56,996 nt of DNA from NCBI GenBank assembly GCA_009835735.1, contig VXWX01000051.1, positions 1 to 56,996 of the forward strand, in the 5' to 3' direction. A program made the position numbers and the translations under genes. This stretch comes from Acidimicrobiaceae bacterium (GTDB taxonomy: Bacteria > Actinomycetota > Acidimicrobiia > Acidimicrobiales > Aldehydirespiratoraceae). Below the pieces are notes generated by a model, which made no database searches, was not told where the DNA came from, and worked only from the letters and a program-made list of their open reading frames with translations. Positions 1 through 56,996 of the stretch are shown piece after piece (within the stretch, counting starts at the first letter, position 1; every line of letters begins with the position of its first letter).

Positions 1-412
1 CATCCCACCCGCCCACTTCGGCGATCACCCGCTCAAAGCAGTCGACGCACTCGTCAAAATGGACGCGCATCACCAAACCGGGCGGCCGAATCGTAGGCGG
101 GAACCGAGCGTCAAGAAGGTTGTCCAGGTGCTCAAAGCGTCCGCGATGGTTCTCGACGAAGACGAGACGTGTCTGAGTGCCATAGCGCGTCACATCGCTC
201 CGCAGCGCTTGTTCCATCGCGATCACCGGCGAACTCTCTTGGGCGTTGGTGTACTCCCCTGGACCCGCGAAGCCGTCGAAGAACGTGATCCCGTCGCCGC
301 GGAACTGCTTTGCCATGATGGGAAACCACGCTGACATGTAGCGGCGCAGCAGCGTGTGTTTCGCTTCCGTGTGGGGGTCACGCTCCCAGACGATCTCGGT
401 TGGAACGGCCAA
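1..412 (-). CDS. tcmP: Three-Cys-motif partner protein TcmP (N-terminal part, cut by window edge)
   Basis: I translated the minus strand from a TTG at 412 to the window edge and obtained about 137 residues with no stop. The N-terminus reads W-E-R-D-P-H-T-E-A-K-H, and FFDGFAGPGEY follows at residues 44-54. This is the signature of TcmP, the family named for its adjacency to three-Cys (Gp37/Gp68) proteins. The FAGPG segment resembles SAM-binding motif I of Rossmann-fold methyltransferases, and VFVEN further on could be motif II, so a methyltransferase-like fold is inferred; activity is unproven. The gene starts 4 nt after the stop of the three-Cys gene, so the two are almost certainly cotranscribed. 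No strong Shine-Dalgarno is visible at the TTG. The C-terminus is outside the window. Confidence 0.82.
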   Translation of the reverse strand, partial: MAVPTEIVWERDPHTEAKHTLLRRYMSAWFPIMAKQFRGDGITFFDGFAGPGEYTNAQESSPVIAMEQALRSDVTRYGTQTRLVFVENHRGRFEHLDNLLDARFPPTIRPPGLVMRVHFDECVDCFERVIAEVGGWD

Positions 413-416
413 TGGG

Positions 417-1163
417 TTAGGCCGCTGCCTCTTGTGGGAGCTGGTCCCACACTTCGCCCTCGAGTTCTCGGCCACCTGCCTTGGGGGTTCTGCCTCCCCA
501 CTGCTTGAAGAAGAACGCAACACCCGCTGACGTGCAGGTGTCGCGCAGCTCGATCGCCCATGCAGGCTCCATGGGCCGTGCGTTGGCACCGGATTCGCCG
601 CCGGCGATCAGCCATTGGATGCCCTCAAGATCGAGTGCGCCGAGTGGGCCGAGAAGGGGTTCGGCGCTTACGAACCGCACCGCTGCCGGAACCTTGCGAA
701 GGTGATTGATGCGGAAGGCGTACCGGCGAGACTCCACGCTGACGCCCATCCACAGGTTCGGCGGCCAGTCGAGCTCACCTGCTGAGCGGCTTAGCCGCTG
801 CGCTCGCTTGGTGAGCAGCTGGTAGGTGTGCTGCGGCGTGTCTCGGATCACCTCGAAGACCTGCTTGATGAACTCGAGCGGCACGTCGTCGTGGAAGAGG
901 TCGCTCATCGAGTCCACGAAGACGAGCCGCGGTGCGCTCCAGCGACGAGGCACGTCAAGCGATGAGGCGTGCAGCGTGAGCCGGAAGCCCGGTCCACTCG
1001 TCCTCGGGTCGCCATCGAGCTGGTACTTCGGCGAGCCCATCGCCTTGAGTCGCTTCGACAGCGTGAGCGCGTAGCAATGATCGCACCCCGGGGATACGCG
1101 GTCACAACCGGTGGTCGGGTTCCACGTTGCCTCGGTCCACTCGATCGCCGACTTGTCAGCCAT
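417..1163 (-). CDS. Phage Gp37/Gp68 family (DUF5131) three-Cys protein
   Basis: A protein of 248 residues. Near the N-terminus, WNPTTGCDRVSPGCDHCYA carries Cys20, Cys27 and Cys30 in a C-x6-C-x2-C spacing. This resembles, but is not, the radical-SAM CxxxCxxC cluster. Later segments FVSAEPLLGP, GGESGANARPM and FFFKQWGG are family hallmarks. An iron-sulfur or radical-SAM-like role is inferred from the cysteines; the reaction is unknown. I chose the ATG at 1163 because a TACATT box sits 7 nt upstream, matching the leaderless pattern seen elsewhere in this window. A TTG nine bases upstream is the alternative. TcmP follows after 4 nt. The phage name reflects homologues only; no prophage genes are present here. 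Confidence 0.85.
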   Translation of the reverse strand: MADKSAIEWTEATWNPTTGCDRVSPGCDHCYALTLSKRLKAMGSPKYQLDGDPRTSGPGFRLTLHASSLDVPRRWSAPRLVFVDSMSDLFHDDVPLEFIKQVFEVIRDTPQHTYQLLTKRAQRLSRSAGELDWPPNLWMGVSVESRRYAFRINHLRKVPAAVRFVSAEPLLGPLGALDLEGIQWLIAGGESGANARPMEPAWAIELRDTCTSAGVAFFFKQWGGRTPKAGGRELEGEVWDQLPQEAAA

Positions 1164-1170
1164 GCCTCTC

Positions 1171-1176
1171 AATGTA
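1171..1176 (-). promoter_or_regulatory. Leaderless -10 box (TACATT) for the DUF5131-tcmP pair
   Basis: Read on the minus strand, TACATT is followed by 7 nt and then the ATG at 1163. This TANNNT box with 6-8 nt to a start codon recurs at many first-of-operon genes in this window. It implies that the three-Cys gene and TcmP can be transcribed independently of the DUF488 gene upstream. Confidence 0.5.
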
Positions 1177-1258
1177 AGGCCATCGTGTGACAGTCAGAAA
1201 ATTGGACTTGTCAGGCCTACGCCTTTAGAGGCTGGACGACATCAGGCGAGTGCCTTGA

Positions 1259-1708
1259 TCACCTAAGCCGCGGTAGGTGGAGCGCTCTGACGCCTGGCCA
1301 ATGGGTGCCGAGATACTCGACGATGAGCCGTCGGTGACATTGCGCCGCGGTGTGTTCGCTGCACAGCAGTACTGATCGCGGACTAAAGAACTCGGGTGAC
1401 AGCGCTGTCTCGATGCTTCGTCTAGCAATGAGGTCCAAGAATCGGTTCTCGTAGTCGTCCCAGGTGATCTCGCGATTCCGGTAGGTCTTGAACAGGTCCG
1501 CGGTGGGCGCCAGCAGGCGCGGCTCGTGGACGTAGCCGATGCCGTGCAACTCCAAGAAGTAGAGAAGGTCGTCACGCTTGGCAAAGCCGGCGAGCTGGCT
1601 CACATTGTTCAGGCGGACATCGATCAGCTTCTCGACGCCCTCAGCCGTCAGGATGCCAAAGAACTCTCGTGCGGAATGTTTGGTGAAGCCAATCGTGCAG
1701 ATCTCCAC
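1259..1708 (-). CDS. DUF488 family protein
   Basis: A 149-residue protein. It begins MEICTIGFTKHS, continues with LIDVRLNN and LLYFLELHGIGY, and ends with a Cys/His segment LLCSEHTAAQCHRRL. This is the usual architecture of the small DUF488 family, whose biochemical function is not established. The GTG start has a clear Shine-Dalgarno (GGAGG) 7 nt upstream. The SD is half of a perfect inverted repeat (GGAGG-AA-CCTCC) that may mask it. It lies 95 nt upstream of the DUF5131 gene on the same strand. Local GC is visibly lower than in neighbours (33 of 60 bases in one line I counted), which suggests that the three-gene cassette was acquired. Confidence 0.85.
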   Translation of the reverse strand: MEICTIGFTKHSAREFFGILTAEGVEKLIDVRLNNVSQLAGFAKRDDLLYFLELHGIGYVHEPRLLAPTADLFKTYRNREITWDDYENRFLDLIARRSIETALSPEFFSPRSVLLCSEHTAAQCHRRLIVEYLGTHWPGVRALHLPRLR

Positions 1709-1898
1709 GGAGGTTCCTCCTCGAAGCGAGAGAGTTGGCTAGGACCGTCGAGGTCGCGGCTCAGTTGCCTTTCGTCCCCAACGCGGCGGTCGCCAAGGAT
1801 GTGCGTGACCTTCGGTGGCCGTTGAGGCCATCACACTGACAAGTAAAGCACCCTTGTGACGATGCTTGGGAACCACCTGTGGAGCTGTAGGGCGGCGG

Positions 1899-1904
1899 TA
1901 ACCT
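1899..1904 (+). promoter_or_regulatory. Leaderless -10 box (TAACCT) for hisS-aspS
   Basis: TAACCT preceded by GG and followed by 8 nt to the GTG at 1913. It is part of the recurrent GGTANNNT-N6-8-start pattern. No convincing -35 hexamer was seen. The rest of the 204-nt gap between the DUF488 start and hisS shows nothing else I can name. Confidence 0.5.
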
Positions 1905-1912
1905 CGGGGGTC

Positions 1913-3190
1913 GTGGCCCAGCCCTTGTTCCGCGCCCCCGCGGGCACCCGCGACCTCCTGCCGCCGGAGTCGGCGAGGCGGCGCCGGCTGGTGGCCGTGT
2001 TCGCCGATCTGGCCGAGCGGACCGGCTTCGGTCTACTGGAGTCGCCCATCTTCGAGGACCTCGGAGTGTTCCAACGGCTCGGTGAGTCGAACGACGTGGT
2101 CACCAAGGAGTTGTTCGAGTTCTTCGACAAGGGCGACCCGCCCCGCCACCTGGCTCTTCGCCCCGAGTTGACGGCCAGCGTGTGCCGGGCGTTCGCCGAG
2201 CACCGGCCGACGCCGCCGTGGAAGATCTGGTACTCGGGGCCCCAGTTCCGCTACGAGCGGCCTCAGGCCGGCCGCTACCGGCAGTTCGACCAGGTCGGGG
2301 TGGAGACCCTCGGCACCGACGACCCCCACGCCGACGTCGAGGTGATAGGGCTGGGCGCGCGGTTCTACGAGGCCCTGGGCATGAAGCAGGTGCGTCTGCT
2401 GGTCAACTCTCTTGGTGACTCCGAGAGCCGTCCTGCCTACGACGCCGCTCTGGCCGGCTACCTCCAGAGCCGACGAGGCGAGCTGTCCGCGCAGTCCCGT
2501 GTCACCCTGGAGCGCAACCCGCTGCGGGTGCTCGACTCAAAGCGGGAGCAGGACCAGCCGGTGATCGCGGAGGCGCCTCTGATGGCCGACTTCCTGTCGG
2601 GCGAGTCGGCTGACCATTTCGCAGCCGTGTTGGCCGGCCTCGACAGCTTGGGTGCGGCCTACGAGGTGTCGCCCCGGCTGGTGCGCGGCCTCGACTACTA
2701 CACCCGCACCACCTTCGAGTTCGTGGCCGACGCCCTCGACACCGCCCAGAACGCGGTGGGCGGCGGCGGGCGCTACGACGGGCTCGTCGAGGAGCTGGGC
2801 GGGCCCCCGACGCCGGGCATCGGCTTCGCCCTCGGGGTGGACCGCATCCTGCTGGCCTGCGACGCCGAGGGAGCCTTGGTCGAGACCGCCTCTCCGGTGG
2901 AAGTGTTCGTGGTGGACACTGCCGGCGGCGAGAGCGCAGTGGTGCTCTGTGACCGGCTCCGGCGGGCCGGCCTGGGCGTGGACCGGGCCTTCGACGCCCG
3001 GTCGATGAAGGCCCAGATGAAGCGAGCCGACCGCTCGGGGGCGGCCGTCGCGGTGATCGTCGGACCCGACGAGGGGGCCGCGGGCACGGCCACAGTGCGC
3101 GACATGCGCCCCGGTGGGGGCCAGCGTCAGGTGCCGAGCGACGACGTGGTGTCGGCGGTGACGGGTCTGCTGGCGGGAGAAGCTCCGTGA
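1913..3190 (+). CDS. hisS: Histidine--tRNA ligase
   Basis: A 425-residue class II aminoacyl-tRNA synthetase that charges tRNA-His in the cytoplasm. It opens with the family-typical FRAPAGTRDLLPPE. Motif 2 is QFRYERPQAGRYRQFDQ, the histidine-specific HisA motif is RGLDYYTRTTFE, and motif 3 is GIGFALGVDRI. A C-terminal anticodon-binding domain follows (about residue 330 onward). The frame is open further upstream, but homology begins at GTG 1913, which also has a TAACCT box 8 nt before it. Length is normal for the family. The stop overlaps the aspS start by 4 nt, so the two synthetases form an operon, as is common in actinobacteria. Confidence 0.96.
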   Translation: MAQPLFRAPAGTRDLLPPESARRRRLVAVFADLAERTGFGLLESPIFEDLGVFQRLGESNDVVTKELFEFFDKGDPPRHLALRPELTASVCRAFAEHRPTPPWKIWYSGPQFRYERPQAGRYRQFDQVGVETLGTDDPHADVEVIGLGARFYEALGMKQVRLLVNSLGDSESRPAYDAALAGYLQSRRGELSAQSRVTLERNPLRVLDSKREQDQPVIAEAPLMADFLSGESADHFAAVLAGLDSLGAAYEVSPRLVRGLDYYTRTTFEFVADALDTAQNAVGGGGRYDGLVEELGGPPTPGIGFALGVDRILLACDAEGALVETASPVEVFVVDTAGGESAVVLCDRLRRAGLGVDRAFDARSMKAQMKRADRSGAAVAVIVGPDEGAAGTATVRDMRPGGGQRQVPSDDVVSAVTGLLAGEAP

Positions 3191-4962
3191 CCGGGATCGA
3201 CGCCACCGCCATGCGCACCGATCTGTGCGGCCGTCTCGGCTCCGCCGACGCCGGCCGCACCGTCGCAGTCTGCGGCTGGGTGGACCGCCGCCGCGAGCAC
3301 AGCGAGCACTTGGCCTTTGTCGACCTGCGGGACCACAGCGGGGTGCTCCAGTGCGTGGTGGACGGCGCCCGCGACCTGCGCTCCGAGTACGTGGTCCGCA
3401 TCACCGGCACCGTGCAGCTGCGTCCCGAGGGCACCGCCAACCCAGCGCTGGCCACCGGCGAGATCGAACTGCAGGACTGCGAAGTGGAACTGCTGTCACG
3501 GGCCGAGCCGCCGCCGTTCCCTCTCGACGAGCGCACCGAAGTGGACGAGACACTGCGCCTGCGGCACCGCTACGTCGATCTGCGCAAGCCCCGGATGCAG
3601 CACAACCTGCGGGCCCGGGCCGCGGTCAACGGGGCCATCCGCCGGGCCATGGACGCTCAGGGCTTCGTCGAGGTGGAGACCCCGATGCTCATCGCCTCCA
3701 CCCCGGAGGGGGCCCGCGACTTCGTGGTTCCGTCCCGCAAGGAGCCCGGCTCGTTCTACGCCCTGCCCCAGAGCCCGCAGATCTTCAAGCAGCTCACGAT
3801 GGTGGGGGGCGTGGACCGCTACTACCAGATCGCCCGCTGCCTGCGCGACGAGGATCTGCGGGCCGACCGCCAGTTCGAGTTCTCCCAGCTCGACGTGGAG
3901 GCGTCTTTCGCGACCCGCGACGACGTGCTCGGCTTCGTGACCAGGGCAGTATCCGAAGCCACCATCGAGGTGACCGGACACGATCCCGGCACGTTCGATC
4001 GCATGACCTGGCACGACGCCATGGAGCGCTTCGGCTCGGACAAACCCGACACCCGCTTCGGGATGGAACTGGCCGAGCTGACCCCGATCTTCGCCGAGAC
4101 CCAGGCCCGGGTGTTCCAGGCGCCCTGCGTGAAGGGGATATGCCTGACCGGGGGAGCGGATGCGCTGCCCCGCAGCCGCGTGGACGAGCTGGTGGCCACC
4201 TGCCAGCGGTGGGGGGCCAAGGGCCTGGCCTGGATGAGGGTGGTGGCCGCCGAGGCGGGCTCAGCTCTCGACGGCGGCGTGGCCAAGTTCCTGTCGGCCG
4301 CGGAGGCCGCCGGAGTGATCGAAGCCCTCGACGCCCGGCCCGGCGACATGGTGTTCCTGGTGGCCGACAATCGTCCAGTGGTGCGCCTCGTGCTCGGTCT
4401 GCTCCGCCTCGAGCTGGGCCGCCCGCCGGTCAACGACGGCAGCCTCAACTACCTGTGGGTGGTGGACTTCCCGCTGTTCGAAGGTCTCAGCGCCGAGGGC
4501 GAGCCGATCCCTTCTCACCACCCGTTCACCATGCCCCATGAAGACGACCTCCCTGCGCTCATGACCGCGGGCGGCCCACCCTCGGGTGAGGCCCTGCTGG
4601 ATATCCGCAGCCAGGCCTACGACCTGGTCCTCAACGGCTGGGAACTTGGCTCAGGGAGCGTGAGGATCCACCGCCGCGAGGTCCAGCAGCGCATCTTCGA
4701 AGTCCTGGGCATCGCCGCCGACGAGGCTCAGGAGCGCTTCGGCTTCCTGCTCGACGCCTTCCGCTACGGCGCCCCGCCCCACGCTGGCTTCGCGGTGGGT
4801 CTGGACCGCCTGGCCGCCCTGCTGGTGGGGGAGGAGAACATCCGCGAGGTGATCGCCTTCCCCAAGACCCAGTCCGGCACCGACCCCCTCACCGACGCCC
4901 CCAGCCCCATAGCCGCCGCCCACCTCCAAGAACTAGGTCTGCGAGTCCTTCCCCCGGCTTGA
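3187..4962 (+). CDS. aspS: Aspartate--tRNA(Asp/Asn) ligase
   Basis: A 591-residue bacterial-type AspRS: N-terminal OB-fold anticodon domain, class II catalytic core (RAAVNGAIRRAMDAQGFVEV; FSQLDVEASF), an inserted GAD domain, and motif 3 GFAVGLDRLAALL near the end. GTG 3187 overlaps the hisS stop (GTGA). The ATG at 3211 is an alternative that gives the more usual MRTDLCG N-terminus. The OB-fold reads RRREHSEHLAFVDLRD, with His at residue 38 where discriminating enzymes such as E. coli AspRS carry Leu. That His is associated with non-discriminating AspRS, which also makes Asp-tRNA(Asn) for the GatCAB amidotransferase. This is an inference by eye. Confidence 0.96.
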   Translation: MTGIDATAMRTDLCGRLGSADAGRTVAVCGWVDRRREHSEHLAFVDLRDHSGVLQCVVDGARDLRSEYVVRITGTVQLRPEGTANPALATGEIELQDCEVELLSRAEPPPFPLDERTEVDETLRLRHRYVDLRKPRMQHNLRARAAVNGAIRRAMDAQGFVEVETPMLIASTPEGARDFVVPSRKEPGSFYALPQSPQIFKQLTMVGGVDRYYQIARCLRDEDLRADRQFEFSQLDVEASFATRDDVLGFVTRAVSEATIEVTGHDPGTFDRMTWHDAMERFGSDKPDTRFGMELAELTPIFAETQARVFQAPCVKGICLTGGADALPRSRVDELVATCQRWGAKGLAWMRVVAAEAGSALDGGVAKFLSAAEAAGVIEALDARPGDMVFLVADNRPVVRLVLGLLRLELGRPPVNDGSLNYLWVVDFPLFEGLSAEGEPIPSHHPFTMPHEDDLPALMTAGGPPSGEALLDIRSQAYDLVLNGWELGSGSVRIHRREVQQRIFEVLGIAADEAQERFGFLLDAFRYGAPPHAGFAVGLDRLAALLVGEENIREVIAFPKTQSGTDPLTDAPSPIAAAHLQELGLRVLPPA

Positions 4963-4991
4963 TGGGCGTGCTGGCTTGAGGCGCCAGCGCG

Positions 4992-4997
4992 TAGGGT
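4992..4997 (+). promoter_or_regulatory. Leaderless -10 box (TAGGGT) for rarA
   Basis: TAGGGT followed by 7 nt (CACGGGC) and GTG 5005. It lies in the 42-nt gap after aspS and fits the window-wide leaderless pattern. Confidence 0.5.
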
Positions 4998-5004
4998 CAC
5001 GGGC

Positions 5005-6327
5005 GTGGCTGGCGACCTGTTCGATGCGGCTGCGGCCGAACGGCTGCGGATGCGGGCGCCGCTGGCGGCCCGGCTCAGGCCCCGCACCCTCGACGAGGTC
5101 GTGGGTCAGGACCACCTGGTCGGACCGGGACGGCCGCTGCGGGAGCTGATCGAGGCCGACCGGCTGTCGTCGGTGATCCTGTGGGGACCGCCGGGCACAG
5201 GCAAGACAACGCTGGCTCGCGTCGTCGCGCTCACCACGGCCAAGGCCTTCGAGGAGCTTTCGGCGGTGACCGCCGGGGTCAAGGACGTGCGGGCCGTGAT
5301 CGAGCGGGCCCGGGACCGCCTCGGCACCCAGGGAACGGGCACCATCCTGTTCCTCGACGAGGTTCACCGTTTCAACAAGGCCCAGCAGGACGCCCTGCTG
5401 CCGGCGGTGGAGGACGGCCTGATCGTGCTGATCGGCGCCACTACTGAGAACCCCCACTTCGAGGTCAACCCACCGCTCATGTCGCGCTCGACGCTGTTTC
5501 GCCTGAACCCGCTCGACAGCGGGTCGCTCGTCGAGCTGGTCCTCCGCGGTCTGGCCGAGGAGAAGGCCACCGCCGACAACGAAGCCGTCGAGCACCTCGC
5601 GGCCCGCAGCGGCGGCGACGGCCGCCACGCCCTCACCGGGATAGAGGTGGCGGTGGCGCTGGCCGGCCGCCGGTACGGGAGCCGATCCGGTACGGCTCCG
5701 CCTGGTCCCGTCCACGTGACACTGGCCGACGCGGAGGCGGCCGCCGACGCCAAGGCGGTGCGCTACGGCCGTGACGGCCACTACGACGTGATCAGCGCGT
5801 TCATCAAGAGCATCCGGGGCTCCGACGCCGACGCGGGGCTCTACTGGCTGGCCCGGATGCTGGAGGCTGGTGAGGATCCCCGCTTCATCGCCCGCCGTAT
5901 GGTGATCCTGGCGTCCGAGGACATTGGGATGGCCGACGACGGAGCCTTGCTCGTGGCCGACGCCGCGGCCCGGGCGGTTGAGTACGTCGGCCTTCCCGAG
6001 GCCCAGCTCAACCTGGCCCACGCGGTGGTGCGCCTGGCCACCGCCCCGAAGTCGAACAGCGTGACGGTGGCCCTTGGCAGGGCGGCAGCTGACGCCCGGA
6101 CCGCGGGGGCGGGCGAGGTGCCCATGCACCTGCGCGACGCGCACTACCAGGGCGCCAAGTCCCTCGGTCACGGCGACGGATACCGGTACCCCCACGACGA
6201 TCCCGACGGCTGGGTCGCCCAGGAGCACCGCCCCGCCGAGGTGGCCGGCAGCGTTTACTACGAGCCGTCGGAACACGGTGCCGAGGCCGATCTCGCCGAG
6301 CGCCGGCCCGGCCCCGAACGCTCCTAG
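5005..6327 (+). CDS. rarA: Replication-associated recombination protein A (MgsA/RarA AAA+ ATPase)
   Basis: A 440-residue AAA+ ATPase related to clamp loaders that acts at stalled replication forks. Visible features are VGQDHLVGPGRPLRELIE, Walker A GPPGTGKTTLAR (near residue 60), Walker B ILFLDEVHRFNKAQQ, sensor region GATTENPHFEVNPPLMSR, and a C-terminal tetramerisation/MgsA domain with FIKSIRGSDADAGLYWLARM. The GTG start has a TAGGGT box 7 nt upstream and no SD, so a leaderless transcript is inferred. It sits between aspS and alaS, as in many actinobacteria. The 121-nt gap after it holds only a weak inverted repeat (GGCCG/CGGCC, 6356-6374) and the next promoter. Confidence 0.94.
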   Translation: MAGDLFDAAAAERLRMRAPLAARLRPRTLDEVVGQDHLVGPGRPLRELIEADRLSSVILWGPPGTGKTTLARVVALTTAKAFEELSAVTAGVKDVRAVIERARDRLGTQGTGTILFLDEVHRFNKAQQDALLPAVEDGLIVLIGATTENPHFEVNPPLMSRSTLFRLNPLDSGSLVELVLRGLAEEKATADNEAVEHLAARSGGDGRHALTGIEVAVALAGRRYGSRSGTAPPGPVHVTLADAEAAADAKAVRYGRDGHYDVISAFIKSIRGSDADAGLYWLARMLEAGEDPRFIARRMVILASEDIGMADDGALLVADAAARAVEYVGLPEAQLNLAHAVVRLATAPKSNSVTVALGRAAADARTAGAGEVPMHLRDAHYQGAKSLGHGDGYRYPHDDPDGWVAQEHRPAEVAGSVYYEPSEHGAEADLAERRPGPERS

Positions 6328-6436
6328 CTTCTCGCTCCTGTTCGCTGCGCTCACGGGCCGCTCGGGCTACGGCCTCGCTTGGTGCTTGGGAGGCATCTAG
6401 CCCACTGTCAACCCGCTCGGCCTCTGGGCTTCCCGG

Positions 6437-6442
6437 TATCTT
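6437..6442 (+). promoter_or_regulatory. Leaderless -10 box (TATCTT) for the DUF948-like gene and alaS operon
   Basis: GG-TATCTT followed by 6 nt and GTG 6449. Because the next two genes are joined by ATGA overlaps, this promoter probably also drives alaS, ruvX, mltG and aroE. Confidence 0.5.
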
Positions 6443-6448
6443 GGCTGG

Positions 6449-6931
6449 GTGACTGCTGTCGACCTGGCTGCCGTAATCGTCACCGTTGTCTGCCTGGTGA
6501 CGGTCGCCGTCCTGACCGTGGCCGTGGTTTCGCTGGTGCGGACCATGCGCGAGCTGCGTGACGTGGTCGACGATCTGCGGGACTCGGCGCTGCCCATGGT
6601 CGACGATCTCCGCACCACGGTCACCAAGGCCGACGCTGAACTTCACCGGGTGGACCGGGTGATCGGGCGGGCCGAGCGCATCGCGGCCACCGCCGACCAT
6701 GCCAGCCGCCTGACCTACCGGGCCTTCGCGCCGCCGCTGATCAAGGGTCTGTCGCTGGTGTCGGGTGCGGGCCAGGCCGGCCGCCGCCTGCGTGAGCGGC
6801 GCCGCCATCGCCGGTCCCTCGATGTGGCCGCCTCAGACAGCCCGGTCGCGGCCGTGGAGGCCACCACTGCCCGCCACCGAGACATCCCTGCGAAGGGTGG
6901 CGCCGGCCGGACCCGGAGGCGGCGGCGATGA
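6449..6931 (+). CDS. DUF948-like membrane-anchored protein
   Basis: A 160-residue protein with one N-terminal transmembrane segment (about residues 6-30, Val/Leu-rich). A helical stretch follows with heptad-like VVDDLRDSALPMVDDLR and RVDRVIGRAERIA, and the tail is Arg-rich and basic. This matches the general form of DUF948 proteins often found between rarA and alaS in actinobacteria. Function is unknown; an envelope-associated coiled coil is all that can be inferred. The C-terminal 50 residues are low-complexity (Arg, Ala, Ser). It overlaps the next gene by 4 nt. Confidence 0.7.
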   Translation: MTAVDLAAVIVTVVCLVTVAVLTVAVVSLVRTMRELRDVVDDLRDSALPMVDDLRTTVTKADAELHRVDRVIGRAERIAATADHASRLTYRAFAPPLIKGLSLVSGAGQAGRRLRERRRHRRSLDVAASDSPVAAVEATTARHRDIPAKGGAGRTRRRRR

Positions 6932-7245
6932 GGCGGATGTGGTGGCTCGGCGCAGGATATGTGGCCGGGCTGGGGACGGCGGCCTGGTTGCGCAGCAAGG
7001 CCCGCGAGGCAGCCGAGCGCTACGCGCCGGCCAACGTTCGCGACGCGGTGGCCGACCGCTCCCGGGAAGCCGCCCAGCGAGCCCAGCAGAGCGCGGCCGA
7101 CAGCGCCAGGAACCTGGGCCGGGAGGCCCGGCGCATCGCCGACGACATCCGTCAGGCGGTTGCCGAGGGGCGCGAGGCCATGCGCGACACCGAGTCGGAG
7201 TTGAGCCGCGACGACGAGCCCCCGACCACAACGGACCGGCCATGA
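6928..7245 (+). CDS. Small membrane-anchored hypothetical protein upstream of alaS
   Basis: A 105-residue protein. A short hydrophobic N-terminus (MWWLGAGYVAGLGTAAWL, about residues 4-21) precedes a long charged helix rich in Ala, Arg and Glu (for example REAAQRAQQSAADSARNLG). The tail is acidic. It probably anchors in the membrane and forms an amphipathic helix facing the cytoplasm. It starts on the ATGA that ends the DUF948-like gene, and its own stop overlaps the alaS start, so all three are translationally coupled. I do not recognise a named family. Conserved placement beside a DUF948-like protein suggests that the two work together. Confidence 0.7.
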   Translation: MRRMWWLGAGYVAGLGTAAWLRSKAREAAERYAPANVRDAVADRSREAAQRAQQSAADSARNLGREARRIADDIRQAVAEGREAMRDTESELSRDDEPPTTTDRP

Positions 7246-9818
7246 AGTCGATGACCGCAGCCGAGGTCCGCAAGGCCTTCGTCGACTTCTTCGTCGAGCG
7301 GGGCCACACCCACCATCCGTCGGCCAGCCTGATCCCCCACGACCCCACGCTGCTGTTCACGGTGGCCGGGATGGTGCCGTTCAAGACGTACTTCACCGGC
7401 GAGCAGCAGCCGCCGTTCTCGCGGGCCGTCACCGTGCAGAAATGCGTGCGGGCCGGCGGCAAGCACAACGACCTCGACGAGATCGGGCGCACCTCCCGCC
7501 ATCTCACTTTCTTCGAGATGCTCGGCAACTTCAGCTTCGGCGACTACTTCAAGTCCGACGCCTGCGCCTGGGCCTGGGAGCTCGTCACCGGGGTGTTCGG
7601 ACTCGACCCTGAGCGGCTGTGGGTGACGGTGCACCTCAGCGACGATGAGGCGGAGGCCATCTGGCGGGACGAGGTCGGCGTGCCCGCCGAGCGGATCCAG
7701 CGCCTGGGCGAGGACAACTACTGGCGGATGGCCGATGTGGGCCCCTGCGGGCCGTGCTCGGAGATCTTCTGGGACAAGGGACCCGAATACGGTCCCGGCG
7801 GCGGCCCCGCCCACGGTGGCGAGGAGCGCTACATCGAGGTCTGGAACCTGGTGTTCATGCAGTTCGAGAGCACTCCCGACGGTGAGGAGATCCCGCTGCC
7901 CAAGCCCTCGATCGACACCGGCCTGGGCCTGGAGCGCACCGTGGCCGTGCTCCAGGGTGTCGACTCGGTGTGGGAGACCGACGAGTTCGTGGTCCTGCTC
8001 GACGCGGCCCAGCGCCTCACCGGTGCCAAGCTGGGCGAGTCCGAGGCCAGCGACGTGTCGCTCCGGATCCTCGCCGACCATGCCCGCTCCACGTCCCTGC
8101 TGGTCAGCGACGGGGTGTTCCCCTCCAACGAGGACCGCGGCTACGTGCTGCGGCGCATCATCCGCCGAGCCGTGCGCCACGCCTACCTGCTGGGCGTGGA
8201 GGAGCCGGTCATGGGGGGAATGGTCGACGCGGTGGTGGAGGTGATGGCCGATGCCTACCCGGACCTGGTCCGCAACCACAGCTACGTGCGCGACGTGATC
8301 GACCGCGAGGAGCAGCGCTTCCGCCAGACGCTGCGCACCGGGCAGACCATCCTCGACGGCCGCCTGGACGCCCTCGCCGCCGGCCAGCCGATCGACGGCG
8401 AGGTCGCCTTCCTGCTGCACGATACCTACGGCTTCCCTCTAGAGGTAACTGTCGAGATCGCGGCCGAGAGAGGCGTCGAGGTCGACACCGAAGGCTTCGC
8501 GGTCGCGATGTCGCAGCAGCAGGAGCGGGCCCGCAGTGCCCGCTCGGTGGCTGCCGCCGACGACGTGGCCCCGTTCGTGGCTCTCTTCTCGGCCGCCGGG
8601 CCCACCGAGTTCACCGGCCGGGCCGAGCTGACATCGGTCGGCCGTGTGCTGTACGCCGCCGACGGCCGGGTCGTTCTGGACCGCACGCCTTTCTACGCCG
8701 AGAGCGGCGGGCAGATCGGAGACACCGGCGAGATCTCCTGCGAGGCGACCGGAGCCCGCGTGCGGGTCATCGACACCGTCTACGGAGTGCCCGACCTCCA
8801 CGTTCACGTTGTCGAGCCCGTCGACGGGGAGCTGCGGGTGGGGGACGAGGTCACCGCGACGGTGGATGTCGAGCGCCGTGCCGGCATCCGGCGGAACCAC
8901 ACCGCAACCCACATCCTGCACTGGGCGCTGCGGGAGGTGCTCGGCGACCATGTCAAGCAGCAGGGATCCTGGGTCGGTCCCGACCGGCTCCGTTTCGACT
9001 TCAGCCACTACGAGGCCCTCACGGCCGAGCAGATCACCGACGTGGAGGACCTGGTCAACTCCGAGGTGCTCGGCAACGAGTCGTGCCGCCATTATGAGAC
9101 CACCTTCGACCATGCCCAGCAGGTCGGCGCGATCGCCTTCTTCGGGGAGAAGTACGGCGAGTTGGTGCGGGTGCTCGAAGCCGGCCGCCATTCGGTGGAG
9201 TTGTGCGGCGGCACCCATGTGCGGGCCCTCGGCGACATCGGGGCGTTCCACATCACTTCGGAAGCGTCGATCGGCGCCAACATGCGCCGGCTGGAGGCCA
9301 TCACAGGCCACGACACGCTCGCTCTGCTGCGCAGCCAGCAATCCCTGATCGGTGACGTGGCCCGGTCTCTGGGAGTACCCGCGGCCGAGCTGGCCGACGG
9401 CGTGGCCAAGCGCCAGGGCGAGACGAAGGCTCTGAGGGCCGAGGTGGCCGAGCTGCGGCGCCGGGTGGCGCTGGGCCGAGCGCCGGAGCTGGCGGCCGCA
9501 GCGGTGGACGGCGTGGTCGTGGCTCGTGTCGATGACGTGGGCCGTGACGGCCTGCGTGACCTGGCGGTGTCGATACGCGATATCGACGGAGTGAAGGCTG
9601 TGGTTCTCGGCACCGCGCTCGACTCGGGAGGAGCGGCCCTGGCCGCGGCCGCCACCGAGGGCGGCGGATTCCACGCTGGCGATCTCATCGGCGAGGCCAA
9701 GCAGACCATCGGTGGCGGCGGGAAGTCCGCGGCCGACTTCTGCGTGGCCGGGGGCAGGGACGCCGATCGTCTGGACGAGGCCCTCGAGTTGGCGCGCGCC
9801 GCGGCTGGAATTAGCTGA
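7242..9818 (+). CDS. alaS: Alanine--tRNA ligase
   Basis: An 858-residue AlaRS. The N-terminal class II core (VRKAFVDFFVERGHTHHPS, TVAGMVPFKTYF) is followed by an editing domain with the zinc-binding HTATHILH motif and CGGTHVRALGDIG. The C-terminal C-Ala oligomerisation domain follows (about residues 730-858). ATG 7242 overlaps the preceding stop (ATGA); ATG 7251 is an alternative. The frame stays open far upstream, but that stretch lies inside the two small genes and is not homologous to AlaRS. Length is close to the usual 870. It is followed by ruvX after a 1-nt gap. Confidence 0.96.
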   Translation: MKSMTAAEVRKAFVDFFVERGHTHHPSASLIPHDPTLLFTVAGMVPFKTYFTGEQQPPFSRAVTVQKCVRAGGKHNDLDEIGRTSRHLTFFEMLGNFSFGDYFKSDACAWAWELVTGVFGLDPERLWVTVHLSDDEAEAIWRDEVGVPAERIQRLGEDNYWRMADVGPCGPCSEIFWDKGPEYGPGGGPAHGGEERYIEVWNLVFMQFESTPDGEEIPLPKPSIDTGLGLERTVAVLQGVDSVWETDEFVVLLDAAQRLTGAKLGESEASDVSLRILADHARSTSLLVSDGVFPSNEDRGYVLRRIIRRAVRHAYLLGVEEPVMGGMVDAVVEVMADAYPDLVRNHSYVRDVIDREEQRFRQTLRTGQTILDGRLDALAAGQPIDGEVAFLLHDTYGFPLEVTVEIAAERGVEVDTEGFAVAMSQQQERARSARSVAAADDVAPFVALFSAAGPTEFTGRAELTSVGRVLYAADGRVVLDRTPFYAESGGQIGDTGEISCEATGARVRVIDTVYGVPDLHVHVVEPVDGELRVGDEVTATVDVERRAGIRRNHTATHILHWALREVLGDHVKQQGSWVGPDRLRFDFSHYEALTAEQITDVEDLVNSEVLGNESCRHYETTFDHAQQVGAIAFFGEKYGELVRVLEAGRHSVELCGGTHVRALGDIGAFHITSEASIGANMRRLEAITGHDTLALLRSQQSLIGDVARSLGVPAAELADGVAKRQGETKALRAEVAELRRRVALGRAPELAAAAVDGVVVARVDDVGRDGLRDLAVSIRDIDGVKAVVLGTALDSGGAALAAAATEGGGFHAGDLIGEAKQTIGGGGKSAADFCVAGGRDADRLDEALELARAAAGIS

Positions 9819-9819
9819 A

Positions 9820-10242
9820 GTGCGGGCCCTGGGGCTCGATCTGGGCGAGCGCCGGGTCGGTGTGGCGGTGTGCGACTCGGCCGGGACGGTGGCCACTCCG
9901 GTCGAGACGCTCGTCTGCACGGGCGATCCCGACCGCGATCTGCGGGCCATCGCCGATCAGGTGCACCAGTGGGAGGCCGAGATCGTGGTGGTCGGGCTGC
10001 CGATCTCCCTCGACGGCTCCGAGGGGCCGGCTGCTCGAACTGCCCGTGCCCAGATAGACCGTCTCGAGCGGCTCCTGGAGGTGCCCGTCGTTTCCTACGA
10101 TGAGCGGTTGACGACGGTCATCGCAGAACGGGGCCTCATGGAGCAGCAGATGAAGGGACAGCGGAGGCGCGGTGTTGTCGACCGGGTGGCGGCGGCCGTG
10201 ATTCTCCAGTCCTGGCTTGACGCTGGTATGCCCCGTGGCTGA
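9820..10242 (+). CDS. ruvX: Putative pre-16S rRNA nuclease / Holliday junction resolvase-like YqgF
   Basis: A 140-residue RNase H-fold protein. It begins with LGLDLGERRVGVAVCD, carrying the first catalytic Asp. VVVGLPISLDGSEG and YDERLTTVIAE follow, and it ends with DRVAAAVILQSWLD, the second acidic cluster. YqgF/RuvX is linked to 16S rRNA 5'-end maturation. GTG 9820 sits 1 nt after the alaS stop, and its 3' end overlaps the mltG start by 8 nt. The order alaS-ruvX-mltG-aroE is the standard actinobacterial arrangement, which supports the call. Confidence 0.93.
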   Translation: MRALGLDLGERRVGVAVCDSAGTVATPVETLVCTGDPDRDLRAIADQVHQWEAEIVVVGLPISLDGSEGPAARTARAQIDRLERLLEVPVVSYDERLTTVIAERGLMEQQMKGQRRRGVVDRVAAAVILQSWLDAGMPRG

Positions 10243-11734
10243 CCGGGGTGCAAGCCGTCGCCGACCGTCGAAGCTGTCGAACTTCATCACGGGTCGCCCC
10301 GACGGCGGTGCCGGCGCGAGGGCCGCTCCGGCTCGGTCCCGGTCCATACCCGCTGGAAGCAGGGTTCGCCCGGCTGTGCCCCAACCTCCTAGGAAGCGCC
10401 CCAAGAAGGCAGCGCGCAGTCCGGCTGTGCCCCGACCTCCTAGGAAGCGCCCCAAGAAGGCAGCGCGCCAAGTAGCCCGCCGCGACGAGCAGAGCATCGT
10501 CGCCGCCCGGAGCGGCTGGTCAACGGTCGATCAGGGCTCGATGGTCGTGGTGGAGGAGGAACTCGACGACGACTTCATCGTCGATCCCGTCTACGACGCC
10601 GACGACCGCAACTGGGTCCGCTATCGCCCCTTCTGGGGCGGGTTCGCCCGCCTGGTGGTGCTGGTCGTCGTGCTCGTGCTGGCGGTGGGATGGTTCCGGG
10701 GGCGCATCTACGGCTGGGTGGACGCCCAGATCACACCGGAGGGACTTCCGGGTGACGCGATCGAGCTGACCATTCCCCAGGGCGCGTCGGTGAACGAGAT
10801 CGCCGGCGAGCTCCAGAACGCGGGGGTAATCTCCAACGCCACCGTCTTCCGCTACTGGCTGCGCTGCGACGGCGATCTGACCATCGCCGGGTTCTTGGGG
10901 TGCGACACGGTCGTGGCCGTGGAGGCGGGCGACTACATCCTCTGGGAGAACATGGACTTCGCGTCGGTGCGGACGGTGTTCGACGCCGGACCGCTGCCCG
11001 AGGTGTTCGAGATCGTGCGCATCCCCGAGGGGTTGCGCTGGAGCGAGATGGCTGAGCGCCTGATCGAGGAGAATCCTGCCTTCGAGTGGGAGGACCTGGA
11101 GGCGGCCTACGTCTCGCTGGTGCGCGAAGCGTCCTACCTTCCCGACGAAGCGCCCGTCAGGAGCCTCGAAGGCATGCTCTTCCCGGCCACCTACGACATC
11201 AACGCCGACGACCTCGCCGACGAGCACGGTTTCCTGCTGCGCCTCTCCGACGAGTTCGATCGCCGCTTCGCTCGCTTGCTCCAGGATCCCGGACTCCACC
11301 CCGACATCGTCGAGCTGGGTCTGGCGCCCTACGACGTGATCATCGTGGCCAGCCTCATCGAGGAAGAGGCTCTGGTATCCGAGGACCGGGCCAAGATCGC
11401 CCGGGTGATATACAACCGGCTGGCCGAGGGCTGGCGCCTCGACGTCGACGCCACCGCCTGCTACGCCGCGGCCAAGTCGTGTGCCGATCTCACCTCCGCC
11501 GACATCACCCGGGATTCGCCCTGGAACACCCGGGTGGTGACCGGCCTGCCGCCAACGCCGATATCGGCGCCGGGCGAGGCGTCGCTGGAAGCCGCCTTGC
11601 AGCCCGCCGACGGCGACTGGATGTTCTACGTCCGCACCGATGAGGGAGGAGTGCGCGGCGCCCACCGCTTCTCGGTGACCTACGAGGAGCACCTGGAGAA
11701 CGTGCAGGTCTGCCGCGAGCGCGGGTACTGCTGA
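10235..11734 (+). CDS. mltG: Endolytic murein transglycosylase MltG with repeat-bearing cytoplasmic tail
   Basis: A 499-residue protein that cleaves nascent peptidoglycan outside the membrane. A long basic cytoplasmic tail (residues 1-135) contains two 17-residue Pro/Lys/Arg repeats (46-79). A single transmembrane helix follows (about 138-155). The periplasmic-side YceG domain has a LysM-like segment (IPQGASVNEIAGELQ) and the catalytic Glu region SLIEEEALVSEDRAKIARVI (about residue 370). GTG 10235 overlaps the end of ruvX; a TTG at 10217 is possible. The acidic stretch EEELDDDFIVDPVYD precedes the membrane helix. The stop overlaps the aroE start (TGATG). The basic repeat tail is unusual and may have expanded recently. 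Confidence 0.93.
   Translation: MADRGASRRRPSKLSNFITGRPDGGAGARAAPARSRSIPAGSRVRPAVPQPPRKRPKKAARSPAVPRPPRKRPKKAARQVARRDEQSIVAARSGWSTVDQGSMVVVEEELDDDFIVDPVYDADDRNWVRYRPFWGGFARLVVLVVVLVLAVGWFRGRIYGWVDAQITPEGLPGDAIELTIPQGASVNEIAGELQNAGVISNATVFRYWLRCDGDLTIAGFLGCDTVVAVEAGDYILWENMDFASVRTVFDAGPLPEVFEIVRIPEGLRWSEMAERLIEENPAFEWEDLEAAYVSLVREASYLPDEAPVRSLEGMLFPATYDINADDLADEHGFLLRLSDEFDRRFARLLQDPGLHPDIVELGLAPYDVIIVASLIEEEALVSEDRAKIARVIYNRLAEGWRLDVDATACYAAAKSCADLTSADITRDSPWNTRVVTGLPPTPISAPGEASLEAALQPADGDWMFYVRTDEGGVRGAHRFSVTYEEHLENVQVCRERGYC
10370..10471 (+). repeat. Two tandem 51-bp units inside mltG
   Basis: Units at 10370-10420 and 10421-10471 are nearly identical in DNA (one internal change, CAACC versus CGACC, plus the last codon). 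They encode P-A-V-P-x-P-P-R-K-R-P-K-K-A-A-R. Near-identity at synonymous positions points to a recent in-frame duplication. Confidence 0.95.
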
Positions 11735-12600
11735 TGGACGGGCATCCGACCCCGCGGGTGGCAGCGGTGATCGGTGACCCCACCCGGCACTCCCGCTCCC
11801 CCGCCATCCACAACGCGGCCTTCGCGGCGAAGGGCATGGACTGGCTGTTCACAGCGTTCGAGGTGCCCGCTGGCGGCGGCGCGGCCGCGCTGGAGGCGAT
11901 GCGAGTGCTGCAACTCGCTGGACTGTCGGTCACCATGCCCCTCAAGGCCGAGGTGGCCGAGGCTGCCGACTTGCGCGACGACGAAGTGGAAGTGCTCGGC
12001 GCGGCCAACTGCATCCTGCCGCTGGACGATGGACGGCTCCGGGCTGCCAACACCGACGCGGTCGGCTTCATGGCCGGGCTGCGGGCCGACGCCGGGCTGC
12101 AACCCGAAGGCCTTCGCGTGGCGTTGCTGGGCGCGGGCGGAGCTGCCCGGGCGGTGGCCTGGGGACTGGCGGCGGCCGGCGCGGCTGAAGTTGCCGTGAT
12201 CAACCGCACGCCGTCCAGCGCGCAGACCGCCGTGGACATCGCCAATGCGGCCGTCAAGACGGGACAGCCGGGCCGGATCGGCTCGATGGACGACATCGCC
12301 TCCGCAGACGTCGTGGTGAACGCGACGCCGGTGGGCATGAGTGCAGACGCCGCCCATCACCGAAGAAACGCGATGCCCTGCGACCCGACCTTGCTGCGGT
12401 CCGGCCAGGTGGCAGTGGACCTGGTGTACGAGCCGCTGGAGACGGCCTGGCTGGCCGCCCTGCGGCGTCGGGGCGTCGAGGCTCACAACGGCCTGTCGAT
12501 GCTGGCCTACCAGGCCGCGGCCGCCTTCGAGATGTGGACCGGCGTCGAGGCGCCGGTGGAGGTGATGCGCCGGGCGGCCACCGCCGGTCGGACCGGGTAG
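11734..12600 (+). CDS. aroE: Shikimate dehydrogenase (NADP+)
   Basis: A 288-residue enzyme reducing 3-dehydroshikimate to shikimate. The substrate-binding N-domain has GDPTRHSRSPAIHNAAF and SVTMPLK, containing the catalytic Lys (most homologues read NVTxPxK). ANTDAVGF carries the catalytic Asp. The NADP-binding fold has LLGAGGAARAVAWGL. The C-terminus ends with VDLVYEPLETAWL and the Gln helix SMLAYQAAAAFEMWTG. It starts on the mltG stop (TGATG). The gene is followed 61 nt later by aroB, with no aroK or aroC between them, unlike many actinobacteria. Confidence 0.94.
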   Translation: MDGHPTPRVAAVIGDPTRHSRSPAIHNAAFAAKGMDWLFTAFEVPAGGGAAALEAMRVLQLAGLSVTMPLKAEVAEAADLRDDEVEVLGAANCILPLDDGRLRAANTDAVGFMAGLRADAGLQPEGLRVALLGAGGAARAVAWGLAAAGAAEVAVINRTPSSAQTAVDIANAAVKTGQPGRIGSMDDIASADVVVNATPVGMSADAAHHRRNAMPCDPTLLRSGQVAVDLVYEPLETAWLAALRRRGVEAHNGLSMLAYQAAAAFEMWTGVEAPVEVMRRAATAGRTG

Positions 12601-12649
12601 CTCGATCACTCCGGAACCGGTTCGCCTCAGAGCGTCACCGGCGCGTCGG

Positions 12650-12655
12650 TAGGCT
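12650..12655 (+). promoter_or_regulatory. Leaderless -10 box (TAGGCT) for aroB-pepQ
   Basis: GCGTCGG-TAGGCT followed by 6 nt and GTG 12662. The same GCGTCGGTAGGCT string occurs upstream of tyrS at the far end of the window. Confidence 0.55.
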
Positions 12656-12661
12656 CTCAGG

Positions 12662-13684
12662 GTGCCGCCGCCCGCTTCCCAAGCCCGTGTCGTGAGTGTT
12701 GCCCTGACCGAACGCGCCTATGACGTCCATGTCGGCCCGGGAGTGCGGGACCGGCTCGGCTCGGTGATGCCGGCTGGGGCTCGCCGGGCAGCAATCATCA
12801 CCCAGGAGGGCGTGGGCTGGACCGTCGACAGCGGCCTCGACCAGTCGGTGTTCACCGTTGCCGACGGCGAGGAAGCGAAGTCGCTGGCCGAGGTCGAGCG
12901 ACTCTGCCGGGCGATGTCGCGGGCCGGCTTCACCCGTTCCGATGTGATCGTGGCCGTCGGCGGGGGAGTGGTGACCGACCTGGCCGGCTTCGTGGCCGCC
13001 GTCTACCACCGCGGCATCCGCTATGTCTCGGTGGCCACCACGCTGCTGGCCCAGGTGGACGCAGCCATCGGCGGCAAGACCGGCGTCAACCTGTCCGAGG
13101 GCAAGAACCTCGTCGGCGCGTTCTGGCAGCCTGCCGCGGTGCTGTGCGACACTGAGACGCTGGCTACCCTGCCGGTCCGGGAGCTGCGCAGCGGGCAGGG
13201 CGAGCTGGCCAAGTACCACTTCCTGACCGGCGACGACCTCGACGCTCTCGGCACCGACGAGAGGATCGCCGCCGCGGTGCGCATCAAGGCCGAGGTCGTG
13301 GCGGCCGATGAGCGTGAAGGGGGGCGCCGGGCCGTCCTCAACTACGGCCACACGCTGGCCCACGCCATCGAGACGGTTGGACGCTACGACCTGCGCCACG
13401 GCGAGGCGGTGGCCGTCGGTCTGGTGTACGCGGCCGAGGTCGCCCTGCGGCTGGGTCGCATCGACGAGGCCCGGGTGGACGCCCACCGCCGGGTGGTGTC
13501 CGGCTATGGCCTGCCGGACCGGCTGCCCGCGGCGCTCGAGGACGACGAATTGCTGGCACTGTTCGGCCGGGACAAGAAGGCCGTCGACGGCGTCACGTTC
13601 GTGCTCGACTCCGACCGGGGAGTAGAGCCTGTGGTGGGCGTGCCCGAGGAGATCCTCCGGGAAGCGCTGGCGGCCATTCGATGA
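12662..13684 (+). CDS. aroB: 3-dehydroquinate synthase
   Basis: A 340-residue NAD- and metal-dependent enzyme that cyclises DAHP to 3-dehydroquinate. Family motifs are VGGGVVTDLAGFVAAVYHRG (about residues 99-118), TTLLAQVDAAIGGKTGVN, GQGELAKYHFL, and the metal-binding LNYGHTLAHAIE. KKAVDGVTFVL lies near the C-terminus. The length is slightly short of the usual 350-370 residues, but all catalytic blocks are present. The GTG start is preceded by TAGGCT at 6 nt and no SD. pepQ starts on its ATGA stop. Together with aroE this gives two shikimate-pathway steps. Confidence 0.95.
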   Translation: MPPPASQARVVSVALTERAYDVHVGPGVRDRLGSVMPAGARRAAIITQEGVGWTVDSGLDQSVFTVADGEEAKSLAEVERLCRAMSRAGFTRSDVIVAVGGGVVTDLAGFVAAVYHRGIRYVSVATTLLAQVDAAIGGKTGVNLSEGKNLVGAFWQPAAVLCDTETLATLPVRELRSGQGELAKYHFLTGDDLDALGTDERIAAAVRIKAEVVAADEREGGRRAVLNYGHTLAHAIETVGRYDLRHGEAVAVGLVYAAEVALRLGRIDEARVDAHRRVVSGYGLPDRLPAALEDDELLALFGRDKKAVDGVTFVLDSDRGVEPVVGVPEEILREALAAIR

Positions 13685-14832
13685 GGTCCTCGGCGGGATC
13701 CGCCGACTCGCCGGTTCCCGCGACCGCGCCGAGCCTCCCGCCCTTGCGGGTGGACGGGCGTCTCGGCCGGCTCCGGCACCGGCTGGCCGAGGAGGACGTC
13801 GATGCGGCGGTGATCTCCCAGCCGGCCAATGTGCGGTGGCTCACCGGCTTCACCGGCTCCAACGGGACGGTCGTGGTGCTCGGCTCCGGCGAGACCCTGC
13901 TTGTCACCGACTCTCGTTACGCCGAACAGGCGCCTGCACAGCTTGCAGAGGCGGGCTGCTCGGACGAAGTAGAGGTGGTGGTGGCCCGCCGGGCCGCCCA
14001 CACGGCGGCCGAACGGCTTGGAGCGGTGACCCGGCTCGGCTTGGAGGACAGCGTCGCCTGGGCCGAGCAGATCCGCTGGAGTGAGTCCGTGGATGCCTCC
14101 ACGGTGCCGCTCACCGAGGCCGTCGAGGGCCTGCGCGCCGTCAAAGACCCAGCCGAGCTGACCCGCATGCAGGCCGCAGCCAGGATCGCCGACGGAGCTC
14201 TGGCCGCAGCTGAGCCGATGCTGCGGCCGGGGGTGACCGAGGCGGAGATCCAGCAGACCTTGGACGACGCCATCCGTGCCTCCGGTGCGTCCGGCCCTGC
14301 CTACGACACCATCGTGGCTTCGGGCCCCAACAGCGCGCTTCCCCATGCCCGACCAACCGACCGGAAGCTGCAGGCCGGCGACCTGGTGGTCGTCGATGTC
14401 GGAGCCGAGGTGGACGGCTACCGCAGCGACATGACCCGATCGTTCGTGCTGGGCGATCCCGACGAGCAGGTCGAGGCCATGCTGGAGGTTGTGGGTCGCA
14501 GCCAGTCGGCCGGAGTCGAAGCGGTGCGTCCGGGGGTGGAGGCGAGCGAGATCGACGGGGCCTGCCGTTCGGTCATCGATGAGGCCGGCATGGGCGAGGC
14601 CTTCGTCCACGGGTCGGGACACGGTGTCGGGCTGGACATTCACGAGTTGCCCAGGGTGGTGTCGGGATCAACCGCGGTGCTCGAGCCCGGCAACGTGTTG
14701 ACCGTCGAGCCCGGCGTGTACTTTCCCGGGGTCGGGGGCGCCCGAGTGGAGGACCTGCTGGTCGTAACCGACCACGGGTGCCGGCAGCTCACGCTCTACC
14801 CGAAGGCTCCGGTCGTGCCGCTGGCGCGGTAG
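13681..14832 (+). CDS. pepQ: Xaa-Pro aminopeptidase/dipeptidase (M24 family)
   Basis: A 383-residue metallopeptidase with the pita-bread fold. A creatinase-like N-domain (VDAAVISQPANVRWLTGFTG) precedes the catalytic domain. That domain carries the dimetal ligands: Asp in VVVDVGAEVDGY, Asp in RSDMTRSF, His in HGSGHGVGLDIHE, and the two Glu residues in TVEPGVYFPG and GARVED. It likely releases N-terminal residues ahead of proline. Starts on the aroB stop (ATGA), in the conserved aroB-pepQ-efp-nusB order. The first 20 residues are Ser/Ala/Pro-rich and poorly conserved, so the exact start is less certain than the gene. Confidence 0.9.
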   Translation: MRSSAGSADSPVPATAPSLPPLRVDGRLGRLRHRLAEEDVDAAVISQPANVRWLTGFTGSNGTVVVLGSGETLLVTDSRYAEQAPAQLAEAGCSDEVEVVVARRAAHTAAERLGAVTRLGLEDSVAWAEQIRWSESVDASTVPLTEAVEGLRAVKDPAELTRMQAAARIADGALAAAEPMLRPGVTEAEIQQTLDDAIRASGASGPAYDTIVASGPNSALPHARPTDRKLQAGDLVVVDVGAEVDGYRSDMTRSFVLGDPDEQVEAMLEVVGRSQSAGVEAVRPGVEASEIDGACRSVIDEAGMGEAFVHGSGHGVGLDIHELPRVVSGSTAVLEPGNVLTVEPGVYFPGVGGARVEDLLVVTDHGCRQLTLYPKAPVVPLAR

Positions 14833-14928
14833 AACTCCGCATCAGAACGACGCATCGGCGAGTCCCGGCGCCGTCGCCGACTAACCATCACCAACTAACC
14901 ATCATCAAGAAAGACGGAAGGGACGCAC

Positions 14929-15492
14929 TTGCCAACCATCACGACCAACGACCTGAAGAACGGCATGACTCTCGACCTCGACGGGAACCTGTTCAGCGTC
15001 GTGGAGTTCCAGCACGTCAAACCGGGCAAGGGCCATGCTTTCGTGCGCACCACTCTCAAGAACGCGCGCACCGGAGCGGTGGTCGACCGCACCTTCCGGG
15101 CCGGCGAGAAGGTGGAGCGAGCCACCATCGACAAGCGCGAGATGCAATTGCTGTACCGGGAGGGCGACGACCTCGTCTTCATGGACAATGAGTCCTATGA
15201 CCAGATCACCGTGCCTCCCGAGGTGCTGGGTGACACCGCCCGGTTCCTGGTGGAGGGCTCGGTGGCGGTGATGCTGATGCACGGCGCCGAGATAGTCGGG
15301 ACCGACCTGCCCGCGGCCGTGGAGTTGGCCATCGCCGAGACCGAGCCGGGCATACAGGGCGACCGGGTGTCGGGCGCCACCAAGCCGGCCACGCTGGAGA
15401 CGGGCCTGGTCGTGCAGGTGCCGCTGTTCGTGTCGCCGGGGGAGCGGGTGAAGGTGGACACCCGCTCCGGCACCTACATCGCCCGGGCGTAG
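14929..15492 (+). CDS. efp: Elongation factor P
   Basis: A 187-residue factor that relieves ribosome stalling at polyproline stretches. It has the KOW-like domain I with [10 protein letters not shown] (the loop Lys that reaches the peptidyl-transferase centre), then two OB domains, and ends with the signature [17 protein letters not shown]. The start is TTG 14929, backed by the SD GGAAGGGA 6 nt upstream and by the family-typical start [13 protein letters not shown]. The 96-nt gap before it contains a short direct repeat (CTAACCATCA twice, 14881-14904). Next is nusB, 17 nt downstream. Confidence 0.96.
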
Positions 15493-15509
15493 GGTAGGCG
15501 AGGCTCGCA

Positions 15510-15944
15510 GTGCCGGGATCCGGTACGTCTGTGCCCGGTTTCGGAACCCGCAGGGAGGCTCGCGAGGACGCTCTCGCAGTCCTCTACGAGGCCGAGATCG
15601 CCGGTGGGTCTGCCTTCGAGGCGCTGGCCCGTCGCGCGGTGCCGCCGTCCGAGTACGCCATGGAACTGGCGCTGGGCGTGGACGCCGACCGCGAGAGCGT
15701 GGACGATCTGTTGCGGCGGCACCTGGTCGGCTGGCGCCTCGAGCGCCTCGCGGTGGTCGACCGGACGCTGGCCCGGATCGCGGCCTGGGAGCTGATTCGC
15801 CGGGACGATGTGCCGACGGGCGTCGTGCTGTCCGAGGCGGTGGCCCTGGCCACGCAGTACTGCAGCGCCGAGTCACCCCGCTTCCTCAACGGCGTGCTGA
15901 GAGCCGTAGCCGACGAAGTGCGGGGATCAGACACGGCGGCATGA
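15510..15944 (+). CDS. nusB: Transcription antitermination factor NusB
   Basis: A 144-residue all-helical protein that pairs with NusE (S10) at boxA RNA during rRNA transcription. Characteristic parts are RREAREDALAVLYEAEI, ELIRRDDVPTGVVLSEAVAL and the C-terminal SPRFLNGVLRAVADE. The GTG at 15510 has a GCGAGG Shine-Dalgarno 6 nt upstream. A second GTG at 15531 would remove a seven-residue non-conserved lead. It follows efp closely and its stop overlaps the GNAT gene (ATGA). Confidence 0.93.
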   Translation: MPGSGTSVPGFGTRREAREDALAVLYEAEIAGGSAFEALARRAVPPSEYAMELALGVDADRESVDDLLRRHLVGWRLERLAVVDRTLARIAAWELIRRDDVPTGVVLSEAVALATQYCSAESPRFLNGVLRAVADEVRGSDTAA

Positions 15945-16522
15945 GCGGCGGTGCAAGCCCAGAGGGTTCGGCGGCCCCGATGGTCCTGCCGGTGCCTGAT
16001 CTCGCCGGCCCCACCACACAACTTCGCCGATGGCGCGTCACCGACGCTCCGGCGCTGGCAGCCGCGTGGCGTGATCCGGTGATCCGGGACCGGTTGAGCG
16101 TGCCCGAGCCTGCGGACGAGGCTTCAGCCGCAAGTTGGATCTCCCAGCGCGAACGGGCCTGGGCCGACGGGGTCTCGATTGATCTGGCTGTCACCGATCC
16201 GCCGTCGGGAACGGTGATCGGGGAGGTCGGGCTGAGCCAGCTTGACCCGGTGCGGCGGGCCGCGCTGGTCGGATGGTGGATCGCCGAGGATTGGCGGGGT
16301 CGGGGCAGAGCCGCCGAGGCCGTCCGGCTGGTCGTCGACTGGGCGCTGGCGGAGGGGCTGCTGGAGGCGGTGATGGCCGAGATCGCCGCCGACAACCCCG
16401 CATCGGTTGCGGTTGCTCGCCGGGCCGGCCTGCGCCGAGTGCATGCGCCCCGGAAGCCGTCCGGGCAGCCCGATGGCCCGCAGATGCTCGTGTTCGCCCG
16501 CACCCGAAGCGAGGGGTGCTAG
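15941..16522 (+). CDS. GNAT family N-acetyltransferase (RimJ/RimL type)
   Basis: A 193-residue acetyl-CoA-dependent acetyltransferase. It opens with LRRWRVTDAPALAAAWRDP, the usual RimJ/RimL strand-helix. WWIAEDWRGRGRAAEAVRLV carries the acetyl-CoA pyrophosphate loop (RGRGRA), and ADNPASVAVARRAGLRR is motif B. The substrate could be a ribosomal-protein N-terminus or a small molecule; the sequence does not decide. It starts on the nusB stop (ATGA). Its stop shares a CTAG tetranucleotide with the convergent SnoaL-like gene. Confidence 0.85.
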   Translation: MSGGASPEGSAAPMVLPVPDLAGPTTQLRRWRVTDAPALAAAWRDPVIRDRLSVPEPADEASAASWISQRERAWADGVSIDLAVTDPPSGTVIGEVGLSQLDPVRRAALVGWWIAEDWRGRGRAAEAVRLVVDWALAEGLLEAVMAEIAADNPASVAVARRAGLRRVHAPRKPSGQPDGPQMLVFARTRSEGC

Positions 16523-17052
16523 CCGCCTTCCAGGATCTCCTCCAGCGGGATCGCCGGCAGGTCGAAGACATCCAAGTCGGTGTCGACGCGAGGCTCAGCG
16601 GTTCGGGCGAAGCTGCGGTAGTGCCGCCGGGCGAACCGCCAGCGACCGTCGTCGCTGCGTTCGAGACGGTCGTGGTAGACGCCGTAGGCGTCGGTCCGGC
16701 GCCCGTCGGAGACGTTCTGGCGGATCTCCTGCATGTACACCCGGGCCGCCGCCACGCCGCGTTGGGCGTCGATCAGGAACACCATGTTGAGCAGCACGAA
16801 CTCGAAGACCGAGAAACGCTGGATTGCCCTGTCTATGAACTCGCCGTACTCGGTCGGGCCAGTGAACTCGAACTTCGTATGGCGCACGTCCACCACGATC
16901 GGGCAGTCGTCCCGCACGATGTCGGCCAGCTCGTCCCACGCCCGCCGGGTGACTACATCGGCATACCGGCTCTCCAGCCGCTGCAGCTCGACGTACGCCA
17001 AAGCCTCGGCCAGGCCCGGATCAGTGTGTGTGTCGTGGCTGGGCGGTGTCAT
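16519..17052 (-). CDS. SnoaL-like / NTF2-fold protein
   Basis: A 177-residue single-domain protein of the SnoaL-like or ring-hydroxylating-dioxygenase small-subunit type. An N-terminal helix (LAYVELQRLESRYADVV) precedes the curved sheet, with WDELADIVRDDCPIVVDVR, VYMQEIRQNVSDGRRTDAYG and RWRFARRHYRSFAR. Such proteins are isomerases, hydrolases, dehydratases or ligand binders; no reaction can be assigned here. ATG 17052 has GGAG 5 nt upstream; a GTG two codons earlier is weaker. It ends convergently on the CTAG shared with the GNAT gene. It lies on the opposite strand to the housekeeping operons, beside an orphan binding protein. Confidence 0.75.
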   Translation of the reverse strand: MTPPSHDTHTDPGLAEALAYVELQRLESRYADVVTRRAWDELADIVRDDCPIVVDVRHTKFEFTGPTEYGEFIDRAIQRFSVFEFVLLNMVFLIDAQRGVAAARVYMQEIRQNVSDGRRTDAYGVYHDRLERSDDGRWRFARRHYRSFARTAEPRVDTDLDVFDLPAIPLEEILEGG

Positions 17053-17104
17053 CAGCACTCCAGACGTGTGGTTGGACTGAGGGCTAGTTGCCTGGTCGGC
17101 CTGG

Positions 17105-17893
17105 CTACTCGAACGTTGATGCGTCGGGGCCCACCCACTTGAGGATGAGATCGTTCACGATGCCGTCAGCCTTCATCGACGCCAGCGCCCCGTCGAGCTT
17201 GCCCTTCAGCGCACTGCCCTTGCGGACGCCGATGCCGAGGCCCCTGTCCAGCAGCACCGACGGGCCGACGATCTCCAGCCGGCCCTCGTGCTCCGCAAGC
17301 GACTCGACGGCGTAGCCGTGGTCCACGAGGACGGCGTCCACCGTGCCGGCCAGCACCGCATTGATGGTGTTCAGGCTGGTCGAGTCCCCGTCGAGCAGCA
17401 CGACGGGCCTGCCCAGCTCGGCGAAGTAGTCCGAGTAGATGGTGTTCGGCGCCGCGCCGATAGTGCCCTCGACGGCTTCGTCGCCGGCGCCGGCCCTGGC
17501 CACATACACCGAGGGGGTCGGCGGGTAGTACGCCTCGGTGAAGTCGATCATCTCCTCCCGTTTGGCGGTGATGCTCATGCCCGAGAAGATCGCGTCGAAC
17601 TCTCCGGCCACGAGGTCGGGGATCATGTCCGCCCAGTCGTTGATGATCCACTCGCACTCGAGACCGGCGCGCCGGCACAGTTCGTCGCCGAGCTCGGGCT
17701 CGAGACCGTCCAACTCCCCCTCGTCGTTGACGAAGTCGAAGGGATGGTATGAGCCGACAGTGGCGATCGTCACCGTTTCCGCTTCGGTCACCGTTTCCGC
17801 TTCGGTCACCGTGTCTGCGCCGCCACACGCGGCCAGGAGCGGTACTAGCGCCGCTAGGAGAAATGCCCTGAGCGAGCGCATCGGGTGAAGCAT
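17105..17893 (-). CDS. Amino-acid-type ABC transporter substrate-binding lipoprotein
   Basis: A 262-residue type II periplasmic-binding-fold protein. The N-terminus has a lipoprotein signal: MRSLRAFLLAALVPLLAAC with lipobox LAAC. A Thr/Val/Glu repeat linker (TVTEAETVTEAETVT) follows, then TVGSYHPFDFVNDEGELDGL, FDAIFSGMSITAKREEMIDF (the polar amino-acid binding signature), and DAVLVDHGYAVESLA. The ligand is probably a polar amino acid. ATG 17893 lies 6 nt from a TATCGT box; ATG 17881 is the other option. No permease or ATPase gene is adjacent, so it is an orphan in this window. Confidence 0.87.
   Translation of the reverse strand: MLHPMRSLRAFLLAALVPLLAACGGADTVTEAETVTEAETVTIATVGSYHPFDFVNDEGELDGLEPELGDELCRRAGLECEWIINDWADMIPDLVAGEFDAIFSGMSITAKREEMIDFTEAYYPPTPSVYVARAGAGDEAVEGTIGAAPNTIYSDYFAELGRPVVLLDGDSTSLNTINAVLAGTVDAVLVDHGYAVESLAEHEGRLEIVGPSVLLDRGLGIGVRKGSALKGKLDGALASMKADGIVNDLILKWVGPDASTFE
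17771..17806 (-). repeat. Two exact 18-bp tandem units in the lipoprotein linker
   Basis: Plus-strand unit CACCGTTTCCGCTTCGGT occurs at 17771-17788 and 17789-17806, and a third degenerate unit (CACCGTGTCTGC) follows. On the coding strand this gives repeated E-T-V-T-E-A just after the lipidated Cys. Confidence 0.95.
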
Positions 17894-17899
17894 GGCGTG

Positions 17900-17905
17900 A
17901 CGATA
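17900..17905 (-). promoter_or_regulatory. Leaderless -10 box (TATCGT) for the binding lipoprotein
   Basis: On the minus strand TG-TATCGT (extended -10 form) is followed by 6 nt and the ATG at 17893. The gap from here to pyrR holds this promoter and the pyrR leader; nothing else is recognised. Confidence 0.5.
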
Positions 17906-18059
17906 CATCAACGGATTCTGCCGACCGCGTCGCTGGACGGGCGACCTTCCCGACACGCCCTGATCGTACTGGTCGTAGTTGCCGTTCTCTGATAGAGCGA
18001 CAAACTCGCACGTCACAGCGCATGTCCAAGCCATGCGCGCGACTCACTCAAGCCGGTGA

Positions 18060-18065
18060 TACCGT
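18060..18065 (+). promoter_or_regulatory. Probable -10 box (TACCGT) of the pyr operon
   Basis: TACCGT preceded by GGTGA. Transcription would begin near 18072, giving a leader of about 45 nt that starts just ahead of the PyrR-type hairpin and ends at the pyrR SD. It is placed by analogy with the other TANNNT boxes; no clear -35 was seen. Confidence 0.4.
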
Positions 18066-18083
18066 CGCCGTCCGACCGTGAAA

Positions 18084-18101
18084 CGGGTCCGGCGAGGCCC
18101 G
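18084..18101 (+). promoter_or_regulatory. PyrR-binding RNA hairpin in the pyr leader
   Basis: CGGGTCCGGCGAGGCCCG folds as a six-pair stem (84-89 with 96-101, one U-G pair) closed by the hexaloop CGGCGA. This fits the CNGNGA terminal loop and the UCCNGNGAGG core known from PyrR-binding sites. It ends 4 nt before the GGGGAGGA Shine-Dalgarno of pyrR, with no terminator beyond it. UMP-bound PyrR would therefore be expected to block ribosome access, as described for mycobacterial pyr leaders, rather than work by Bacillus-type attenuation. Confidence 0.75.
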
Positions 18102-18116
18102 AACGGGGAGGACAAC

Positions 18117-18683
18117 ATGGCTGACAGAGAACGCCGCTTCACGGTGCCCCACGCCAGCGGCACGTTCCGGTCACGCAGCCAGGTCATGAATGCCGACGAT
18201 GTGGACCGCGCCATCCGCCGGATGACCCACGAGGTGATCGAGCGCAACCACGGAGTCGAGGGCCTCGTCATCATCGGCCTTCAAACCGGCGGCGTTCCCA
18301 TCGCCCGCAGCATCGCAGCCACCCTGAGCGAGATCGAAGGCTCCGAGGTACCGGTCGGCACCCTCGATGTGGCCCTGCACCGCGACGACATCGGCCTGCG
18401 ACCCGTGCTGCCCCAGGCTGAGACCCACATTCCGATCAACCTCGACCAGCAGACCGTGGTGCTGGTCGATGACGTCCTGTTCACCGGTCGCACCGTGCGG
18501 GCCGCGCTCGACGCCCTGCACACCTGGGGCCGGCCCAGCGCGGTGCAGCTGGCGGTGATGGTGGACCGCGGCCACCGGGAGCTGCCCATCCGTCCCGACT
18601 ACGTGGGCAAGAACCTCCCGACCAGCCGCGACGAGATGGTGGACGTGCAGTCCGACGGAGTTCACATAGGAGAGCTGGAGTGA
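18117..18683 (+). CDS. pyrR: Bifunctional pyr operon regulator / uracil phosphoribosyltransferase
   Basis: A 188-residue PRTase-fold protein that senses UMP, binds pyr leader RNA and has weak uracil phosphoribosyltransferase activity. Visible parts are VIIGLQTGGVPIARSIA, the PRPP-binding motif VVLVDDVLFTGRTVRAAL (about residues 113-130), and the C-terminal RELPIRPDYVGKNLPTS typical of PyrR. ATG 18117 has the SD GGGAGG 5 nt upstream; the open frame further upstream runs through the PyrR-type hairpin and is not homologous. It is the first gene of pyrR-pyrB-pyrC-carA-carB-pyrD-pyrF, and an adjacent leader hairpin suggests autoregulation. Confidence 0.95.
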   Translation: MADRERRFTVPHASGTFRSRSQVMNADDVDRAIRRMTHEVIERNHGVEGLVIIGLQTGGVPIARSIAATLSEIEGSEVPVGTLDVALHRDDIGLRPVLPQAETHIPINLDQQTVVLVDDVLFTGRTVRAALDALHTWGRPSAVQLAVMVDRGHRELPIRPDYVGKNLPTSRDEMVDVQSDGVHIGELE

Positions 18684-18720
18684 TGGACATGGGTGTGATG
18701 CACAGAGCGGGGCCGGAGTG

Positions 18721-19683
18721 ATGCCAACCGACGCGGCGCACCGCCACCTGCTGTCGATCGAGGACCTGGACCGTCTGGACCTGGAACGCGTGCTCGACCT
18801 CACCGACTCGTTCGCCGAGGTGAGCCAGCGCCGCATCCCCAGAGTGCCGGCCCTGCGGGGCAAGACGGTGGTGTGGCTGTTCTACGAGGACAGCACCCGC
18901 ACCCGGCTGTCGTTCGAGGCCGCGGCCAAGCAGTTGTCCGCCGACACGGTGAACTTCTCCGTGGGTTCCTCATCGGTCAACAAGGGTGAGTCGGTGAGGG
19001 ACACGGTGCAAACGATCGGGGCAATGGGCATAGACGCGATCGTGGTGCGCCACTCGTGCGCGGGGGTGCCCCACCGGGTGGCCGAATGGATCGACGCTTC
19101 GGTTATCAATGCCGGCGACGGCCGTCACGAGCATCCCACCCAGGCGCTTCTTGACCTCTACACGGCCCGCACGCGCCTGGGCAGCCTCGACGGCGCCCGG
19201 GTGGCCATCGTGGGCGACATCCGCCACTCGCGCGTCGCCCGCTCCGACGTGCTGGCCTTCACGGCGATGGGTGCGGAGGTCACCCTGGTCGCGCCCGGAC
19301 CCCTGCTGCCGTCCAGCCTGGAAGGCTGGCCCGTCACGGTCACCCACGATTTCGACGCAGTCCTGGAAAATATCGACATCTGCTACCTGCTGCGGATGCA
19401 GCTCGAACGCGAGGCCGGTGCGTCGGTGCCGTCGCTGCGCGAGTTCCGATCCGAGTACGGCCTCGACGCGGCCCGGGCCGACCGGCTTAGAGACGGTGCC
19501 CTGATCATGCACCCGGGTCCCATGAACCGCGACGTGGAGATCGACGGCGACGTGGCCGACCGGCCCAATGCGGTGATCACCGAGCAGGTCGCCAACGGCG
19601 TGGCCGTCCGCATGGCAGTGCTGTTCCTGCTGCTCGGCTCGGGCATGGACCTCGCCGAGGGCTCCAGGATGATGGCCGCATGA
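18721..19683 (+). CDS. pyrB: Aspartate carbamoyltransferase catalytic subunit
   Basis: A 320-residue enzyme condensing carbamoyl phosphate with aspartate. The carbamoyl-phosphate loop is FYEDSTRTRLSFEAAAKQL, followed by GSSSVNKGESVRDT (the 80s-type loop), HPTQALLDLYT, and the C-terminal MHPGPMNRDVEI. There is no pyrI regulatory-subunit gene. ATG 18721 or the GTG three bases upstream could be the start. The 37-nt gap after pyrR is the only sizeable one in the operon. Its end overlaps pyrC (ATGA), which allows a PyrB-PyrC assembly to be made in balance. Confidence 0.96.
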   Translation: MPTDAAHRHLLSIEDLDRLDLERVLDLTDSFAEVSQRRIPRVPALRGKTVVWLFYEDSTRTRLSFEAAAKQLSADTVNFSVGSSSVNKGESVRDTVQTIGAMGIDAIVVRHSCAGVPHRVAEWIDASVINAGDGRHEHPTQALLDLYTARTRLGSLDGARVAIVGDIRHSRVARSDVLAFTAMGAEVTLVAPGPLLPSSLEGWPVTVTHDFDAVLENIDICYLLRMQLEREAGASVPSLREFRSEYGLDAARADRLRDGALIMHPGPMNRDVEIDGDVADRPNAVITEQVANGVAVRMAVLFLLLGSGMDLAEGSRMMAA

Positions 19684-21008
19684 GCACGAAACTGGCCGCG
19701 GTCCCCCCCTACGGCACCGTCGCCATACGGGGCGGGACCGTAGTGGACTCCGGAGGCAGCCGCCGCGCCGACGTGCTGGTCGGGGACGGACGGGTGATCG
19801 CGGTCGATCCCGCAGGCGTGGAGGGCGACCGCACGCTGGACGCCTCCGGCTGCGTCGTCGCTCCGGGACTCGTCGATCTACATGTCCACCTGCGCCAGCC
19901 CGGCCGGGAGGACGCCGAGACGGTCGAAACCGGCGCCCGAGGCGCCGCCCTGGGCGGATTCACCGCCATGGTCGCCATGCCCAACACCGATCCGCCCATC
20001 GACTGCGCGGCGGTGGTCCGAGAGGTCCAGGACCTCAGCGCCGCGGCATGCTGCGACGTGTACCCGTCGGCCGCCATCACCGTGGGCCGCCGGGGCTCCG
20101 ACCTGGCGCCCATGGCCGAGCTGGCGCGCCTGGGAGTGCGGATCTTCACCGACGACGGCGCCGGCGTGCAGGACGCCCAGGTCATGAGACGGGCCCTCGA
20201 GTACGCGGCCGGACTCGACCACCTCACCGGCGGTCGCCGGGTGGTGCTGGCCCAGCACTGCGAGGTGGACGAACTCGCCGCTGGTGGCTCCATGCACGAA
20301 GGGGAATGGTCGAGCCGGCTGGGTCTGGGCGGCCAGCCCTCCGAGGCCGAGGAGCTGATGGTCATGCGCGACATCGCCCTGTCGCGACTCACTGGGTCGA
20401 GAGTGCACTTTCAGCATCTGTCGACGGCCGGGTCGGTGGCCATGGTGCGCGCGGCCAAGGAGGCGGGGCTGCCGGTGACGGCCGAGGCCACGACCCACCA
20501 CTTCACCCTCACCGATGCCTGCTGCGCCGACTATGACACCGTCTTCAAAGTTCACCCGCCGCTGCGAACCGACGCCGATGTGGCGGCGGTCCGGGCCGGG
20601 TTGGCCGACGGCACCATGGACGCCATCGCCACCGACCACGCTCCCCACACCAGCGCCGACAAGGAGAGGCCCTTCGACGCGGCACCCCCGGGCATGTTGG
20701 GACTCGAGACGGCGTTGGCTCTGGCGCTGACCGAACTGGAGCTCCCCATCGAGCAGTTGCTCGCCCTGATGTCGTGGCAGCCCGCAGCCATCGCCGGCAT
20801 CGACGACCGTCACGGTCGGCCGATCGCGCCCGGCGAGCCGGCCAACCTCTGCGTCATCGATCCCGGGGAAGTCTGGACGGTGTCGGGGGCTGCTATGGCC
20901 AGCCCGAGCCGCAACACCCCCTACGAGGGGCGGCAGCTGCGGGGGCGGGTCCGCCACACCCTGCTGGCCTCCGAGCCGGTGGTGATCGACGGCGAGCCAC
21001 AGCGATGA
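19680..21008 (+). CDS. pyrC: Dihydroorotase (type I)
   Basis: A 442-residue amidohydrolase cyclising carbamoyl-aspartate. The metal site is visible as HVHLRQPG, the acidic FTDDGAGVQD, AQHCEVDEL, FQHLSTAGS and ATDHAPHTSADKE. As in other type I enzymes, an Asp (in TDDG) appears where type II enzymes have a carboxylated Lys. Starts on the pyrB stop (ATGA) and ends on the carA start (ATGA). An active, not vestigial, enzyme is expected because all ligand motifs are intact. Confidence 0.96.
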   Translation: MSTKLAAVPPYGTVAIRGGTVVDSGGSRRADVLVGDGRVIAVDPAGVEGDRTLDASGCVVAPGLVDLHVHLRQPGREDAETVETGARGAALGGFTAMVAMPNTDPPIDCAAVVREVQDLSAAACCDVYPSAAITVGRRGSDLAPMAELARLGVRIFTDDGAGVQDAQVMRRALEYAAGLDHLTGGRRVVLAQHCEVDELAAGGSMHEGEWSSRLGLGGQPSEAEELMVMRDIALSRLTGSRVHFQHLSTAGSVAMVRAAKEAGLPVTAEATTHHFTLTDACCADYDTVFKVHPPLRTDADVAAVRAGLADGTMDAIATDHAPHTSADKERPFDAAPPGMLGLETALALALTELELPIEQLLALMSWQPAAIAGIDDRHGRPIAPGEPANLCVIDPGEVWTVSGAAMASPSRNTPYEGRQLRGRVRHTLLASEPVVIDGEPQR

Positions 21009-22076
21009 CCGCACCGGAGCCGGCCCTGCTGGTGCTGTGCGACGGGGAGGTCTTCGAGGGCGAGGCGATGGGAGCCTCCACGGCCGTCGCCTCCGGCGAG
21101 GTGGTCTTCAACACGGTGATGAGCGGGTACCAGGAGGTGATCTCGGATCCGTCCTACGCGGGCCAGATCATCACCTTCACCTATCCCCATATCGGCAACT
21201 ACGGCACCAACGACGCCGACTCGGAAGCGGCGCGGCCCCACTGCCGGGGCGTGATAGTGCGCGATGTGGCCCGCCGTTACAGCAACTGGCGGGCAACCGC
21301 CAGCCTGGACGACTTCCTGTGCCGCCACGGCATTGGTGGCATCACCGGCATCGACACCCGCCGCCTCACCCGCCACATCCGCGATGCGGGGGCCATGCCC
21401 GGTGCCTTCGGCACCGCCGACGAGGCGACCCTGCTCGCCGCGGCCCGAGCCGAACCCGGAACCAGCGGCGTGGATCTCGTCGGCGAGGTCACCACGGCCG
21501 AGCCGTACGTCGCGGGGTCCGGTCCGCGCCGGGTTGTGGCCTACGACCTGGGCATAAAGTCCACCATCTTGAGCTGCCTGGGCGAGTTGGCCACCGTGAC
21601 CGTGGTGCCCGCGCACACTCCAGCGGACGAGGTGCTCGCCCGCCAACCCGACGGCGTGTTCTTCAGCAATGGGCCGGGTGACCCCGAGCTGGCCGGGCCC
21701 GCCATCGAGGCGCTGAACGGGCTTGTGGGCACGGTTCCCGTCTTCGGGATCTGTCTGGGCCATCAACTGCTCGCCCTGGCCCTCGGCGGGCGCACCTTCA
21801 AGATGCGCTTCGGCCATCACGGCGGCAACGTGCCCGTTCGCTGCTCAGCCAGTGGGCGCATCGAGATCACCAGCCAGAACCACAACTTCGCGGTCGAGGC
21901 GGGATCGGTGCCGGGCGTGACCGAGACCCACGTCTGCCTCAACGACGGCACCCTGGAGGGGCTCTCCGTCGACGGCGCCGACGCGTTCGGCGTGCAGTAC
22001 CACCCCGAGGCCGGTCCCGGCCCTCACGATGCCCGCCGTCACTTCACCGCCTTCGCCGAGATGATGGATCGTCGCC

Positions 22077-22090
<14 letters not shown>
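21005..22090 (+). CDS. carA: Carbamoyl-phosphate synthase small (glutaminase) subunit
   Basis: A 361-residue subunit that hydrolyses glutamine and channels ammonia to CarB. The N-terminal CPSase_sm domain has [20 protein letters not shown] and [15 protein letters not shown]. The class I glutamine amidotransferase domain has the nucleophile Cys in [15 protein letters not shown], and the His/Glu pair in [21 protein letters not shown] is also typical. ATG 21005 overlaps the pyrC stop; carB starts 14 nt before the carA stop. Serves both the pyrimidine genes here and the arginine genes at 44.8-53.2 kb. Confidence 0.97.
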
Positions 22091-25439
<3,349 letters not shown>

Positions 25440-26363
25440 ATGACAGACCTGACGACAAGCGTCGGCAGCGTGGTGCTGCGGGCCCCGGTGATGACTGCAT
25501 CCGGCGCGTCGGGACACGGTGCCGAGTTGGCGCCCTACGGCCGGCTCGGCGATCTGGGGGCCGTAGTGGTCAAGTCTCTGAGCGACGGGCCCTGGCCGGG
25601 CAATCCGGCGCCGCGGCTGCATCCGCTGCGCGACGCCGCGGCGGGGATGATCAACAGTGTGGGGCTACAGGGCCCGGGCACCGAGTCTTGGCTCACCGAG
25701 GATCTGCCTGCTCTAATCGATGAGGGTGCCGATGTGGTCGCCAGCATCTGGGGCGACACCGTCGACGGGTACCGCCGGGCGGCCGATTCGCTGGCCGAGG
25801 CTCCGCCGCAGGTAGTAGCGGTCGAGGTGAACGTGTCGTGCCCCAACACCGAAGACGGGATGCGCATGTTCGCGCACTCCGTCGAAGCGACCGCCGCCGC
25901 GCTGGCCGCGACGTCGAGCTGCGGCCGGCCGCGTTGGGCCAAGCTGAGCCCAAACACGCACGAGTTGGTCGCGGTGGCCGAGGCGGCGGTGGACGGTGGC
26001 GCTGAAGCGGTCGTCCTCACCAACACGCTGGCCGGGATGGTCATCGACATCGACAAGCGGCGTCCCGCCCTCGGAGGGCTGCGCGGCGGCGTCAGCGGAG
26101 CGGCTTTGCACCCGGTGGCGGTGCGAGCCGTCTACGACGTGTGCGAAGCTTTGCCGGAAGTGCCCATCGTCGGCGTCGGCGGGGTAGCCCGCGGCGCCGA
26201 CGCCGTCGAGATGCTGCAGGCCGGTGCATCGGCGGTTCAGGTGGGCACGGCGATCTTCGCCGACCCCCGAGCCCCTTGGCGGGTTCTGGCCGAACTTCGG
26301 GAGTGGTGCCGGCAAGTGGGAGCACAACGAATGGACGAGTTGATCGGAGCAGCCCATGGATGA
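25440..26363 (+). CDS. pyrD: Dihydroorotate dehydrogenase, class 1 catalytic subunit (PyrD, 1B-like)
   Basis: A 307-residue FMN barrel enzyme oxidising dihydroorotate. MTASGASGHGAELAPYGRLG and VVVKSLSDGPWPGNPAPR form the N-terminus. The catalytic Cys is in EVNVSCPN, and FMN contacts lie in LTNTLAGMVIDID and VGVGGVARGADAVEMLQAGA. Position in a pyr operon and sequence style suggest class 1B, which normally needs the iron-sulfur/FAD subunit PyrK. No pyrK is present between carB and pyrF or anywhere in the window. The start abuts the carB stop, and the end overlaps pyrF by 8 nt. Confidence 0.92.
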   Translation: MTDLTTSVGSVVLRAPVMTASGASGHGAELAPYGRLGDLGAVVVKSLSDGPWPGNPAPRLHPLRDAAAGMINSVGLQGPGTESWLTEDLPALIDEGADVVASIWGDTVDGYRRAADSLAEAPPQVVAVEVNVSCPNTEDGMRMFAHSVEATAAALAATSSCGRPRWAKLSPNTHELVAVAEAAVDGGAEAVVLTNTLAGMVIDIDKRRPALGGLRGGVSGAALHPVAVRAVYDVCEALPEVPIVGVGGVARGADAVEMLQAGASAVQVGTAIFADPRAPWRVLAELREWCRQVGAQRMDELIGAAHG

Positions 26364-27081
26364 AGCGATGTCTGCTTCCACCAGCGGTGGAGGCGCCTCC
26401 CACCCGGGGGAGGTCCGCGACCGTCTCGCTCTGGCACTCGACGTCGACGATCTGGTAGCGGCCACACGCCTTGCCCGCTCGCTTGTCGGACACTTCCGGG
26501 TCGCCAAGATCGGATTGGAGCTCTACACCGCGGCGGGCCCTGAGGCGATTGGAGCCATGATCGACCTCGGGTATGACGTGTTCTGCGACCTCAAGCTCCA
26601 CGACATCCCCAACACCGTGAACCGGGCGGCTCGAGTGGTGGGAGAGTTGGGCGTCTCGTATCTGACGGTGCATGCCGCCGGTGGGGTAGAGATGCTTCGG
26701 GCCGGCGCCGAGGGCCTGGCTGCCGGCGCGACCCGCCCTGCGGGTGTGCTGGCCGTGACGGTGTTGACCAGCGAAGCCGAAGTCGCCGCCACCCGCGACC
26801 TGGTCGCCCAGCGCATGGAGATGGCGTTCGAGGCCGGCTGCGCAGGCGTGGTCTGCGCCGCCCCTGACTTGACGGCAACCCGTCATGTCCGGCCCGAGCT
26901 CCTCCGAGCCGTTCCCGGCATCCGGCTGGCCACCGATTCTGTGGACGACCAGCGGCGGGTGGCCTCACCGGTCCAGGCACTGGCCGCCGGTGCAGATCTG
27001 CTGGTTGTCGGCAGGCCGGTAACCAGGGCTGCCGATCCCCTGGAGGCCGCCGAGCGCCTTCATCGCAGCCTCCAACAGTGA
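26356..27081 (+). CDS. pyrF: Orotidine-5'-phosphate decarboxylase
   Basis: A 241-residue group 1 OMP decarboxylase making UMP. The catalytic Lys-Asp pair lies in VFCDLKLHDIPNTVNRAARV. LALALDVDD, VAKIGLELY and the phosphate-binding VVGRPVTRAADP complete the barrel. The first 20 residues (Ser/Gly-rich) are not conserved; other starts inside them are possible. It is the last gene of the pyr operon. Its final codons and stop lie inside the first unit of a triple 30-bp repeat, so the gene end itself has been duplicated downstream. Confidence 0.95.
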   Translation: MDEAMSASTSGGGASHPGEVRDRLALALDVDDLVAATRLARSLVGHFRVAKIGLELYTAAGPEAIGAMIDLGYDVFCDLKLHDIPNTVNRAARVVGELGVSYLTVHAAGGVEMLRAGAEGLAAGATRPAGVLAVTVLTSEAEVAATRDLVAQRMEMAFEAGCAGVVCAAPDLTATRHVRPELLRAVPGIRLATDSVDDQRRVASPVQALAAGADLLVVGRPVTRAADPLEAAERLHRSLQQ

Positions 27082-27150
27082 GGCTTTCCGCATCGCAGCC
27101 TCCAGCAGTGAGGCTTTCCGCATCGCAGTCGTCAGCAGGAAGACTTTCTG
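27061..27150 (+). repeat. Three tandem 30-bp repeats at the end of pyrF
   Basis: Units at 27061-27090, 27091-27120 and 27121-27150 each begin CATCGCAG. The first two differ at one base, while the third is diverged (CATCGCAGTCGTCAGCAGGA start). The first covers the last codons and stop of pyrF. The 82 nt that follow are relatively AT-rich and lead to the mihF promoter. No protein, terminator or known repeat family is recognised. Confidence 0.95.
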
Positions 27151-27219
27151 CCCTGCATCTTCGCAGATACCGATCAGACCCAATTCGATGAAATGGTGGC
27201 AAATCCGCGTCACATTGGC

Positions 27220-27225
27220 TAATCT
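27220..27225 (+). promoter_or_regulatory. Leaderless promoter of mihF (-10 TAATCT)
   Basis: TAATCT followed by 8 nt and ATG 27234. A TGGCAA at 27197-27202 is placed 17 nt upstream and could act as the -35 element. Confidence 0.6.
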
Positions 27226-27233
27226 CACCGCCC

Positions 27234-27545
27234 ATGGCTCAACCCTTTTCCATTTCCGATGAAGTCCGGCGAGAGGCCCTAGTCAAGGCTGCTAAGGTCC
27301 GCCGCGAGCGGGCCGAGCTCCGCGGACAGCTCAAGGCCGGTGACATCTCCCTCTCGGACCTGCTCGGCCGGCTGGACGACGACACCGTCGGCAAGATGAA
27401 GGTTCTGGCTGTGATCGAGTCCCTGCCCGGCGTGGGCAAGGTGAAGGCCCGCAGGGCGATGGAAGGGATCGGGATATCCGAGAACCGTCGCCTCCGCGGG
27501 CTCGGCAGCCGGCAGCGGAGCCAACTACTTGACGCCTTCGGCTGA
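27234..27545 (+). CDS. mihF: Integration host factor, actinobacterial type (mIHF)
   Basis: A 103-residue DNA-binding nucleoid protein of the actinobacterial mIHF family, unrelated to the enterobacterial HU-like IHF. It has an N-terminal basic helix (EALVKAAKVRRERAELRGQL) and a helix-two-turn-helix with VIESLPGVGKVKARRAMEGI, which contacts the minor groove. It ends RRLRGLGSRQRSQLLDAFG. Length is normal. Sits immediately before gmk, the standard actinobacterial order. It has its own leaderless promoter rather than reading on from pyrF. Confidence 0.93.
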   Translation: MAQPFSISDEVRREALVKAAKVRRERAELRGQLKAGDISLSDLLGRLDDDTVGKMKVLAVIESLPGVGKVKARRAMEGIGISENRRLRGLGSRQRSQLLDAFG

Positions 27546-27560
27546 CTAGCACCGGGTCGG

Positions 27561-27566
27561 TAGCCT
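27561..27566 (+). promoter_or_regulatory. Leaderless -10 box (TAGCCT) for gmk
   Basis: GGTCGG-TAGCCT followed by 7 nt and GTG 27574, in a 28-nt gap after mihF. Confidence 0.55.
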
Positions 27567-27573
27567 CGCGGGG

Positions 27574-28146
27574 GTGACCTCCCTCGAGGGCCGTTCTGTC
27601 GTCATCGTCTCCGGACCGGGAGGCGTAGGCAAGGGCACGATCGTCGAGCAACTGCTGGCCCGTGACCCGTGCCTGTGGTTGTCCCGCTCCTGGACGACCC
27701 GACCTCGCCGGCCGGCGGAGCCTCCCGAGGCCTACCGCTTCGTGGATCGCGCCACGTTCGAAGCCGCCATCGATCGGGGCGGCTTTCTGGAGTGGGTCGA
27801 GTTCCTGGACTACCTCCAGGGCACTCCCGTTCCCGACCCTCCCGAGGGAGCGGACGTGCTGCTCGAGATCGATGTTCGCGGCGGACGGCAGGTGAGGGAG
27901 CTGGTGCCCGACGCCGTGCTGGTGTTCGTCGACGCGCCCAGCCGCGAGCACCAGCGGAAGCGCCTCGAGAATCGGGGTGACGATGCCGCAACGGTTGCCC
28001 GACGAATGGAGAAGACTGCCTCGGAACGGGCTGAAGCCGTGGAGATGGGTTACGAGATAGTGGTGAATGACGAGGTGAGCCGGGCTGTTCGAGCCATCGA
28101 GAGCCTGATCGCAGCCGACCGCGAGCGGCGCCACACTTGTAGCTGA
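27574..28146 (+). CDS. gmk: Guanylate kinase
   Basis: A 190-residue NMP kinase phosphorylating GMP/dGMP. The P-loop is SGPGGVGKGTIV, with Gly where most guanylate kinases have Ser (GPSG). SRSWTTRPRRPAEPPEAYRF matches the GMP-binding block but lacks the usual E-x-D-G-x-D pattern. DVLLEIDVRGGRQVRE and RRMEKTASERAEA are standard. The GTG start is leaderless-type. These are mild departures in an otherwise clear homologue in the mihF-gmk-rpoZ order, so an active enzyme is likely, but substrate binding may differ. Confidence 0.92.
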   Translation: MTSLEGRSVVIVSGPGGVGKGTIVEQLLARDPCLWLSRSWTTRPRRPAEPPEAYRFVDRATFEAAIDRGGFLEWVEFLDYLQGTPVPDPPEGADVLLEIDVRGGRQVRELVPDAVLVFVDAPSREHQRKRLENRGDDAATVARRMEKTASERAEAVEMGYEIVVNDEVSRAVRAIESLIAADRERRHTCS

Positions 28147-28175
28147 ACCGCACCTCCGGGAGTTGGTCCATGCGC

Positions 28176-28193
28176 CCGCAACTGCGGTTGCGG
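28176..28193. repeat. Perfect inverted repeat between gmk and rpoZ
   Basis: CCGCAA-CTGCGG-TTGCGG forms a six-pair stem with a six-base loop. It ends 4 nt before the rpoZ -10 box. It could be a weak gmk terminator (no U-tract) or an operator covering the rpoZ promoter. Confidence 0.5.
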
Positions 28194-28197
28194 CTGG

Positions 28198-28203
28198 TAG
28201 CGT
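28198..28203 (+). promoter_or_regulatory. -10 box (TAGCGT) for rpoZ
   Basis: GG-TAGCGT. The expected start of transcription is about 28210, which gives a leader near 30 nt carrying a GGAG SD before ATG 28241. This gene is therefore leadered, unlike its neighbours. Confidence 0.45.
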
Positions 28204-28240
28204 GAAGCGCCCCCAGTCGCCAGATCCAGCGGAGCGCGCC

Positions 28241-28642
28241 ATGGCCCACGGCTACGACACGATGATGACCCCGGCCGTCGAGGATCTTCTCGACCGGACA
28301 GAGTCCAAGTTCGTGCTCGTGACTCTGGCTGCTATGAGAAGCCGCGAGATCACCAATTATCTGGGCCAGTTGGGCGGTGGAATCGGAGCGTCCGTTCCTC
28401 CCCAGGTGATCTCCACGTCGTCCAAGCCGCTGTCTATCGCCCTCGAGGAGGTCGCCGCCGGCAAGATCGAGGCGGTCGAGGTCGATCCTGAGGCCGAAGC
28501 GGCCGAGGCCCTCGAGGCGTCGGAACTGCTGGCCGAGCAGGCAGGCTCCCCCGACGGTGCTCACCTGCTGGATGTCAGCGACCCGGAGCCTGGTCTGGCC
28601 GCCGCCAAGTCCTTCGAGTCAGCCGGCGACGTCGGCGCCTGA
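28241..28642 (+). CDS. rpoZ: RNA polymerase omega subunit
   Basis: A 133-residue subunit that helps fold and hold the beta' subunit. The conserved core is PAVEDLLDRTESKFVLVTLA and MRSREITNYL, followed by SKPLSIALEEVAAGKIE. ATG 28241 has GGAG 6 nt upstream. A GTG further upstream (28202) lies inside the probable -10 box, so it is unlikely to be used. The C-terminal 50 residues are an acidic Ala/Glu-rich extension beyond the minimal omega. It precedes coaBC by 10 nt. Confidence 0.92.
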   Translation: MAHGYDTMMTPAVEDLLDRTESKFVLVTLAAMRSREITNYLGQLGGGIGASVPPQVISTSSKPLSIALEEVAAGKIEAVEVDPEAEAAEALEASELLAEQAGSPDGAHLLDVSDPEPGLAAAKSFESAGDVGA

Positions 28643-28652
28643 CGGGCGCGCC

Positions 28653-29851
28653 ATGAGCCCTCTGCGAGGCCGGCGCATCGTGCTCGGCGTGACCGGCGGC
28701 ATCGCGGCCTACAAGGCGGCGGAGGTTTGCCGGCGGCTTGTCGGTGCAGGGGCCCATGTCGTTCCAGTGCTCACCGCGGGAGCGCTGCGGATGGTGGGGG
28801 AGACGACCTTCTCGGCCCTGGCGTCGGAGCCGGCGGTCACCTCGCTGTGGAAGGACTCCTCCTCGGCTATCCCTCATACCAATCTCGGCCAGCGAGCCGA
28901 CGCCGTCGTCGTGTGCCCCGCTACGGCCCGACTGATATCGGATCTGCGTACGGGCCGCTCCGGCGACATTCTCACTGCCACGCTGCTGGCCACCCGGGCG
29001 CCGGTGGTTGTGGCTCCTGCCATGCACACCGAGATGTGGGAGCAGCCGTCGGTGCAGGAGAACATGGCGGTGCTCGCTGAGCGGGACGTGACCATCGTGG
29101 GGCCGGTTGAGGGTCCCCTCGCGGGCGGCGACATTGGATCAGGCCGGATGGCCGAGCCGGCCGAGATCGTGGCCGCGGTCGAGGCGGTGCTGACCCCCCA
29201 GGATCTGGCCGGCCGGCGAGTGCTGGTCACGTCGGGCGGTACCCGCGAGCCGATCGACGCCGTGCGATTCGTGGGCAATCGCTCGTCGGGCAAGCAGGGG
29301 GCGGCTGTCGCATATGAGGCCGCGGCCCGCGGGGCCGAAGTTGTGCTCGTCACCACAGAACCCGATCGGGCGCCGGATGCGGCCCGGGTGGTGGCAGTGG
29401 AGACGGCCGCAGAGATGGCGGCCGCCGTCGAGTTGGAGGCCCCCGGCGCCGACGCGGTGGTGATGGCTGCCGCGGTCGCCGACTTCCGCCCGGCGAACCC
29501 CGCAGGCACCAAGATCAAGAAGGGGCAGGGCGTGCCCCCGCTGGAACTGGAGCCCACCCACGACATCCTGGCGTCGCTGGGAGCCTCCAAGCCGCTCGGC
29601 CAGGTGCTGGTCGGTTTCGCGGCGGAGACCGAGGATCTGGAGTCCAACGCACTCGGCAAGCTGCGCAGCAAGAACCTTGATGTGATCGTGGCCAATGACG
29701 TATCCAAGGAGCAGGTTGGTTTCGGTCATGACACCAACGAGATCGTGATGTTCACCGCTGACGGTGCCCGCCACCACGTCCCCCTGACCACCAAACGCGA
29801 GGCGGCGCGGTCCGTGCTCGACAAGGTGGTCGCACTCATGGTGGAGGTCCC

Positions 29852-29855
<4 letters not shown>
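28653..29855 (+). CDS. coaBC: Bifunctional phosphopantothenoylcysteine decarboxylase / phosphopantothenate--cysteine ligase
   Basis: A 400-residue coenzyme A biosynthesis enzyme. The N-terminal CoaC flavoprotein half begins [17 protein letters not shown] and carries the active His in [27 protein letters not shown] stands where the general family motif is PxMNxxMW; His in place of Asn is, from memory, common in actinobacteria. The C-terminal CoaB half has [30 protein letters not shown] and KIKKG. ATG 28653 gives the family N-terminus. The stop overlaps the metK start (GTGA). Confidence 0.95.
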
Positions 29856-31033
<1,178 letters not shown>

Positions 31034-31152
31034 GTTCCGGCTCGCAGGGCCAACTCTCCTTCGAGGAGCCCACGAAGGGCCGAGAGGAGCCTTCGGAAAG
31101 TCGAGCCGTTTCCGCTGAGGCTGTCCCGAGGGGGGTTGAGGACACGGGCGAG

Positions 31153-32892
31153 GTGCTGGTCGTTCGGGTGCTGCCCGATGTGGTACGACTCGACAAGACG
31201 TTCGACTACGCGGTCCCCGATGCGTGGCAGGCCGACGGGCGGGCCCAGCGGCTGCAGATCGGCTCGATAGTGCGCATCAGCCTGGGCGGCCGCCGGCTGC
31301 GGGGCTGGGTGACCGAGGTGGGCGTCGATCCGCCTTCAGATGTCAAACTCCAGCCACTGGCCCAACTCACCGGCATGGGTCCACCGGCCGATGTCGTCAG
31401 CCTGGCGGGCTGGGCCGCGTGGCGTTGGGCTGGACGGATCGTGTCTCTGCTACGAACCGCTTCCCCGCCCCGGGTGGTCTCCGGACCGGTACCGGCTCGG
31501 ACCGCGGCAGGCGCGCGGGAGGGTGCGCACCAGCCGTACGGTGACCTGTTCGAGCGTCCCGCTGGGGTGACGGTGCTGCGATGCCCTCCCGCTGACGGGG
31601 GAATGGAGTTGGCCAGGGCTGCCTCTCGCCAAGGCGATGCCCTGATCGTCGTGCCCAGCCTCGGCGACGCCCGCCGCATCGCACGCGAACTGAGACGTGA
31701 TGGCGTGCGGGTCGCTCTCGGCTTCGACGACTGGGCCGTTGCCGCCGAGGGCGCAACGGTGGTCGGAACCCGCAGCGCGGTATGGCTGCCCATGCCTCGC
31801 CTAGCCGCGGTTGCTGTGCTCGATGAGCACTCCGAGGCCCTCCAGAGTGAGCAGACACCCACGTGGCACGCCCGCGACGTGGCCTTGGAGCGGGCCCGAA
31901 GAGTCGGCGCTCCGGCAGTGCTGGCATCACCGGTACCGACGCTCGAGGCACTGGAATCGGGGGAGTTGACGACGCTCGGCCGGGCAACAGAGCGCGAAGG
32001 CTGGCCTGCGGTCGACGTGCTCGACCGCAGGCTCGACGATCCGGTCCGGGGCGGGCTGTTCGCCGAGGGGCTGCGTGATCGCTTGGCCTCGGTCCAGGGA
32101 AGGATGGCGGTCGTGCTCAACCGCAGAGGCCGGGCCCGGCTGCTGGCTTGCAAGGCATGTGGTGAGCTGGTCCGTACTTCCGACGGCCGCGTGCCGATGC
32201 GGCTCGCCGACGACGAGCTGGTGGCGGCCGACGGCAGTGAGCGCCGGCCGGTGGTTTGCGCCGCGTGCGGTTCGACAGTGCTGCGCAACCTGCGGATGGG
32301 CGTGACTCGGGCGCGCGAGGAACTGGCCGCGCTGGCGGGCGAGCCGGTGGCGGAGTTGACCGCGGACTCGGGTCGGTTCGGTGATGAGCGGATCGTGATC
32401 GGCACCGAGGCGGTGCTGTGGAGGCTGCCGTCGGTCGCCGCGGTGGTGTTCCTGGACTTCGACCAGGAGCTGCTGGCCCCCCGCCAGCGGGCCTCGGAGC
32501 AGGCGCTGGCCCTGCTGGCCCGTGGCGCCCGTCTGGTTGGCGGGCGCCGGGACGGAGGCTGGCTGGTGGTTCAGACCCGCCAGCCCGACCACCCGGTGGT
32601 GAAGGCCGCAGTGCTCGCCGACCCGTCGATCGTGGCTACAACCGAACGGGAGCAGCGCCGGGCGCTGGCCCTGCCGCCCTACGGCGCGCAGGCCAAGGTC
32701 TCGGGCGCGGGCGCAGAGACCTTCGTCGCAACATTGCGAGCCGCAGCCGACACGGCCGTCAGCATCCGGGGCCCAGTCGGTGGGCACTTCCTGCTGCGGG
32801 CCCCGAGCCACGAGCCGCTCTTGGACCTGCTGGCCCGCACGCCGCGGCCCGCCGAGCGGCTGCGAGTCGAAGTAGACCCTCTACGGGTCTGA
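31153..32892 (+). CDS. priA: PriA-like primosomal protein, helicase-degenerate actinobacterial type
   Basis: A 579-residue protein starting VLVVRVLPDVVRLDKTFDYAVP, the PriA DNA-binding domain. No Walker A Gly-Lys-Thr is present where PriA helicases have one; the region reads PADGGMELARAASRQGDALIV. Only four Cys (CKACG and CAACG) remain of the usual eight zinc ligands. This matches the helicase-degenerate PriA of actinobacteria, so a structural replication-restart role is inferred. The GTG at 31153 has a weak SD. The frame is open back to a CTG at 31030 that overlaps the metK stop, so 41 extra residues are possible. The 119-nt stretch also contains short inverted repeats (for example CTCCT/AGGAG). 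Confidence 0.88.
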   Translation: MLVVRVLPDVVRLDKTFDYAVPDAWQADGRAQRLQIGSIVRISLGGRRLRGWVTEVGVDPPSDVKLQPLAQLTGMGPPADVVSLAGWAAWRWAGRIVSLLRTASPPRVVSGPVPARTAAGAREGAHQPYGDLFERPAGVTVLRCPPADGGMELARAASRQGDALIVVPSLGDARRIARELRRDGVRVALGFDDWAVAAEGATVVGTRSAVWLPMPRLAAVAVLDEHSEALQSEQTPTWHARDVALERARRVGAPAVLASPVPTLEALESGELTTLGRATEREGWPAVDVLDRRLDDPVRGGLFAEGLRDRLASVQGRMAVVLNRRGRARLLACKACGELVRTSDGRVPMRLADDELVAADGSERRPVVCAACGSTVLRNLRMGVTRAREELAALAGEPVAELTADSGRFGDERIVIGTEAVLWRLPSVAAVVFLDFDQELLAPRQRASEQALALLARGARLVGGRRDGGWLVVQTRQPDHPVVKAAVLADPSIVATTEREQRRALALPPYGAQAKVSGAGAETFVATLRAAADTAVSIRGPVGGHFLLRAPSHEPLLDLLARTPRPAERLRVEVDPLRV

Positions 32893-32895
32893 ACT

Positions 32896-32934
32896 TCAAT
32901 GAGTTGCCCACCTCCAGGGTGGTTAAGTCATTGA
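32896..32934. terminator. Candidate bidirectional terminator between priA and the convergent methyltransferase
   Basis: A nested inverted repeat. The outer arms TCAATGA/TCATTGA (32896-32902 and 32928-32934) and inner arms CCACC/GGTGG (32908-32912 and 32918-32922) surround a 5-nt loop. It occupies the whole 30-nt gap and the last codons of the minus-strand gene. No clear U-tract is present, so termination is inferred from position and symmetry. Confidence 0.55.
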
Positions 32935-33468
32935 TGTTCGGGCGGGGCCCTGCGTCCATTGCTGGCGGCGAGCCTCGTAGACGGCGATGGCCGTTGCGGC
33001 GGCCACGTTCAGGGAACCGACGCGACCCAATTGGGGGATGAAGCCCACTGCGTCGCAGCCCTCCAGCACGGTCGCTGACAGGCCGTGGTTCTCGTTGCCG
33101 AGGGCCAGCGCCACCGCGCCGGTGAGGTCCAGCTCGTGCAGGGGCCGGGCACCCGAAGCTAGTTCCACGGCCACGATGCGGTAGCCGTCGCTACGGGCCG
33201 CGGCCATCGCCGAGGCCGCATCGTCGAAGGCGCTCCAGGCGATGTACCGCTCAGTTCCCATGGCCGTCTTTGCCGCCTTGGGCGAATCCGGCGAGGCCGA
33301 CTCGATCAGATACAGGTGCTCCACCCGCTCAGCCGACGCGGTTCGCACCACGGAGCCCATGTTGAGGGGGTTCTGCACCCTGTCCAGCATCAGGCTGAGC
33401 CTTGGATGGCCACGCCTTCGCCATTCGCGATGCAGACGCTTCAGCCCGGTGGAGTCGAGTTGGCTCAT
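32923..33468 (-). CDS. SpoU/TrmH-type RNA 2'-O-methyltransferase
   Basis: A 181-residue SPOUT-fold methyltransferase. Motif 1 is VQNPLNMGSVVRTASAERV, motif 2 is ALALGNENHGLSATVLEGC, and motif 3 is IPQLGRVGSLNVAAATAIAV, together forming the trefoil knot that binds SAM. Its compact size and N-terminal LKRLHREWRRRGHP resemble the tRNA Gm18-type enzymes, but the target base cannot be told from sequence alone. It begins on the ATGA of the upstream methyltransferase gene and ends convergently with priA. Confidence 0.9.
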   Translation of the reverse strand: MSQLDSTGLKRLHREWRRRGHPRLSLMLDRVQNPLNMGSVVRTASAERVEHLYLIESASPDSPKAAKTAMGTERYIAWSAFDDAASAMAAARSDGYRIVAVELASGARPLHELDLTGAVALALGNENHGLSATVLEGCDAVGFIPQLGRVGSLNVAAATAIAVYEARRQQWTQGPARTSMT

Positions 33469-34190
33469 GGCGTGCTCGCCGTCTCAGTCCCTGGCCGATC
33501 GGACTGTGACTCGCCGCCACCTCGGGGCTGCACCTCCAGGAGCCGGTAACCGGATCTCGATACCAGCCGGTTCACTTCATGGCCCCGGTCTGTGAGCCAA
33601 CGGGCCAGCGAGTCGCTGCCGAGGTGGCGATGCACGACGAGGTGGGCCCGCCCGCCGGTCGCGAGGCGGTCGAGCCAACTGGCCAGCAAGCCGTGAAGGG
33701 CATTCTTACCGACGCGGATGGGGGGATTGCAGAGAATGCGGTCGAAGCGGTGCGCCGGGTCCACGTCGTCGGGGCGTGCCACCGTCACATTGCCGACGCG
33801 GTTGCGCTTCGCATTGCCGGCCGTGAGGCTCAGCGCCCGCTCGTTGACGTCCACCGCCAGTACCTCGGCTGCGGGTGAGCGCAGTCCGGCGACGCAGGCG
33901 ATGGGACCCCAGCCGCATCCCAGGTCCAGCACCCGCCGGTCGCTGGCACCCAGCGCCGGCGCCTCGAGCAGCAGCAAACGCGTGCCCGCATCCAGCCGAT
34001 CGGGTGAGAACACCCCTGAATCGGTCACGAACGTCAACTGCATCTCGCCGACATTCACCGCTATCGTCCGCGGTGCAGCCGCGACCAGAGGCTCGGCCTC
34101 GAAGTACTGGCCGGTGGCCGGCCGGGCCGTGGCGTCGGCAGCGGGATCGGAAGCGGGGTTGAGCAGGGGATCGGCAGCGGGATCGGCCAT
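33465..34190 (-). CDS. RsmC/RlmG-like class I SAM methyltransferase
   Basis: A 241-residue Rossmann methyltransferase. The N-terminal 25 residues are Ala/Asp/Pro repeats (ADP-like), then FVTDSGVFSPDRLDAGTRLL, motif I RVLDLGCGWGPIACVAGL, and the catalytic FDRILCNPPIRVGK. The NPP motif indicates methylation of an exocyclic amino group, as in the 16S rRNA G1207 enzyme RsmC, or of a 23S site; which one is unknown. ATG 34190 is 6 nt from a TACCGT -10 box that overlaps the def promoter. Its 3' end overlaps the SpoU gene, so the two RNA-modification genes form one operon. Confidence 0.88.
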   Translation of the reverse strand: MADPAADPLLNPASDPAADATARPATGQYFEAEPLVAAAPRTIAVNVGEMQLTFVTDSGVFSPDRLDAGTRLLLLEAPALGASDRRVLDLGCGWGPIACVAGLRSPAAEVLAVDVNERALSLTAGNAKRNRVGNVTVARPDDVDPAHRFDRILCNPPIRVGKNALHGLLASWLDRLATGGRAHLVVHRHLGSDSLARWLTDRGHEVNRLVSRSGYRLLEVQPRGGGESQSDRPGTETASTP

Positions 34191-34196
34191 GGCGCG

Positions 34197-34206
34197 ACGG
34201 TAGCCT
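34197..34206. promoter_or_regulatory. Bidirectional overlapping -10 boxes between def and the RsmC-like gene
   Basis: The plus-strand box TAGCCT (34201-34206) and minus-strand box TACCGT (34202-34197) share the two bases TA. Each is exactly 6 nt from its start codon (GTG 34213 and ATG 34190). The start codons are only 22 nt apart, so both transcripts must be leaderless, and the two polymerases cannot be loaded at the same time. Confidence 0.65.
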
Positions 34207-34212
34207 CAAACG

Positions 34213-34776
34213 GTGGTGGCCCCCTACGACATACGCATCATCGGTGATCCGGTCCTGCGTCGCCGCGCCGCCGATGTTGCCGACGTCGATGCCACGCTGG
34301 TGCGCATCGTCGAGGGGATGATGGAGACGATGTACGCCGCGGAGGGGGTCGGGCTGGCCGCTCCGCAGATCGGGGTGCAGAAGCGCCTGTTCGTCTGGGA
34401 TCTGGGCGACGGACCGCGCACCATAGTCAACCCGCAAATCGTCGAGTCCGACGGTGAGTGGGTCTACGACGAGGGATGCCTGTCCGTTCCGGGGCTGTCG
34501 TGGGAGATCGTCAGGCCCAAGCAGGTCCACGTGATCGGCCGCGATCTGGACGGCAACGAGGTCTCCGTCGAGGCCGACGAGATCGAGGCCCGCCTGTTCC
34601 AGCATGAGTTGGACCACCTCGACGGGACGCTGCTCATCGAGCGGCTCGACGAGGCCACCCGCAAGGCCGCTCTGCGCACGCTTCGCGAGCTGGGGATCGG
34701 GTCCGGCTCGACGACGGCGATGCGGCCGTCGGAGGTAGGAGGGGACGCGACTTCGACCGGTCTGCGCCTGCTGTGA
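34213..34776 (+). CDS. def: Peptide deformylase
   Basis: A 187-residue metalloenzyme removing the formyl group from new proteins. All three motifs are intact: GVGLAAPQIG, EGCLSVP (metal Cys) and QHELDHLDGTL (metal His pair and catalytic Glu). GTG 34213 or the adjacent GTG 34216 is the start, 6 nt from TAGCCT with no SD. The C-terminal 25 residues after the catalytic helix are Ser/Gly/Thr-rich. Paired with fmt (GTGA overlap), so formylation and deformylation are coexpressed. Confidence 0.96.
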   Translation: MVAPYDIRIIGDPVLRRRAADVADVDATLVRIVEGMMETMYAAEGVGLAAPQIGVQKRLFVWDLGDGPRTIVNPQIVESDGEWVYDEGCLSVPGLSWEIVRPKQVHVIGRDLDGNEVSVEADEIEARLFQHELDHLDGTLLIERLDEATRKAALRTLRELGIGSGSTTAMRPSEVGGDATSTGLRLL

Positions 34777-35678
34777 AGGCGACGCCGGCGCGCGTCGTCT
34801 ATTTCGGCACGCCGGAAGTGGCGGTACCGCCCCTGCAGGCCCTGTACCGCTCCGGCCAAGACGTCGCGCTGGTGGTCACCCGTCCCCCCAAGCGGCGGGG
34901 CCGGCGCCAGGCGCCCACCCCCTCGCCGGTGGCGGCCGCGGCCACCGAGATGGGCCTGGCCGTCACCTGCGACCTTGCCGACGCCCTGCGGGTTGAGGCC
35001 GATCTGGGCGTCGTCGTCGCCTACGGCGAGCACATTTCTGACGAGGTCCTCGAACGCCGCCGCACCGTCAACCTGCACTTCTCGCTGCTGCCCCGGTGGC
35101 GGGGGGCTGCGCCGGTGGAGCGTGCCATCCTGGCCGGCGACACCGAGACCGGGGTCTGCCTGATGGATGTGGCCTCCGAGATCGACACCGGGGCCGTGTA
35201 CCGGCGGGCGTCTACGCCGATCGAACCCCACGAGTCGGCCACCGAGCTGCGGGCTCGGCTCTGCGAGCTGGGCATCGGGTTGCTGCTGGATGCCCTGAGC
35301 GAGGGGTTCGGTGATCCGGTGCCCCAGTCGGGCGAGATGACCTGGGCCGACAAGATCAGTCCCTCGGAGTTGCGGATCGACTGGTCCGCGCCAGCCGAGC
35401 ATGTCCTGAGGCTGGTGCGGGTCGGCGGTGCTTGGACCACTTACCGGGACCGGCGCCTCAAGGTGCTGGAGGCCCGGCTCGCAGCCGGCACCGGCCAGCC
35501 CGGCGCGGCCGGCTCGATCTCGTTGGTGGCGCGATCCGGTGACGGGCCGGCACCGGCGGTCGCCACCGGTAGTGGCGCGATCGAGCTCGTGACCTTGCAG
35601 TCGGAGGGGCGGGCCGCAGCCCCGGCCCGCGACTGGGCCAACGGCGCCCGCATCGCCGGTGGCGAGCAATTCGAGTGA
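34773..35678 (+). CDS. fmt: Methionyl-tRNA formyltransferase
   Basis: A 301-residue enzyme transferring formyl from 10-formyl-THF to initiator Met-tRNA. It begins RVVYFGTPEVAVPPLQAL. The catalytic Asn-His-Asp set is in NLHFSLLPRWRGAAPVERAI and the following AGDTETGVCLMDV. The C-terminal OB-like tRNA-binding domain starts near residue 200 (SELRIDWSAPAEHVLRLVR). The loop after VVVAYGEHISDEVL is slightly shorter than usual. GTG 34773 overlaps def, and the end overlaps rsmB (GTGA). Confidence 0.95.
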   Translation: MKATPARVVYFGTPEVAVPPLQALYRSGQDVALVVTRPPKRRGRRQAPTPSPVAAAATEMGLAVTCDLADALRVEADLGVVVAYGEHISDEVLERRRTVNLHFSLLPRWRGAAPVERAILAGDTETGVCLMDVASEIDTGAVYRRASTPIEPHESATELRARLCELGIGLLLDALSEGFGDPVPQSGEMTWADKISPSELRIDWSAPAEHVLRLVRVGGAWTTYRDRRLKVLEARLAAGTGQPGAAGSISLVARSGDGPAPAVATGSGAIELVTLQSEGRAAAPARDWANGARIAGGEQFE

Positions 35679-36835
35679 GCCGACCCGCTCGCCCCGAGAA
35701 GCAATCCAGCGGCCGGCAAGCGGTCACCGACGCCCGCCGCCTGGCGCTCGACGTGCTGGTTCGCGTGGACGCGGGGGGCGCCTACGCCAACGTGGCCCTG
35801 CCCGCCGCGCTCAAGAAGGCCGACCTTGACGAGCGCGACCGGGCCTTCGCCACCGAGTTGGTCTACGGCGTGACCCGCCGCCGCCGGGCCCTCGACTGGG
35901 TTCTGGACGCCTTCCTGGTGGCCGCGCCACCGCCTCCGGCGAGGGCCGCGCTGCGCATGGGCGCCTACCAGATCGTCGAGTTGGGCACGCCGGCCTACGC
36001 GGCTGTGTCGGCCACCGTGTCGGTCGCACCCCGCAAGCACCGGTCCCTGGTCAACGCGGTGCTGCGTCGCGTCGCCGACGCAGGCGCGCCTGACTGGCCC
36101 GACGATCCGACCCGGCTCAGCTACCCGGACTGGATAGTCGACACCCTGGCCGACGACCTCGGTCGCTCTGCGGCCCTGACTGCGCTGGAGTCGATGAACA
36201 GCCCGGCGCAGTTGCACCGGCGCCAGGACGGCTACGTGCAGGATCTGAGTTCTCAGCTCGTTGCCGACGCGATCGACGTGCAGGCCGGGAATCTCGTGGC
36301 CGACCTGTGCGCCGCGCCGGGCGGAAAGGCCACTGCGCTGGCGGCGCGCGGCGCGACGGTAGTTGCCGGCGACTCGCACCGGGGCCGGGCCGGGTTGCTC
36401 GAAGCCAACCGGCGTGCTCTGGGGGCGGCATCAATGACGGTCGTGGCCGCCGACGGCCGCCGCCCGCCGCTGCGGCCGGGCCGGTTCGACGCGGTGCTGG
36501 TGGACGCGCCGTGCAGCGGTCTGGGAACCCTTAGACGCCGTCCGGACGCCCGCTGGCGCATCGAGCGATCGGCGGTTCGGAGGCTGGTCGAGTTGCAGCG
36601 GTCCTTGCTCGACGCGGCCATCGGCCTCCTGCGCCCCGGCGGGCAACTCGTCTACAGCGTCTGCACCCTCACGGCCGCTGAGACATCGGTCCTGGCTGCG
36701 AGCCTCTCCTGCGACGATCGCCTGGATCCCCAGCCGCCTCCTCCGGAGCCGTGGTTGCCGCACGGTGACGGTGCGATGCTGCTTCCCGACACCGACCATG
36801 ACGGCATGGCCCTGTTTCGCTGGCGCCGCGTATAG
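35675..36835 (+). CDS. rsmB: 16S rRNA (cytosine-C5) methyltransferase RsmB (Sun/Fmu)
   Basis: A 386-residue protein with an N-terminal NusB-like RNA-binding domain (ARRLALDVLVRVDAGGAYAN; DRAFATELVYGVTRRRRALD) and a C-terminal NOL1/NOP2/Sun methyltransferase domain. SAM motif I is VADLCAAPGGKATAL. The catalytic cysteines are in VDAPCSGLGTLRRRPDARWR (motif IV) and YSVCTL (motif VI). It methylates C967 of 16S rRNA by analogy with E. coli. GTG 35675 overlaps fmt. The def-fmt-rsmB set is a conserved unit. Confidence 0.95.
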   Translation: MSRPARPEKQSSGRQAVTDARRLALDVLVRVDAGGAYANVALPAALKKADLDERDRAFATELVYGVTRRRRALDWVLDAFLVAAPPPPARAALRMGAYQIVELGTPAYAAVSATVSVAPRKHRSLVNAVLRRVADAGAPDWPDDPTRLSYPDWIVDTLADDLGRSAALTALESMNSPAQLHRRQDGYVQDLSSQLVADAIDVQAGNLVADLCAAPGGKATALAARGATVVAGDSHRGRAGLLEANRRALGAASMTVVAADGRRPPLRPGRFDAVLVDAPCSGLGTLRRRPDARWRIERSAVRRLVELQRSLLDAAIGLLRPGGQLVYSVCTLTAAETSVLAASLSCDDRLDPQPPPPEPWLPHGDGAMLLPDTDHDGMALFRWRRV

Positions 36836-36840
36836 ACGGG

Positions 36841-36846
36841 TAGTGT
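36841..36846 (+). promoter_or_regulatory. Leaderless -10 box (TAGTGT) for moaB/mog
   Basis: GGG-TAGTGT followed by 7 nt and GTG 36854, in an 18-nt gap after rsmB. Confidence 0.5.
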
Positions 36847-36853
36847 CCGAGCC

Positions 36854-37363
36854 GTGAAACACCCCGACGGCGACGGCGCCTCCGACCTGGCAGCCAAAGT
36901 GCTCACCGTGTCCGACGGCGTGATAGAAGGCACCCGGCAGGACCGCAGCGGGGAGGCGCTGGAGGCCTACCTGTCGTCATCCGGCTGGGCGGTGGTCGAG
37001 CGGTCCGCAGTGGCCGACGGCGTGGAGTCGGTGGCAGGGGAGTTGCGCCGGCTGGCCGACGGGTTCCACGGGCTGATCGTCACCACCGGGGGCACCGGCT
37101 TCGGGCCTCGCGACGCCACTCCGGAGGGAACCAGGGCGGTGCTCGACCGCGAGGCGCCCGGCCTGGCCGAGGCCATGCGCCTGGTCAACCCGCTGGGTCG
37201 TCTGTCCAGGGCGACCGCGGGAACGATCGGCACCGCGCTGGTCCTCAACACTCCCGGCTCGTCGAAGGGCTGCGTGGAGACGGTCGGGGCCGTGATTGAC
37301 GTGGTCGGCCACGCCGTCCGGCTCCTCGTCGACAACTACGACCCTCATCCCCACGGCGGGTGA
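36854..37363 (+). CDS. MoaB/MogA-family molybdenum cofactor biosynthesis protein
   Basis: A 169-residue protein of the MoaB/Mog fold, which adenylylates molybdopterin before metal insertion. It has KVLTVSDGVIEGTRQDRSGE, the GGTG signature in LIVTTGGTGFGPRDATPEGT, and LNTPGSSKGCVETV. The GTG start has a TAGTGT box 7 nt upstream. No other molybdenum-cofactor gene is in the window, so a choice between MogA and MoaB activity cannot be made from context. It lies alone between rsmB and hisG. Confidence 0.9.
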   Translation: MKHPDGDGASDLAAKVLTVSDGVIEGTRQDRSGEALEAYLSSSGWAVVERSAVADGVESVAGELRRLADGFHGLIVTTGGTGFGPRDATPEGTRAVLDREAPGLAEAMRLVNPLGRLSRATAGTIGTALVLNTPGSSKGCVETVGAVIDVVGHAVRLLVDNYDPHPHGG

Positions 37364-37413
37364 GGGCAGCAGCCCAGGCCTGAGGTCCGGGCAGCGCAGC
37401 CTCTGTGCGCCGG

Positions 37414-37419
37414 TAGCCT
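37414..37419 (+). promoter_or_regulatory. -10 box (TAGCCT) for hisG, leadered
   Basis: GCCGG-TAGCCT, the same string as at gmk and def, but the start codon is 44 nt downstream. A leader of about 38 nt with an AGGA Shine-Dalgarno is therefore expected, in contrast to the leaderless genes. Confidence 0.45.
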
Positions 37420-37463
37420 CGGCGCGGCCGAAAACCTCGCCGTCAACCGCCACAGGACCGGAG

Positions 37464-38339
37464 ATGCTGAAGCTCGTTCTCCCCAAAGGATCGCTCGAGA
37501 AGTCCACGCTCGAGCTGTTCGAGGCCGCTGATCTGCCGGTCCGGCGATCCTCCGACGTGGCCTACAAGGCGTCGGTAGCCGACCCGCGCATCGACGATGT
37601 CAGGATCCTGCGGCCCCAGGAGATCCCGGTCTACATCGCCGACGGTCTGTTCGACATCGGCATCACCGGCCGGGACTGGGTGGAGGAGACCGGAAGCGAG
37701 GTGGTCTCGCTGGGGGAGTTGCAGTACTCGAAGGCCACGTCGCTGCCGATCCGCGTGGTGCTGGCCGTGGCCGACGGCTCGAGCTATCAGAGCGTCGCCG
37801 ACCTGCCGCAGGGTGTGCGGGTGTCGACCGAGTACCCGGCGCTCACTCGGCGGTTCTTCGCCGACGCCGGCATCGAGGCGCAGATCGCGCTCAGCTACGG
37901 CGCCACCGAGGCCAAGGTGCCCGACATCGTGGACGCGGTGGTCGAGATCACCGAGACCGGCCGGGCGCTGCGGGCCGCCGGACTGCGGATCATCGACACC
38001 CTGCTGACTTCCTACACCGAGCTGATCGCCCACCCCGCGGCCGCGGCCGACGCCGGCAAGCGGCACGCCATGGGGCAGATCTACACGCTGCTTCAGGGCG
38101 TGCTGGAGGCCCGGGGCAAGGTGCTGGTGAAGCTGAACGTGGGCGCGGACGCGCTCGACGACGTGATCGAGATCCTGCCGGCCATGAAGGCCCCCACCGT
38201 CAACGAGCTGTTCCAGGGCGCGGGCTACGCGGTGGAGACGGTGGTGCCCCGCAGCGAGATCAACATTCTGATCCCCGCCCTGCGTGACCTGGGCGCCACC
38301 GACATAGTGGAGATGCCCATCTCCAAGATCGTCCCGTAG
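37464..38339 (+). CDS. hisG: ATP phosphoribosyltransferase (long form)
   Basis: A 291-residue enzyme for the first step of histidine synthesis. LKLVLPKGSLEKSTLELFEA opens the protein, with DIGITGRDWVEETGSEVV and the PRPP-binding EYPALTRRFFADAGIEAQI. The C-terminal 75 residues (LVKLNVGADALDDVIEIL onward) form the regulatory domain of the long, histidine-inhibited HisG, so no HisZ is needed. ATG 37464 follows AGGA at 6 nt. No hisE/hisI or other his gene is adjacent, so it is an isolated his gene here. Confidence 0.96.
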   Translation: MLKLVLPKGSLEKSTLELFEAADLPVRRSSDVAYKASVADPRIDDVRILRPQEIPVYIADGLFDIGITGRDWVEETGSEVVSLGELQYSKATSLPIRVVLAVADGSSYQSVADLPQGVRVSTEYPALTRRFFADAGIEAQIALSYGATEAKVPDIVDAVVEITETGRALRAAGLRIIDTLLTSYTELIAHPAAAADAGKRHAMGQIYTLLQGVLEARGKVLVKLNVGADALDDVIEILPAMKAPTVNELFQGAGYAVETVVPRSEINILIPALRDLGATDIVEMPISKIVP

Positions 38340-38350
38340 GGAGCCTCGCC

Positions 38351-38527
38351 GTGAAGCATGGATGGATGAAGTTCGGGGTCGGCCCCGCGATCGGCGTGGG
38401 TGCAGGCGGCGGCGCGGGCGTGGGCGCCATCTTCGGGCAGCCGGGCGTGGGGGCGGCCGTCGGCGCGGCCATAGGCGTCGCGGTTGGAGCGTGGATCTCC
38501 AGGAGGGGAAGACGCTCCGCCTGCTGA
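38351..38527 (+). CDS. Small glycine-zipper membrane protein (58 aa)
   Basis: I translated GTG 38351 to TGA 38525-38527, giving 58 residues. A short basic start (VKHGWMKFGVG) leads into a Gly/Ala/Val stretch with G-x3-G spacing (GPAIGVGAGGGAGVGAIFG and GVGAAVGAAIGVAVGAW). The end is basic and Arg-rich (RRGRRSAC). This is a glycine-zipper membrane helix or hairpin. A GGGAG Shine-Dalgarno spans the hisG stop, 7 nt upstream of the start, which supports a real gene cotranscribed with hisG. It ends 13 nt from a convergent gene. Function unknown; I recognise no named family. Confidence 0.6.
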   Translation: MKHGWMKFGVGPAIGVGAGGGAGVGAIFGQPGVGAAVGAAIGVAVGAWISRRGRRSAC

Positions 38528-38540
38528 CCGGCCGCCTCGT

Positions 38541-39032
38541 CTATGCGGCGGGATCGTCCTGCGAGCTGTCGCCGCCGGATTCTCCGGCGTCTCCGTCCTC
38601 GGGGCGGTTCTTGAGCTGGACGAAGGCCATCCGGATCTGAGACAGGGCGTCCTGCAGCGTGGGCTCCGCTTCGCCGAGGCGGCCCTTCATCCCGTCCAGC
38701 AGCGCGCCCAGGGCGTCGATCGCCACCGCCCCCTCCACGAAGTTCGGCGGCTGGCTCGAGAGGTGCAGGGCGGCCAGCTCGTACAGGCCCATGGCGTGGT
38801 TGGCGACCACCACCGAAGCGGGTACCGCCTTGAGCCGCTCGCGGGATTCGGCCAGCTCCCGTATGTACTGCTCGGCCTGCTCGCGTTCCTCCGGCGACAG
38901 GCTGTCGAGGTCGAACTCGTCGGGCGCGACGGCTCCAGCGTCGGCTGCCGAGGCGTCGTGGCTCGCAGGACCGGTATCCGCCCGGCGGTCGCCGACCGGT
39001 ACTTCGCCTCCAGGGGTCCACAGCGTGCTCAT
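38541..39032 (-). CDS. DUF1844-like hypothetical protein
   Basis: A 163-residue soluble, acidic protein. After a variable N-terminus and an acidic helix (SPEEREQAEQYIRELAESRE), a helical block of about 70 residues resembles DUF1844: ANHAMGLYELAALHLSS, EGAVAIDALGALLDGMKGRL and LQDALSQIRMAFVQLKN. The tail is Asp/Ser/Gly-rich. ATG 39032 has GGAGG 7 nt upstream. Function unknown. It diverges from infC across a shared symmetric -10 region, so its transcription may be linked to that of the IF3-L35-L20 operon. Confidence 0.7.
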   Translation of the reverse strand: MSTLWTPGGEVPVGDRRADTGPASHDASAADAGAVAPDEFDLDSLSPEEREQAEQYIRELAESRERLKAVPASVVVANHAMGLYELAALHLSSQPPNFVEGAVAIDALGALLDGMKGRLGEAEPTLQDALSQIRMAFVQLKNRPEDGDAGESGGDSSQDDPAA

Positions 39033-39079
39033 CCGAACACCTCCGGCGATGGGCTTGGCCGCATGCCGCGACCGGCTGC

Positions 39080-39086
39080 TACCCTA
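39080..39086. promoter_or_regulatory. Symmetric bidirectional -10 (TACCCTA) between infC and the DUF1844-like gene
   Basis: Plus-strand TACCCT (39080-39085) and minus-strand TAGGGT (39086-39081) overlap by five bases. Both genes would be leadered: about 85 nt to infC and about 42 nt to the minus-strand ATG. Confidence 0.5.
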
Positions 39087-39177
39087 CCGGGGTCAATCCA
39101 GCGGACATGCGCCCCGGCCGCGGCCGGGGCGTTCCGCCCGAATACGGAGGTTCCGTGCTCACGAGGAGTGAAAGGCG

Positions 39178-39780
<603 letters not shown>

Positions 39781-39840
39781 GACGTCACCGGCCTTTCGCT
39801 CTCACAACGAGGCGAGCAGTCGAACCAGAGAAGATCAACC

Positions 39841-40032
39841 ATGCCCAAGATGAAGACACACCGGGGCGCAGCCAAGCGCTTCCGCCGCACCGGCACCGGC
39901 AAGCTGCGTCGGCGCCGGATCAACAAGAACCACATCCTCGAGAAGAAGTCCCCCAAGCGCAAGCGCCAGCTGCGGGCTCCGGCCGAGGTGTCCTCGTCGG
40001 ATGAGAGGATGCTGCGGGACCTGGGCATCTAG
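39841..40032 (+). CDS. rpmI: 50S ribosomal protein L35
   Basis: A 63-residue basic protein: [20 protein letters not shown] at the N-terminus and SPKRKRQLR further on. Full length for the family. It lies 60 nt after infC with a modest AGAGAAG Shine-Dalgarno and 39 nt before rplT, in the universal infC-rpmI-rplT order. Confidence 0.97.
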
Positions 40033-40071
40033 TCCAGTTCCAGGCAACCCGAAGAAGAAGGTGACGATGCG

Positions 40072-40446
40072 ATGGCCAGAGTGACGCGACCCGCCCAGTC
40101 GAGGCGCCGCCGCCGGGCGTTGCTGTCGCGGGCCAAGGGCTACTACGGCAACAAGTCCCGGTCCTGGCGTTCAGCCAACGAGCAGCTCATGCACTCGGGC
40201 AACTACGCGTTCCGCGACCGCAGGGCTCGCAAGAACGACTTCCGCCGGCTCTGGATCCAGCGGATCAACGCCGCCTGCCGCCAGCGAGGCACCTCCTACA
40301 GCCGCTTCATCGCCGGGCTGAAGGCGGCCGGCATCGAGGTCGACCGCAAGATCCTGGCCGACCTGGCCGTCAACGACCCCGACGCCTTCACCGCCCTGGT
40401 GGAGGCCGCCTCGGAGGCGTCCGCCGCACAGGCCAAGGCCAGCTGA
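40072..40446 (+). CDS. rplT: 50S ribosomal protein L20
   Basis: A 124-residue 23S rRNA-binding assembly protein: [20 protein letters not shown], the long N-terminal RNA-binding extension with [20 protein letters not shown], and a globular C-domain. It has a slightly extended Ala/Ser tail. In many bacteria L20 represses its own operon. No leader pseudoknot could be identified by eye here. The stop overlaps a possible CTG start of the next gene. Confidence 0.97.
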
Positions 40447-41237
40447 GCGCTCATCCGCCGCTCGGTCCGCGCAATCAGCGGGTAGCCGGGCTGCGGCGGC
40501 TTGTGCGCCGGCGCGCACCGGGCGACGCCACGGCGATTCTGGAGGGGCCGCGCACCCTGTCGGAGGCGCTGGCCGCCGGGATCGAGCCGTCGGTCGTGGT
40601 CACGGCCGAGTCGACGACGAGTTCACCATCGGTCCGGGACGTTCTGGACCAGCTCAATCCGGGCGTCGAGGTGATGGCGCTGACCGATCGGGCCTTCCAA
40701 TCGGTGGCTCCCGCGGTGAGTCCCCAGCCCATGCTGGCGCTGGTCGACAAGCCGCAGGCCGAATTGCCGGGATCGATGGCACGCGACGATCTCGTTCTTG
40801 TGCTCGTGGGAGTGGCCGATCCCGGCAACACGGGAACCATCATCCGCACCGCGGAGGCCTGCGCGGCCTGCTGCGTGGTCGTGGTGGGCGGCGCCGATCC
40901 GTGGGCGCCCAAGGCGGTGCGGGCCTCGGCTGGCTCCGTACTGCGGGTGCCGGTGGTCCTGGCCGCCGATGCCGGTGTCGCGCTGCAGGCCCTCCGAGCC
41001 GCCGGCGCGTCGGTCGTGGCGGCCGACGCTAGCGAGGGCGAGGCCCACGACTCGGGTGTGCTCGCCGGGCAGAGTCCCGTGGCCCTAGTGCTCGGATCGG
41101 AGTCCCACGGCCTCGACCACCCGATCTACGCGCTGGCGGACAGCCGGGTGCGGATCCCGATGGCGGGCCGCGCCGAGTCTCTCAACGTGGCCATGGCGGC
41201 GACGCTTCTCGCTTTCGAGTACCGCCGCCGTCGCTGA
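40443..41237 (+). CDS. TrmH/SpoU-family rRNA/tRNA 2'-O-methyltransferase (RlmB/TsnR-like), possible CTG start
   Basis: A protein of 264 residues if it starts at CTG 40443. The catalytic SPOUT domain has [33 protein letters not shown] and [20 protein letters not shown]. The substrate-binding N-domain has [16 protein letters not shown]. The first ATG/GTG/TTG in frame (GTG 40503) would cut into [18 protein letters not shown], which matches the usual N-terminus of this family. The only plausible start upstream is the CTG that overlaps the rplT stop (CTGA), the same geometry as the NTGA overlaps elsewhere. The start is provisional; the family call is firm. Confidence 0.88.
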
Positions 41238-41266
41238 CATGCCACCGGGCGCAGGCCGCTGCGCCC

Positions 41267-41272
41267 TAGCCT
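41267..41272 (+). promoter_or_regulatory. Leaderless -10 box (TAGCCT) for pheS-pheT
   Basis: TAGCCT followed by 7 nt and ATG 41280, in the 42-nt gap after the methyltransferase. Confidence 0.55.
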
Positions 41273-41279
41273 TGCTCGG

Positions 41280-42299
41280 ATGACGGAGGGCTACGAGCAG
41301 GCCTACGAGAGGGCTGCCGCCGACGCCGAGGAGCGCCTCGCCGCGGCCGCCGACATCGACGCCGTAGCCGGCATCGAGCGGGAGCTGCTGGGTCGTCGCT
41401 CCGTGCTCACCGAGGCCAAACGCCGGCTCGGCGACCTTGATCCGGGGGAGCGGGCGGCTGCCGGCCGGCGGCTCAATGCCGCTCGCGAGCGTGTCGAGGC
41501 ATCCGTGGCCGCCGCTCGGATCCGGTTGTCGGCATCGGGGCGGGCCGACCGCTACGCCGCCGAGCGGCTCGACCTCACCGAGCGCTTGCCCCAGACCGCA
41601 CCGCTGCGCAGGGGTCACTTCCATCCCGTTACCCAGGCCCGCGATCGCCTCGAGGACGTGTTCGTGGGGATGGGCTACACGGTCGAGGAGGGCCCTGAGG
41701 TGGAGAGCGCCTGGTACAACTTCGAGGCCCTCAACATTCCCGACTGGCATCCGGCCCGGGGCAGCTTCGACACCATCTTCGTGAACCTCGGGCAACCCGA
41801 GGAGGTGATGCTGCGCTCCCACACCTCCCCGGTGCAGATCCGGGTCATGGAGAACCGCAAGCCTCCCATCTACATCGTCGCGCCGGGCCGGACCTTCCGG
41901 GCCGACACCGCCGACGCCACGCATCTGCCGGCCTTCAACCAGATCGAAGGGTTGGCCGTGGACCGCAACATCACGATGGGCGACCTCGCCGGCACCATCG
42001 ACGAGTTCGTAAGGGCCTTCTTCGGGCGAGAGGTCAAGAGCCGGCTCCGCCCGTCGTACTTCCCGTTCACCGAGCCGTCCGCGGAGTTCGATATCTCTCG
42101 GCCCGACGGCTCCTGGCTGGAGCTGGGCGGCTGCGGGATGGTCCATCCCAACGTGCTGAGCAACTGCGGGATCGATCCCGAGGAGTGGCAGGGCTTCGCC
42201 TTCGGCTTCGGCATCGACCGGCTGGCGGTGATGCGCCACGAGATCGACGACATCCGCGAGTTCGTCAACAACGACGTCCGGTTCCTGGGCCAGTTCTGA
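41280..42299 (+). CDS. pheS: Phenylalanine--tRNA ligase alpha subunit
   Basis: A 339-residue catalytic subunit. An N-terminal coiled coil (about residues 1-85) binds tRNA. Class II motif 1 is around VFVGMGYTVEEGPEVE, motif 2 around LRSHTSPVQIRVM and APGRTFRADTADATHLPAFN, and motif 3 is GFAFGFGIDRLAVMRH. The zinc-free WLELGGCGMVHPNVL is typical. Cotranscribed with pheT 31 nt downstream; the leaderless TAGCCT promoter lies upstream. Confidence 0.97.
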   Translation: MTEGYEQAYERAAADAEERLAAAADIDAVAGIERELLGRRSVLTEAKRRLGDLDPGERAAAGRRLNAARERVEASVAAARIRLSASGRADRYAAERLDLTERLPQTAPLRRGHFHPVTQARDRLEDVFVGMGYTVEEGPEVESAWYNFEALNIPDWHPARGSFDTIFVNLGQPEEVMLRSHTSPVQIRVMENRKPPIYIVAPGRTFRADTADATHLPAFNQIEGLAVDRNITMGDLAGTIDEFVRAFFGREVKSRLRPSYFPFTEPSAEFDISRPDGSWLELGGCGMVHPNVLSNCGIDPEEWQGFAFGFGIDRLAVMRHEIDDIREFVNNDVRFLGQF

Positions 42300-42330
42300 T
42301 GGGTGCGCAAGTCATGCATTGGGATCCGCG

Positions 42331-44706
42331 ATGAAGGTCCTGCTCTCGTGGCTCAGGGAGTTCGCGCCCGGCATCGACGGCGATCCTGGCGCGCTCAGCG
42401 ACGTGCTCAGCGCGCTGGGGCTGACGGTGGAGGAGATGACCGTCACCGGTGCGATGCCCGGCGGCGTGGTGCTGGGCAGGGTGCTGGACCTGCGCCCCCA
42501 CCCCGACGCCGACCGGATCCAGCTCGTCGACGTGGACGACGGGTCCGGCTCGACTCTGCAGGTGTGCTGCGGGGCGTTCAACATGGCGGTGGGTGACCTT
42601 GTGCCGCTGGCCCGGGTAGGGACGGTGATGCCCAGCGGGCTGGAGATCGCCAGCCGCAAGTTGCGAGGCCAGGCCTCCGAGGGCATGTGCTGCTCGGAGA
42701 TCGAGCTCGACATGGGCGACGACGCCGAGGGCATCATGATCCTCAACGACCGGGTCGCGGCCGGCGCGGAGCCGGGAACGCCGCTGGCCGAGGCTCTCGG
42801 CCTGGCACCCGACGTGCTGTGGGACCTCGAAGTCGGTGCCAACCGGCCCGACGCACTGTCGGTAATGGGCGTGGCCCGCGACCTCGCGGCCGGCTTGGGC
42901 GTGGCCTTCGAGCCGCCCGACTGGTCGACCCCCGCCTCGGGCCCCGACATCTCGGAGGCCGTCGACGTGAAGATCGTCGACCCCACTCTGTGCGGGCGCT
43001 TCGTCGGCCGCGTGCTGCGCAACGTTCCGGCGGGTTCGTCGCCACCGTGGATGGCCAACCGCCTGATGGCGCTGGGCCAGCGTCCCATCAACAGCATCGT
43101 CGACATCTCCAATTACGTGATGCTGGAGCTGGGCCAGCCCAGTCACACCTTCGACCTGGGCCGGGTGCAGGGTGCCCGGATCCGGGTGCGACGGGCCCGC
43201 GACGGCGAGTCGGTCACAACCCTCGACGGCCAGCGCCGCGCCCTCTCCGCCGGCGACGGGGTGATCGCCGACGGGGACGACGGCGTGATCGGCATCGCCG
43301 GGGTCATGGGCGGGGCGTCCACCGAGATCGACGCCGACACCACCGACGTGCTGGTGGAGATGGCGTGGTGGGACCCGCCGTCGATCTCGCGCACCGCCAA
43401 GCGCCTGAACCTCTCCAGCGAGGCCTCGACCCGGTTCCGGCGGGGCGCCGACTGGGGCTACAACGTCGAGCGCTGCATGAACCGCTTCGTGCAACTGGCC
43501 GTCGAGCAGGGGGCCGAGGTGGCCCCCGGAATGATCGACGAGCGCGGCAACCTGCCCGACCGCGGCCCGCTGCGGGTGCGCGCTGCAAGGGTCAACAGCC
43601 TGCTCGGTACCGGCCTGAGCGCGGAGCAGATGGCGGGTCATCTGCGATCCATTGGCTTCGGGGTGGACTCCGCCGGCGACACCGAACTGGACGCGACCAT
43701 CCCGTCATGGCGCTGGGACACCGAGACCGAGACCGACATCTCCGAGGAGGTGGCCCGCCTCCACGGGTACGAGAACATCGAGCGCACCGTCCCCACCGGC
43801 AACGAGGCCGGCGGGCTGTCGCCCTACCAGAAGGACCGGCGCCTGGTGCGCGAGGTGCTCGTGGGCGCGGGTTGCTGTGAGACCCAGCCGGTGCCGTTCG
43901 TGGCACCGGGTGCGCTGGCTGCGGTCGGCCTGGCCGAGGACGGCATCACCCTGTCCAACCCTGTCGACGACAGCCAGTCGGTGCTGAGGACCTCGCTGTT
44001 GCCCGGCCAGCTGGGGGCGGTGGCGTACAACCAGCGCCACTTCAACGGGGATGTGCGGCTGTTCGAGATCGGTCACGTCTACCTGCCGGTGCCGGAGGGT
44101 CAGCTTCTCCCCGACGAGCGGGAGTTCCTGGCCGTGGCCCTGTCGGGCGAGGAGGCCCCGGCCGCGGTCGCTGTGCTCGACCTGCTGGCCGAGGCGCTGG
44201 CGCTGCCTGCGGTCGAGCTGCGCTCCGCCGAACTTCCGGGTATGCACCCCACCCGGTCCGCTGAAGTGGTGGTGGCCGGGCGGGCGCGCGGCGCGGTGGG
44301 GGAGGTCGACCCCGAGGTGCTGGAGGCCTGCGGGGTGTCCGGTCGGGTGGCGTGGCTGCAGATCGACCTGCAACAGGTGCTCGAGGGCCCCCGGACCAGG
44401 CGCCGTTACCGCCCTGTCAGCAAGTACCCGCCCAGCGACGTGGACCTGGCCTTCGTCGTGCCCGACGATGTGGCCGCCGCCCAGGTCGAGCGGGCGCTGC
44501 GAGCCTCGGCCGGATCGCTGCTGACCCGCGTCGAGCTGTTCGACTCGTACCGCGGGTCGGGCGTGCCCGAGGGCTCCCGCAGCCTGGCCTACCGGCTGCG
44601 GTTCCAGGCGCCGGACCGCACGCTCACCGATACCGAGGTGGCTGAGGTGCGCCAGCGCTGCATAGACGAGACCTCCCGCCGTACCGGGGCCACCCTTCGA
44701 TCCTGA
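42331..44706 (+). CDS. pheT: Phenylalanine--tRNA ligase beta subunit
   Basis: A 791-residue subunit. ATG 42331 gives the family start MKVLLSWLREFAP; a TTG four codons upstream is less likely. In order: the tRNA-binding OB domain (VLGRVLDLRPHPDADRIQLV), the B3/B4 editing domain (about residues 200-400), the B5 domain (LRVRAARVNSLLGTGLSAEQ), the catalytic-like core (SWRWDTETETDISEEVARL), and the C-terminal ferredoxin-like anticodon domain (YPPSDVDLAFVVP to the end). Length is normal. It is the last gene before the arginine regulon; 68 nt of unusually AT-rich DNA follow. Confidence 0.97.
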   Translation: MKVLLSWLREFAPGIDGDPGALSDVLSALGLTVEEMTVTGAMPGGVVLGRVLDLRPHPDADRIQLVDVDDGSGSTLQVCCGAFNMAVGDLVPLARVGTVMPSGLEIASRKLRGQASEGMCCSEIELDMGDDAEGIMILNDRVAAGAEPGTPLAEALGLAPDVLWDLEVGANRPDALSVMGVARDLAAGLGVAFEPPDWSTPASGPDISEAVDVKIVDPTLCGRFVGRVLRNVPAGSSPPWMANRLMALGQRPINSIVDISNYVMLELGQPSHTFDLGRVQGARIRVRRARDGESVTTLDGQRRALSAGDGVIADGDDGVIGIAGVMGGASTEIDADTTDVLVEMAWWDPPSISRTAKRLNLSSEASTRFRRGADWGYNVERCMNRFVQLAVEQGAEVAPGMIDERGNLPDRGPLRVRAARVNSLLGTGLSAEQMAGHLRSIGFGVDSAGDTELDATIPSWRWDTETETDISEEVARLHGYENIERTVPTGNEAGGLSPYQKDRRLVREVLVGAGCCETQPVPFVAPGALAAVGLAEDGITLSNPVDDSQSVLRTSLLPGQLGAVAYNQRHFNGDVRLFEIGHVYLPVPEGQLLPDEREFLAVALSGEEAPAAVAVLDLLAEALALPAVELRSAELPGMHPTRSAEVVVAGRARGAVGEVDPEVLEACGVSGRVAWLQIDLQQVLEGPRTRRRYRPVSKYPPSDVDLAFVVPDDVAAAQVERALRASAGSLLTRVELFDSYRGSGVPEGSRSLAYRLRFQAPDRTLTDTEVAEVRQRCIDETSRRTGATLRS

Positions 44707-44710
44707 TCTG

Positions 44711-44744
44711 TGCAACTAGTATCTTACTCCTGCACATAGTTGCA
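44711..44744. promoter_or_regulatory. Candidate ArgR operator upstream of argC
   Basis: Perfect 8-bp inverted arms TGCAACTA (44711-44718) and TAGTTGCA (44737-44744) with an 18-nt AT-rich spacer; the downstream arm covers the argC -35 element. The second half, TGCACATAGTTGCA, has the TGCA-N-TGCA form of actinomycete ARG boxes. Because argR is in this operon, autorepression by arginine-bound ArgR is the natural reading. The assignment rests on position and symmetry, not on a matched consensus. Confidence 0.65.
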
Positions 44745-44768
44745 ATCACCGTGGGGAGGGAATAGCTT
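44740..44768 (+). promoter_or_regulatory. argC promoter (TTGCAA, 17 nt, TAGCTT), leaderless
   Basis: -35 TTGCAA (44740-44745), a 17-nt spacer, -10 TAGCTT (44763-44768), and 6 nt to ATG 44775. This is the best complete promoter in the window and supports the leaderless reading of the other TANNNT boxes. Confidence 0.72.
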
Positions 44769-44774
44769 GGTGGG

Positions 44775-45809
44775 ATGCACAAGGGCGCCGTGATCGGCGC
44801 GTCGGGCTTCACCGGCGCTGAGCTGCTGCGGATCTGCGCGTCCCATCCCGGCCTGGAGGCCGTGGTGGCCACCGGCGATTCCATGGCCGGCCGGGCAGTG
44901 GCCGACCTGTACCCGAGCCTGGCCCCCGCCTACGGCGACACCCAGTTCGTGCTCTACGAGCCGGGCGTCGCCTCCGGATGCGACCTGGCTTTCTGCGCGC
45001 TGCCCCACGGCGCCTCGCAGTCAGTGGTTCCGGAGTTGCGCAACGACGTCAAGCATGTCGTCGATCTGGCTGCAGACTTCAGGCTCGACGATCCCGGCCT
45101 GTACCCGACGTGGTACGGCGAGGAGCACACCGCGCCGGAACTGCTCGACGAGTTCGTGTTCGGCCTTCCCGAGCTGTTCCGCGACGACATCCTCGGTGCC
45201 GAGCTGGTGGCCGCGCCCGGCTGCTACGTGACCACGGCCACGCTGGCTCTGGCCCCGCTCGTCGCGGCGGGCGCGGTGGAGCCGCACGGGATCATCGTCG
45301 ACGCGGCCAGCGGCGTGTCCGGCGCGGGCCGGCCGCCGAAGCCGAACACGACGTTCTGCGCGGTGGATGAGGACTTCACCGCCTATGGTCTGCTGACCCA
45401 CCGGCACACGCCTGAGATCGAGATGGCGGTGTCCCGCCACGCCGGCAGCGATGTGCAGGTGCTGTTCACACCCCATCTGGCGCCCATGAACCGGGGCATC
45501 CTCGCCACCTGCTACGCCAGGCCCACCGGAGCGACGAGCACGGACGAGGTCCTCGGCCTGCTGAGCGACGCCTATCACGACGAGCCGTTCGTGGTGGTGA
45601 GCGACCGGTCGCCCTCCACCAAGGCGACGCTGGGATCCAACAGCGTCCACATCACCGCCAGGGCCGACGCCCGCACCGGGTGGGTGATGGCCATCGCCGC
45701 GCTCGACAACCTGGTCAAGGGAGCGTCGGGCCAGGCCGTGCAGTGCGCCAACCTGGCGCTGGGCATCGACGAGACCGCCGGACTGGCTCCGGCGGGGATC
45801 TACCCCTAG
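44775..45809 (+). CDS. argC: N-acetyl-gamma-glutamyl-phosphate reductase
   Basis: A 344-residue NADPH-dependent reductase, the third step of arginine synthesis. It opens with GAVIGASGFTGAELLRICAS (NADP fold). The catalytic Cys is in VAAPGCYVTTATLALAPL. GVSGAGRPPKPNTTFCAV and TPHLAPMNRGIL are family hallmarks. ATG 44775 is 6 nt from TAGCTT with no SD. First gene of argC-J-B-D-F-R-G-H, placed directly behind the inverted-repeat operator. Confidence 0.97.
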   Translation: MHKGAVIGASGFTGAELLRICASHPGLEAVVATGDSMAGRAVADLYPSLAPAYGDTQFVLYEPGVASGCDLAFCALPHGASQSVVPELRNDVKHVVDLAADFRLDDPGLYPTWYGEEHTAPELLDEFVFGLPELFRDDILGAELVAAPGCYVTTATLALAPLVAAGAVEPHGIIVDAASGVSGAGRPPKPNTTFCAVDEDFTAYGLLTHRHTPEIEMAVSRHAGSDVQVLFTPHLAPMNRGILATCYARPTGATSTDEVLGLLSDAYHDEPFVVVSDRSPSTKATLGSNSVHITARADARTGWVMAIAALDNLVKGASGQAVQCANLALGIDETAGLAPAGIYP

Positions 45810-45818
45810 GGGGGACCG

Positions 45819-47048
45819 ATGGCTGAGACCAAGGTGTCCCCGCTTGCTCCCGCGGCCTTCCCTGCTATGCCCGCCGTCGCCGGTGTGCGGCTGGCGGTGG
45901 CCGCGGCCGGGATCCGCTATACGGGCCGGGACGACCTGATGCTGGCCGAACTGCCGCCGGGCAGCACGGTGGCCGGTGTCTTCACCCGGTCGCTGTGCAC
46001 GGCCGCGCCCGTCGACTGGTGCCGGGACGCCCTGGTGGCGAGCGCCGGGCACGGACGGGCCATCATCGTCAACTCGGGCAATGCCAATGCCTTCACCGGC
46101 GCGGCCGGGTACCGCGTCGCCGAGCACACCGCCCGGTCGGTGGCCGGAGCGCTGGGTGCGCCGGCTCACGAGGTGCTGGTCGCCTCAACCGGGGTGATAG
46201 CCGAGGACCTGCCCGTGGAGCGCATCGACGCTGCGCTTCCTTCGCTCGTCGCCGGCCTCTGCGCGCCGGATCGGCGGTCCTGGGAGGCCGCCGCGGTCGC
46301 CATCGGCACGACCGACACGTTCCCCAAGGCTGCGTCGGCGCCGGTGGCAGGCACGACCGCCCACGTGGCAGGCATCGCCAAGGGCAGCGGCATGATCGCT
46401 CCCGACATGGCGACCATGCTCGCGTTCGTGTTCACCGACATGGCCATGGACGCCCAGACTGCCCAGGAGTGCCTGTTGGGGTCGGTGGAGAAGAGCTTCA
46501 ACCGCATCACCGTGGACTCCGACACATCCACCAGCGACACCGTGCTGCTGGCCGCAACCGGCACATCGGGTCATGGCGCCGACCGGCACATAACGGCCTT
46601 CCGCGACGCGCTCGACGCGGTGATGATGGATCTGGCCCACCAGATAGTGCGTGACGGTGAGGGGGCTACCAAGTTCGTGGCCGTCACCGTCACCGGGGCG
46701 GCCGAGGATACCGCCGCGGAAGCCATAGCACGGGCGGTGGCCGACTCCCCTCTAGTAAAGACTGCCCTGGCCGCCTCCGACGCCAACTGGGGCCGGATCG
46801 TGGCCGCGGTGGGCAAGGCCGGCCAGCGGGCTGATCGGGACCGGCTGTCGATCTGGATCGGCGACGAGCAGTGCGCCGAGGGTGGCATGCCCCATCCCGA
46901 CTACAGCGAGGAGCTGGCCACCAAGCACCTGCTGGGCGACGAAATCGAGCTCCGGGTCGACGTGGGCGTGGGCGACGGGGAGGCCACGATCTGGACCTGT
47001 GATCTGACCCACGGCTACATCGACATCAATGCGGGGTACAGGACATGA
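45819..47048 (+). CDS. argJ: Ornithine acetyltransferase / glutamate N-acetyltransferase
   Basis: A 409-residue self-cleaving enzyme that recycles the acetyl group from acetylornithine to glutamate. The cleavage/nucleophile Thr is in KGSGMIAPDMATMLAFVFTD. Substrate-binding GVFTRSLCTAAPVDW, VNSGNANAFTG and ITVDSDTSTSDT are intact. Its presence means the cyclic acetyl pathway, so argE is not needed; whether it also uses acetyl-CoA (replacing argA) cannot be read from sequence. The end overlaps argB (ATGA). Confidence 0.97.
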   Translation: MAETKVSPLAPAAFPAMPAVAGVRLAVAAAGIRYTGRDDLMLAELPPGSTVAGVFTRSLCTAAPVDWCRDALVASAGHGRAIIVNSGNANAFTGAAGYRVAEHTARSVAGALGAPAHEVLVASTGVIAEDLPVERIDAALPSLVAGLCAPDRRSWEAAAVAIGTTDTFPKAASAPVAGTTAHVAGIAKGSGMIAPDMATMLAFVFTDMAMDAQTAQECLLGSVEKSFNRITVDSDTSTSDTVLLAATGTSGHGADRHITAFRDALDAVMMDLAHQIVRDGEGATKFVAVTVTGAAEDTAAEAIARAVADSPLVKTALAASDANWGRIVAAVGKAGQRADRDRLSIWIGDEQCAEGGMPHPDYSEELATKHLLGDEIELRVDVGVGDGEATIWTCDLTHGYIDINAGYRT

Positions 47049-47962
47049 GCCCGGAGACGCCGCACACGCCGGATCCGGCCGACGAGACGCACGGCTTCGA
47101 GCCCGAGCGGCGGGCCCGGGCGCTGGTGGAGGCACTGCCTTACATCCGGCGCTTCCGGGGCGCGGTGGTGGTCGTCAAGTACGGCGGCCACGCCATGATC
47201 GACCCCGCTCTTGCCTCCTCATTCGCACGCGACATCGTGCTGGTGCGCGCCGTCGGGCTGCACCCGGTGGTGGTCCACGGCGGAGCCCCCCAGATCGGTG
47301 AGCACCTGCGGAGGCTGGGCAAGGAAAGCGAGTTCCGCGACGGCCTTCGGGTCACCGATGCCGAAACCCTCGAAGTGGCCCGGATGGTGCTGGTCGGGAA
47401 GGTAGGCCGGGACATCGTGAGCGCCATCAATGCGAACGGGGGAGCGGCCCTCGGGCTCTCCGGCGAGGACGGGAACCTCGTCACGGCAGTGCCCCGGGAT
47501 CCCGCGTTGGGCTTCGTCGGCGACGTCGCGGCCGTCAATCCCGCTCTCCTCGAGCGCCTCGTGACTAGAGAGATCGTCCCTGTCGTGTCGTCGATCGGCG
47601 CGGATGAGGGCGGGCAGGCCTACAACATCAACGCCGACACCATGGCGGCGGCCCTGGCCGGCGCCCTCGGCGCGGCCAAGGTCGTGTACCTCACCGACGT
47701 TCCCGGTCTGCTTGCCGATACCGCGGAGCCGTCGTCTCTGGTGAGCCGGGCCAGCGTTGGTGAGGTGGAGGCCATGATCGACTCGGGCGCCGTGAGCGGC
47801 GGGATGATCCCCAAGGCTCGGGCCTGCGTGGACGCGGTGCGCCAGGGCGCCGGCTCCGCACACATGCTCGACGGTCGGATACCCCATGCCGTGCTGCTCG
47901 AGCTGTTCACCGACGCCGGAATAGGCACGATGATCACCCAGAAGACCGAGGACCAGCTATGA
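47045..47962 (+). CDS. argB: Acetylglutamate kinase
   Basis: A 305-residue amino-acid kinase. VVVKYGGHAMIDP binds ATP phosphate, HPVVVHGGAPQIGEHL binds substrate, and YNINADTMAAALAGAL and SGGMIPKARACVDAV are typical. An N-terminal helix precedes the kinase fold (ERRARALVEALPYIRRFRG). That extra helix is characteristic of hexameric, arginine-inhibited enzymes, so feedback control at this step is likely. Starts on the argJ ATGA and ends on the argD ATGA. Confidence 0.97.
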   Translation: MSPETPHTPDPADETHGFEPERRARALVEALPYIRRFRGAVVVVKYGGHAMIDPALASSFARDIVLVRAVGLHPVVVHGGAPQIGEHLRRLGKESEFRDGLRVTDAETLEVARMVLVGKVGRDIVSAINANGGAALGLSGEDGNLVTAVPRDPALGFVGDVAAVNPALLERLVTREIVPVVSSIGADEGGQAYNINADTMAAALAGALGAAKVVYLTDVPGLLADTAEPSSLVSRASVGEVEAMIDSGAVSGGMIPKARACVDAVRQGAGSAHMLDGRIPHAVLLELFTDAGIGTMITQKTEDQL

Positions 47963-49155
47963 GTAGAGCCGTGCTGATGAACAACTACGGCACCCCGCCG
48001 GTGACCTTCGTGCGGGGCGACGGCACCGAGCTCTGGGACGACCGCGGCCGGCGCTACCTCGACTTCCTGTGCGGGCTGGCGGTGACCGGGCTGGGGCACG
48101 CCCACCCGGCGGTGACGGAGGCGGTCGCGGCCCAGGCGGGGACGCTCATACACACGTCGAACCTCTTCGCCAACGAGCCGACCGCCGAGGTGGTGGAGAC
48201 GCTCGACCGGCTGATCCGCTCCGGTGCCGGCGGCGACACCGAGCCCGGTCGGATCCTCTTCCAGAACTCCGGCGCCGAGGCGGTCGAGGCCGCCCTCAAG
48301 CTGGCTCGCAAGCACCAGGGTCGGGGTCGCCATGGGGTGGTGAGTGCCTACGGGTCGTTCCACGGCCGCACGCTGGCCGCGCTGGCGGCGACCGGTCAGC
48401 CCGAGAAGCACGAGCCCTTCCAGCCGATGCCGGAAGGCTTCCGCCATGTGCCCTTCGACGACTTCGGCGCGCTGGAGGCGGCGCTCGACCCCTCCGTCGG
48501 GGCGGTGGTGCTCGAGTCGGTCCAGGGCGAGGGCGGCGTCGTGCCGGCCGGCGACGAGTACTTGCAGGCCGTGCGGCGGGTGTGCGACGAGCGCGGCATC
48601 CTGCTGGTGATGGATGAGATCCAGACCGGTCTCGCCCGTACCGGGCGGTGGTTCGGCTACCAGCACGCCGGCGTGCAGCCCGACATCGTGACCATGGCCA
48701 AGGCGCTCGGCAACGGCGTGCCCGTCGGAGCGGTCTGGGCCAGGCCCGACGTCGCGGCCGCCTTCGTTCCCGGCGACCACGGCTCGACCTTCGCGGGCCA
48801 GCCGCTGGCCCTGGCCGCGGTGCGGGCCGTCCTCGCGCAGATGCAGGCCATGGACGCGCCCGCGGTCGCGGACCGCCTCGGTGCCGCCCTGCGGGACCGG
48901 CTGCTCCAGATCGACGGCGTGGACAGGGTGCGGGGCCGGGGCCTGCTGCTGGCCGCAGAGCTGTCGGAGGAGGCCAGAGCGGGCCGCTCGGCGAAGGACG
49001 TCGCTTCGGCCTGCCTCGACCGGGGGCTGGTGGTGAACGGAGTGACCCCGACGGCCCTGCGTCTCGCCCCGCCGTTCGTGGTCTCCGAAGAGCAGATCTC
49101 GGCAGGGTGTTCCATCCTCGCCGGAGTACTGGAAGACACACAGTTAAGGAGTTGA
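47959..49155 (+). CDS. argD: Acetylornithine aminotransferase
   Basis: A 398-residue class III PLP aminotransferase. RYLDFLCGLAVTGLGHAHPA, FQNSGAEAVEAALKLARKH, YGSFHGRTLAALAATGQ, MDEIQTGLARTGRWF (PLP-binding Asp), and the Schiff-base Lys in VTMAKALGNGVPVGAVW are all visible. The 3' end is followed after one base by argF, whose SD (TAAGGAG) overlaps the argD stop. It may also serve lysine synthesis as DapC, as is often the case in actinobacteria. Confidence 0.96.
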   Translation: MSRAVLMNNYGTPPVTFVRGDGTELWDDRGRRYLDFLCGLAVTGLGHAHPAVTEAVAAQAGTLIHTSNLFANEPTAEVVETLDRLIRSGAGGDTEPGRILFQNSGAEAVEAALKLARKHQGRGRHGVVSAYGSFHGRTLAALAATGQPEKHEPFQPMPEGFRHVPFDDFGALEAALDPSVGAVVLESVQGEGGVVPAGDEYLQAVRRVCDERGILLVMDEIQTGLARTGRWFGYQHAGVQPDIVTMAKALGNGVPVGAVWARPDVAAAFVPGDHGSTFAGQPLALAAVRAVLAQMQAMDAPAVADRLGAALRDRLLQIDGVDRVRGRGLLLAAELSEEARAGRSAKDVASACLDRGLVVNGVTPTALRLAPPFVVSEEQISAGCSILAGVLEDTQLRS

Positions 49156-49156
49156 G

Positions 49157-50050
49157 ATGCGTCATTTCCTAGATATCGACGACCTGCAGCCGAGCGATCT
49201 CGCCCGGATCCTGAACTTGGCGACCACCCCGAAGCCGCCGCCGGTTCTGGCCGGCAAGGGCGCGTCGCTGCTGTTCGAGAAGCCCTCGGCCCGCACCCGC
49301 AGTTCCACCGAGATGGCCGTGGTGCAGTTGGGGGGCCACCCCACCTACATCGGCGCAGCCGAGGTCGGTCTGGACGAGCGCGAGAGCGTGGAGGACGTGA
49401 CCCGGACCCTGGCGTGCTACAACGCGGTGATCGGGGCGAGGGTGTTCGCCCACCGCACGGTGAAGCGCATGGCGGCCGTGAGCGCGGTGCCGGTCATCAA
49501 CCTGCTCAGCGACGCTGCCCACCCCACCCAGGCCGTGGCCGACCTGCTGACGATCAGGGCTGCTCGCGGCCATCTCGAAGGCCGTGTCCTGGCCTACGTC
49601 GGCGACGCCAACAACATGGCCCACTCGCTGGCGTACGCGGCCGGCCTGTCGGGCATGGCAGTGCGTATCGCCAGTCCCGTTGGCTACGGGTTCAGCGAGG
49701 CCGACCTGCGGCGGATGCGCCGCCGCGGCTGCGAGCCCGTCCAGGTGCAGAAGCCGGCCGAAGCGGTGAGCGGCGCTGATGTGGTCTACACCGACGTATG
49801 GACCTCGATGGGCCAGGAGGAGGAAGCCGAGCAGCGCCGCAAGGACTTCTCCGGTTTCAGGGTGGACCGGCGGATGATGGCCCGCGCCGCATCGGGCGCC
49901 GTGTTCATGCACTGCCTGCCCGCCCACCGGGGCGAGGAGGTGGCCTCCACCGTGATCGACGGTCCCAGCAGCCTGGTGTGGGAGCAGGCGGCCAACCGGA
50001 TGCACGCGGCCAGGGGCCTGCTGCTGTGGCTGATGGAACAGGCCGAGTAG
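49157..50050 (+). CDS. argF: Ornithine carbamoyltransferase
   Basis: A 297-residue anabolic enzyme joining ornithine and carbamoyl phosphate. The phosphate loop is FEKPSARTRSSTEMAVVQLG; S-A-R-T-R replaces the usual S-T-R-T-R. HPTQAVADLLTI, LAYVGDANNMAHSL and MHCLPAHRGEEV (ornithine loop) follow. ATG 49157 has the strongest Shine-Dalgarno in the window (TAAGGAG, 5-nt spacing), in contrast to the leaderless first genes. It uses the carbamoyl phosphate made by CarAB at 21-25.4 kb. Confidence 0.96.
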   Translation: MRHFLDIDDLQPSDLARILNLATTPKPPPVLAGKGASLLFEKPSARTRSSTEMAVVQLGGHPTYIGAAEVGLDERESVEDVTRTLACYNAVIGARVFAHRTVKRMAAVSAVPVINLLSDAAHPTQAVADLLTIRAARGHLEGRVLAYVGDANNMAHSLAYAAGLSGMAVRIASPVGYGFSEADLRRMRRRGCEPVQVQKPAEAVSGADVVYTDVWTSMGQEEEAEQRRKDFSGFRVDRRMMARAASGAVFMHCLPAHRGEEVASTVIDGPSSLVWEQAANRMHAARGLLLWLMEQAE

Positions 50051-50058
50051 AGCCGGCT

Positions 50059-50526
50059 ATGAGCAAGACCAGCCGTCAGCACCTCATCGTCAGACTGCTC
50101 GGCGAGCACGCCGTGGCCAGCCAGCAGCAGCTGGTCGATCTGCTGGCGTCCGCAGGCGTGACCGCGACCCGGGCGACGGTGTCGCGCGATCTCGACGTTC
50201 TCGGTGCGGTGAAGGTCCGCGTTCCGGGAGGAGGAACCGTGTACGCCATACCCGAGCATCCCATCGACCGCATCGCGCCGGAGGAGCATCTCAGGAAGGT
50301 GATGGGCGACTGGGTGGCCGACATCGGTGCTTCGGGCAACCTGGCGGTGGTGCGCACACCGCCCGGCTCGGCCCACGTAGTGGCGTCCGCCCTCGACAGG
50401 GCCGGTCTTGAAGAGGTGCTGGGAACGGTGGCGGGCGACGACTCGCTGATCGTGGTGGCCACCGACGGGACTCCGGGCTCGGAGCTGGCCGACCGCCTGC
50501 GGGACCTGGCCGGCTTGGACCAGTGA
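50059..50526 (+). CDS. argR: Arginine repressor
   Basis: A 155-residue hexameric repressor. The N-terminal winged helix has [20 protein letters not shown]. The C-terminal arginine-binding and trimerisation domain has [17 protein letters not shown] and [13 protein letters not shown]. It lies between argF and argG in the operon it is expected to regulate through the inverted repeat at 44711-44744. The gap to argF is 8 nt and to argG 31 nt. Confidence 0.95.
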
Positions 50527-50557
50527 TTACGAGAACGAAGTTGGGAGAGGCATCGAA

Positions 50558-51814
<1,257 letters not shown>

Positions 51815-51816
51815 TC

Positions 51817-53202
51817 ATGGACGACTCGGCGACTCTGTGGCACGGGCGGTTCGGTGGCGATCCCGCCGACGCGCTCCGGGCCCTCAACGACAGCCTGCCC
51901 TTCGACCGGCGCATGTTCCGCGAGGACATCGCGGGGTCGCGCGCCCATGCGACGATGCTGGCCGCGGTCGGGCTGATCACCGGCGATGAGGGCGACGCCA
52001 TCTGCGCCGCGCTCGACACGGTCGAGGCCGAGATGGCTGAGGGCCACTTCGTCTTCGCGCCCGGCGACGAGGACATTCACACCGCGGTGGAGCGGCGGGT
52101 CACCGAGATCACACCGGCCGGGGCCAAGCTCCACACCGGTCGCAGCCGCAACGACCAGGTGGCCGCCGACCTGCGGCTGTGGACTCGCTCTGCCCTGGAC
52201 GATGTCGCCCGGGCAGTGCTGGGTGTGCAGCGGACGCTGCTGAGCCGGGCCATCGGTGCCGGCGAGGCGCGGCTGCCGGGATATACCCACCTGCAGCAGG
52301 CGCAGCCGGTGCTGCTGGCCCACCATCTGCTGGCCCACGGTTGGGCTCTGGCCCGCGACGTCGAGCGGCTGGTCGAGGCCCGTCGCCGGGCCGACGTCTC
52401 CCCGCTGGGGGCGGGCGCGCTGGCCGGGTCGTCGCTGCCGCTGGACCCTGAGCGGACCGCGGCCGAGTTGGGATTCGCGTCCGTCTTCGAGAACAGCCTC
52501 GACGCGGTGGCCGACCGCGACTTCGTGGTCGACGCCCTCTACGCCCTGGCCGTCCTCGGGGTCCACCTGAGCCGGATCGGCGAGGAGCTTGTGCTGTGGT
52601 CGTCGTCGGAGTTTGGTTTCGTCGAGCTCGACGATGCCTACGCGACCGGCTCGTCGATGATGCCCCAGAAGAAGAACCCCGACGTGGCCGAACTGGCCCG
52701 GGCCAAGGCCGGCCGCCTCATCGGGCACCTGACCGGTCTGCTGGCCACTCTCAAGGGACTGCCCCTGGCCTACGCCAAGGATCTCCAGGAGGACAAGGAG
52801 CCCCTGTTCGACGCGGTCGACACGACCCTGCTCACGCTGGCCGCCCTGGACGGGCTCCTGTCGACGGCCCGTTTCAACACCGACCGCATGGCGGATGCGG
52901 CATCGTCGCCCTACTCCTCGGCCACCGACCTGGCCGAGTGGATGGTGGCGCGGGGTACGCCGTTCCGCGAGGCCCACGCCGCGGTCGGTGAGTTGGTGCG
53001 GCGCTCGCTGGCCGGTGAGGGATCGCTGGCCGAGCTGGCAGCCGCCGACGATCGGCTCGGTCCGGAGGCCGCCGCCCTGCTCGAACCGGGGGCATCGGCG
53101 GCGCGCCGCAACACGCACGGCGCGGGTGGTCCGGAGTCGGTGGCCGCGCAGCTGGAGAGCTTCCGGGAACGGATCGAGAGCGACGCGGTCCGCTTGGGGT
53201 GA
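51817..53202 (+). CDS. argH: Argininosuccinate lyase
   Basis: A 461-residue fumarase/aspartase-superfamily enzyme releasing arginine and fumarate. LWHGRFGGDPADALRALNDS opens the protein, HTGRSRNDQVAADLRLW and GYTHLQQAQPVLLAHHLLAH follow, and the signature loop is GSSMMPQKKNPDVAELARAK with the catalytic Ser. All sites are intact. It completes the arginine pathway. The stop overlaps the mpg start (GTGA). Confidence 0.97.
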   Translation: MDDSATLWHGRFGGDPADALRALNDSLPFDRRMFREDIAGSRAHATMLAAVGLITGDEGDAICAALDTVEAEMAEGHFVFAPGDEDIHTAVERRVTEITPAGAKLHTGRSRNDQVAADLRLWTRSALDDVARAVLGVQRTLLSRAIGAGEARLPGYTHLQQAQPVLLAHHLLAHGWALARDVERLVEARRRADVSPLGAGALAGSSLPLDPERTAAELGFASVFENSLDAVADRDFVVDALYALAVLGVHLSRIGEELVLWSSSEFGFVELDDAYATGSSMMPQKKNPDVAELARAKAGRLIGHLTGLLATLKGLPLAYAKDLQEDKEPLFDAVDTTLLTLAALDGLLSTARFNTDRMADAASSPYSSATDLAEWMVARGTPFREAHAAVGELVRRSLAGEGSLAELAAADDRLGPEAAALLEPGASAARRNTHGAGGPESVAAQLESFRERIESDAVRLG

Positions 53203-53789
53203 GCCGCAAGCGCCTCCCTCGTGACTTCTACGCGCGACACGCGCTGGAGGTCGCGCCCGAGCTGCTCAACAAGGTGCTGGTGGCGCCGGATGGCCGTGCC
53301 GGCCGGATCGTGGAGGTCGAGGCCTACCGGGGCGCCGACGATCCCGGCAGCCACGGCTTCCGCGGCATGACCAGGCGCAACGCCACCATGTTCGGCCCGC
53401 CGGGCCGTCTGTACGTGTACTTCTCCTACGGCATGCACTGGTGCGCCAACTTGGTGGCGGAGACCGACGGGGTGGCCGCCGCGGTGCTGCTGCGGGCGCT
53501 CACTCCGCTGGAGGGCCTCGAAGCCATGTACGCGGCCCGGGGTCCGGCTGCTCGCCGGGACCGGGACCTGTGCAGCGGCCCGGCCAAGCTCACCCAGGCC
53601 CTCGGCATCGACGGCTTCCTCGACGGCGCCGACCTCGTTAGCGGCGACCGGGGTGTGACCATCGTGGACGACGGTCAGTCGCCCCCGCCCGAACCCGCCG
53701 TCACCACCAGGATCGGTCTCAGCAACGGCGCGGATCTGCCCTGGCGCTTCTGCGTAGCCGGAGCAGCCGACGTCTCCCGCCCGCTCTAG
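53199..53789 (+). CDS. mpg: 3-methyladenine DNA glycosylase (AAG/MPG family)
   Basis: A 196-residue alkyladenine glycosylase for base-excision repair. RIVEVEAYRGADDPGSHGFR contains the catalytic Glu and substrate pocket. TRRNATMFGPPGRLYVYFSY and GMHWCANLV are the canonical core, and CSGPAKLTQALGI completes the fold. GTG 53199 overlaps argH. The argH-mpg-tyrS neighbourhood is a known actinobacterial order. The stop shares CTAG with the convergent membrane-protein gene. Confidence 0.95.
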   Translation: MSRKRLPRDFYARHALEVAPELLNKVLVAPDGRAGRIVEVEAYRGADDPGSHGFRGMTRRNATMFGPPGRLYVYFSYGMHWCANLVAETDGVAAAVLLRALTPLEGLEAMYAARGPAARRDRDLCSGPAKLTQALGIDGFLDGADLVSGDRGVTIVDDGQSPPPEPAVTTRIGLSNGADLPWRFCVAGAADVSRPL

Positions 53790-54406
53790 ACGTCTCCTGG
53801 GACTTGGCAGTTGTCCATGTTGTTGAGGCGGGAGAAGCCGTCCATGCGCTCGGTGTAGGTGCTGCCCTCGGTCATGTCCACCAGCAGGAAGCGCAGTTCC
53901 CGGTCGGGGGTGTCCTCGTCGGCGGTGCGGAGCCGGTCCGAGTGGTTGCGACGGTCCAAGACGTAGACGTCCCAGTCGGCCAGCCAGTCGCCGACCAGAG
54001 CCGCATCCGGCGGACCGTCCCCGTCGGTCGAGTCCGACAGCGAGGCCTGGGCTCGCAGGCGCAGGTCGTCCACGAGCGCCTCGACTTCATCGGTGCCCTG
54101 GTCCACCTGCTCGGCGCGCTCGGCCCGGGAGTCCGCCTGGCGAGCGGTGGGCAGCGCGGCAATGACCGTCTGAGCCTCAGCACAGCGCTGGTCGGCCCAC
54201 TGGGCGAAGCCGCGATTGTCGAGACGGGCCGGATTCTCGGTGCGGGCCCACGGCGAGAAGGCCCACGCCCAGAACACGAAGCTGCCCACGATGAACAGGC
54301 CGCCCAGCCACCGGCCCACCAGGCGCCATCTCTTGCGGACCGGTGTCGCGTCGGCACCGGCACCGCCGTCCGCCCCGGCTGCTGCATCGGGTCTCTGAGT
54401 GGTCAC
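53786..54406 (-). CDS. Hypothetical single-pass membrane protein downstream of the PBP
   Basis: A 206-residue protein. The N-terminal 28 residues are Ala/Gly/Asp-rich and cytoplasmic, ending in basic RKRWRLVGRW. One transmembrane helix follows (about 31-50, GGLFIVGSFVFWAWAFSPWA). The extracytoplasmic part has a single Cys in ADQRCAEAQTVIAAL, a helical AERAEQVDQGTDEVEALVDD, and ends MDNCQVPGDV; the two Cys could form a disulfide. The GTG start overlaps the PBP stop, so it is coexpressed with that cell-wall enzyme. I recognise no named family. Confidence 0.75.
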   Translation of the reverse strand: MTTQRPDAAAGADGGAGADATPVRKRWRLVGRWLGGLFIVGSFVFWAWAFSPWARTENPARLDNRGFAQWADQRCAEAQTVIAALPTARQADSRAERAEQVDQGTDEVEALVDDLRLRAQASLSDSTDGDGPPDAALVGDWLADWDVYVLDRRNHSDRLRTADEDTPDRELRFLLVDMTEGSTYTERMDGFSRLNNMDNCQVPGDV

Positions 54407-56823
54407 CGTTCGGTGTTCACCCAGATCTCGGCGGAGCTGCCCGTCTCGACGGTGGTGCCGGCCGCCGGCGACTGCTGCCACACGACGCCGGGATCGCCTC
54501 CGAACCGTTCCGCCTCCTCGTCGAAGAACGGCTCGATGTACACCGCCACGCCCAACCCCGCTGCGGCCAGAACCCCTCGGGCTTCGGCTCCGCTCAGGCC
54601 CACCACGCCGGGCATGTCGATGAACGTCGGCAGGTCGGGAGCCACCGCGACCTCCACCGTGACGGTGATCCCGCCCCGCTGCAGCGACAGCGCCGCGGGC
54701 GCCTGCCCGATGATCGTTCCCTCCTCGTACTCATCGGTCTCGACGTCGATCGCGGCCACTCCGAGGGTCAGCTCCCCCAACTCAGCCGCCACCAGTGCCG
54801 GGTCCCAGGCCCGGCCCACGAGGTCGGGGATCTCGACCGAGTCGAGGGGCGGCGGCGCGGTGGCGGGCGAGGGCGCGCTGACCGGCGGGGCGGGCAGGTT
54901 GACGGCGGGGATTCCCTCGTGGGCCGCGATCATGATCTCGCGCCAGATCTGGGCCGGGTACGTGCCACCCGACACCCTGATATCGGTGGTGGGGGGAACC
55001 ATCGGGATCTGGGCGTCGGGGAAGCCGACCCACACCGCCGCAGCCCGCTGCGGCGTGTATCCCACGAAGGTCGCGTCGGCGTAGTTCTGGGCCGTGCCCG
55101 TCTTGCCCGCCGCCGGGCGGTCTATCGCCGCCCGGTGACCGGTGCCGTGAGTGATGGCCCCCTGAAGCACCCAGGTGATCTGGTTGGCGATGGCGGAATC
55201 GAGCACGGGCCGGTCGTCGGTGACATGGCGGTACAGCGCGGTGCCGTCGGACTCGATGATGCTGGTCACCAGCACCGGCTCGGTCCGCCGGCCCGAGCGG
55301 GCGAATGTGGAGAACATCGTGGCCAGCTCGACGGTGTTGACGTCCTCGGTGCCCAGCACGCCGGCGCATACCGGTGCGATGCGGCTGGCTTCCAGGCCGA
55401 GCCGCTCGGCCATGGTCACGAAGTTGGCCGGCCGGATGTCCACCATCAACTGGGCGAAGACCGTGTTGATCGAGCGTTGGGTGGCCGCGATCAGGTTGGC
55501 CTCCACCCGCGTCTCGGGTTCCGAGCCGAGCCCGCCCCTGATGGTCCAGAGCGGTCCGCAGACGTCGGGCCGGTCGATCTCCAGCTCGTCGGGGGCGTCG
55601 TAGCTCGTGGTCACCGTGAAGCCGCGGGTCAGGGCCTCGGCCAGAGCGATGGGCTTCATGGCCGACCCGGCCTGTCGGCCCTTGCCGCTGGCCAGGTTGA
55701 ACTTGGCGTCGGTGTCGTCGCCGAAGAAGTCACGGCCACCGACCATCGCCATTACGTGGCCGTCCTCGGCGCCACCCACCCCCAGTACGGTCGCGGCCGC
55801 ATCGGGATTGATGCCGTTGTCGGGCAGTATCGCCTCCACCGTCGCCTCGGCCCTGGCCTGCAGGCCCAGGTCGATCGTCGTGTGGATGTCCAGGCCCCCC
55901 TCGAACAGCAGCTGGGTGCGGTACTCGCGGGTCGGTCCGAAGGCGTCGTTGTCGAGGAACCACTGCTTGACGTCCTCCACGAAGTGGGCAGCCGGGTAGC
56001 GCTCCTCGAGGATCGGGATGTCCTCGATCAGCACGATCGGCTCGTTGTAGGCCCGGTCGTACTCGTCGTTGGTGATGAAGCCGTTGACCAGCATCCGTTC
56101 CAGCACCAGGTTGCGGCGGCGCCTGGCGTCCTGAGGGTTGCGGTAGGGATCGAAGGCGCTGGGGCGCTGGATCAGTCCGGCCAGCAGCGCGGCCTGCTCC
56201 AGGGTGAGTTCGGTCACCTTCAGGCACACTTCGCTGCCGCGCTCGGCCGCAGTGGTGGCCAGCTCACAGGCGGGGGCGCCGAAGTACTGTCTGGCCGCGG
56301 CCTCGATGCCGTAGGCGCCGTTGCCGAAGTACACCCAGTTCAGGTAGCGCAGCAGGATGAAGTCCTTGGTGAAGAACTGCTCGAAGCGCCGGGCCATGAA
56401 GAACTCCTCGACCTTTCGGGTCAAGGTCGTCTCGGAGCGGTCGAGGAACACGTTGCCGACGTACTGCTGGGTGATGGTGGAGCCGCCCTGGCTGATCCCG
56501 CCCGCGGCCACGTTGCTGCGGGCCGCCCGCAGGATCGCCTTGAGGTCGGCTCCGTCGTGCTCGTAGAAGCGCTCGTCCTCGATGGCGACGACCGCGTTGC
56601 GAACCACTTCGGGAACGAGTGCTATGTCGGTCACGTCGGTGCGGCGCTGCTCGCCCCGCAGCTCGGTGATCAGCACGCCGTTGCGGTCGTACACCCTCGA
56701 CGACTGCGCGGTGGTGAGCTCCTCCACATCGAAGGTCACGTCGCGCAGCTCATACGAGCAGCCCGCCGCCAGCACCGAGAGCAGGGCTGCGATGGCCGCG
56801 GTCGTCACGAGTCGTCGACTCAC
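54403..56823 (-). CDS. Class A penicillin-binding protein with C-terminal PASTA domains
   Basis: An 806-residue bifunctional peptidoglycan synthase. A hydrophobic N-terminus ends in LSVLAAGC (Cys22), which resembles a lipobox. The GT51 glycosyltransferase has IEDERFYEHDGADLKAILRA (catalytic Glu82) and GGSTITQQYVGNVFL. The transpeptidase has SAMK (Ser387, Lys390), the SxN motif in TQRSINTVF, and KTGTAQNYADATF (Lys574). PASTA-like domains follow from about residue 660 (VEIPDLVGRAWDPALVAAEL and FIDMPGVVGLSGAEARGVLA). GTG 56823 gives the signal-like N-terminus; the open frame upstream runs into the tyrS promoter and is not homologous. Confidence 0.93.
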   Translation of the reverse strand: MSRRLVTTAAIAALLSVLAAGCSYELRDVTFDVEELTTAQSSRVYDRNGVLITELRGEQRRTDVTDIALVPEVVRNAVVAIEDERFYEHDGADLKAILRAARSNVAAGGISQGGSTITQQYVGNVFLDRSETTLTRKVEEFFMARRFEQFFTKDFILLRYLNWVYFGNGAYGIEAAARQYFGAPACELATTAAERGSEVCLKVTELTLEQAALLAGLIQRPSAFDPYRNPQDARRRRNLVLERMLVNGFITNDEYDRAYNEPIVLIEDIPILEERYPAAHFVEDVKQWFLDNDAFGPTREYRTQLLFEGGLDIHTTIDLGLQARAEATVEAILPDNGINPDAAATVLGVGGAEDGHVMAMVGGRDFFGDDTDAKFNLASGKGRQAGSAMKPIALAEALTRGFTVTTSYDAPDELEIDRPDVCGPLWTIRGGLGSEPETRVEANLIAATQRSINTVFAQLMVDIRPANFVTMAERLGLEASRIAPVCAGVLGTEDVNTVELATMFSTFARSGRRTEPVLVTSIIESDGTALYRHVTDDRPVLDSAIANQITWVLQGAITHGTGHRAAIDRPAAGKTGTAQNYADATFVGYTPQRAAAVWVGFPDAQIPMVPPTTDIRVSGGTYPAQIWREIMIAAHEGIPAVNLPAPPVSAPSPATAPPPLDSVEIPDLVGRAWDPALVAAELGELTLGVAAIDVETDEYEEGTIIGQAPAALSLQRGGITVTVEVAVAPDLPTFIDMPGVVGLSGAEARGVLAAAGLGVAVYIEPFFDEEAERFGGDPGVVWQQSPAAGTTVETGSSAEIWVNTER

Positions 56824-56912
56824 GGCCTCCAGTGTGCTGCACCGGGGAAGCCAAGCCACGCTTACGCTTTTTCGCCACCGCGACCCGGCTCCAGCGGGGC
56901 CGACCGCGTCGG

Positions 56913-56918
56913 TAGGCT
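56913..56918 (+). promoter_or_regulatory. Leaderless -10 box (TAGGCT) for tyrS
   Basis: GCGTCGG-TAGGCT followed by 8 nt and ATG 56927. The 13-base string is the same as that upstream of aroB. Confidence 0.55.
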
Positions 56919-56926
56919 GATCGACG

Positions 56927-56996
56927 ATGGTTGACCTGCTCGACGACCTGCGCGCCCGCGGGCTGGTCCATGACCACACCGACGAGGCCGGGTTGA
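56927..56996 (+). CDS. tyrS: Tyrosine--tRNA ligase (first 23 residues, cut by window edge)
   Basis: ATG 56927 opens MVDLLDDLRARGLVHDHTD and is in frame to the window end. Bacterial TyrRS begins with this helix and the L-x-x-R-G-L-(I/V)-x-x-x-T-D pattern. The position next to mpg and its own TAGGCT box 8 nt upstream support the call. Only the N-terminal helix is visible, so the catalytic motifs cannot be checked. Confidence 0.8.
   Translation, partial: MVDLLDDLRARGLVHDHTDEAGL

Follow-up and report, generated by a model that had tools for sequence, protein, structure and literature searches.

The left end of a 56,996-nucleotide stretch of an Acidimicrobiaceae genome (GenBank assembly GCA_009835735.1, contig VXWX01000051.1; hereafter the window) carries another member of a known candidate defence pair, formed by TcmP and the DUF5131 protein, together with the leftover of a second known candidate, PDC-M45. 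The best explanation is that two unrelated acquisitions occupy one slot between relA and hisS, and that the two candidate systems look like one because one of them has decayed. Taken as a whole, this account, in which the pair would be a modification-type, nuclease-free defence lying next to a PDC-M45 remnant, appears to us somewhat better than evenly balanced.

As the original prediction described, three genes of the same strand, identified by the ORF list and by their family matches as DUF488, DUF5131 and the 5′ part of TcmP, lie at the edge of the window (Table 1). Because base 1 of the window is also base 1 of its contig (C69) in a draft genome of 167 contigs, TcmP cannot be extended within this assembly. 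At 0.620, the GC content of positions 1–1,708 is the lowest among 553 tiles (1.7 kb each; mean 0.698, s.d. 0.017), and GC3 is 0.76–0.78 in DUF488, DUF5131 and TcmP versus 0.90 in hisS; together with the relA–hisS insertion seen in an orthologous locus (see below), this bears out the suggestion that the genes were acquired. Two further details of the predicted layout were also recovered, namely a ribosome-binding site of DUF488's own, GAGGAGG, preceding its GTG start, and a separate promoter-like stretch for the other two genes, which sit side by side (DUF5131 ends at 417 and the TTG of TcmP follows at 412). As read by eye, the last base of a TACATT element lies 7 nt before the ATG of DUF5131, a position that fits a putative leaderless start, and a 15-nt spacer separates it from an upstream CTGACT, which reads TTGACT in L038 and L039, which represent this hisS locus in two further Acidimicrobiaceae assemblies. 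The stretch is kept in both of these loci and is not conserved at the second pair of the genome studied here (L005).

Table 1. Features at the left end of the window, with coordinates in window positions.
Feature	Position	Strand	Remarks and evidence
TcmP, N-terminal 137 aa	2–412	−	TTG start at 412; TIGR04474; cut by contig end
DUF5131 (phage Gp37/Gp68), 248 aa	417–1163	−	ATG start; PF07505; AlphaFold, Foldseek
Putative leaderless promoter of the DUF5131–TcmP unit	1164–1200	−	Sequence by eye
Possible last codons of deleted DuOB (PDC-M45A), weak, ~12 nt	1240–1258	−	Alignment to L038
DUF488C, 149 aa, PDC-M45 component C	1259–1708	−	PDC-M45C, PF04343
Severed C-terminal tail of DUF488B (PDC-M45B)	1651–1818	−	tblastn versus L038
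hisS, right-hand neighbour of the insertion	1856–3190	+	Listed ORF

TcmP and DUF5131 form a self-contained unit that is separate from DUF488. Of 396 phylum genomes, 43 have a DUF5131 match, in 39 cases above the family cut-off (47 matches overall), and 39 stretches around other copies, many of them cut by contig ends, were fetched after setting aside the two copies of this genome, five sub-cut-off matches and the second piece of one gene. TcmP accompanies DUF5131 in 24 of the 29 strong loci (L118–L146, at least 279 bits; 1.7 kb apart in L132) and in none of the ten weaker or partial ones (L147–L156, at most 144 bits), and it lies beside DUF5131 in 54 of the best 80 of 322 loci on viral contigs, counts that uphold the partnership of the two proteins on which the original prediction had drawn. 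A second, complete TcmP–DUF5131 pair is present in this genome on contig C157, where it has no DUF488. No third gene or nuclease was found to recur beside the pair, the commonest family, PIN, making up 4 of the 105 neighbours scanned; these were 105 of 114 chosen neighbours (9 of at least 900 aa were dropped) at 21 of 25 TcmP-bearing genome loci, that is the 24 above and L005 minus four on very short contigs.

DUF488B, DUF488C and DuOB, the components of PDC-M45, are found in none of the 39 phylum stretches, and a DUF488 occurs in one of the best 80 of 322 viral DUF5131 loci, as a weak match of 25 bits. Seen from the other side, in a survey of the best 80 of 224 DUF488C loci in genome contigs (contig-end loci included, and with profiles built from the same loci), DUF488B and/or DuOB stand beside DUF488C in 75 (63 B+C+A, 7 C+A and 5 B+C), the others being 4 with C alone and 1 assigned B only. 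The DUF5131–TcmP pair is present in 3 of these 80 loci: L038, L039 and Sorangium L096, where it lies on the opposite strand at ~2 kb from DUF488C. By this distribution (3/80, 0/39 and 1/80 loci) the three-part module of the original prediction is rejected as a recurring unit within the loci surveyed, and the co-occurrence of DUF488 with the TcmP pair in other genomes, whose absence that prediction had itself named as an argument against the module, essentially failed. A real DUF488–DUF5131–TcmP module is now conceivable as a local recruitment at most, in keeping with the shared strand and close packing of the genes here and with the same-strand order of triad and pair in L038 and L039; given the counts above, in which two of the three DUF488C loci with a pair represent this very locus, the DUF488-free second pair of this genome and the separate exchange of the pair described below, we regard it as highly improbable.

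The history of the slot can be followed in the orthologous loci. Between hisS and the RelA/SpoT gene, L038 holds the triad of DUF488B, DUF488C and DuOB, the DUF5131–TcmP pair and a gene with a weak resemblance to HSDR_N (24.9 bits against a cut-off of 25.1), the triad preceding the pair on the same strand, as it also does in L039. The three DUF488B, DUF488C and DuOB frames are all open in L038, where Ns and long G and C runs make the exact length of the DUF488C–DuOB stretch unsure; in L039 the partners of DUF488C are likewise kept, but the DuOB frame has an internal stop. The relA–hisS arrangement free of this insert is that of the relatives: relA is found upstream of hisS in every one of the 13 same-order relatives that yielded a hisS locus (n = 14; G080 gave none), with a gap of ~0.4 kb in one of them, and across the class 19 of 29 loci show this arrangement, in a survey whose hisS query began at position 1,916. 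The insertion between the two genes is thus seen in L038, while the window shows its hisS side; since the contig ends before the relA side, we infer the latter for the window's own insertion.

Within this shared locus the pair has a record of its own. The window is 97.5% identical to L039 over positions 1–1,196, a block that covers the pair and the promoter-like stretch and stops there, against 82% in the DUF488 block and 90% in hisS, and the TcmP part is 100% identical at the amino acid level. Consistently, dS between the window and L039 is 0.12 for DUF5131 and 0 for the TcmP part, compared with 0.61 for DUF488C and 0.29 for hisS. The near identity and low dS of the pair, set against the diverged DUF488 and hisS, indicate that the pair was exchanged on its own.

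The DUF488 protein is a member of its family by profile (74 bits against PF04343, cut-off 22.2) and matches component C of the PADLOC candidate PDC-M45 over its full length (188.5 bits over 1–144 of 145); a search by sequence returned no solved structure for it. Its Cys/His segment, pointed out in the original prediction, is retained as the motif CSEHTAAQCHRR. The other parts of PDC-M45 are a second DUF488 (B) and a protein named DuOB in Pfam (A), for all of which L038 has frames, unlike the window, where C is intact, B is reduced to its tail and DuOB is absent except for its possible last codons. The tail corresponds to residues 137–192 of the L038 M45B protein (78.6% identity over 56 residues, E 8e-25, tblastn); 37 of these 56 residues lie upstream of the DUF488C start, and the last part overlaps that start in another frame. 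Window positions 1–1,258 align with L038 8660–7401, reaching the DuOB stop region, and the natural stop and final residues of the window DUF488C were lost at the deletion junction. No second DUF488 was found elsewhere in the genome. Judged from these alignments, DUF488C is the leftover component of a decayed DUF488B–DUF488C–DuOB operon: the PDC-M45 operon would represent the second acquisition, from which deletions would have removed DuOB as well as DUF488B except its tail, leaving C in frame.

Alternatively, DUF488C may have been kept as a solo gene after the loss of its partners instead of being debris, which we consider rather doubtful. The loss of its natural stop and last residues at the deletion junction speaks against such retention, as do the open frames of both partners in L038 and the internal stop of DuOB in L039; the in-frame ORF with its Shine–Dalgarno sequence and preserved motif would agree with it, and so would a dN/dS of 0.28 between the window and L038 (0.20–0.21 in the other two comparisons), the 4 loci among the best 80 of 224 in which DUF488C stands alone (one at a contig edge, two from the same genus) and its position beside uvrB on an Aeromonas plasmid with an incomplete gene table. 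Decay of the operon is still the reading that we prefer for this part of the slot.

Turning to the pair, DUF5131 matches PF07505 at 329 bits in a Pfam profile search and, in PADLOC-DB, PDC-M41B at 352 and PDC-M30B at 336 bits. Its C-x6-C-x2-C cluster, reported in the original prediction, consists of C20, C27 and C30, none of which varies across the 72 aligned homologues, and in the AlphaFold model (pLDDT 91, 72 sequences) a helix begins at residue 31, after the three cysteines. The canonical Cys spacing of radical-SAM enzymes, spore photoproduct lyase included, is C-x3-C-x2-C. A Foldseek search with the model returned, as its best four matches, entries of spore photoproduct lyase, a radical-SAM DNA repair enzyme (E 4.8e-3 to 9.7e-3, probability 0.99–1.00, TM ~0.5, with an rmsd of 6 Å for the best); no match reached an E-value of 1e-3 or better, ranks 5 and 6 are enzymes other than radical-SAM, and further down the list lipoyl synthase, AprD4, 7bi7 (titled FeMo-co assembly) and MiaB are found along with other barrel enzymes and designed TIM barrels. 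At the level of sequence, DUF5131 has no match to Pfam Radical_SAM at E ≤ 1 or to any solved structure. It is nonetheless a sequence relative of radical SAM mobile pair protein A (TIGR04471), and one phage record gives both names for a DUF5131 homologue; the score of 76.6 bits is far below the cut-off of 355, and the aligned part excludes the Cys cluster. On the basis of the modelled fold, DUF5131 is most likely a radical-SAM-type enzyme whose C-x6-C-x2-C cluster would hold an iron–sulphur site. The earlier statement that this cluster resembles, but is not, radical SAM stands as to the non-canonical spacing and the lack of a Pfam Radical_SAM match; in view of the four best structural matches, its second half was worded too strongly.

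The TcmP part in the window matches TIGR04474 at 78.7 bits over the first 125 of 263 positions and PADLOC PDC-M30A at 58.5 bits. Its L038 orthologue (361 aa, L038:8249–9334) scores 128 bits against PDC-M30A and 32 against PDC-M41A, with a weak GMT-wHTH match at the C-terminus (28.2 bits, cut-off 27). The FAGPG motif of the original prediction is present within motif I, D-G-F-A-G-P-G, of which D46 is conserved in 51 and G50 in all of 53 aligned sequences. Motif IV of amino-methyltransferases is (D/N/S)PP(Y/F/W), a form that TcmP does not match in the 53 aligned sequences: its own motif IV is mostly DP[FY]G in the family (D145 in 52/53, P in 43/53) and D-G-W-G in L038, and this part is missing from the window copy.

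The L038 orthologue was modelled from 53 sequences with a pLDDT of 81 that becomes weak beyond ~residue 270. Whereas a sequence search of solved structures gave chance-level matches for TcmP, its model has 70 PDB matches at E ≤ 0.001; among the 50 listed these are mostly methyltransferases by title, spermidine synthases included. The best of them is RlmJ, a 23S rRNA adenine-N6 methyltransferase (E 2.5e-7), from which TcmP differs by a sequence identity of 13%, a TM-score of 0.42 (query) or 0.53 (target), the altered motif IV and an extra C-terminal part. Both the Rossmann fold, in the modelled orthologue, and the motif I that define class I methyltransferases were thus recognised, and TcmP is most likely a class I, SAM-dependent methyltransferase-like partner of DUF5131, with a predicted C-terminal winged helix in this lineage.

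The libraries searched hold no functional annotation for TcmP or Gp37/Gp68. Among PADLOC candidates, PDC-M30 and PDC-M41 resemble the window in that both components are adjacent, and differ from it because TcmP is cut here and the pair adjoins the leftover of another system; DUF5131 alone does not decide between the two. PMC10855318 treats PDC systems as putative, not as experimentally validated ones; of the 100 P. aeruginosa strains in that study, 32 had PDC-M30, and 68.8% of these carriers were phage-resistant, as a correlation only. No paper testing TcmP, DUF5131 or DuOB was among the open-licence literature matches listed, preprints excluded; TcmP appears in tables only (PMC12445080, PMC12429752), a DUF488–HTH fusion is mentioned in PMC12704722, other PDCs are mentioned in PMC12482510 and the name PDC-M30 occurs once in PMC11878078.

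A tblastn search yielded 161 phage records with DUF5131 (60–80% identity in 19), of which 11 were inspected. In the six Gordonia phages Jablanski, BaxterFox, Easley, Fairfaxidum, Angelique and Bosnia (~70% identity), all of which have a TcmP profile match, the pair invariably lies between the integrase and the immunity repressor, and in every one except Jablanski TcmP comes immediately after the repressor gene on the same strand. Defence genes next to integration/immunity cassettes are described in PMC5559632, those genes lying beside the cassette and the DUF5131–TcmP pair inside it, and PMC6426606 describes a Gordonia prophage in which a defence pair and the repressor are co-expressed. TcmP is absent from the five other phage records, Bipper, Confidence, prophiGD43A-5, Bakery and phi3LM21 (DUF5131 at 41–55% identity). 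In Bipper, Confidence and Bakery the TcmP-less gene is surrounded by genes for replication or recombination; in phi3LM21 it is found between the CI repressor and the integrase, so that the contrast in context is not clean.

In a random 26 of the 54 TcmP-bearing viral loci, with neighbours taken by mechanical ORF choice, the commonest neighbours are M78 peptidases, repressor-type HTH proteins, integrases and recombinases. Around 26 viral loci without TcmP, 94 neighbours include matches to the DNA methylase families N6_N4 (3), D12 (2) and MT-A70 (1), which may share proteins; as the comparison covers the 25 commonest of 40 and 50 families, single methylases in the TcmP-paired set could be hidden. 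Five strong phylum loci also lack TcmP, and their neighbours, one or a few per locus, were picked by eye: an N6_N4 methylase in L124, an Eco57I-type methylase in L138, a C5 methylase 0.6 kb away in L144, a regulator as the single neighbour scanned in L136, and in L128 an HMUDK_hel gene 150 bp from DUF5131.

These contexts lend support to nucleic-acid modification or anti-phage defence as the direction proposed in the original prediction; for the substrate and the restriction of phage we infer the following. The first acquisition, the TcmP–DUF5131 pair, would change bases in the DNA or, less likely, the RNA of infecting phages through a putative iron–sulphur enzyme and a presumed methyl transfer, and in this pair devoid of a nuclease of its own the base alteration itself would cause the infection to fail. 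This explanation is weakened by the E-values of the DUF5131 fold, the non-CX3CX2C spacing, motif IV of TcmP and the incompleteness of the latter, as well as by the choice of DNA-enzyme neighbours by eye, the context in phi3LM21 and the status of PDC-M30 and PDC-M45 as candidates only.

The same neighbourhoods bear on two other readings of the pair. If the pair marked the own DNA of the prophage or host, as self-modification against restriction, and not that of invaders, TcmP-less DUF5131 might be expected where three of the phages have it (Bipper, Confidence and Bakery) and, in some cases, close to DNA methylases, and no nuclease would have to recur beside the pair. Yet the form with TcmP keeps company with genes for integrase, repressor and M78 peptidase, whose expression is expected during lysogeny; bacterial genomes have this form too, in the present case at a housekeeping locus, and it belongs to PADLOC's candidate set; self-marking is accordingly judged unlikely. 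A modification of tRNA or rRNA in infection, leading to translation shutdown, is suggested by the closeness of the TcmP fold to the rRNA enzyme RlmJ and by MiaB among the weaker matches of DUF5131. This we think distinctly unlikely, because the top matches of DUF5131 are to an enzyme acting on DNA, TcmP-less DUF5131 has DNA-modifying enzymes among its neighbours and the weak winged-helix match of TcmP suggests DNA.

With alteration of phage DNA retained as the preferred activity of the pair, a wider and tentative proposal, about as doubtful as the solo retention of DUF488C, is that DUF5131 could serve as the common radical-SAM-type enzyme in exchangeable cassettes for DNA base modification: paired with TcmP, it would constitute a nuclease-free defence killing through the alteration of phage bases, and in other places it would work with DNA methylases or a thymine-hypermodification enzyme (HMUDK_hel, in the same-family genome G263). 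The cassette position, the folds and the DNA-modifying neighbours of some TcmP-less copies give this otherwise anonymous pair a hypothesis that can be tested, and a shared radical-SAM-type DNA-modifying enzyme with swappable partners could be tested in laboratory Gordonia phages. HMUDK_hel itself was rejected as a frequent partner of DUF5131, being present in 5 of 396 genomes and in one of these beside DUF5131. The surroundings of that locus, L128, also include Nmad2, ThsB (Thoeris TIR-like), type I restriction-modification genes and an Aga-HEPN-like gene.

TcmP and DUF5131 remain neighbours even where they are convergent, an arrangement found often among strongly matching loci of the phylum (L122, L126, L129, L131, L134, L139, L142 and L145) and also in 21 of the best 80 of 322 viral DUF5131 loci; the two convergent genes may overlap at their ends rather than being arranged as an operon. 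The window's own genome carries a second pair (L005), for whose TcmP the PADLOC candidate PDC-M41A is the nearer match, and which is adjoined by two further genes, one HNH and one Hypoth_Ymh.

Hypoth_Ymh, which adjoins the pair in L005, also neighbours DUF5131 in L128, where DUF5131 is adjoined by a profile match to HMUDK_hel, the helical domain of 5-hmdU DNA kinase (332.8 bits), and lies close to Nmad2. The surrounding island also holds HsdS/HsdM, ThsB and an Aga-HEPN/Ymh-like gene, and, although the contig is bacterial, may be a cluster for DNA hypermodification.

At the orthologous hisS loci of two other assemblies, the real hisS of L038 is separated from DUF488B by a degenerate duplicate of its 5' end, which may be a scar left by the insertion. 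In L039, an internal stop interrupts the DuOB frame, and a frame within the stretch of ~1.3 kb that L038 lacks looks, by eye, like a transposase. Finally, a DUF488C homologue adjoins uvrB on a conjugative Aeromonas caviae plasmid; it is without annotated partners in the plasmid's incomplete gene table.

Coordinates of features in the compared loci
Feature	Coordinates	Remarks
TcmP-DUF5131 pair, second and complete copy	L005:7119-10428	contig C157, window's genome
DUF5131 island	L128:1-12000	G263, same family as window's genome
Degenerate second copy of hisS 5' end	L038:5064-5337	71% identity to window 1823-2095
Stretch of ~1.3 kb, absent from L038	L039:5184-6514	between DuOB and DUF5131
DUF488C homologue, 54% identity	L275:5001-5432	Aeromonas caviae plasmid p1
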